This document shows, piece after piece, positions 1-35,725 of a stretch of 35,725 bases of DNA. The notes under the pieces were generated by a model. That model saw only the letters and a program-made list of their open reading frames with translations. It was not told the origin of the DNA and did not search any database. The stretch's first letter is position 1. Each line of letters starts with the position of its first letter. The stretch comes from Planctomyces sp. (GTDB lineage: Bacteria > Planctomycetota > Planctomycetia > Planctomycetales > Planctomycetaceae): positions 1 to 35,725 of the forward strand of contig SXPC01000172.1 in NCBI GenBank assembly GCA_005778225.1. Direction: 5' to 3'. A program made the position numbers and the translations under genes.

Positions 1-1854
1 ATCGTGACTATGTGGCGGCTCAAAATCCGACAGCACATCCGTCAGATCAATCGGCACCGGATGGTCCCCCTGGTCATGCCCATAAAACCCACGACCGGTT
101 TTCTTCCCCAGTCGCCCAAGCTCGACCATCTTCGACAACACACCCACCGTCGGCGACTCCCCGCCAAAATACGGCTCCATCGTTTTCGCCACATGCAGCC
201 CGACATCCAACCCGATCTGATCCAGCAGTTCGATAGGCCCCATTGGCATCCCGAACTTCCGCAATTCCCGATCAATCTCCGACGAGACATTCCCTTCACA
301 CAACAGCCGCACACCTTCATCGAGATAAGGCATCAACACCCGGTTCACCAGAAAGCCCGGACTGTTCTTCACGACCACCGGCACCTTCCCCAACCGCTTT
401 GTCACCGCCAGCAACCCTGCCAGTGTCTCAGGCGATGTCTTCGCACCTTTGACAATCTCGACCAGTTGCATCCGATGGACCGGATTAAAGAAGTGCAGCC
501 CCCCCATCCGCCCCGGATCACTCACCGCAGACGCCATCTCATCAACCGACAGGGCAGAGGTGTTCGTCGCAAAAATCGCATTTGGCCCCAGTCTCGATGA
601 CAGCTCCCCAAAGATCTGGTTCTTCAGCGCCATCTTCTCCGGCACCGCTTCAATCGCCAGATCCGCGTTCGCAACATCACCCCACTCCGTCGTCACCTTC
701 AAGGCCTTGAGAAGAGACGCCTTGTCGTCATTCGACATCCGCTTCTTCTCCACCAGGTCATTCAGCGTCGACTCAATCCCCGCGCTCGCCTTCATCGCAA
801 ACTCTTCATTCGCTTCCTTAATCACGACTCCATAGCCACGCGTCGCCGCCAGCTGCGCAATCCCCGCCCCCATGATCCCACCACCAATCACCGCAATCTG
901 CTTCACCGTCGGCCCATTGGTCGAAGGCGATACCCAGTCAACGCCGCTCCGAGCCCGCTCCCGCTGATAAAACAAACCCAGCAGCGATCGACACGTCGTC
1001 GAAAACATCAATTCCCCCAGCGCCTTCCTCTCAAACGCAAACCCCGCCTCGCGACCCTGCGTGTACCCCGTCCTCACCGACTCCAGCACTTTCAAAACAG
1101 CAGGGTAGTCCTTCGCCTGTTTGGAAACTCTCTTCTGCGTCTGTGAAAACACCAGCCCACGACCAAACCCCGTCTGATTCAAAAACCACTGAGTCCACGT
1201 CCGCAAAACCTGACGAGGATTCTCCCCCGCAGCCACCTTCCTCACGAACTCATCCAGCTTCCCATCAAACTGCTCCGGCGAAGCCGCCCCATCAACGAGC
1301 CCGATCTTCACCGCTTCTTTGGCCGATAGCTTCTTCCCCTGCAACATAATCCCAAACGCAGGAACCAAACCCACCAGCCGAGGCAACCTCTGCGTCCCAC
1401 CCCACGCCGGCAGAATCCCCAACTCCACCTCCGGCAGCCCCAACCTTGTCGCGCTATCTTCCGACGCGAACCGGTAATCACAAGACAACACAAACTCCAG
1501 CCCACCACCCAGGCAGACCCCTTGGATCGCCGCAATCGTCTTCTGCTTCAATCCCTCTACCCGCGCAAACAACTCCTGCCCAGCCCGAGATGCCTCTTCC
1601 GCCGCGGCTGCATTTTTGATCCCCCCAAACTCCTTGACATTCGCCCCCGCAAAAAAGCTCCCCGCTTTCTTCGAACGAAACACCACCACCTTCGTCGCCG
1701 CATCACTCGCCAGCGCACTCACCAGCCCCGACAACTCCGCCATCACATCCTGACTAAACACATTCTGCGACTGCGCCTGCACATCAATCGCCACAACCAT
1801 CACCCCGCCATCCCGACGCTCCACTCCCAAATGCCGATATCCCTGTCCACTCAT
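1..1854 (-). CDS. fadJ: Enoyl-CoA hydratase / 3-hydroxyacyl-CoA dehydrogenase, fatty-oxidation alpha subunit (3' end cut by window)
   Basis: Read on the minus strand from ATG at 1854, this frame stays open to base 1, giving 618 visible residues. The family is usually about 700-730 residues, so roughly the last 100 (end of the dehydrogenase C-terminal region) lie outside the window. The N-terminal third is a crotonase domain with FFAGANVKEF and the oxyanion loop CLGGGLE, followed by LPEVELGILPAWGGTQRLP. The middle carries the NAD-binding GGGIMGAGIAQ, then NTSALSV, HFFNPVHRM with the catalytic His, and NSPGFLVNR. It should hydrate 2-enoyl-CoA and oxidise 3-hydroxyacyl-CoA in beta-oxidation. GAGGGA lies about 6 bases before the ATG. 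The thiolase gene lies 124 bases upstream on the same strand, the same order as fadI-fadJ in E. coli. Function is seen in motifs; the choice of fadJ over fadB rests on that order. Confidence 0.93.
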   Translation of the reverse strand, partial: MSGQGYRHLGVERRDGGVMVVAIDVQAQSQNVFSQDVMAELSGLVSALASDAATKVVVFRSKKAGSFFAGANVKEFGGIKNAAAAEEASRAGQELFARVEGLKQKTIAAIQGVCLGGGLEFVLSCDYRFASEDSATRLGLPEVELGILPAWGGTQRLPRLVGLVPAFGIMLQGKKLSAKEAVKIGLVDGAASPEQFDGKLDEFVRKVAAGENPRQVLRTWTQWFLNQTGFGRGLVFSQTQKRVSKQAKDYPAVLKVLESVRTGYTQGREAGFAFERKALGELMFSTTCRSLLGLFYQRERARSGVDWVSPSTNGPTVKQIAVIGGGIMGAGIAQLAATRGYGVVIKEANEEFAMKASAGIESTLNDLVEKKRMSNDDKASLLKALKVTTEWGDVANADLAIEAVPEKMALKNQIFGELSSRLGPNAIFATNTSALSVDEMASAVSDPGRMGGLHFFNPVHRMQLVEIVKGAKTSPETLAGLLAVTKRLGKVPVVVKNSPGFLVNRVLMPYLDEGVRLLCEGNVSSEIDRELRKFGMPMGPIELLDQIGLDVGLHVAKTMEPYFGGESPTVGVLSKMVELGRLGKKTGRGFYGHDQGDHPVPIDLTDVLSDFEPPHSHD

Positions 1855-1896
1855 AGTAGTCCCTCTCAGTTAGTATTTGATTTGATTCCTATCCCA

Positions 1897-1928
1897 AAGG
1901 CGAGCGAGGGGTGTTAACCCCCTGTCTT
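1897..1928 (+). repeat. Dispersed palindromic repeat, AAGGCGAGCG family, copy A
   Basis: A 32-base element with head AAGGCGAGCG, core AGGGGTGTTAACCCCCTG and tail TCTT. The G-run and C-run can pair around TGTTAA. It sits between the thiolase and fadJ genes, in antisense orientation to both. Three more copies lie at 13961, 19810 and 31953, all in the same orientation on the plus strand. Confidence 0.85.
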
Positions 1929-1978
1929 AATTTTCTTCCTGTCCGCTTCATCCTTCATCCTTCCTACCTCATCCTTTG

Positions 1979-3352
1979 TCACGCCACTTCCACCCACACC
2001 GCATACCCTTGCCCCCCGCCCACACACAAGCTCGCAATCCCTCGTTTCTTCCCTTGCTCCTTGAGGGCCCGTAACAACGTCAACACAATCCTTCCCCCCG
2101 TCGCACCCACGGGATGCCCCAGCGCGATCGCTCCCCCATTGACGTTCAACTTCTCCTGCGGAATCACCCCAATCGGCTGCGACCGCCCAAAGACACTCTT
2201 ACAAAACTCCGCCGAGTTCATCGCCGCCAGGCATCCCAGCACCTGCGCCGCAAATGCCTCATTGATCTCAAATAACTCGAAATCCTCCAGTTTCATCCCC
2301 GTCTGACGCAGCAGCTTCTCAATCGCATAGACCGGCCCCAGCCCCATGCGCGAAGGATCACACCCCGCAATTGCATACCCCTTGATATACCCCAGCGGCT
2401 CGACTCCATACGCTTTCGCATGTGCCGCCGACGTCACCGCCATCGCGACCGCCCCATCCGTAATCGGACAACTGTTCCCCACCGTCACTGTCCCATCCTG
2501 CGGGCGGAAATAGGGCTTCAGCTTCGCTAAGGATGCCAACGACTGCCCCTTGCGTGGACCGACATCTTCATTTACGGCTTTCCCATGATTCATCTCGGCC
2601 GAGACAGGGGCGATCTCACCAGCGAAAAATCCACGAGCCTGCGCCGCTAGCGCCCGCTCGTGACTCTGCAGCGCGAACTCATCCTGTTCTTCACGCCCAA
2701 TATGAAAGTCCTGCGCGACCAGTTCTGCTGTTTCTCCCATATTCAACCCGCAACTCGGATCCGTCAGCCCCAACTTGATCGCAACGACTGGATCGAGAAA
2801 CGAGGGCCGAAACTTCAAGTAATGATTGGCCCGCTCAAGGAACGACTTCATCTTCCCCATCTCGAGAAACCAGCGTGTCGCAGATCGATTCCACAACAGC
2901 GGAATATTCGACATCGACTCCGTCCCTCCCGCCACGATCATCTTGCTCCCGCGATCCCGCATCGCCTGCGATGCCCCGACCAAAGACTCCATCCCCGACG
3001 AACAATTCCGGTTCACCGTATGAGCAATCCGATCAAACGGCACCCCCGCCAAAAGGGAGATCACACGAGCAATATTCGCCGAGTCGGCCGGCGCCGAGAC
3101 ATTCCCAAAGATGACTTCATCAACGGCCGTCTTCTCAATTTTCAGTTGAGAGAGCAGGGCAGTCACCGCATGGACTCCCAACTGACTGGCCGTCACTCCG
3201 CTCAGCGTCGAGTACGACTTCACAAACGGAGTCCGGACTCCTCCCAGAATCACCAGAGGCTCTTTCGCCAACTGATTCGCCCAACCTGTATTCGCCTGAG
3301 TCGTTGTTGAGACGTCTCCAAATCCACTATCTATCGCCGTGGCTTGAGTCAT
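1979..3352 (-). CDS. fadI: Acetyl-CoA acyltransferase (thiolase)
   Basis: This 457-residue thiolase cleaves 3-ketoacyl-CoA to acetyl-CoA and a shortened acyl-CoA, the last beta-oxidation step. The nucleophile is in NRNCSSGMESL (Cys about 117). The second signature is LNVNGGAIALGHPVGATGG, and the final Cys loop is ASLCVGGGQGYA. The frame is open to an upstream TTG at 3382, but I prefer ATG at 3352 because GGAGGAA lies 5 bases before it. At 457 residues it is longer than the typical 390-residue biosynthetic thiolase and closer to FadI. It precedes the fadJ-like gene on the same strand, so the two probably form the trifunctional complex. The acetyl-CoA acetyltransferase branch is an alternative, less likely given the neighbour. 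Confidence 0.93.
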   Translation of the reverse strand: MTQATAIDSGFGDVSTTTQANTGWANQLAKEPLVILGGVRTPFVKSYSTLSGVTASQLGVHAVTALLSQLKIEKTAVDEVIFGNVSAPADSANIARVISLLAGVPFDRIAHTVNRNCSSGMESLVGASQAMRDRGSKMIVAGGTESMSNIPLLWNRSATRWFLEMGKMKSFLERANHYLKFRPSFLDPVVAIKLGLTDPSCGLNMGETAELVAQDFHIGREEQDEFALQSHERALAAQARGFFAGEIAPVSAEMNHGKAVNEDVGPRKGQSLASLAKLKPYFRPQDGTVTVGNSCPITDGAVAMAVTSAAHAKAYGVEPLGYIKGYAIAGCDPSRMGLGPVYAIEKLLRQTGMKLEDFELFEINEAFAAQVLGCLAAMNSAEFCKSVFGRSQPIGVIPQEKLNVNGGAIALGHPVGATGGRIVLTLLRALKEQGKKRGIASLCVGGGQGYAVWVEVA

Positions 3353-3499
3353 TGCGCTTCCTCCGCCGCTGGTGTCAATCAAAGTGTTGTCACTGAATTA
3401 TACGCCTTCAAGCCCACCAAAAGCACGACAACCTCTGGTTATTTCTGTCGCACCCCCATTCCTTCAGAAATTCTCTTTTATCTGGGTTCACCCGCGTTT

Positions 3500-3558
3500 A
3501 TATGCGCTTCAATATCTCTTCTTATTCCCATCCGTGCGAATCCGTGTCCATCCGTGGT
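3500..3558. repeat. Degenerate ATCCGTG-type dispersed repeat
   Basis: Intergenic sequence after the rluD stop contains tandem-like ATCCGTGCGAATCCGTGTCC followed by ATCCGTGGTTCAC. This type of degenerate intergenic repeat occurs in many bacterial genomes. It lies between the convergent-side end of rluD and the thiolase promoter region. I see no other copy in this window. Confidence 0.45.
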
Positions 3559-4539
3559 TCACTTCTTCAACAGCTCTCTGACCGCCAAAAGATCCCCCGG
3601 CAGCCCCGCTTCAAACTCCATCCACGTCCCCGTAATCGGATGCCCAAACGCCAGCTTCGCTGCATGCAGCGCATGTCGATCATGCGGAAAGAACGCCTCA
3701 AACTCCTTGAGCAACGGATCCCCCGGCCAGTCCAGTGACTTGAACTTCCCAAACGCATCATAAAACGCATCCGCCACCAGAGGATGTCCAATCGACGACA
3801 GATGCACCCGGATCTGATGGTTCCGCCCCGTCATCGGCGTCGCCGCCACCAGCGTGTGCTTCGGATATCGTTCGATCACCTGATAACGCGTCTTCGCAGG
3901 CTTCCTGTCGACGGTGTTCGCCTTCGTCGACATCAACACATGCCCCTTCCAGTTGTCCCTGCCAATCGGCAAATCAATACTCCCCTCATCGTTCTTCATG
4001 ACTCCTTCCACAATCGCCAGGTACGTCTTCGAAATCCGATGCGCCTGAAACGCCACCGAAAGCTCCCGATGCGCCAGATGCTCCTTGGCCAGCACAATCA
4101 ATCCGCTCGTCTGCCGATCCAGTCGATGCACAATCCCCGGCCGTATCAACCCTTTGATCGGCCCCGTCTCATCCAGATACTTCTGCACGAAGTTGCACAG
4201 CGTCCCGTTCTGCATCGCCCCCGTTGGATGCGCAATCACCCCCGGCTGCTTATCAATCACCAGCAGCCACGCATCTTCAAACACGATTCGTAACGGAAAT
4301 GCCTCCGGGTCCAGCAACTTATCTGGCGGCTCAATCAAATCAATCGTGACTTCTTCTCCGGTGAAGACCCGACGCGTCAGAGCAATCTGCTCCCCTCGAA
4401 TCCGCGCCGCCCCCGCACTCACCATCCGCGCGATCCGCCAGTCCGTGTAATTCCTCAAATGCTTCGACAAAAACGAGTCGACACGCCCCCCGGACAAATA
4501 GGGCTCAACACAAAACGTCACACAATAAGGCCGTCCCAT
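3559..4539 (-). CDS. rluD: RluD-family 23S rRNA pseudouridine synthase
   Basis: The 326-residue protein has an N-terminal S4 RNA-binding domain (about residues 15-75, with RVDSFLSKHL) followed by a RluA/RluC/RluD-type catalytic domain. The signature HRLDRQTSG puts the catalytic Asp at residue 141. GRNHQIRVHL near the C-terminus is also typical. It isomerises uridines in rRNA; RluD-type enzymes act on 23S helix 69, while RluC and RluA differ in target, and the sequence alone does not settle which. The ATG at 4539 starts the natural N-terminus; no clear Shine-Dalgarno sequence is visible. The gene stands alone on the minus strand, downstream of the zinc-ribbon gene and separated from it by a terminator. 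Confidence 0.9.
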   Translation of the reverse strand: MGRPYCVTFCVEPYLSGGRVDSFLSKHLRNYTDWRIARMVSAGAARIRGEQIALTRRVFTGEEVTIDLIEPPDKLLDPEAFPLRIVFEDAWLLVIDKQPGVIAHPTGAMQNGTLCNFVQKYLDETGPIKGLIRPGIVHRLDRQTSGLIVLAKEHLAHRELSVAFQAHRISKTYLAIVEGVMKNDEGSIDLPIGRDNWKGHVLMSTKANTVDRKPAKTRYQVIERYPKHTLVAATPMTGRNHQIRVHLSSIGHPLVADAFYDAFGKFKSLDWPGDPLLKEFEAFFPHDRHALHAAKLAFGHPITGTWMEFEAGLPGDLLAVRELLKK

Positions 4540-4680
4540 GAATCCGCGATCAACTCAAGCAGTTTCGATGTCACTGACCGCTATCACTTAACAGCCAGGA
4601 AACGACTATCATAGCGATCTCACACGAAATGTCCCCGCAGCCGAAGCATCCAGATTCGCCATCAACTTCTGACCAGACAT

Positions 4681-4707
4681 AAAAAAACGGCCCGCAAAGG
4701 AGCCGCC
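4681..4707 (-). terminator. Rho-independent terminator of the zinc-ribbon gene
   Basis: On the minus strand, CGGCTC pairs with GGGCCG around a short loop, followed directly by seven T (plus-strand A run 4681-4687). It lies about 30 bases after the stop of the zinc-ribbon gene, so it ends that transcript and separates it from rluD. Confidence 0.75.
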
Positions 4708-4738
4708 TTCAACCAATCTCAGACTGATCGCCGAGTAT

Positions 4739-5227
4739 TCAACCCGTCGATCCCGCCTGCACAGAACTCTCGTCCCGAACAATCAACGGTCCCTGACAGT
4801 AATTGCAACAGACCTCAATATTCAAATAGCCAGTCCCGATTCGCAGCCTCTGGGCACAGTGGGGACAGTCTGTGTAAACACCCAGCCAGGGAAGCTTGCC
4901 GGACTGGATTTCGAACTCGAAGCCCATATCGCAGAAATTGCACTGAACCGCCTGACCTAAATACCGCTGACTGATCTTGAGCGCCTGTTGACACGAAGGA
5001 CATCCCACCAGATACCCGATCGTCGCAACTTCGATCGCTTCCACGACCGGCTCCTCGGGCAATTCTTCCCCCGGTGCCAACTCTCTTAACGGAATGAACT
5101 CCGGCACCTCGGCATAAGCAGGCGCCAGATCCGAATTCAACAAGGCTCGACATTCACGACAGTGAATCAGGTTGGGCGGCATATCGACACCACAGTCTGG
5201 ACAAAGTCCACCAGGCCATGCAGGCAT
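4739..5227 (-). CDS. Protein with three CxxC zinc ribbons, function unknown
   Basis: The 162-residue protein has six CxxC pairs that group into three four-cysteine ribbons: C9/C12 with C23/C26, C76/C79 with C96/C99, and C121/C124 with C141/C144. The stretch 30-70 between the first two ribbons is acidic and proline-rich, so probably flexible. There is no signal peptide or membrane segment, so it is probably cytoplasmic. Such ribbons usually bind zinc and serve in protein or nucleic-acid contacts; I recognise no enzymatic motif. The start is ATG at 5227 with a GGGGTG stretch just upstream. The gene has its own downstream terminator at 4681-4707 and a 171-base gap to the PQQ gene. I do not recognise a named family. 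Confidence 0.82.
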   Translation of the reverse strand: MPAWPGGLCPDCGVDMPPNLIHCRECRALLNSDLAPAYAEVPEFIPLRELAPGEELPEEPVVEAIEVATIGYLVGCPSCQQALKISQRYLGQAVQCNFCDMGFEFEIQSGKLPWLGVYTDCPHCAQRLRIGTGYLNIEVCCNYCQGPLIVRDESSVQAGSTG

Positions 5228-5398
5228 TTCGTCACCCCTTCATCAATGCAGACAGTGTTTACCGATTAGTCGGAACGCCGCAAAACAATACATTGCTCGT
5301 ATCATTTTGAGACCATAGAGAGCAAATACACTCGGTAAATCTCAGGTTTCCCGAATGTTGAGCGCGACAACCGTTCTAAGCGGCAAATTCGGTTCCAA

Positions 5399-6643
5399 TC
5401 ATTCTGCATCCAGCGCAATCAAATGCGATTGCGTGCGGATCACCATCTTGCCCAACGCAACCGCAGGCGTCGCACAGGATCCCTCACCCAGTTCCGTTCG
5501 CCCGAGCACCTGAAATTCGCGTCCCAGCGCCAGACAAACCAACTGCCCATCTTCACTGACCCCATACAACTTATCACCGACAACCACCGGTGAAGCGCTG
5601 AAATTCCCCGACACCCGCCCTGTCCAAAGTTCTTCCCCATTTGTCAGGTCGACCCCGCGCACAACCCCACGATCGCACCACAAATACAAAATCCCATCAT
5701 AAGCCACCGGGGTGACCACATACGGCAGATTCTTATTCAACGTCATCACAGGCTTCACCGACCCCACCTTCATCCCGGGCTGATGCCCGATTCCCAACAG
5801 GGTCTTTCCATTTCCTCCTGATCCGCATTGCGTCAGAATCATGCTGTCCGTCAACACCGGCGACGCAACGATTCGCTCTGACAACCCGCTCGATGTCGAC
5901 CACAGCATCTTCCCAGTCTTCGGATCCAGCCCGGAGATTCCGATCGCATTGGCAGGACAAACAAGCTCGTCCCGATCACCATTTTTCAACACGCAAGGCG
6001 TCGCATACGTCGCCCGGTCAGACTCTCGGGCCACTTGCCACACCGTTTTTCCCGTCTTCTTGTCTAATCCGAACATCAAGCTCGGCGTGTCCATCTCCAT
6101 CGGCACGATGAGCAGATCCTCGTACACGATCATCGAAGCTCCCGGACCATGTTGAATCTCAATCGCCCCGAAATCCCGCTCCCAAACCAGATTCCCCTCC
6201 AGATCACACGCCACGACGATCAGATGATTCTGATCATAGAACTGGGCATAGACCCGCTCCCCATCAGCCGTCGGCGTGCTCGAGGCGGAGTGATTCTTTG
6301 CGTGCAGCGCGATCTGTCCCAATTTCCGCTCGTATGACCACAATGCGTTCCCATCCGCAAGTCGATGCGCTTCCAGAATCCGCGTCCCGTCTGCTTTCGC
6401 AGACGTCGTATAAATTACGCCTCCATAGATCACCGGCGAGGACACCCCAGCCCCCGACAGCGAGGTCTTCCACCGAAACTGCTGAGAAGTCCATTCAGGT
6501 TTGAACTCATAATCCGCACTGATTCCCTGGCCATTCGGTCCACGAAATCGCTCCCAGTTGACCTGCGCCGTCGCCTCGCTCACAAATCCCAAACAAAGAC
6601 CACTAAATAAGAAAAGCGTAACAATCGCCTGTCGTGAAAGCAT
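5399..6643 (-). CDS. Secreted PQQ-type beta-propeller repeat protein
   Basis: The protein is 414 residues from the ATG at 6643. An in-frame TTG at 6661 exists, but AAAGGAC sits about 7 bases before the ATG. The N-terminus (LSRQAIVTLFLFSGLCLGFV, then SEATAQ) is a signal peptide. The mature part has repeated blades such as ILEAHRLADGNALWSYER, DKKTGKTVWQVARES, DPKTGKMLWSTSSG and DLTNGEELWTGRVSG, the D-x-x-x-G-x-x-x-W pattern of PQQ-like/BamB-like propellers. Such proteins are common secreted or periplasmic propellers in planctomycetes, next to WERFRGPNGQG, which is a frequent N-terminal motif there. There is no evidence that PQQ is bound, so a structural or scaffold role is as likely as dehydrogenase activity. 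Confidence 0.88.
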   Translation of the reverse strand: MLSRQAIVTLFLFSGLCLGFVSEATAQVNWERFRGPNGQGISADYEFKPEWTSQQFRWKTSLSGAGVSSPVIYGGVIYTTSAKADGTRILEAHRLADGNALWSYERKLGQIALHAKNHSASSTPTADGERVYAQFYDQNHLIVVACDLEGNLVWERDFGAIEIQHGPGASMIVYEDLLIVPMEMDTPSLMFGLDKKTGKTVWQVARESDRATYATPCVLKNGDRDELVCPANAIGISGLDPKTGKMLWSTSSGLSERIVASPVLTDSMILTQCGSGGNGKTLLGIGHQPGMKVGSVKPVMTLNKNLPYVVTPVAYDGILYLWCDRGVVRGVDLTNGEELWTGRVSGNFSASPVVVGDKLYGVSEDGQLVCLALGREFQVLGRTELGEGSCATPAVALGKMVIRTQSHLIALDAE

Positions 6644-6931
6644 ATCGAGCGTCCTTTGCAACGGGCTGTCTAGGCAGGGCAGGGGAGGTAAGGATGGGTT
6701 TGACTCAAATTCTCAATCCTGCAGACCAGATTCGGATTGCGTCACGTCCTGAGACTTCATCAACCTCGTCAGTGTCTTGAAGGTGTCCGATCAGATAGGA
6801 TATCCTTAACAATTCGCAGGATACCGGTGAATGTTGAGTGAATCAACTACTCATTTCATTCACCTTCTGCGTATCGTGACCACGGGCCAGGTTGCGATTC
6901 ATGATGGACCTTGCAGATTCGAAGACCACTG

Positions 6932-8995
6932 ATGACATCGACAGAATCAACCAGCCCGACGACATCGAATCCCAGCAAGCCATCTGATGACGAAGCCTTT
7001 CTGCTCGTCAGCGACGGTCAGTCCTGGGGTAAGATGTATAAGCTCAACCCCGCCCAGGTCGCGACCATCGGACGCGGTTCCAGCAACCGCATCCTTATCC
7101 TGGATGACATGTGCAGTCGCAACCACGCGGAAATCTTCCACATCGACACCGGCTGGTTCATCCGCGACCTCAAAAGCCGTAACGGAACTCTCGTCAACGG
7201 CAGCCCCATCGATCGCGACTTCTCCCTAAACGGCGGCGAAGAAATCCGCATCGGCTCCTACCAGCTCACCTTCGAACTCTCAGTCGCCAACTTCCAGCAG
7301 CGTCCTCCCAGTTCGGGCGCAGATCGCACGACCGAAATCAAAACAGGCGATGACAGCGCCAAACAGGCCCACGAGATCGTCTCCAGACGCTCCAAAACCC
7401 GCTATCACGATCCCGATGCCTTCGCCAGCAATGAATCCCGACAAAAGTTCGGCGAAGAGTTCTCCCGTCTCTACAAGCTCGCCCTCAAGATGAGCACCGT
7501 CTCGACGACCCAAGAACTCTCCCGTATGGTCCTCAATCACCTGATGACCTTCCTCGGAGTCGACATCGGAGCGGTCCTCCTCTTCCCTGAAAAACGCCCC
7601 GGCGCACGCGAACCCATCCTCGAAGGCCCCCTCCGCAGCCAGCGCCTCGCCGTCGTCGCTTACGAAAGCAAAGAGGAGATGCCTTACCAGCGGGTCTCAG
7701 CCTCCCTGTCTGAAATCGTCTTCGATACCGGAGAAGCCATCCTCGCCCGCGACATCGCCACCGACTCACGCCTCGCCACCCGCGACAGCTTGGGACAAAT
7801 CCAGGCCAAAAGCGTCATCTGCACCCCCATTCGTCGCGGCGAACAGGTCTTCGGCCTCATCCACCTGTACACCACCAATGTCGATAACCAGCTCACAACC
7901 GAAGACCTCGAGTACACCCTCGCGCTGACCGACCAGTTCGCCCAGATCCTCCTGACGATGCGAGACAGGGAAGTCCTCGAAAAAGGCCTCCAGGCCGTCG
8001 TCAACGAGAACCGTCACCTCAAGGCACAACTTGAACTCGAATCCGAAATCATCGGCTGCAGCCCTGAAATCGAACGCCTGAAACGCGATATCCAGCAGAT
8101 CGCCGAAACCGACGCCATCGTCCTCGTCCGCGGCGAAAGCGGGGCAGGCAAGGAACTCGTCGCCCGCGCCATCCATTACAACAGCCACCGCAAAGCCAAC
8201 GCCTTCGTCTGCCTCAACTGCGCCGCACTCTCGGAATCCCTTCTCGAAAGCGAACTCTTCGGTCACGAAAAAGGCTCCTTCACCGGCGCCACAGGACGAA
8301 AAATCGGCAAGTTCGAAGCCGCCGATCAAGGCACCCTCTTCCTCGACGAAGTCGGCGAAATGAGCCTCTCGATCCAGGCCAAATTCCTCCGCGTCCTCGA
8401 AGGCCATGCGTTCGAACGCGTCGGCGGGAACGCCCCCATCAAAGCCGATGTCCGCCTCGTCGCTGCCACCAACCGAGACCTCGAATCCGCCGTCCGCGAA
8501 GGCCATTTCCGCAAAGATCTTTACTTCCGGCTCCACGTCGTCGAACTCGTCGTCCCGTCCCTTTACGAACGCCGCGATGACATCCTGATCCTCGCTGACC
8601 ACTTCGTCGAACGCATCGCTGAGAAGAATGGACGCATCCCCAAGTACTTCGAGCCCGACGCCGTACAAATGCTCCTCGAATACACCTGGCCAGGAAACAT
8701 CCGCGAACTCAAACACACCGTCGAACGCGCCTTCCTGCTCAGCAGAAGCGACAAACTCCGAGGCGAAGACCTCAAATTCTCCCAGTTGGAAGAAGACTTC
8801 TCATCCTCTGCACCACGCCCGACAGCCGTGTCGGGCGATTCCGCAGGCCTCTCCCTGGAAGCCATCGAACAACAACACATCCTCACCGTCCTCGACAACC
8901 AGGGCTGGAACAAATCACGAGCCGCTCAGATTCTGGGAATTGAACGTTCGACTCTCGACCGCAAACTCAAAAAGTACGGTCTGAACAAATCCTGA
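6932..8995 (+). CDS. Sigma54-dependent activator with FHA and GAF sensory domains
   Basis: The protein is 687 residues from ATG 6932; an in-frame TTG at 6911 would add seven. An FHA domain spans about 24-117 ([27 protein letters not shown]), for binding phosphothreonine partners. A GAF-like domain spans about 180-345. The AAA+ domain has Walker A GESGAGKE (about 401), the sigma54-contacting loop GSFTGA (about 448), Walker [11 protein letters not shown] and [16 protein letters not shown]. The C-terminus is a Fis-type helix-turn-helix ([20 protein letters not shown]). It lacks a response-regulator receiver domain, so input probably comes through a Ser/Thr-kinase phosphopeptide and a small ligand. 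I see no convincing sigma54 promoter in the adjacent gaps, so its targets are unknown and may lie elsewhere. Confidence 0.93.
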
Positions 8996-9468
8996 CGTGT
9001 GGAAAATACTGCTTGAATAGCGAGCAAAAAACCAAAGTTCTCACTACGATCTATCCGATACTTGCCCTCATGGCAGTGGTTAATCCAAACGCACGTCTTC
9101 ACCACTGCTCTTGCCCCAAATCCCACCTCAAGATACCTTCCACGTCTTTTCCCAAAAAACAAAATAATTTTGTTGACTTTTAATAGTACCTACTCAAGAA
9201 TCTCTTCGTTGAGTTCATGAGCCGGACATGTCGTGTCTAACGTTTGGTCAGACACCTGTACGAGTAGTTTTGGTAAGTAATTCATTGTGGCAGTTGTTTG
9301 TGTTTTTTGCTTTGAAGCCCGAATTCATGAGAGTTCATTACGATCTGCGACGTTGAGGCTGAACTGATCAGCGGTCGTGTGATTCCGGGTGGATGCTAAA
9401 CCAGACCCTTTCGCCTTTCCCATTTACAATGGTCACGTTTTTTATTTGTTCGAATGGAGACTTGGAAC
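8996..9468 (+). other. AT-rich gene-free stretch, probable long leader of the acidic protein
   Basis: No gene is supported in these 473 bases. The stretch is clearly more AT-rich than its surroundings. A weak promoter-like pair, TTGACT at 9173 and AAGAAT at 9196 with 17 bases between, would give a leader of about 260 bases. GTGTCT (9233-9238) and AGACAC (9250-9255) can form a short stem in that leader. No terminator for the upstream activator gene is obvious. Confidence 0.35.
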
Positions 9469-9780
9469 ATGTCTTCTGTACATGAATTAGATGACGAACT
9501 TATGGAGTCTTCTGCTTTCGAAGTAGAAGAAAGTGATGAGTACGTCGATGACTATGATCTTGAAGCCTATCTCTCACGAGGAATCGACCCGATGTTGCCA
9601 ACAGCAGCCAAACCCGGATCCGAAGAGAAAGTCCTGATGCTGTCAGCACGATACGCTGCCGGCATTCCACTGTGGCATAACGCCGATTGCTACGATCACG
9701 GCCCAGGCGTTGCCGCAGAATCGACCGAAGCCGCCGAATTCGAAGAAGAAGTTGAAGTCGAAGAAGAATTCGAGTTCTAA
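9469..9780 (+). CDS. Small, highly acidic protein of unknown function
   Basis: The protein is 103 residues from ATG 9469, with GGAG nine bases before it; an in-frame ATG at 9454 would add five residues. The N-terminus (ELDDELMESSAFEVEESDEY) and the C-terminus (EFEEEVEVEEEFEF) are dominated by Glu and Asp. Between them lies a less biased core, MLSARYAAGIPLWHNADCYD. There is no signal peptide or membrane segment. The core, with W-H-N and a Cys, looks like the conserved part, while the acidic ends look like disordered tails. A hairpin at 9789-9807 and a strong terminator at 9823-9857 follow, so it is a monocistronic unit. I do not recognise the family. That it is a real gene is supported by the clean frame, the terminator and the gene-like core. 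Confidence 0.72.
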   Translation: MSSVHELDDELMESSAFEVEESDEYVDDYDLEAYLSRGIDPMLPTAAKPGSEEKVLMLSARYAAGIPLWHNADCYDHGPGVAAESTEAAEFEEEVEVEEEFEF

Positions 9781-9788
9781 ACAAAGCC

Positions 9789-9807
9789 TCTGGTGATTTT
9801 CACCAGA
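9789..9807 (+). other. Hairpin TCTGGTGA/TCACCAGA after the acidic gene
   Basis: A perfect 8-base stem with a three-base loop begins 9 bases after the stop codon, ahead of the main terminator. No T-run follows it directly. It could stabilise the 3' end of the mRNA. Confidence 0.6.
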
Positions 9808-9822
9808 TCAAGCTGATTCAAT

Positions 9823-9857
9823 AAAAAACCCGCTGATTTCGCAGCGGGTTTTTTATT
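9823..9857 (+). terminator. Bidirectional-looking rho-independent terminator
   Basis: AAAAAACCCGCTG pairs with CAGCGGGTTTTTT around ATTTCG, a strong GC stem followed by TTTTTTATT. Because A-runs precede and T-runs follow, it can work from both sides, but the gene it serves is the acidic protein just upstream. Confidence 0.9.
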
Positions 9858-9874
9858 GCGCTCACTCCAACCTC

Positions 9875-9991
9875 GACACGCGATGCTCACGCGAATTCGT
9901 CCCGCCATGCTCACAGCTTTGGGTGAGCATACTGCTGCGTTTGACGTTGAAGCCTTCAGAACATGCTTGCTCAAAGCCGCAAGCATGGCAC
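9875..9991. repeat. Cluster of GCTCAC / CATGCTTGC palindromic repeats
   Basis: Two palindromic elements lie in the gap between the acidic gene and greA. One, ATGCTCACAGCTTTGGGTGAGCAT, spans about 9908-9931. The other has CATGCTTGC pairing with GCAAGCATG around TCAAAGCC at 9962-9988, then GCAC. The second belongs to the same general GGCAC-tailed hairpin type as the elements at 27121 and 35459. Nothing coding is supported in 9858-10080; a GGGCA triplet repeat lies near 10040. Confidence 0.6.
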
Positions 9992-10079
9992 TTTGGGAAG
10001 AATACGTACTGAACTAAGTAGTGATTGGTATTATCGAGCAGGGCAGGGCAGGGCACCGACTGCCTCATACGAATCTGCT

Positions 10080-10161
10080 GAAAAAAACGCGTCCTGGCGG
10101 CGTGCAAAGTAGAAAACCCCATCACTCGACGCCCAAACGCCGCCACAAAGACGCGGACGCG
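10080..10161 (-). terminator. Long composite hairpin terminator of greA
   Basis: On the minus strand, right after the greA stop, ACGCGTCC and TGGCGGCGT on one side pair with ACGCCGCCA and GGACGCGT on the other. The arms are 10086-10102 and 10136-10161, followed by a T-run (plus-strand A run 10081-10086). The loop is about 33 bases and the stem has an internal loop, much larger than an ordinary terminator. Confidence 0.75.
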
Positions 10162-10638
10162 TCAGTCGACGATTTCTGTGATTTGGAGTTCGCGTGTACC
10201 CCGCGGCGTCTCGACAGTCACCTTGTCCCCGACTTTATTGCTCATCAGGGCCTGAGCCAGTGGGCTCGTCGTCAGGATCTTCATCGGCTCAGAGTCATAA
10301 TCCTCATCACCAGGTCCGACGAACTCATACTTCTCTTCGTCGTCCCACTTCAGATCCTTGACCGTCACCGTCGATCCGTACGTGACAACCCCCTTGGGCA
10401 TCGTCGATTTATCGACGATATAGCAGCTGTTCAGCTTCGATTTTAGCTGATTAATCTTCGCCTGGATCATTCCCTGACGTTCACGCTGACCGTGATACTC
10501 AGCGTTCTCCTTCAGATCCCCCTCGGCGCGAGCATCCGCAATATTCGCCGTGCACTCTGGCATTTCCACGTCTTCGAGGATGCGCAACTCTTCCTTGAGC
10601 TTGTCAAAACCTTCACGCGAGATGGGTTGTCGATCCAT
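10162..10638 (-). CDS. greA: Transcription elongation factor GreA
   Basis: From ATG at 10638 the protein is 158 residues, the usual GreA length. The upstream open frame to 10839 is not needed, and GGGAG lies about 10 bases before this ATG. The N-terminal half is the coiled-coil hairpin that enters the RNA polymerase secondary channel. Its tip, [13 protein letters not shown], carries the acidic residues D41 and E44 that stimulate cleavage of backtracked RNA. The C-terminal half is the FKBP-like domain ([12 protein letters not shown], then [18 protein letters not shown]). It rescues stalled polymerase in the cytoplasm. The gene is monocistronic, with a TATAAT-type promoter candidate about 300 bases upstream and the long terminator at 10080-10161. 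Confidence 0.95.
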
Positions 10639-10932
10639 AGCTGCAAGTCTCCCATTGGAGAGTTCAAAGGTCATACTGCAAAAAATATCTGCCGTCTGAA
10701 ATGGACTCACCAGTCGCTTCAAAACCACGTCCATGCCGTGACATCGCCACCGATCAGCTGGATCTTCACTCGCAAACCAGAGATTTGCAGACTGAAAACC
10801 CCGAGTGTCAACGACGGAAAGATATCGCCTGCTGTTCATTCAAGACAAAAAAAGAAACGGCTCGTCAAACGATTCGTGATTAACCGGCATCCCAGTTCAC
10901 GTCTCAATTTGTCCAGCCGTGCCTTCTGCCAC

Positions 10933-10962
10933 ATTATAAGGCCTTACGTCATGGCTTGACTA
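10933..10962 (-). promoter_or_regulatory. Candidate sigma70-type promoter for greA
   Basis: The minus strand has a perfect TATAAT (10938-10933) followed by G, with TAGTCA (10962-10957) 18 bases upstream as a 4-of-6 match to the -35 box. It points toward greA, leaving a leader of about 290 bases. The -10 is good; the pairing with the -35 is inference. Confidence 0.4.
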
Positions 10963-10969
10963 CTCTGAA

Positions 10970-11476
10970 TCAGAAAAAGTCCCGCACCGTTCTCAACTGG
11001 GTAATACCAATATCAGTTTTAACTGCGCCGCCGATCAAACAGTGCAGCTGGCTTTGAACAAACCTGCCCCGCTTCAGCCAGTTGTGAGGAAAAAGGTTGG
11101 AGCTTACAGGCAACACTGGCAATCACAGGACAAACTGAAAAGCCCGCTTTCGTCATCGAGATCCCTCCTCAACTTTCGTGAAACGCCCGCCTCAGTCTTT
11201 TGGCCTTTTTCCTCCTCCGCGACCTCTGCCCCCCTCCGCGTCCTCTGCGTTCCAGTCTCCTCCTGTTTCTGAACGGTCTTGACGGGAATCAGCGGATGTC
11301 CAGAAAGCCGAAATGCCGAAACCGCCAGTCGCAACACCTTTCCTGCTCGAAAACTTGTCACTTGAGTCTGTTCGACTGATCGACCGAACTCTACAATCCG
11401 AGAAGTTTTATGTCCCAGGGCAATCTCCCGCAAAACGCCCGTCCGGGATCAGATCGACATACTCAGGAGGGCGACG
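10970..11476. other. Gene-free stretch with a CTCCGCGACCTCTGC repeat arm
   Basis: No open frame here looks like a gene. From about 11211 to 11268 there is a C/T-rich element with CTCCGCGACCTCTGC, then CGTCCTCTGCGTTCCAGTCT, which is matched closely at 28931-28975 before btaB. It resembles one arm of the CACAGAG inverted repeats at 25284 and 35636. The Shine-Dalgarno sequence AGGAGGGCGACG at the end serves the gene at 11477. Confidence 0.55.
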
Positions 11477-12745
11477 ATGGCTATCAAGGGACTGGCACAA
11501 TTCCGTTTCAAACACATCACACTCGCCCTTTGCGCCATAACTCTCTCGCTGAACCTCAGCGGCGTGACGTTCGCCCAAGCGGCTGCTCCGACCAAAGAAT
11601 ATCAGCCCGCTGTCCCTGATTCTGCTCCGATCACAGACCGCGAATACGAACAGTTCGCAACATCGCTCGAACAGGATATCTACGCCGAGCCCAACGTCGA
11701 CTTCCAGAAGTTCTGCAACATGGACTGGCTGACCCAGCGCGTCGCCGGTGATATGGATCAGAAAGACACCAAGATCAAAGACCTGATGGCCGGCTGGAAA
11801 CAAGGCTATATCCAGTCCAACCCTCTCTCACTCATGCAACAACTCGTCCGTGATGGCGGTTCGTACGACTTCCTCAAAGTCCTCGATGGTGCAACCGGCA
11901 AACAAAGCAAACGCGTCATCTTCCGCATGGTTCGACCAGACGGAGGCTACAATTACCACGAATTCCTCCTCGCCAAATCTCCCGATGGCAAGGTCCGCGC
12001 CTACGACATCTTCACCCACCTCAACGCCGAATTCCAATCCGAAACCTCGCGACGCCTCCTCCTGTATTACATCCAGCAGAACGAAGCCAAACTCCTCACC
12101 GAAATCTCAGGCACCGAAAAAGCAGAACTCGAAAACGTCACCAAACTCCAGCAGATGGCCGAGTTCAACCAGCTCAAGCAATACGAGAAGGCTCTCCTCG
12201 TCTATTACCAGATGCCCGAACAGACTCAACAACTCAAGCACGTTCTGACCATGCGCTTCACCGCCGCCTTCGGCAAAATGGACCATGAAGAGATCATCAA
12301 GACCTACGACGATTTCCAGAAAAAATATCCCGCCGATAACTGCCTGAACTTCCTCGGCGTCACCTACTTCTCCTCCAAAGGCGATTACGACAAGACCATC
12401 AAATGCCTCGATGCCATCAGTCAGGCCATCAAAGGCGATCCCTTCCTCGACATCAAAAAAGCCGAGATGTACGAGGCCAAAGACGAATACGCCACCGCCG
12501 AAAAAATGACCCTCGCCGCCCTCCAGCAGGACTCCAGCCTCATCGACGGCTACTGGCTGATGATCACCATCTCCCTCAATCAGGAAGATCACGCCAAGAC
12601 CCTCGAGTGGCTCAAAAAGATCGACTCCCAGTTCGAAATGGACTGGAACGACATCTCCGCCGTCGAAGACTACAGCGAATTCATCAAGTCCCCTCAATAC
12701 AAAGAGTGGACCAAATACCTCGCCAACAAACCCAAGAAGAAGTAA
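11477..12745 (+). CDS. Secreted TPR-like repeat protein, function unknown
   Basis: The 422-residue protein starts at ATG 11477 behind a strong AGGAGG six bases upstream. The N-terminus FKHITLALCAITLSLNLSGV then TFAQA is a signal peptide cleaved near residue 35. The second half is helical and repeats in TPR fashion: QLKQYEKALLVYYQMPEQTQQ, YDKTIKCLDAISQAIKGDP, YATAEKMTLAALQQDSSLIDG and HAKTLEWLKKIDSQ. The first half (residues 60-200) has FRMVRPDGGYNYHEFLLA and may form a separate alpha/beta domain. TPR proteins mediate protein contacts, and the export signal places this one outside the cytoplasm. I see no catalytic motif. An inverted repeat follows the stop at 12776-12834. Confidence 0.87.
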   Translation: MAIKGLAQFRFKHITLALCAITLSLNLSGVTFAQAAAPTKEYQPAVPDSAPITDREYEQFATSLEQDIYAEPNVDFQKFCNMDWLTQRVAGDMDQKDTKIKDLMAGWKQGYIQSNPLSLMQQLVRDGGSYDFLKVLDGATGKQSKRVIFRMVRPDGGYNYHEFLLAKSPDGKVRAYDIFTHLNAEFQSETSRRLLLYYIQQNEAKLLTEISGTEKAELENVTKLQQMAEFNQLKQYEKALLVYYQMPEQTQQLKHVLTMRFTAAFGKMDHEEIIKTYDDFQKKYPADNCLNFLGVTYFSSKGDYDKTIKCLDAISQAIKGDPFLDIKKAEMYEAKDEYATAEKMTLAALQQDSSLIDGYWLMITISLNQEDHAKTLEWLKKIDSQFEMDWNDISAVEDYSEFIKSPQYKEWTKYLANKPKKK

Positions 12746-12775
12746 CCCAGGCGCGAACATCACCCCATCATTCTC

Positions 12776-12834
12776 AGTCATGAGTCGTGTGTTATGAGAT
12801 AAATCCCCCGAAACACCTTCTCCAACTCATGACT
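12776..12834. repeat. 10-base inverted repeat AGTCATGAGT / ACTCATGACT
   Basis: Perfect arms at 12776-12785 and 12825-12834 with 39 bases between, shortly after the stop of the secreted TPR-like gene. It may fold in the 3' end of that mRNA, but no T-run follows. Confidence 0.6.
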
Positions 12835-12860
12835 CATGACGAACGCGTCCCGTTCCCCCG

Positions 12861-12938
12861 TCCGGCTAAGCCCCAATCCCTAAGCCCCAATCCCTAAGCC
12901 CCAATCCCTAAGCCCCAATCCCTAAGCCCCACAAACCA
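12861..12938 (+). repeat. Tandem 14-base C-rich repeat abutting the argC start
   Basis: The head TCCGGCT (12861-12867) is followed by four exact units AAGCCCCAATCCCT from 12868, and a partial fifth ending at about 12931, seven bases before the argC ATG. The minus strand has alternating runs of four and three G with loops CTTA and ATT, which fits the G-quadruplex pattern. No Shine-Dalgarno sequence is left between the array and the start codon. A two-unit relative stands before the gene at 29908 and another, inverted, at 35568-35594. Confidence 0.9.
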
Positions 12939-13952
12939 ATGACCACAGTCGCCATCCTCGGAGCCACCGGCTACACCGCCGTCGAGCTGATCAAAATCCT
13001 GCTGCGACACCCGCACGTGAAAATCACCGCGGTCACCAGCCGTCAGGATGACGCCACGCCGATTCACGCCGTCCACCCGTCTCTGTACGGCCGCATCAAT
13101 CTCAACTGCGAGAACCTCACACCCGAACAAATCGCCGAGCGCGCCCAGGTCGCCTTCTGTGCACTGCCTCATACCGCCAGCATGGAAATCATCCCCAAGC
13201 TGCTGGCCCTCGGCGTGAAAGTCGTCGACCTGAGTGCCGACTACCGACTCCGAGACCCCGGCGTCTACGAAACCTGGTACGGCCACGTCCACACCGACCC
13301 GACTCGCCTCGGTTCCACCATCTACGGACTCCCGGAACTCTGGGCCGAGAAGATCCCCGGCCATGACCTCATCGCCAACCCCGGCTGCTACACCAGTACC
13401 TCCATCCTCGGTCTGGCCCCGCTGCTGGCTGGTGGCTATATCGAACCCGAGAACATCATCATCGACGCCAAGTCCGGCGTCTCCGGCGCAGGCCGCAAAC
13501 CGAAGCTGACGATTCACTACCCCGAGTGCAACGAAAGCATCTCCGCCTACAGCATCGGCAACCATCGACACACCCCCGAAATCGAACAGGTCCTCTCCGA
13601 CGCCTGCGGCAAACAGGTCAGCGTCATCTTCACCCCCCACCTCGTCCCCATGGACCGCGGCATCCTCGCGACCATGTACGCCCGCCCCGCCAAAGAAGCC
13701 ACCGAAGAACAGCTTCTCCAGGCCATGCGCGACTACTACCAGGGCAAGCCGTTCATCCGGGTCGTCGAGCACCTCCCCGGCACCAAAGACGTTGCCTACA
13801 CCAACTTCTGCGACATGACCGTCCGCCTCACCCGCGGACACGTCCTCGTCCTCGCCGTCACCGACAACCTCATCAAAGGCGCCTCCGGCGTCGCCGTCCA
13901 AAACTTCAACCTCATGCAAGGCTACGAAGAATCCACCGGCTTGCTGCCATAA
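12939..13952 (+). CDS. argC: N-acetyl-gamma-glutamyl-phosphate reductase
   Basis: The 337-residue protein makes N-acetylglutamate semialdehyde from the acyl phosphate with NADPH, the third step of arginine synthesis, in the cytoplasm. The NADP-binding start is [20 protein letters not shown]. The active-site Cys150 is in [23 protein letters not shown] and [12 protein letters not shown], typical of the family, are also present. Length is normal. argJ follows on the same strand after 80 bases, so the two form an operon, although an AAGGCGAGCG repeat occupies the gap. The start ATG 12939 has no Shine-Dalgarno sequence and follows the tandem repeat directly. Confidence 0.96.
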
Positions 13953-13960
13953 TCTCTTCC

Positions 13961-13992
13961 AAGGCGAGCGGGGGGTGTAAAACCCCTGTCTT
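13961..13992 (+). repeat. Dispersed palindromic repeat, AAGGCGAGCG family, copy B
   Basis: AAGGCGAGCG followed by GGGGGTGTAAAACCCCTGTC and TT, 8 bases after the argC stop. It lies inside the argC-argJ gap and could fold as a hairpin in the shared mRNA. Confidence 0.88.
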
Positions 13993-14032
13993 CATTCTTT
14001 CTTATTTCCATTCTTAGTCCCCCATCAAACTC

Positions 14033-15232
14033 ATGACGAACGCTTCAGACTCAATTCGCCTCCCCCTCGGCTTCCAGACCAGCTCTCGCGCCTGCGGAAT
14101 CCGTGGCGATGTCGGACGCCTCGATCTGGCCTTGTTCTACTCCGAAGTCCCCGCCGTCGCAGCAGGCGTCTTCACGACCAACGCGGTCAACGGCGCCCCG
14201 GTCAAAGTCTGCCGTGAACGCCTCCCACGCTCCACCGCCCGCGCCGTCATCATCAACGCCGGCAACGCCAACGCCTGCACCGGCACGCAGGGCATCAAAG
14301 ACGCCAAAGAAATGACCGTCAGCCTCGCCGCTCAAATCGGCTGCCCTCCGGACGATGTCCTCGTCTGCTCCACGGGCGTCATCGGCCGCTTCCTGCCACT
14401 CTCTAAAATCACGACCAACATCCCCGAACTCTGGTCCAACCGCGGCGGCTCTCCTGACCACCTCGCCAACACCGCTCAAGCCATCATGACGACCGACACG
14501 GTTCCCAAGGTCGTCACACGCGAAGTCCCCATCAACGGCAAGACAGTCACGATCACCGGTGTCTGCAAGGGCGCCGCTATGATCGCCCCCAATATGGCGA
14601 CCATGCTCTGCGTCATCATGACCGACGCCGCTGTCAACGAAGAGACTGTTCAATCTCTCATGACCGAAATCGCCAATAACTCCTTCAACAGCATCACCGT
14701 CGAAGGCCACACCAGCACCAGCGATTCAATGATCCTCCTGGCGAATGGTCAATCCGGCGCCTCCCTGTCCGACTCCGTCGAACTCAAAGACGCCCTGCAA
14801 GCCGTCGCTTCGGAACTCGCCCAGAAAATCATCCGCGACGCCGAAGGGGCAGGGCACTTCGTCACCATCAACATCACCGGCGCCTACGACTCCGACCACG
14901 CCAACCTCCTCGGCAAAACGATCGCCAATGACGCCCTCGTCAAAACAGCCATCACTGGCAACGACCCCAACTGGGGCCGCATCGTCTCGGCGTGCGGTCG
15001 CACCGGCAACAACCTCACTGAAAACGACATCCTCTCCCTGTCGATCAACAACCTGACCATCTTCGCCCAGGGCGCCCCGACCAGCGAAGACCTCTCCAAA
15101 GTCTCCGCTGCCATGAAAACCGGCGAAGTCGTCATCGACCTCAAAATGTCCCTCGGCTCAGGCCAAGCCACCATCTGGACCTGCGACCTGACTCAGGAAT
15201 ACGTCCGCCTGAACGCCGACTATACGACGTAA
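14033..15232 (+). CDS. argJ: Bifunctional ornithine acetyltransferase / N-acetylglutamate synthase
   Basis: The 399-residue protein transfers acetyl from N-acetylornithine to glutamate, and may also make N-acetylglutamate from acetyl-CoA. The self-cleavage motif is KGAAMIAPNMATML, with Thr190 as the new N-terminal nucleophile after the precursor splits into alpha and beta chains. NAGNANACTG and TSTSDSMILLANG, and the substrate loop GNDPNWGRIVSACGR, are typical. Length is normal. It is downstream of argC in the same direction, so arginine synthesis here uses the cyclic acetyl pathway. The start ATG 14033 has no clear Shine-Dalgarno sequence. Its stop is 4 bases from the convergent stop of the esterase gene, leaving no room for a terminator. 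Confidence 0.95.
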   Translation: MTNASDSIRLPLGFQTSSRACGIRGDVGRLDLALFYSEVPAVAAGVFTTNAVNGAPVKVCRERLPRSTARAVIINAGNANACTGTQGIKDAKEMTVSLAAQIGCPPDDVLVCSTGVIGRFLPLSKITTNIPELWSNRGGSPDHLANTAQAIMTTDTVPKVVTREVPINGKTVTITGVCKGAAMIAPNMATMLCVIMTDAAVNEETVQSLMTEIANNSFNSITVEGHTSTSDSMILLANGQSGASLSDSVELKDALQAVASELAQKIIRDAEGAGHFVTINITGAYDSDHANLLGKTIANDALVKTAITGNDPNWGRIVSACGRTGNNLTENDILSLSINNLTIFAQGAPTSEDLSKVSAAMKTGEVVIDLKMSLGSGQATIWTCDLTQEYVRLNADYTT

Positions 15233-15236
15233 CCAA

Positions 15237-16388
15237 TCATTGTTTGCGAAACGACTCGTCTTCCTGCTTGGTCACAAACCCATCGCCATTCGCATCGATG
15301 CGATCGAATAGATTCTTCAACGGAAACTCTTCGCGACTGAGCTTCCCATCTCCATTCGCATCGTTGCGTTGAATCACGACGTCCCAGGCAGGGCCGCGCA
15401 CGCTGCCAGCTGCTGGCCTCGAACGGGCAGGCGGGGTCTGAGAGGAAGCAGAACTTTCGCTCAATTCTGCAGCTACTACTCTGGATTTGGTTTGCCCCTT
15501 CAGGTGCTCTTCAAAAAAGTCGGCCGTACGCGTTTGAATCTCTGGTCCGCCGAGCATGTGTCCGCCACCTTTGACCGTGTGAAAGTGCACCCAGATTTTC
15601 TTGTTTTTAAGTGCATCGAACAGCAATTTCGCCTGCGACCAGTGAACCGTCTGGTCCTGATCTCCATGAATGAGCAGAAACGGTGGAGTTGTCTCGCTGA
15701 GATAGGAAATCGGATTCGCCCGGCCAGCTTTTTCAGGGTTGTCCTGAATGGGACCTCCGATGAGTCGTGATTCCGGAGAGCTGGGAGCATTGTGTCTGAC
15801 TCGCTGCGCAACCGGGAGATGATCATCCATCTTCAACAGATCCGTCGGGCCTGCACTCGGGGCAGCCGCCTGGATGCGACTCGAAAATTCCAGATTCTCT
15901 CCGACATCAAACTCTTTGACATCCCCAGTCGTGGCAAGCAGCGAAACCAGATGCCCACCCGCGGAATGTCCCGTGGCGCCAAACCGGTCTGGATCAAGTT
16001 GATACTCGTCAGCATGGGCTCTCAGCCAACGGACGGAAGCTTTGCAGTCTTGAATCTGAGCAGGGAAGATGGCTTCTCCCGATAGTCGATAGTTAATCAC
16101 GGCCACTGCAAACCCGTAACGCGACAACCAGCTTCCCATCCCCCCATTCTTGCTTCCCTCTGCCCAGCCTCCCCCATGAATGCCGATAATCACCGGCAGT
16201 TTCCCAGGAACTCCTTCCGGGAGATAAAGATCCAAGGTCAAAGACTTCTCACCAACTTTGGCGTATTCCAAATCGCGAATAATCTTCACGCGATACGCGG
16301 GGGCTGCAGCCTGCTGCGCTTCAACCTGTCTGCCAACCATGGAAACCGCCATCACCACTCCGACAACAAGCATTTCCCGAAGCATCAT
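15237..16388 (-). CDS. Secreted alpha/beta-hydrolase (BD-FAE/carboxylesterase type) with C-terminal EF-hands
   Basis: The protein is 384 residues from ATG 16388, which has AGGAGT five bases upstream; the longer frame to 16451 is rejected. LREMLVVGVVMAVSMVG is a signal peptide. The esterase part has the oxyanion motif IHGGGWAEG (about 71), the nucleophile elbow GATGHSAGGH (Ser142), LLIHGDQDQTV with the acid, and VKGGGHML with the catalytic His. The last 50 residues hold two canonical EF-hand loops, DANGDGKLSREE and DANGDGFVTKQE, so calcium binding is expected. It probably de-esterifies carbohydrate-linked acyl or feruloyl groups outside the cytoplasm. The plus-strand C and G are about equal here, unlike its C-rich neighbours. 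It is convergent with argJ. Confidence 0.92.
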   Translation of the reverse strand: MMLREMLVVGVVMAVSMVGRQVEAQQAAAPAYRVKIIRDLEYAKVGEKSLTLDLYLPEGVPGKLPVIIGIHGGGWAEGSKNGGMGSWLSRYGFAVAVINYRLSGEAIFPAQIQDCKASVRWLRAHADEYQLDPDRFGATGHSAGGHLVSLLATTGDVKEFDVGENLEFSSRIQAAAPSAGPTDLLKMDDHLPVAQRVRHNAPSSPESRLIGGPIQDNPEKAGRANPISYLSETTPPFLLIHGDQDQTVHWSQAKLLFDALKNKKIWVHFHTVKGGGHMLGGPEIQTRTADFFEEHLKGQTKSRVVAAELSESSASSQTPPARSRPAAGSVRGPAWDVVIQRNDANGDGKLSREEFPLKNLFDRIDANGDGFVTKQEDESFRKQ

Positions 16389-16757
16389 GAGGGACTCCTG
16401 GCCTTGAAGAAAAAGAACAGCAGCGCGGAAATGTGAGTGACCTGTCATCAATCACCGATTATTCAATCACCGCTCGATGCGTTTTGTTTCGTCAGTTTTG
16501 GCAAACTGTGCGCGAATCCCCTATGAAAAGCGATCCAGAGCCTTGCCGTAAAGTGTTCAGATTCACGCCAGGAGTTTGGCAGTTCGCAGAAGGGGAGAGC
16601 CGGCCCCACGAGCCAGCCACATCCTCTCACTCCCACTTCTTACCCTAAACATCCCCCCTCAAACTTCTCCCATCCCCCTCCACCCGATAAGATCGTCGGT
16701 TGACTCATTCACGACGGCCCCCCGTCGCGCACTCTTCTCTCTCGGATTGGATTCCTC
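16389..16757. other. Gene-free stretch between esterase and putA, with TCAATCACCG pair
   Basis: No gene is supported. TCAATCACCG occurs at 16448-16457 and 16463-16472, a 15-base period, and the same decamer pair recurs at 19968 and 19985. The rest is the divergent control region for the esterase and putA. I see no clear promoter or Shine-Dalgarno sequence for putA. Confidence 0.4.
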
Positions 16758-19700
16758 ATGTCGGCTGTGATCGATGTTCCTTCTCAACAGGAGCGGGAAC
16801 AACGCATTCATGAACTCGGAAGCGCGCTCTGGAAAACCCTTCAGCACCGCAAACCCTCCATCTTCGAACGCCGCTGGCTCGAAGAACGCCTCCTCACATG
16901 GGCTCTCTCTGATGAGTCCATCAAGGTGCAACTCTTCCGCTTCCTCGACGTCCTCCCCTCGCTCCGGGATCACGTCGCGATCAACCAGCACCTCAACGAA
17001 TTCTTCGAGGACATCCGCGCCCATCTCCCCAACGCCACACGCCTCGGCCTCGAACTGACCGACAACAACAGCATCCTCTCCCGCGCCCTCGCCTTCAACG
17101 TCCGCACCAACGCCTCCCGCATGGCCCGACGCTTCATCGCCGGTAGCACCCTTCTCGAGGTCGAACAGACTCTCAAGAACCTCCGCGACAAAGGCTACGC
17201 CATCACCGTCGACCAGCTCAGCTCCTGTAGCCTCACCGAGGAAGAAGCCCACACCTACCAGACGCACTGCATCGACCTCCTCAACCACCTGTGTCATGAT
17301 TTTGAACGCTTCCCTGAAGCCCCTCAAATCGACGCCGACGACCTCGGCTCCATCCCGCGCGTCAACATCTCGATCAAGCTCTCCTCGCTCGATCCCAACT
17401 TCTCCCCTCTCGATGCAGAAGGCACCAGCGAACGGGTCAAAGACAAACTCCGCCCGATCTTCGACCGCGCCATCGCCCTCGATGCCTTCATCAACTTCGA
17501 CATGGAAGAAACCAGCCACAAACACCTGACGATCTCCATCTTCAAACAACTCCTCGAAGAAGAAGAGTACCGCGATTTTCCCAACTTCGGCATCACCATC
17601 CAGGCCTATCTTCTCTCCTCAAGTGATGACCTCGAAGACCTCCTCGCCTGGACGAAAAACCGCGGCACGCCAATCACCGTTCGCTTAGTCAAAGGCGACT
17701 ACTGGAACCACGAAACCACCCTCGCCGCCCAACGCGGATGGCCATCCCCCGTCTTCACCCAGAAGTGGCAGACCGATACCAATTACGAAGCACTCACCCA
17801 CTTCCTCCTCGACAACCGCGACTGGCTCAAACCCGCCTTCGCCAGCCACAACCTCCGCAGCCTCACCCACGCCATCGCCTACGCCGAGCAGCATGACATC
17901 CCGCAATCCGCCTACGAACTCCAGCTCCTCTACGGCGTCGGCGATGAATTCGGACAAGCCCTCGTCGAGAAAGGCTACCGCGTCCGCATCGACGCCCCCT
18001 ACGGCCAGCTCATCCCAGGCATCGCCTACCTCGTCCGCAGACTTCTCGAAAACACCTCCAACGACTCGTACCTGAAGCATTCCAACAAGGCTGACATCCC
18101 TCCGGAAGTCCTCTTCCAGGCACCAGCCCCGACAGAATCTTCAACCTCCACCAGCACGCCTGGTCACAACGAGTCTTCCAAACCATCCTTCGGTATCAAC
18201 AGCCAGGTGAATCCCGATATGCTCTCAACCGTCTCTGATCCCCAGAAACTGACCTTCACCAATACCCCTCTGACCGACTTCAGCCTCGAAGCCAACCGCG
18301 ACCGCATGAAGAAAGCCCTCTCCGATGTCCGCGATCAGTTCGGCAACGACTACTCGCTCATCATCGATGGCAAGTCCTACGAAACCAGAAATCAATGGAC
18401 CACCGTCTGCCCCTTCGATAAAAATCTGACTCTGGGCCGAATCTCCCTCGCCAACAGCGACCACGTCACCGACGCCGTCGAAGCCGCCAAACGCAGCTTC
18501 GTCACCTGGTCGACGATGGAACCCGACTACCGCGCCGAATACCTCGACCTCATCGGCTCTCAACTCGAAAAACGCCGCTTCGACCTCGCTGCCTGGATGG
18601 TCTACGAAATTGGTAAGACCTGGAAAGAAGCCGACGCCGACGTCGCCGAAGCCATCGACTTCTGCCACTACTACGCCGTCCAGATGCGACAAATCGCCCG
18701 CGAATACGCCCACAACTTCCCCGGCGAAGACAACTCACTCCTGTTCCGCCCTAAAGGCGTCTCCGTCATCATCGCCCCCTGGAATTTCCCGCTGGCGATC
18801 CTCACCGGCATGGCCGCAGCTGCTCTCGTCACCGGCAACACCGTCATCATGAAGCCAGCAGAGCAGGGCTTCATCGTTGCAGCCAAACTGATGGAAATCA
18901 TCAACGACATCGGCCTGCCGGAAGGGGTGATTAACTTTGTCCCCGGCACTGAAGAAGTCATTCCCGAACTCGTTGGCAGCCCCAACGTCGACCTCATCGC
19001 TTTCACCGGAACGCAAGACCTCGGCCTCGAAATCGTCAAACAAGCCTCCGACACCAACCGGCGCCAACGCTCCGTCAAAAAAGTCATCGCCGAGATGGGC
19101 GGCAAGAACTCGATCATCATCGACACCGACGCCGATCTCGACGAAGCCATCGCAGGCGTCATCGAATCTGTCTTCAGTTACTCAGGCCAGAAGTCCGCAG
19201 CCTGCTCCCGCATCATCGTCCTCGACAGCGTTTACGACACCTTCACCAAACGCCTCAGCGGCACCATCGACCGCTTGAAAGTCGGCCCCTCCGATGACCC
19301 CGGCACCAACATCGGCCCCGTCATCGACGCCCGCGCCATGACACGCCTCGAAGAAGCCATCACCCGTGGTCGGGAAAACTATCCCGTCCTCATTTCCCTC
19401 GATGTGACCGATCTCAAAGAGAAAGGCCACTACGTCAGCCCGACCATCTTCACCGAAGTCCCCCCCGACGACGCCCTCGCCCAGGACGAACTCTTTGGCC
19501 CCGTCGCCGTCATCCTCAAGGCCAAGAACTTCGACGAAGCCCTCAAGCTCGCCAACAACACCCGCTACGCCCTCACCGGCGGCGTCTATAGCCGCTCACC
19601 CGCCAACCTCCAAAAGGCCCGTCGTGAATTCGACGTCGGCAACCTCTACCTCAACCGCCCCATCACATCCGCTATCGTCGACCGCCAACCCTTCGGTGGC

Positions 19701-19811
19701 TTCCGCATGTCCGGCATCGGATCCAAACCCGGCGGCCCCGACTACCTCTGGCAATTCATGACCTCCCGCACCATCACCGAAAACACCACCCGCCAAGGCC
19801 TCCCCTCTTAG
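16758..19811 (+). CDS. putA: Bifunctional proline dehydrogenase / glutamate-semialdehyde dehydrogenase
   Basis: The 1017-residue protein oxidises proline to pyrroline-5-carboxylate with FAD and then to glutamate with NAD. The proline dehydrogenase barrel spans about 130-450 (NISIKLSSLDP, ITVRLVKGDYWNHE, FASHNLRSL, YELQLLYGVGDE, and the conserved RRLLENTSNDSYL). A 40-residue Ser/Thr/Pro-rich linker leads to the aldehyde dehydrogenase domain from about 510. There the catalytic Glu779 is in IAEMGGKNS and Cys816 in SGQKSAACSR, with ELFGPVAVI and QPFGGFRMSGIG. There is no N-terminal ribbon-helix-helix repressor domain, so it is the short, non-autoregulating form. The stop TAG borrows its AG from a dispersed repeat. 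No Shine-Dalgarno sequence is seen at ATG 16758. Confidence 0.96.
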   Translation: MSAVIDVPSQQEREQRIHELGSALWKTLQHRKPSIFERRWLEERLLTWALSDESIKVQLFRFLDVLPSLRDHVAINQHLNEFFEDIRAHLPNATRLGLELTDNNSILSRALAFNVRTNASRMARRFIAGSTLLEVEQTLKNLRDKGYAITVDQLSSCSLTEEEAHTYQTHCIDLLNHLCHDFERFPEAPQIDADDLGSIPRVNISIKLSSLDPNFSPLDAEGTSERVKDKLRPIFDRAIALDAFINFDMEETSHKHLTISIFKQLLEEEEYRDFPNFGITIQAYLLSSSDDLEDLLAWTKNRGTPITVRLVKGDYWNHETTLAAQRGWPSPVFTQKWQTDTNYEALTHFLLDNRDWLKPAFASHNLRSLTHAIAYAEQHDIPQSAYELQLLYGVGDEFGQALVEKGYRVRIDAPYGQLIPGIAYLVRRLLENTSNDSYLKHSNKADIPPEVLFQAPAPTESSTSTSTPGHNESSKPSFGINSQVNPDMLSTVSDPQKLTFTNTPLTDFSLEANRDRMKKALSDVRDQFGNDYSLIIDGKSYETRNQWTTVCPFDKNLTLGRISLANSDHVTDAVEAAKRSFVTWSTMEPDYRAEYLDLIGSQLEKRRFDLAAWMVYEIGKTWKEADADVAEAIDFCHYYAVQMRQIAREYAHNFPGEDNSLLFRPKGVSVIIAPWNFPLAILTGMAAAALVTGNTVIMKPAEQGFIVAAKLMEIINDIGLPEGVINFVPGTEEVIPELVGSPNVDLIAFTGTQDLGLEIVKQASDTNRRQRSVKKVIAEMGGKNSIIIDTDADLDEAIAGVIESVFSYSGQKSAACSRIIVLDSVYDTFTKRLSGTIDRLKVGPSDDPGTNIGPVIDARAMTRLEEAITRGRENYPVLISLDVTDLKEKGHYVSPTIFTEVPPDDALAQDELFGPVAVILKAKNFDEALKLANNTRYALTGGVYSRSPANLQKARREFDVGNLYLNRPITSAIVDRQPFGGFRMSGIGSKPGGPDYLWQFMTSRTITENTTRQGLPS

Positions 19812-19837
19812 GCGAGCGGGGGGTGTAAACCCCCTGT
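19810..19837 (+). repeat. Dispersed palindromic repeat, AAGGCGAGCG family, copy C, overlapping putA stop
   Basis: AGGCGAGCGGGGGGTGTAAA then CCCCCTGT. The first two bases complete the TAG stop codon of putA, so the element begins inside the gene. It has the best stem of the four copies, a G-run against a C-run around TGTAAA. Confidence 0.88.
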
Positions 19838-19898
19838 CCCCTGTGCCCACTGCTACCAACACCCCTCCGAATACGCGCCTCGCAACAACTTCACATCT

Positions 19899-19948
19899 CC
19901 GGGTGGCCCAGCCGTTCACGGCTGGGTGAGCACAGCTCACAAGACACG
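19899..19948 (+). repeat. 50-base repeat CCGGGTGGCCCAGCC, copy 1
   Basis: This 50-base block is identical to 23757-23806. CCCAGCCG and CGGCTGGG form a strong stem around TTCA, followed by TGAGCACAGCTCA, a second palindrome. It lies between putA and the CE15-type esterase gene, followed by the TCAATCACCG pair at 19968-19994. Confidence 0.93.
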
Positions 19949-20011
19949 CCCCCATACGCATCCAATTTCAATCACCGCACTTTTTCAATCACCGCCCCCC
20001 ACAGTCACCCC

Positions 20012-21262
20012 TCACTTCTTAAAATACCCATCCGCAAAATCCAGATACCGCACCCAGTCATACTCCAGCAGATCATGCTTACCCACCCGCAGGTGATACC
20101 CATTATGAGCTGAAATCGGCTTCTCCGGCGCCGGCTGCTCCGTCTCCCGAATCCCCTCCAGCCCATACAGTTGGTAAACAGGATTCGCGTTCAACAGCGC
20201 CAGAAACTCCCCCTTCGGATCCGCCCACTGATCCTCTGTCGCACTCGCAACATAAACCGGCCGAGGGGCAGTCAGCGACAGCAGCTCATGAGCATCAAAC
20301 GGCAGCTGATTCACATCGTTGCCATACTTCTTATAGTTGCCACAAAACCAATGCGGGAAGGCATCATTGATTCGACCAACCGTCTCACCATACTGTCGTC
20401 GCGCCAGCGATGCTCCCCCGCACCCCGAATCATTCGAAATCACAATCGCCGCCCGCGGATCATTCGCCCCCGCCCACAGCGCCGTCTTCCCTAATCGAGA
20501 ATGCCCCAGGAAAACGATCTTCTCCCGATCAATCTTCGGCAGCTGGCTCAAGACATCCGTCACACGCGAATATCCCCACGCCCAATGCGAGATCGCCCCC
20601 GCTTCCGACCCTTCAGGAATCTTCACCGCTTTCGCATCGTCCGGATAAACCGCCTGATAATGCACCGTCGCAAGCGCATACCCTCGCTTCAAAATCACCT
20701 CGATCGGAAAACGACGAATCCGATCCCCTCGCGCGATCTCCGAAGTCAAAACAACAGCTTCCCCCGTTTTCGGATCGCGTGACCTCCACGTCGCCACATG
20801 AATCGCGGGATCGGGGTGAACCGTATGATTCCCCAGGAAATTGAAGTTGATAAAGACCGGCACCGGCCCTTTCACCTGATTGGGAATGTACAGCAGCAGC
20901 TCAAACCGGCGATCTCCCCCATCTCCGTCGGGCTTGAGTTCGATCTGTATCCGATGAGCCGTCCCCTCGAGCGCCTTCTCATCCTCTTCAAGAACACTCC
21001 AGGTCAACTTCCCCGAGTTCGCAGGCACCGGCCCGAACATCTCTCTGGCAAACAACTCCACCAGTTCAGGCCGACGTGATTTCTCCCAGACGTCTGACGT
21101 CGTGACTTTTGTCCCATCCTGCATCACAAGAGGATCAGGCAGCGTATACGCCGGCACCTTCGCTTCATCATAATTCGGAACAAACTTCTCCTGCGCACTC
21201 AGCAGAGCAGGGGACACAGCAAAACAAACCACCGCAAACACACCCAGAATCGTTCGGCGCAT
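20012..21262 (-). CDS. Secreted CE15-type esterase (glucuronoyl esterase-like)
   Basis: The protein is 416 residues from ATG 21262, with GGGAG six bases upstream; a GTG just before is less likely. RRTILGVFAVVCFAVSPALL then SAQ is a signal peptide. The nucleophile elbow is VFLGHSRLGKTALWAG (Ser255), the bacterial variant of the glucuronoyl-esterase G-C/H-S-R-x-G-K motif. NDSGCGGASL and DAFPHWFCGNYKKY follow, and a His near the C-terminus (HLRVGKHDLLEYDW) is a candidate base. Enzymes of this family cut ester bonds between glucuronic acid in xylan and lignin alcohols; other uronate esters are possible. The mature enzyme is expected outside the cytoplasm. The LysM gene lies 63 bases upstream in the same direction, so they may be cotranscribed. 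Confidence 0.88.
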   Translation of the reverse strand: MRRTILGVFAVVCFAVSPALLSAQEKFVPNYDEAKVPAYTLPDPLVMQDGTKVTTSDVWEKSRRPELVELFAREMFGPVPANSGKLTWSVLEEDEKALEGTAHRIQIELKPDGDGGDRRFELLLYIPNQVKGPVPVFINFNFLGNHTVHPDPAIHVATWRSRDPKTGEAVVLTSEIARGDRIRRFPIEVILKRGYALATVHYQAVYPDDAKAVKIPEGSEAGAISHWAWGYSRVTDVLSQLPKIDREKIVFLGHSRLGKTALWAGANDPRAAIVISNDSGCGGASLARRQYGETVGRINDAFPHWFCGNYKKYGNDVNQLPFDAHELLSLTAPRPVYVASATEDQWADPKGEFLALLNANPVYQLYGLEGIRETEQPAPEKPISAHNGYHLRVGKHDLLEYDWVRYLDFADGYFKK

Positions 21263-21325
21263 CACAGACTCCCATCAAAGAGGATTGATAGGAGTCAGTG
21301 TATCAACGTGTCCACAGAATGAAAC

Positions 21326-22027
21326 TCACGGGCGACTCTTATGCGTAAACGGCGAACTCTTCGCCGGCGAGAATCGACTCGCAGGATTCGCCACTTTTTT
21401 CTCATCCTTATCCACACTCACAACCCGCTCTGGCGAAGCCTTTGTGGACTCTTCCTTCTTCGCATCCGCCACCTGCTCAGTCACCTCAGCAGCCGGTTCC
21501 GTTCGCTGCGGCTTCCCCTTCACCAACAGCTTCATCCCGACCTGCAGACTGTCTGGGCTCGACAGCTGATCCTTATTCAATTCGTAGATCTCACGAAACT
21601 TCGCCGTCGATCCCAGATGCTTCCCCGCGATCGAAGACAATGTCTCCCCCGACCCGACAACGTGATAAACCGCGTCCCCATCACGATCAGTCACAGTCGC
21701 TTTCGTAGCAATATTTGCGGCTTTACCGTCCACTCCCGCCTTTACAGGCTCAGGTTCTTTCACCGTACTGATTGGATTCGGCGCAAACTGATCCCCCTGA
21801 TAAATCAGACTCGACTTCCCAAAGTCAACAATCGGCACAACCTCATCTTTCTTCGCAGGCGCAATGGGAGCAAGCGGCAACGGATGCTTGCTCATCTGGT
21901 CTTCGACGACTTCAGGATGACGCAGCGCAGGCGCACTCGGCTCAGCTGTCAGACGGACCCCGATCGCAAGGAAGAATCCAAACAGGATCATCCCCAGGGC
22001 AAGACCGATTTTTGTTTCAGGTTGCAT
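21326..22027 (-). CDS. Membrane-anchored LysM domain protein
   Basis: The 233-residue protein has one N-terminal membrane helix (residues 7-25, IGLALGMILFGFFLAIGVRL), which could be an uncleaved anchor. A proline-rich stretch follows to about 110. A single LysM domain spans about 121-169 (YHVVGSGETLSSIAGKHLGS, then YELNKDQLSSPDSLQVGMKL). The C-terminal 60 residues are Lys/Glu/Ala/Ser-rich and probably disordered. LysM binds N-acetylglucosamine polymers such as peptidoglycan. The placement suggests an envelope-anchored wall-binding protein. No enzymatic domain is present. It probably shares a transcript with the downstream CE15-type gene. Confidence 0.88.
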   Translation of the reverse strand: MQPETKIGLALGMILFGFFLAIGVRLTAEPSAPALRHPEVVEDQMSKHPLPLAPIAPAKKDEVVPIVDFGKSSLIYQGDQFAPNPISTVKEPEPVKAGVDGKAANIATKATVTDRDGDAVYHVVGSGETLSSIAGKHLGSTAKFREIYELNKDQLSSPDSLQVGMKLLVKGKPQRTEPAAEVTEQVADAKKEESTKASPERVVSVDKDEKKVANPASRFSPAKSSPFTHKSRP

Positions 22028-22247
22028 GATGGATCACAACACTCGTCGCGCATCGCAACGGGCACATTCAGAAGTTGTTCAAACTCATGAACGGCATGCA
22101 GACCATCATTGGCAGCGGCATGTCCGGACGCAATTCAGCCCCGTCCGTGGTGGTTACTCAATTAATCTCTATCGGCAACTCCCGACCTCCTTCTGAATGC
22201 AATTTCGACATTTCTTTTAGAACGATCCAACCACCTGAAACTCCAAG

Positions 22248-22270
22248 ACAAAAGTTCTGTGCACTTTTGT
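22248..22270. promoter_or_regulatory. Operator-like palindrome ACAAAAGT-N7-ACTTTTGT
   Basis: A perfect inverted repeat with 8-base arms and 7-base centre, about 100 bases upstream of the candidate promoter at 22373. It fits a dimeric regulator site or a weak hairpin. The followed TTCTCATTTTTC makes a terminator for an unknown upstream transcript possible as well. Confidence 0.4.
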
Positions 22271-22372
22271 TCTCATTTTTCATTTGGTCGCATCGACTCA
22301 ACAACCACGTAAACACCCCTTCATCACTTCTAAGAGAACCGCAAAATACCGAAAACAGCACTTGCAATAACT

Positions 22373-22401
22373 TTGCATTTGAGAAATCATTGCGATACAC
22401 T
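22373..22401 (+). promoter_or_regulatory. Weak sigma70-like promoter for the DUF1559 gene
   Basis: TTGCAT and TACACT with a 17-base spacer, about 54 bases before ATG 22455. The -10 matches 4 of 6 and the -35 only 3 of 6. Confidence 0.3.
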
Positions 22402-22454
22402 CACCGCAATCACACAGTCCGCCCGATGCACCATGCATGCTCCTGGAGAACCCC

Positions 22455-23543
22455 ATGTTGACTCCTGACCATTCCCATTCACGCCCAGCCTTCACTCTGA
22501 TCGAACTACTGGTCGTCATCGCGATTATCGCGACCTTAGTCGCACTTCTCCTTCCCGCTGTCCAGCAGGCCCGCGAAGCCGCCCGGCGCTCCACCTGCTC
22601 CAACAACCTCAAACAACTCGGCCTCGCTCTCCATAACTACGAAAGCACCTTCTCCGCACTCCCATTCACCGGCGTCGCCTCCAGCTTCTCCCCTCAGGCC
22701 CGCATCCTCCCCTATATCGAGCAGGGCAACCTCTTCGACAACATCAACTTCAGCCTCCCCGTCTACACCGGCACCGGCGGCAACACCGTCCCCAACCCCG
22801 CCTTCGTCAACCTCTTCAAAGAAGTCATCCCTGTCCTCCAGTGCCCCAGCGACTCCGGCCCCACACAATACACCGCAACCCTCGGCCCCACCGGCAGCCA
22901 GACCGAATACACCTTCGGCGCCATCAATTACATGTGCAGCAACGGCTCCGGCACCAACACCTACTACGACGACCGCTACCGCACCGACGGCCCCTTTTAC
23001 CAGAACTCCAGCGTCCGCTTCAAAGACTTCACCGACGGCCTCTCCAACTCCGTCGTCATGACCGAAGCCGTCCGCGGCGACGGCGTCGATGCAACGCTCC
23101 CCTCAGGCACCTTCCCCAAACAACCCTACTCCAAAATCCTCGCCGGAACATCGGGAACAAGTGGTTCCGGCCCATCGACTGGAGGTTACATGGGAACCGG
23201 CGGCGGCTGGCCCTCAGGCGTCATCTCCAATCCCGACTTACTTAGCGTCGCCAATTCCTATACCTCCTGGCGAGCAGGACAAGCCGGCACTGGCCGAGGC
23301 ATGTCCTGGCTAAGAGCCCTCAGCGCCAACGTCCTCACCAACGGCTACAACACCCCCAACAGCAAGTCCCCCGACATCACCCTCCACGGCAGCGGCTTCT
23401 ACGGCCCTCGCAGCTACCACTCCGGCGGCGCCCAAACCCTCTTCGCCGACGGCTCCGTCCACTTCTTCAGCAACAGTATCGACACCAACATCCACCGAGC
23501 CCTACACTCCATCGCCGGCAGCGAAGTCACCAACAACTATTAA
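22455..23543 (+). CDS. DUF1559 prepilin-like protein with H-x9-DG C-terminus
   Basis: From ATG 22455 (GGAG about six bases upstream) the protein is 362 residues; the frame is open to an ATG at 22437. The N-terminus [20 protein letters not shown] is a class III prepilin signal. Phe13 would become the new N-terminus and Glu17 is at position +5. [20 protein letters not shown] follows, the standard start of DUF1559. The C-terminus has [20 protein letters not shown], the H-x9-DG motif. DUF1559 proteins are numerous in planctomycetes and are presumed to be pseudopilins or surface fibre proteins processed by a prepilin peptidase. Their individual roles are unknown. Confidence 0.95.
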
Positions 23544-23554
23544 CGCCCCATAGC

Positions 23555-23599
23555 TCCCTTCTCCCCCCGGGAGAAGGTGGCCGAAGGCCGGATGAGGGC
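23555..23599 (+). repeat. CCCTTCTCCCCCGGG...GGATGAGGG repeat, copy 1
   Basis: TCCCTTCTCCCCCCGGGAGA and AGGTGGCCGAAGGCCGGATG, then AGGG. CTTCTCCC and GGGAGAAG form a stem, and GGCCGAAGGCC a second one. It sits 12 bases after the DUF1559 stop. Related copies lie at 28704-28795 and 29751-29847. Apart from this and the 50-base repeat, I see nothing in 23544-23854. Confidence 0.85.
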
Positions 23600-23756
23600 A
23601 TCGCGCCAACAATCTTCCAAAAAACGAAAAGAACATTGATGGCAAAGCAAACCCCCACTCTCGTCCCTCCCTTGTGAGTAATGGTGCCCGAATGCCGAAT
23701 AAGCCTGTCACAGGCACTAACCCACTTTCATTTCCACACCGACATCAGCTAACTCC

Positions 23757-23806
23757 CCGGGTGGCCCAGCCGTTCACGGCTGGGTGAGCACAGCTCACAA
23801 GACACG
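23757..23806 (+). repeat. 50-base repeat CCGGGTGGCCCAGCC, copy 2
   Basis: Identical over 50 bases to 19899-19948, in the same orientation, with looser similarity after it (CATACGC, then CCAAT). It stands 48 bases before the start of the gene at 23855, so it may lie in that gene's promoter or leader. Confidence 0.93.
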
Positions 23807-23854
23807 TCACCATACGCCCCCAATCCAATTAACCCCAACAACACGGACCTCCCC

Positions 23855-25213
23855 ATGAAACACTACTTCCTCCTGACCATCACTCTCCTCCTCACCACAA
23901 ACCTCTCAGCCGCCCCACCCAAACCCCCTCGCATCATTACCCGCTTCCTCTGGCAGGACGCCGCCACGCTGTCAGTCCACACAGCCGACCTCCTCGCCAC
24001 CAGCCCGCTGACACTCAGCCCGATCACCACGGTCGCCAACTTCCCCAAGCTCGATCCCGATAAGCAAACCCTCGTCCAGATGGAAGGCTCCTCAGGCTTT
24101 ATCCTCGTCGGAGTTCGTGACAAAGAAGACGGCAAGTTCCAGTCAGGCTGGATCCTCATCGACACCGGCGTCGACGAAGAACCTCACGGCGATCACTCTC
24201 ACTGGTACTACCGACGCGCCCCCAAAGCCCTCGCTCAAGTCCTCGACGACAAGCAAGGCAACCCCGCTCACCTCTACCAGTACGACGGCGTCTTCTACAT
24301 GGCCAACGACAAGAACGACGGCTTCACCCGCTTCGATCCCAAAGGCCTCAAACCAACCGACTCAGCCGCAACGATTATCTCCCGCGCCGCTTTCCACAAG
24401 GGCGGGGGAGGGCACATCACCCTCGCCGCCGTTGACAACAAGACCGCTTTCTCCACTTGGATCGACCGTGATGGCGAGAACAAAGGCCGCGTTGACGTCG
24501 TTCGCCTGAACTCCAAAGGCAGCACCGACATCGCCGCCTCCTTCCATCTCCCGACCGGCGGCATCCACGGCGCGACCGCCTGCGCCGGCAAAGTCTTTTT
24601 CGCCCCCTCCGAAGGCATCTGCTGGACCGATGGCGTCTTCGCCAGCCAGACCCCGAAGGTCAATCACATCGACCTCGGCAAGGACGACCTCAACGAATCC
24701 CGCCCCCGACGCACCGGCGCCTTCAACACCTTCCAGAACCGCTACGTCGCCTTCACCTCCGGCAAAGGGGAATCAACCCGCCTCCACACCATCGACGCCA
24801 CTCAGCCCTCCCTGCAACTCAACACCGTCGACCTCGCCTTCCAGCCTGACGACCATGCGTCCAGCGTCGAAATCATCAAGTACCGCCAGTCCTCCCCGCT
24901 GGCCTTCATCTTCCATGATCACGAAGAAGAATCCGAAGTCACAACACCCTGCAAACTCTCCGTCATCAAGCTCGACCCCAACAACGACGGCAACTGGCAG
25001 GACGCCAAGCTCGAAAAATCGCTCGAAGTCGGCCCTTCCAAACTCGAAGGCCACAACGGCCACCACAACATCACCTTCGACCAGGCCCGACGCTACGCCG
25101 CCTTCACCAACCCCGGCGACGGCACCCTCACTCTCCTCTCCATCGAAAGCATGAGCATCCTCCAAACCCTCCCCGCCACGAAATCCCCTTCAAAGATCAT
25201 CGCCGTCCCCTGA
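23855..25213 (+). CDS. Secreted beta-propeller-like protein with His-rich motifs
   Basis: The 452-residue protein starts MKHYFLLTITLLLTTNLSAA, a signal peptide. The mature part is rich in beta-type repeats with G-x-x-x-x-x-D/W character, suggesting a propeller. Three histidine groups stand out: EEPHGDHSHWYY (His111, 114, 116), IFHDHEEESE and EGHNGHHNITF. Such clustered His with acidic residues fits metal binding. The first group and the propeller-like repetition are reminiscent of the zinc chaperone AztD, but I cannot confirm that relationship. No zinc transporter genes lie nearby. A palindromic repeat precedes the gene and a CACAGAG repeat follows at 25284. Confidence 0.88.
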   Translation: MKHYFLLTITLLLTTNLSAAPPKPPRIITRFLWQDAATLSVHTADLLATSPLTLSPITTVANFPKLDPDKQTLVQMEGSSGFILVGVRDKEDGKFQSGWILIDTGVDEEPHGDHSHWYYRRAPKALAQVLDDKQGNPAHLYQYDGVFYMANDKNDGFTRFDPKGLKPTDSAATIISRAAFHKGGGGHITLAAVDNKTAFSTWIDRDGENKGRVDVVRLNSKGSTDIAASFHLPTGGIHGATACAGKVFFAPSEGICWTDGVFASQTPKVNHIDLGKDDLNESRPRRTGAFNTFQNRYVAFTSGKGESTRLHTIDATQPSLQLNTVDLAFQPDDHASSVEIIKYRQSSPLAFIFHDHEEESEVTTPCKLSVIKLDPNNDGNWQDAKLEKSLEVGPSKLEGHNGHHNITFDQARRYAAFTNPGDGTLTLLSIESMSILQTLPATKSPSKIIAVP

Positions 25214-25283
25214 CAACCCGTCGAGAATCATTAATCCGGACGAACAGTGAATCGTCGTTCCAAAAACAGACTCAGAAGGAATT

Positions 25284-25365
25284 GACCACAGAGCCACGGA
25301 GAACACAGAGGAAATCGGGATATCTTGCTTCCCACCTCCGTGACCTCTGTGCCTCTGTGGTGAAC
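25284..25365. repeat. CACAGAG inverted repeat, copy 1
   Basis: GACCACAGAGCCACGGAGAA and CACAGAGGAAA on the left, CACCTCCGTGACCTCTGTGC then CTCTGTGGTGAAC on the right. The arms can pair almost end to end over about 80 bases. The element occupies the gap between the secreted His-rich gene and the phosphoesterase gene. A second copy ends the window at 35636-35725. The rest of 25214-25571 holds only AT-rich sequence with one TTTTCCACA near 25423. Confidence 0.9.
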
Positions 25366-25571
25366 CTGATCCCCTGGCTTCGAAAACTGTTCCCCCTGTT
25401 AAGATAGGCCTGTTTTTCACACTTTTTCCACATCCTTCACCGATTCTTATCGCTTACCTAACCAGATCTTCAGATGACCGGCAGATACTTTAAGCAGATG
25501 GGCCACAACACGTTGCCTCAATGATGAGGCCACAAAACCAAAGTTGGCCTCAGCCACCAGGGATCGGCCGG

Positions 25572-26405
25572 ATGTCTGTTCGTATTCGAACTCTCTTCCT
25601 CAGCGACCTCCACCTCGGCTCTCGACACTGTCGAGCCGACCAGTTGCTCGCATTGCTCAACCGCTTCGAACCAGAAGCCATTTACCTCGTTGGCGATGCC
25701 ATCGATGGACGCGAACTGACGCACCGCTGGCGCTGGCCCGAGGTCTACAATCAGATCCTCGCCCGCTTCTCCGAACTCAAAGATCGCGGCACCGAACTCT
25801 TCTACACCCCTGGCAACCACGACGAATTCATGCGTCACCTGCTGGCCCATGTCCCTGCGAAGTTCCTCACCAGCTCGATCAAAATCGCCCCCGAATTCGT
25901 TCACATCACCGCCGACGGCAAACGCCTCCTCGTCATCCACGGCGACCAGTTCGACAACCACGAATGCCACTGCGGCCTCGTCTCCAAGCTGACTGCGTTC
26001 ATCTACGACAAACTCCTCCACGCCGACCGCTGGCTCCGCTGGACCGGGTACTCATCGTCCCGTTACGACAACACCCTCTCCAGCTGGCTCAAAAAACGCC
26101 TGGGCAAACTCCAGCTCTTCTTCAATGAATACAAAGAGAAGCTCTCCGCTCACGCCATCTCACGCCAGATGGACGGCATCCTCTGCGGCCACATCCACCA
26201 GCCGATGCTCGACACCACCGGCAAAACCGCCTACTTCAACACCGGCGACTGGCTCGAACACTGCTCCGCCATCATCGAAGAAGACAACGGCCACCTCAAA
26301 CTCATCTTCTCCGACGACCTCTCCAACTACCCCGACGACGACCAGTTCCACCCCGCCCGCAACGCCACCATGTCTCCCACCAAACCCGACTTCGAAGCCG
26401 TATAA
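25572..26405 (+). CDS. Calcineurin-type phosphoesterase, PlcP/LpxH family
   Basis: From ATG 25572 the protein is 277 residues; an in-frame ATG at 25521 is possible. The five metal motifs are SDLHLGSRH (D12, H14), VGDAID (D42), GNHDEF (81-86), IHGDQFD (123-129) and GHIHQP (206-211). YFNTGDWLEH near 221-230 is close to the ending of PlcP-like and LpxH-like proteins. LpxH cuts UDP-diacylglucosamine in lipid A synthesis, while PlcP, described in Sinorhizobium, cuts phospholipids to diacylglycerol under phosphate limitation. The neighbours btaA and btaB use diacylglycerol, so I favour PlcP, but this is inference from context. The next plus-strand gene, btaA, follows after a minus-strand gene. Confidence 0.9.
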   Translation: MSVRIRTLFLSDLHLGSRHCRADQLLALLNRFEPEAIYLVGDAIDGRELTHRWRWPEVYNQILARFSELKDRGTELFYTPGNHDEFMRHLLAHVPAKFLTSSIKIAPEFVHITADGKRLLVIHGDQFDNHECHCGLVSKLTAFIYDKLLHADRWLRWTGYSSSRYDNTLSSWLKKRLGKLQLFFNEYKEKLSAHAISRQMDGILCGHIHQPMLDTTGKTAYFNTGDWLEHCSAIIEEDNGHLKLIFSDDLSNYPDDDQFHPARNATMSPTKPDFEAV

Positions 26406-26429
26406 ATCACCCCATCACTCGTTGCACAA

Positions 26430-27038
26430 CTATTTCACGCCAGTGTTTTGCAGAGCAGTGGGGCATTTCAGTCTCCAGCCCAAGAGTGAATGGGACCGCC
26501 ATTCTTCCGGATCATCGACAGACTCCACAACATCGAATGTCGTGGAATCAATGCGTTGAAGTTTGCGAATCATTCCAAAGTGCGATCGTAAAGCAAACAC
26601 ATCGCCATCTTCATAGAATGTTCCCGTCTCCGCCAATTCGAGAATTCCTGCCTCGCTTTGATTTCGATTCCAGTATTTCATCAGAAGGTAATGACCACCT
26701 CGATGCAATGTGAGGACAGAGTTTTCGATACCATTAGTACCTCTCAATGTCATCAGTCGAGTAAACGCTGAGGTTCTCCACCAGTCGATAGTCAATCGCG
26801 GAAGTACGATGAAGAAATAGACTGTACCTAGGTCAAGTAGCCATACGAGAGGGATAAGCCAGCTCGAAGCCCCTGCCACGATCACCCAACAGGTCAACAA
26901 CACCGGCCCGACGAGGGGAATCAATACCGCAGACGAATAACGGCCCGTTAGCCATTTCGTCATTCGTGACGCAACAAGCGTCAATAAGCTGACGACAGGA
27001 AAGATCAAACCAGTTATCAGAAGTACTTGCTCAAGCAT
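26430..27038 (-). CDS. Membrane protein of unknown function
   Basis: The 202-residue protein starts at ATG 27038. The N-terminal 90 residues hold about three membrane helices: VLLITGLIFPVVSLLTLVAS, AVLIPLVGPVLLTCWVIVAG and WLIPLVWLLDLGTVYFFIVL. The C-terminal 110 residues are soluble, with RGTNGIENSVLTLHRGGHYL and ETGTFYEDGDVFALRSHFG. I recognise no family. Base composition is more AT-rich and less C-skewed than its neighbours, and the gene faces the other way from the flanking lipid genes. It may be a later insertion. No Shine-Dalgarno sequence is clear. Confidence 0.75.
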   Translation of the reverse strand: MLEQVLLITGLIFPVVSLLTLVASRMTKWLTGRYSSAVLIPLVGPVLLTCWVIVAGASSWLIPLVWLLDLGTVYFFIVLPRLTIDWWRTSAFTRLMTLRGTNGIENSVLTLHRGGHYLLMKYWNRNQSEAGILELAETGTFYEDGDVFALRSHFGMIRKLQRIDSTTFDVVESVDDPEEWRSHSLLGWRLKCPTALQNTGVK

Positions 27039-27411
27039 CGTAGACTTGGCCCCGCTAAAGAGACTGTCATTCTAAACATCAGTTTCCCGCAGTACTATTG
27101 CACTTCATCCCTTCTGAGGTCTGGGTGCCACTGGCTCCGCCAGTGCTCTCCGACTCCCAAATGCAGCGATCTCCCCCGCAATCTCCCCCCGCCTTTCCCA
27201 ATCCTCACACACCCGCACATCCGATCACCCCACCTTCCCGGATTGATCCTTTCCAAACCGAAACCGCTGTTGTAACATTACCGGCGTGTGTTGCGGCCGC
27301 GCGTCGCCCATGCTGACCAGCGACGAACAGCCCGACCAGGGAGGTCGACGGGACTTCGAGTTCACCCGGTGGTCAGTTACCCCTTTCTAAAGCTCAAAGG
27401 TCGACTGGTTC
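27039..27411 (+). other. Gene-free region upstream of btaA with a GGTGCCACTGGC hairpin repeat
   Basis: At 27121-27147, CTGGGTGCCACTGGCTCCGC then CAGTGCT forms a stem CACTGGC/GCCAGTG with a tiny loop. It is the same GGGTG-CCACTG-type element that appears reversed at 35459-35490. The remaining sequence is C-rich and holds no gene. A single CTGTCAT at 27064 is a lone half of a Pho-box, not a site. Confidence 0.6.
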
Positions 27412-28701
<1,290 letters not shown>

Positions 28702-28703
28702 TC

Positions 28704-28795
28704 GTCCCTTCTCCCCCGGGGAGCGATTTTCTGTCCCTTCTCCCTCGGGGAGAAGGTGGCGGCGTTTCGCCGACGGATGAGGGAACTCTGCGAAT
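28704..28795 (+). repeat. CCCTTCTCCCCCGGG...GGATGAGGG repeat, copy 2 with duplicated left arm
   Basis: The left half, TCCCTTCTCCCCCGGGGAGC at 28705, is followed after 13 bases by a second, complete element from 28734 (CCCTTCTCCCTCGGGGAGAA, then GGTGGCGGCGTTTCGCCGAC). It ends with GGATGAGGG and CTCTGCGAATTTCG. The tail is shared with copy 3 at 29751, so the two flank btaB as direct repeats about 1.05 kb apart. 28931-28975 holds a CTCCGCGACCTCTGC arm like the one at 11211. Confidence 0.85.
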
Positions 28796-28997
28796 TTCGA
28801 ATAACCACGATCTACGTAGCACCAAATGGACATTCGAAGGTGATTCGACTTTCAATGAGCAGTTGGTGCGGTTCGCAAAGCCTCACTAGCACCCTACACC
28901 AAATCAATTTCTACAGACTCTTTTCAACTCCGCGACCTCTGCTCCCTTCAGCGTTCTCTGCGTTCCAACCTCTTCCTCCGACGAATTACGATCTCCC

Positions 28998-29741
28998 ATG
29001 GCCCAAGCCTCCTCCGAACCCGGTTCGCTCAAGACACTCTGGCACATCGCGGCCCATCGTGTCAAAGGGGATAGCCACGAAGAGCGCCTCGAAAGCTTTT
29101 ACAAAGGGCAGGCCTCCTGGTACGACTCGTACCGCAAGAAACTGCTCCACGGCCGCAAAGAGATGTTCTCCTCTCTTCCGGTCAACGATGGCGACACCTG
29201 GATCGACCTCGGGGCAGGGACCGGCGAGAACGCCGAACACCTCAAAGACAAGCTCCCTCGCTTCAAGCAGATCTATCAGGTCGACCTCTGCAAACCACTG
29301 CTGGAAGTCGCCTCTAAACGCATCGAAGCCAACAACTGGACCAACGTCAAACCGGTCCACCACGACGCAACGACATTCATCCCTCCCGAAGGGCAGGTCG
29401 ATCTCGTCACGTTCTCTTACTCACTGACCATGATCCCCGACTGGTTCGCCGCCATCGATCACGCCTACAACCTCCTCAAACCGGGCGGAACCCTCGGCGT
29501 CGTCGACTTCTATGTCTCTCGCAAATACCCCGCCGAAGGCATGACCAAACACAGCTGGTCCACTCGCACCTTCTGGTCCACCTTCTTCGCCTTCGACAAC
29601 GTCTTCCTCACCGGCGAACACCTGCCCTACATCGCCAAGAAGTTCAAGATCGAAAAACTCCACGAAGGCCGCGGCAAAGTCCCCTTCATGCCTTTCTTCC
29701 GCTCCCCCCACTACTGGATCATCGCCAAGAAACCAGCATAG
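28998..29741 (+). CDS. btaB: BtaB, SAM-dependent N-methyltransferase for betaine lipid
   Basis: The 247-residue protein is a class I methyltransferase with SAM motif [17 protein letters not shown] (67-82), the acidic residue of motif II in [15 protein letters not shown], and [19 protein letters not shown]. The next-door BtaA makes the substrate diacylglyceryl-homoserine, and BtaB methylates it three times to DGTS. In Rhodobacter btaA and btaB are adjacent separate genes, as here. [16 protein letters not shown] and the C-terminal [11 protein letters not shown] match the BtaB type of methyltransferases. The start ATG 28998 has no visible Shine-Dalgarno sequence. Repeats flank the gene on both sides. 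Methyltransferase is certain; BtaB rests on context plus family resemblance. Confidence 0.9.
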
Positions 29742-29750
29742 TTTGTTTTG

Positions 29751-29847
29751 ATCCTTCTCCCCCGGGAAAAGGTGGCGGCACATCACCTCTGGTGATCAAT
29801 CGAAACAGTGCCGACGGATGAGGGACCTCTGCGAATTTCAATCAACC
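29751..29847 (+). repeat. CCCTTCTCCCCCGGG...GGATGAGGG repeat, copy 3 with internal insertion
   Basis: TCCTTCTCCCCCGGGAAAAG then GTGGCGGCA is followed by about 29 extra bases, containing ATCACC-TCT-GGTGAT, before GCCGACGGATGAGGG and CTCTGCGAATTTCA. The insertion splits the right half compared with copy 2. It lies between btaB and the glycosyltransferase gene. Confidence 0.8.
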
Positions 29848-29865
29848 ATCAACATCGTTTTCCCC

Positions 29866-29907
29866 TCCGGCTAATTTCCAATTCCTAATTCCCAATTCCC
29901 ATCCCCC
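29866..29907 (+). repeat. 14-base-unit leader element before the glycosyltransferase
   Basis: TCCGGCT (29866-29872) is followed by two 14-base units, AATTTCCAATTCCT and AATTCCCAATTCCC, then ATCCCCC and the ATG. Head and unit length match the array in front of argC. No Shine-Dalgarno sequence is left. Confidence 0.8.
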
Positions 29908-31023
29908 ATGGCAACGATCTTCATGAGCATGTCCGGTGAGGGAAGGGGACATGCCACCCGCATGTGTTCACTCACCGAAGGTCTCAAGCAGGATCACCGC
30001 ATCGTCCTCTTCGCTCCCGCGGACGCCTATGCTTTCCTCGCTCCGCTCTATGTCGATGATCCCCAGGTCCAGGTCGTTGAACTCCCGGGCTTGATCTTTC
30101 ATTACGTCCAGGGCAAGCTCGCTGTTCTGACCTCGATCTACGAAGGCTTTCGCTACCTGCGCGAGACCCTCGACCCGCTCGTCGATCTGCTCTGCGAATG
30201 GATCGAACGCGAACGCCCCAGCCTGATCGTGACCGACTTCGACCCCGCTCTCCCTCGCGCCGCGATGCGCATGGGTGTCCCGTTCATCAGCTTCACCCAC
30301 CAGCACTTCCTCCTCGCCAACGACCTCTCCTTCCTCCCGCTCGATCTCAAGATCCACGCCTGGACCATGAGCTTCGGAGTCGCTGCTCATTATCGTGGCC
30401 AGTTCCTGACGATCGTCTCCTCGTTCTTCAAAGCTGACCTGCGCAAAGGCTATGAGGAGACCATTCAGGTCGGCCCGATGATCCGCCCCGACATCCGCAG
30501 CGCCGTCGTGACGGAAGGCGACTACTTCCTCTCTTACCTTCGTAAGAAGACTCCTGACTCCGTCGTCAAAGAGATCGTCAAGACCGGCCAACGGGTCCGC
30601 ATCTACGGCATCGGCGAACGAGAACCGGTCGGTAACGTGACGTTTCATGCCGTTAACCCTCAGAGCTTCGCACGCGATCTTGCTGGCACGAAAGCGATCC
30701 TCTGCGCAGCCGGCAATCAGCTCCTTGGCGAATCGGTCTTCCTTGGCAAGCCAGTCTTCGCGATGCCAGAAGCCGCTCACCATGAGCAGCAGATCAACTC
30801 GCAATTCCTCCGGCGGATGGGCTGCGGCGACTTCGTAACGCTCGAACGCTTTCGTGCTGAACAGTTCTTACGCTTTGTCGAGAACCTTGGCGAATACCGC
30901 CGTGTCATCGAGTCAACCTATCGTGGACGCGAGGGAACCGGCGACGTCGTGCAGATCATCAAGACCTGCCTGAATTCTGAAACGCTCGCCACTGCTCCGG
31001 CGCGTCAACTTGTGGGTGGATGA
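29908..31023 (+). CDS. MurG/UGT-type glycosyltransferase in the lipid cluster
   Basis: The 371-residue protein has two Rossmann-like halves typical of GT-B enzymes. The N-terminus IFMSMSGEGRGHATRMCSLT contains the G-E-G-x-G-H-A-x-R acceptor-side loop, as in GT28/UGT-like proteins. RPSLIVTDFDPALPRAAMRM and GVPFISFTHQHFLL follow. The donor-side half has AILCAAGNQLLGESVFLGKP, VFAMPEAAHHEQQINSQFLR and RMGCGDF, the nucleotide-sugar region. Its place downstream of btaA and btaB suggests a glycolipid product on diacylglycerol, analogous to the Agt glycosyltransferase found with plcP in other bacteria, but Agt is of another family, so this is inference. No signal peptide; expected on the cytoplasmic face. 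Confidence 0.88.
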   Translation: MATIFMSMSGEGRGHATRMCSLTEGLKQDHRIVLFAPADAYAFLAPLYVDDPQVQVVELPGLIFHYVQGKLAVLTSIYEGFRYLRETLDPLVDLLCEWIERERPSLIVTDFDPALPRAAMRMGVPFISFTHQHFLLANDLSFLPLDLKIHAWTMSFGVAAHYRGQFLTIVSSFFKADLRKGYEETIQVGPMIRPDIRSAVVTEGDYFLSYLRKKTPDSVVKEIVKTGQRVRIYGIGEREPVGNVTFHAVNPQSFARDLAGTKAILCAAGNQLLGESVFLGKPVFAMPEAAHHEQQINSQFLRRMGCGDFVTLERFRAEQFLRFVENLGEYRRVIESTYRGREGTGDVVQIIKTCLNSETLATAPARQLVGG

Positions 31024-31245
31024 AGTTTTCATCAATTCCGTCAAGATTTGGCGGTTTCCTCTTCATCCGGTTTTCTTCACGCCTCTATTATTCTTAAAGA
31101 GTTCTCCCTCATCGGGTTCTGAAGACTCCTCTTGTCAATCAGCAACTCGGCTGGTTAGATTCATCGGATCGACTGGCTGGGCTCGCGCTGAGAGTCCAGC
31201 CCGAACTTCAGCAGGGCACACATTCTTTTCTCCTCAGGAAGGTTT

Positions 31246-31902
31246 ATGGCCAAGACGCTCAAGACACACCGGCACCCCGAGGACCACGTCGATCTCGACT
31301 ACGGGATGACGGGGGATATCCTCACTCGTCCGACGCTGGTGCTCAATCGCAGCTGGCAGCCTGTTCGGATCGCCTCCGCGGCCCGCTGCATGATCATGCT
31401 CTGGAACGGCACCGTCAAAGTCGTCGACCCCGAGAGCTTCCAGCTCTATGACTGGCACGACTGGTCGAAGCTCCAACCACGCGATGGCCAGGCCACAATC
31501 CGCACGGTGCAGACCGCGCTCGTGGTCCCCGAAGTCGTCGTGCTGCAGGAGTACGATAAGATCCCCGTCAAGATGGTGACCTTCAGCCGTCGCAATCTGT
31601 TCCGACGCGATCATTACCAATGCCAGTATTGCGGCAAAAAGCCCAAGACCACGGACCTTACGATCGACCACATCACTCCCCGCTCCAAGGGAGGCACGTC
31701 GACCTGGGAAAACTGCGTCCTGGCCTGTATTCGCTGCAATACAAGAAAGGGCAGCAAGACCCCCGAAGAATCCGGCCTCAAGCTCAAACGCACCCCAATA
31801 CGCCCGACTTGGACTAGACTGTTCGCTCCGCCCCAAAACCGGATCAGCAGCTGGTCAAAGTTCATCAGCGAAGCCTACTGGAACGTCGAGCTGCAAGAAT
31901 GA
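31246..31902 (+). CDS. HNH endonuclease family protein
   Basis: The 218-residue protein starts at ATG 31246 behind GGAAGG. The C-terminal half is an HNH domain: CQYCGKKPK (Cys126, Cys129) and [13 protein letters not shown] with Asp141-His142 of the catalytic site, then [19 protein letters not shown] with Asn156 and Cys161/Cys164. The four Cys hold a structural zinc. The N-terminal 110 residues ([27 protein letters not shown]) have no recognised fold, but stand-alone HNH proteins with this architecture are common in bacteria. The gene is followed by a strong terminator. A nuclease function on DNA is expected; target and role are unknown. Confidence 0.9.
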
Positions 31903-31904
31903 CC

Positions 31905-31937
31905 AACGCATCGGATTTCGATCCGATGCGTTTTTTT
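31905..31937 (+). terminator. Strong rho-independent terminator after the HNH gene
   Basis: AACGCATCGGAT pairs perfectly with ATCCGATGCGTT around TTCG, followed by a T-run. The 12-base stem and TTCG tetraloop make it one of the clearest terminators in the window. It begins two bases after the stop codon. Confidence 0.95.
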
Positions 31938-31952
31938 GTTGTCATCCCCCTG

Positions 31953-31983
31953 AAGGCGAGCGGGGGTGTTAAGCCCCTGCATT
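31953..31983 (+). repeat. Dispersed palindromic repeat, AAGGCGAGCG family, copy D
   Basis: AAGGCGAGCGGGGGTGTTAA then GCCCCTGCATT. It lies 15 bases after the HNH terminator and just before the GNAT gene, exactly where base composition switches strand bias. Confidence 0.88.
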
Positions 31984-31998
31984 TTTTGTCATAACCCA

Positions 31999-32505
31999 AT
32001 GAATATCCGCCAATTCGATGAACGTGACTGGCCGCAAGTCTGGAACATCCTGGAAGGGATCTGCAGGGCGGGGGAGACGTATGTTTTTTCGCGGGAGATT
32101 ACTGAAGAGCAGGCGAAACAGATCTGGATCGAGACGCCGCAAGCGACGTTTGTGGCCGTTGATGATGATGGCCGGACGGTGCTTGGAACGTACTATCTGA
32201 AGGCGAATTTCCCGGGGCTTGGCGACCATATTGCCAATTGCGGGTATGCGGTGGCTGCGAATGCTTATGGGCGTGGGGTGGCATCGGCGATGTGTGAGCA
32301 TTCGCTGGGGCAGGCACGTCAACGTGGGTTCAAAGCGATGCAATTCAACTACGTCGTTTCGACGAACGAGCGGGCGGTTAAATTGTGGCAGCGGTTCGGT
32401 TTTCAGATCATTGGCGTGATCCCGAAAGGCTTTCGGCATGCCCGGTTGGGTAATGTCGATGTCTATCTCATGCATCAACATCTCGATGATGGCGACTCTC
32501 GCTGA
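31999..32505 (+). CDS. GNAT-family N-acetyltransferase
   Basis: From ATG 31999 the protein is 168 residues; the longer frame from 31966 would translate the repeat and is rejected. The GNAT fold shows in RQFDERDWPQVWNILEGICR at the start. The acetyl-CoA loop is NAYGRGVASAMCEHSLGQAR, the equivalent of Q/R-x-x-G-x-G/A, and ERAVKLWQRFGFQIIGVIP is the final helix-strand. It transfers acetyl from acetyl-CoA to an unknown amine, possibly an antibiotic, polyamine or amino acid. No Shine-Dalgarno sequence is visible. Codon third positions favour G and T here, unlike the C-favouring genes before it. Confidence 0.9.
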   Translation: MNIRQFDERDWPQVWNILEGICRAGETYVFSREITEEQAKQIWIETPQATFVAVDDDGRTVLGTYYLKANFPGLGDHIANCGYAVAANAYGRGVASAMCEHSLGQARQRGFKAMQFNYVVSTNERAVKLWQRFGFQIIGVIPKGFRHARLGNVDVYLMHQHLDDGDSR

Positions 32506-32586
32506 TCTTTTCATATTCGCAGACTTTGATGTTGCAGTTCCGCATAGCCACTGCGCACCATAGAGCATCCCCTCGAAATCACCTCG

Positions 32587-34875
32587 ATGCGAAAGGTTTT
32601 GCTCATGCTCTCCATGTTCGTGCGCTGCGGACTGTTCTTGATTGTCGTGACGGCCGCCTGGCTTGCTTCTCCTGGCATCGAAGCATCCGAACTGGGAACT
32701 GTCAGTGAACTCGCCCCCTTCGGACAGGTGAGGCTCGTCGATGAGATCGATGTCACTGCAGCGACCGGGATGACGGAATCGCCGCAGCATGGGAGTCGCG
32801 TTGAGGAGATTCTGGGACGCAAGACTCGTGTTGTCATTCCCAATGAGAAGGAAGCCAGCTACGTCACGTGGCGAGTCGGGAAAGGGAAGGGGCTCAAGCC
32901 GGGGGCTGCTTATGTCCTGGTGGTCGATTATCCCGAGGATGTTGATCGCAGCTGCATTGTGATCAACACGGGAAATGAAACGGCGCGTGGGTTTCATACC
33001 GGGAGTACGGTGGGGGATGCGCTGCATGCGAAGTATGTGAACGGGCTGGTGGAATCGCTGAATGTCCCGCTGTCGAAGACCTGGAAGTCCTGGACGATGA
33101 TGTTCCATCTGCATGACCGGTTCTCGGACAAGGGGCTTCTTCGAGGGCCGGAGCCTCGAACGCTCGGGCCGGAGGATGGCTTTGATGTGACGGTGATGCA
33201 GTTCTCGTCGAACAATGATCCACTCTCGGCTGGGGCCGCGGTTGGTGGGCTTCGTCTTTATGAAGTCGTTGGACAGGTCCCGAAGCAGACGATTGTGTTC
33301 CCTCCTGAGCATCTGCCGCGACGTCATCTCTTCTGGCGAGAAGAGATGGCCGATGGAGTGATTGATCGGAAGAGTCCTCAGTTGGGAATCAAGCAGCCGA
33401 TTGACTGGTATCGTTATAAGGCGGGCCAGATGCACTTCCTGGGAATGAATACCTTCAGCAAAGACCTGCTCGAGTTTGGGGCCTGTCAGCATTGGGACTC
33501 GACGGCTCATGGAGGGCATAACTGGGTTTACTTTGACGAGGCGACGAAAGGGGTCTGGGATCAGGTTGTCACGTTGATGGGGCAAGAAGGCTTTGACATC
33601 CTGCCTTACTATGAATACTCGGGCAGCAAGGGGGCACACAGCCTGGGGCATGAACGACACGCCAAGCCGCTGACGCGGGATGATGCTTACTCGCATATTT
33701 CCTGGATCGAGAATGCCAATGCCGATATCACCGAGCCGGAGGCACTCGCGGATTTCTGCAAGATGCTGGACATCACCGTCGTGAAGCCTTCTCAACGTGC
33801 GAAGTTCGTCGGAGTCTGGCTTCGTCCACGCATGCAGATGCCGGTCAGTTTCTCGGAGGGGGCGCTGGTTCGATTTGCGAAGGATAATGGTGGGGGTGTC
33901 ATCTCGCGCGAGGATCTGAAGAGGAATCCTGAACTGTATGAGAAGTACCTTGGGTGGTGGCATCTGAAGCGCCGTGACTTCCTCGTCGGGGTGCGCGACT
34001 ATTTGACGAAGGCTGGCCTTAAGGATTCGATCGTCCTTTATACAGGCTGCTCGGCTGAGCCAGGGGTCGGGTTTCCTACATGGGAAAAATTCCTGCCGAC
34101 GGATCAGCCGGAGCGCTGGGCGGAAATCTTCAAGTCGCCTCAACAGAAAGCCAGTAACGGGGAGTGGATCAAGCCGATCACGGTCAATGATATTGTGGAT
34201 CGTCAGATGTATAGCAAAGGGCTCGTCTCGGCTGGGATGAACTGGGGATCGTGGGAAGTTCAACACTGCCAGCCTGCCGATGATCCTGCGAACTACAAGC
34301 AGACCGATGGGGTGATGCTGTCGCATGCGTTCAATCGCAGTTATACGGTCGCTGACCCGAAGACGATGGAGGACTTTCGGGCCCCCTCGGGGCTGGCGAT
34401 GATTCGACATTACGCGCTCAATGAGCATATGGTCTTTGATGCCAACGATCAGCAGAAGATGAATTACTTTGTGTGTGACATGGAGCGAGCTGGCCCCTAC
34501 TGCATGATGGCTGAAGCGATCGCGATGGCGAATGGGGATCCATCGATGATTGGCTATCTGGTGGGCGCGAACTTTGGTCGCGGGTTTCCGGAGTATGTGC
34601 GCCGGTTCAATGCGAACTACCTGGCGTTGCCTGCGCTTCCGAGTGAGCGGTTGGCAGATGCATCGGATTCGAAGGACATCGTCGTGCGACGCATTCACAC
34701 AGACAAGGATGGCGACTGGCTGTTTGTGGTGAACACCTCGATGCACCCTGCGAAAGGCAAAGTCAAAGTGGGGGATGGGAAGTGGACGGAGATCGTCTCC
34801 GGCAAGCCTGATGGGAGTGAGATCGATGCGGAGCTGGAGCCGTTTGAACTGCGGAGTTATCGGATGCAGCAATGA
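32587..34875 (+). CDS. Large secreted glycosidase-like protein, family unknown
   Basis: The 762-residue protein starts with a signal peptide (MLSMFVRCGLFLIVVTAAWL, then ASPGIEA); ATG 32605 is an alternative start. Residues 60-240 look like a beta-sandwich domain (RVVIPNEKEASYVTWRVGKG, GGLRLYEVVGQVP). Residues 270-640 have TIM-barrel character with repeated ends such as GMNTFSKDLLEF, WVYFDEATKG, ILPYYEYSGSKGAH and VGVWLRPRMQMPVSF. The C-terminal 120 residues (LFVVNTSMHPAKGKV, ELEPFELRSYRM) look like the small beta-sandwich that closes many glycoside hydrolases. I cannot name the family or the catalytic residues with confidence. Polysaccharide breakdown outside the cytoplasm fits planctomycete biology. 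Confidence 0.85.
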   Translation: MRKVLLMLSMFVRCGLFLIVVTAAWLASPGIEASELGTVSELAPFGQVRLVDEIDVTAATGMTESPQHGSRVEEILGRKTRVVIPNEKEASYVTWRVGKGKGLKPGAAYVLVVDYPEDVDRSCIVINTGNETARGFHTGSTVGDALHAKYVNGLVESLNVPLSKTWKSWTMMFHLHDRFSDKGLLRGPEPRTLGPEDGFDVTVMQFSSNNDPLSAGAAVGGLRLYEVVGQVPKQTIVFPPEHLPRRHLFWREEMADGVIDRKSPQLGIKQPIDWYRYKAGQMHFLGMNTFSKDLLEFGACQHWDSTAHGGHNWVYFDEATKGVWDQVVTLMGQEGFDILPYYEYSGSKGAHSLGHERHAKPLTRDDAYSHISWIENANADITEPEALADFCKMLDITVVKPSQRAKFVGVWLRPRMQMPVSFSEGALVRFAKDNGGGVISREDLKRNPELYEKYLGWWHLKRRDFLVGVRDYLTKAGLKDSIVLYTGCSAEPGVGFPTWEKFLPTDQPERWAEIFKSPQQKASNGEWIKPITVNDIVDRQMYSKGLVSAGMNWGSWEVQHCQPADDPANYKQTDGVMLSHAFNRSYTVADPKTMEDFRAPSGLAMIRHYALNEHMVFDANDQQKMNYFVCDMERAGPYCMMAEAIAMANGDPSMIGYLVGANFGRGFPEYVRRFNANYLALPALPSERLADASDSKDIVVRRIHTDKDGDWLFVVNTSMHPAKGKVKVGDGKWTEIVSGKPDGSEIDAELEPFELRSYRMQQ

Positions 34876-34907
34876 TGGTCGCTGGGAAGCGCCAGCGGGG
34901 AAGCAAG

Positions 34908-34978
34908 AGCGGCTGAAGGGAATCGAACCCTCATCGGAAGCTTGGGAAGCTACTGTGTTGCCATTACACCACAGCCGC
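34908..34978 (-). tRNA. tRNA-Gly (anticodon CCC)
   Basis: Reading the minus strand, acceptor GCGGCTG pairs with CAGCCGC plus discriminator T. The D-stem is GTGT/ACAC with AATGGCA loop. The anticodon loop TTCCCAA gives anticodon CCC for glycine codon GGG, and the T-arm is GAGGG-TTCGATT-CCCTT. Total length is 71 bases, normal for this tRNA, and no CCA is encoded. The anticodon stem GTAGC/GCTTC has one U-U mismatch at the second pair. The gene is convergent with the glycosidase-like gene. Confidence 0.93.
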
Positions 34979-35458
34979 AGTGTGTTTATTAACGTATCGG
35001 GCATGCTGCCGTTGGTCAAGGGGGTGAGGTGGGGAATTACTTTCTGTAAAGAGGCTCCTGCGAGATGGCTTGCGGGGGCTCCTGCTTCTGGAAGGAGTTG
35101 GACGGAAAGGGCGTGATGATGATTGCCCGGAGTATCAAGGCGTGCAAGCGCCAGCGCTACCATTACAAGCGTGGCCGGGGGAGCATCGGGGGTGAGCGTT
35201 GCGGTCATTGGTGTTCTTAGGGTTGTTGTTTTAAAAATCCAGTTCGGAACGGTTTGGGTTTCGACTGCTTGGGTCGTTGGTGGTCACATCGGAACGGAGG
35301 CTGTTGGCAGTCTCCTTGCACTGGCTGCTGTTTTCATGGTCCACCGCTGAAGAACAGTGTTCACGACGAGAGGCGTCGTCGGTCCGATGATGCTGAGGGT
35401 TGAGATCGTAGCGGACCATGCCCTGTGATCCTGCTGACACTTGGAACACTCTGCGAGA
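34979..35458. other. Gene-free stretch downstream of tRNA-Gly
   Basis: I see no supported gene in these 480 bases. The open frames here have no domain, no start signal and no gene-like codon use. AAGCGCCAGCG occurs at 34887 and 35145. The G-rich plus strand continues. Confidence 0.5.
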
Positions 35459-35490
35459 CGACACTGCTGGGCAAGCCAGCAGTGCCACCC
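35459..35490 (-). repeat. Hairpin repeat CACTGCTGG/CCAGCAGTG with CCACCC tail
   Basis: CACTGCTGGGCAAGCCAGCA then GTGCCACCC. The 9-base arms pair around GCAAG. Read on the minus strand it begins GGGTGGCACTGC, matching the element at 27121 in the opposite orientation. Confidence 0.8.
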
Positions 35491-35567
35491 GGAGAGGGAG
35501 TTCGCTTGGTCGGCGATAGGGGAGAGTCGCGGGCATGGGACGTTGGTTCCGAACTGGGGTGAAAATA

Positions 35568-35594
35568 GGGCTTGGGGATTGGGGCTTAGTCGGA
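35568..35594 (-). repeat. 14-base-unit element, inverted relative of the argC leader array
   Basis: On the minus strand: TCCGACT head (35594-35588), unit AAGCCCCAATCCCC, then AAGCCC. One base of the head differs from TCCGGCT at 12861 and 29866. No gene starts beside it in the window. Confidence 0.75.
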
Positions 35595-35635
35595 TGTTGA
35601 TGATCGTTGGTTGTGAAGATGATCAGAGGGAAGTG

Positions 35636-35725
35636 CCCACAGAGGCACGGAGGACACGGAGGGAGAGGGATGAGGAGGAGGATTTTGCTTGACGACTCCG
35701 TGACCTCGATGGCTCTGTGGTGAAC
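35636..35725. repeat. CACAGAG inverted repeat, copy 2 (reaches window end)
   Basis: GCCCACAGAGGCACGGAGGA on the left and GACTCCGTGACCTCGATGGC then TCTGTGGTGAAC on the right, with a purine-rich centre. The arms match the copy at 25284-25365, but the centre is unrelated. Confidence 0.85.

Follow-up and report, generated by a model that had tools for sequence, protein, structure and literature searches.

A heptamer array at the argC start codon of a planctomycete: probably a member of a dispersed family of directional intergenic repeats

The closest described systems are two sets of bacterial heptamer repeats. Rehm et al. 2015 (PMC4692102) reported G-rich heptamers, GGGAATC and GGGGA(C/T)T, in Xanthomonas and Nostoc; according to the available part of that paper, these repeats are dispersed and mostly intergenic, usually consist of four units, form many inverted pairs and show no functional theme. 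Their G-strand begins on average 28 nt from an ORF, versus 160 nt on the other side, and is the non-coding strand at starts and the coding strand at stops. Quadruplexes were demonstrated for them by CD in vitro, and the same part of the paper identifies no role in gene regulation. MacGregor 2015 (PMC4679880) described TAACTGA direct repeats of Beggiatoaceae, Cyanobacteria and Bacteroidetes, which, again as far as the available part of the paper goes, occur in two to six copies, are directional and lie within several nucleotides of the start codon, usually where a ribosome-binding site is absent and with no functional theme. A looser likeness exists to REP/BIME and other intergenic palindromic repeats, which are also small, dispersed, located at gene edges and often arranged as inverted pairs, but whose unit is a palindrome and not a tandem heptamer array.

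Judged by its sequence, the array that precedes argC in the planctomycete genome studied here (Planctomyces sp., GCA_005778225.1; 5.1 Mb, 87% complete) belongs to this same kind of heptamer repeat. With the repeats of Rehm et al., as described in the available part of that paper, the genome shares dispersed G-tract 7-mers, a bias toward four units, polarity toward ORF edges and inverted pairs. Specifically, half of the units at argC are CCCCAAT, and this heptamer, when reverse-complemented and rotated, gives the GGGGATT of Nostoc. The differences are the phylum and the alternation of two units, of which GGGGATT fits the unit of Rehm et al. whereas GGGCTTA does not. A conserved head, TCYGRC, and its sharing with arrays that cannot form a quadruplex are found here and are not reported in that part of the earlier work, relative to which they are probably new. 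The TAACTGA repeats resemble one sister family found here (AATTNCG) in that neither is quadruplex-capable, but their unit is unrelated to those of the present arrays, they lie mainly at starts in the Beggiatoaceae genome, and the available part of that paper reports no head.

The argC locus and its array

The window (the whole stretch of DNA analysed, 35,725 nt of contig SXPC01000172.1) carries argC, encoding N-acetyl-gamma-glutamyl-phosphate reductase, at 12939..13952 of the forward strand (NCBIfam TIGR01850, 2.7e-123), and the codirectional argJ at 14033..15232, 80 bp downstream (NCBIfam NF003802, 1e-140), so both genes are what the original prediction had taken them to be. The argC start codon is sound, since relatives align from ArgC residue 1; these relatives are Planctomycetaceae, the best being about 69% identical and belonging to Schlesneria-like genomes, and no second genome of the same genus was present among the relatives searched. 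Upstream lies a codirectional TPR-like gene (11477..12745, forward strand, from the ORF list, with a weak TPR match), which ends 120 bp before the array.

The array itself occupies 12866..12931 of the forward strand, where TRF reports a period of 14, 4.7 copies, a 100% match and a score of 132 (the second-best array of the window scores 51). Four copies of AAGCCCCAATCCCT stand head to tail at 12868-12923, for which the chance expectation is 0.04 (sd 0.20). The true period is 7, as the heptamers CCCCAAT and CCCTAAG alternate, giving nine C-runs, one every 7 nt. The array is directly preceded by the conserved head TCCGGCTAAG (12861..12870, forward strand; the consensus TCYGRC followed by the first TAAG), whose first base is 12861. 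At the other end, the final CCCC closes at 12930, one base before the end of the TRF array, leaving a gap of seven bases (12932..12938, forward strand) before the ATG at 12939. On the minus strand the array reads as five GGGG and four GGG runs separated by loops of 3-4 nt; few such stretches in the 1.39 Mb of the genome that were sampled exceed its G4Hunter score of 1.70. By pattern and score it is therefore a strong quadruplex candidate and could fold, and the original description of a tandem array with a quadruplex pattern on the opposite strand is borne out.

The gap holds no Shine-Dalgarno-like sequence and none of AGGA, GGAG or GAGG was found before the argC ATG. This absence, which had been correctly noticed, is ordinary, because 68% of the called ATG starts in the genome also lack such a site: a four-base match is present at 244 of 768 of them, compared with 8.5% of control positions. 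A search around the array found no sigma-70-like promoter or intrinsic terminator, and no Rfam family was matched except a tRNA. An inverted repeat with a 13-bp outer stem (GTCATGAGTCGTG / CATGACTCATGAC) is located between the TPR-like gene and argC (12777..12840, forward strand); it was detected by RNA folding, with a z of -5.35 that was computed for the entire 215-nt leader region before argC, and is composed of units of another dispersed heptamer family, (CTCATGA)n, whose arrays also occur elsewhere in the genome (eight of them inside 20 kb in one stretch, L116). The argC array has no inverted C-rich partner array. Elsewhere in the window, at 1944-1976, a CTTCATC heptamer array has its 3′ end 2 bp from the end of an opposite-strand gene.

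It had been proposed that this array forms the leader of an argC-argJ operon and tunes its expression, that is, that a template-strand quadruplex whose strength depends on copy number would regulate both genes. The nine G-runs with short loops and the high G4Hunter score are in keeping with such a model, as are the position of the array against the ATG, the codirectional argJ that follows and the quadruplexes that CD revealed in comparable heptamer repeats (PMC4692102, from the part available). However, the array is not conserved at argC: a heptamer C-array precedes the gene in 0 of 39 argC orthologues inspected. Immediately before the argC ATG of a different planctomycete stand six perfect copies of CCACCACT, an unrelated 8-mer (L044:2452-2500).

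A dispersed family with polarity toward ORF edges

Genome-wide (5.1 Mb), about 20 loci have at least four C-runs at a spacing of seven, a count derived from 39 overlapping matches of which a few are unrelated C-rich DNA. The usual form of the family is CCCTAAGCCCCAATCCCTAAGCCC, with four runs, and four C-runs are found in most of 24 arrays. Across loci the number of runs varies from three to nine; the argC copy is the longest, the runner-up having seven, while a short copy with three C-runs and the head TCCGACTAAG lies in the same window on the minus strand (35568..35594). One inverted pair of C-rich arrays is located at L113 5056-5191. The neighbouring genes, named from Pfam matches, include infB, rbfA, ribH, purM, pheA, icd, dnaN, smc, rtcB, a gene for a succinate-dehydrogenase-type iron-sulphur protein and genes of the shikimate pathway; they are housekeeping genes without a common theme. 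Viral contigs, searched for exact matches to the core unit, yielded none.

This dispersal bears on another explanation, namely that the argC array is an ordinary microsatellite, formed locally from C-rich DNA ahead of the ATG. The perfect periodicity of the argC tail is what recent slippage would leave, and the sequence upstream of starts has a mild excess of C (0.29-0.30). However, such a compositional bias is far too weak, and the conserved head, the near-constant four runs and the matching copies elsewhere mark a dispersed element, so that this explanation is largely refuted and can be regarded as highly improbable.

The placement of the arrays was studied in a sample of 100 stretches plus the window (1.39 of 5.1 Mb, 20 of the stretches having been picked for holding arrays), in which the gene calls came from a home-made codon model. 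The 3′ side of the C-strand is the side nearer to an ORF edge in 16 of 17 arrays (sign test p = 1.4e-4), and in 15 of the 17 its 3′ end lies 0-20 bp from that edge, at eight starts and seven stops. The median distance to an ORF is 5 bp on this side, versus 124 bp on the other. When arrays are placed at random in the same gaps, 4.5 are expected within 20 bp against the 15 observed, and no more than 10 were reached in any of 20,000 trials. In the infB-rbfA gap there is one array at each end, both pointing outward. Compositional bias at gene edges was considered as a cause of the polarity and rejected, as C reaches only 0.29-0.30 before starts. The rule is not obeyed by every heptamer family, since CTCATGA arrays show the polarity in four of six cases, which is not significant.

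A shared head and arrays without G-runs

All five occurrences of TCCGGCTAAG in the 1.39-Mb sample stand directly before arrays. The head was also approached without presuming a repeat unit, by scanning for the hexamers that precede 7-periodic DNA; after the hexamers of the repeats themselves, TCCGGC ranks first. The consensus TCYGRC followed by 7-periodic DNA was observed at 17 sites versus about 1.6 expected (10.7x, p ~1.5e-12, a statistic that takes sites as independent, while some may be paralogous), and the control periods 6, 8 and 9 gave 1, 0 and 1. The tails after this head come from four unrelated heptamers: eight sites are C-rich, seven carry AATTNCG or AATTNCC, and two carry other heptamers. 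When the C-rich family is removed, nine sites are left versus at most 1.6 (p ~5e-5, a Poisson estimate). Among short periods, strong intergenic enrichment is confined to period 7 (24 arrays versus 0-3 for other periods) and its multiple 14.

The AATTNCG arrays consist of about four units and contain no G-runs. Their tail side is closer to the ORF in 10 of 10 intergenic cases, in nine of them within 20 bp and in all of those at a start, where the array ends 4-13 bp before the ATG (9/10). One sister element lies in the window itself (29866..29907, forward strand): a TCCGGC head, an (AATTYCC)4 tail and ATCCCCC directly before the ATG at 29908 of a glycosyltransferase gene of the MJ1255/VC2487 family. 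The layout is that of the argC copy, but AATT units are incapable of folding into a quadruplex. As arrays without quadruplex capacity have the same head and position, quadruplex potential looks incidental to the class; and since the AATTNCG arrays match in four-unit length and placement without G-runs, neither of these properties needs a quadruplex. The quadruplex model for argC meets further difficulties in that the element is also found at many unrelated genes and about as often at stops as at starts, and in that Rehm et al. state that they found no regulatory role for their repeats (PMC4692102, from the part available). The tuning of argC-argJ by the array is thus unsupported and, on sequence considerations, appears quite unlikely; a quadruplex switch specific to argC is possible but unlikely.

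The explanation that we consider the probable one is that the argC array belongs to a dispersed set of directional intergenic repeats, that its inner 14-mer has been amplified, and that it is tolerated at a gene edge. The element comprises the short head TCYGRC and about four heptamers, the last of which nearly touches an ORF start or stop. At argC, the inner pair CCCCAATCCCTAAG may have been amplified recently, via slippage or unequal recombination, to give nine C-runs and not four; its repetition without error suggests that this event was recent. Judged from a single strain, copies may have spread by a head-dependent copying or insertion process and would persist at gene edges mainly because these are the least harmful sites. 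The quadruplex would be a by-product of one unit type and not the reason for the element, and argC translation or transcription would be affected only incidentally, if at all. In this respect the argC array is a typical representative of a class of repeats about which little is understood, and the genome-wide pattern is more interesting than the single locus.

Neutral tolerance alone, however, does not explain why the C-strand points at stops as well as starts, which leaves room for function. Heptamer arrays, with or without G-runs, may be functional ORF-edge elements, for instance sites for an RNA- or DNA-binding protein, unstructured leaders for Shine-Dalgarno-free initiation at starts, or barriers to readthrough or mRNA 3′ ends at stops. 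The strict polarity within 0-20 bp at both starts and stops, the arrays at each end of the infB-rbfA gap, and the AATTNCG copies 4-13 bp before the ATG, where a Shine-Dalgarno sequence would lie, argue for such a role, and a comparable proposal exists for the TAACTGA repeats before start codons in Beggiatoaceae (PMC4679880, in the part available). Against this, arrays are found at a small minority of genes only and without a functional theme, none precedes argC in the 39 orthologues, and some lie in frame within a long helicase-like gene. Moreover, within one family the strand that enters the RNA at starts is opposite to the one that does so at stops, and a single RNA-level role does not fit both. 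A function of this sort seems rather unlikely, although it is the foremost alternative to the tolerated dispersed repeat.

The sharing of one head, phase and polarity by unrelated units (CCCTAAG, AATTNCG, CCTAGCG, TCATACT) would mean a common machinery. That such machinery recognises the TCYGRC head and lays down or maintains 7-nt gene-edge repeats across Planctomycetaceae, and perhaps in other phyla, with quadruplexes beside the point, is a speculative and, at present, unlikely proposition. Until now, gene-edge heptamer repeats have been interpreted as quadruplex elements on the ground that four units, their usual number, correspond to four G-tracts. The arrays without G-tracts found here match in unit count, head and placement, and therefore something else must account for the four-unit bias and the polarity. 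With quadruplex and non-quadruplex sister families in one organism, the nature of heptamer repeats becomes directly testable.

Other genomes and arrays inside ORFs

Heptamer-phased C-arrays (searched for generically, with five runs) were found in 83 of 150 genomes of the family, some chance C-tracts included, and the units are lineage-specific. Units and heads differ between genera: one complete genome, G001, holds 33 copies in which the head TCTGCGAAG (a few being one change off) precedes CCCGAAG-type units, the search pattern having been chosen after its heads were seen. Several of these copies form inverted pairs with the heads facing, and the polarity holds in 19 of 23 testable copies. In the same genome a 444-bp CCCGAAG array terminates next to a called gene's stop codon (L254:4436-4880, minus-strand coordinates). 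Polarity is seen in eight of eight arrays of G016, where a head is not obvious, and in two of four of G091, where the rule is not seen; inverted pairs are also present in G088.

In the genus g25, most arrays lie inside long called ORFs. A long helicase-like ORF resembling Lhr (L197:13052-18331, minus strand) stays open through five heptamer arrays, which encode, within what seem to be linkers, peptides such as ITNYELR and QLPITNYQLR; it also has REGEAPSEP-like segments that resemble translated intergenic repeats. Very long ORFs, polyketide-synthase-like in appearance, contain in-frame arrays of CCCTNAG units in G088 and G111 (L244, L245, L246, L247). These arrays likewise fall in apparent linkers, and several are inverted pairs whose heads (TCYGT) face each other about 40 bp apart.
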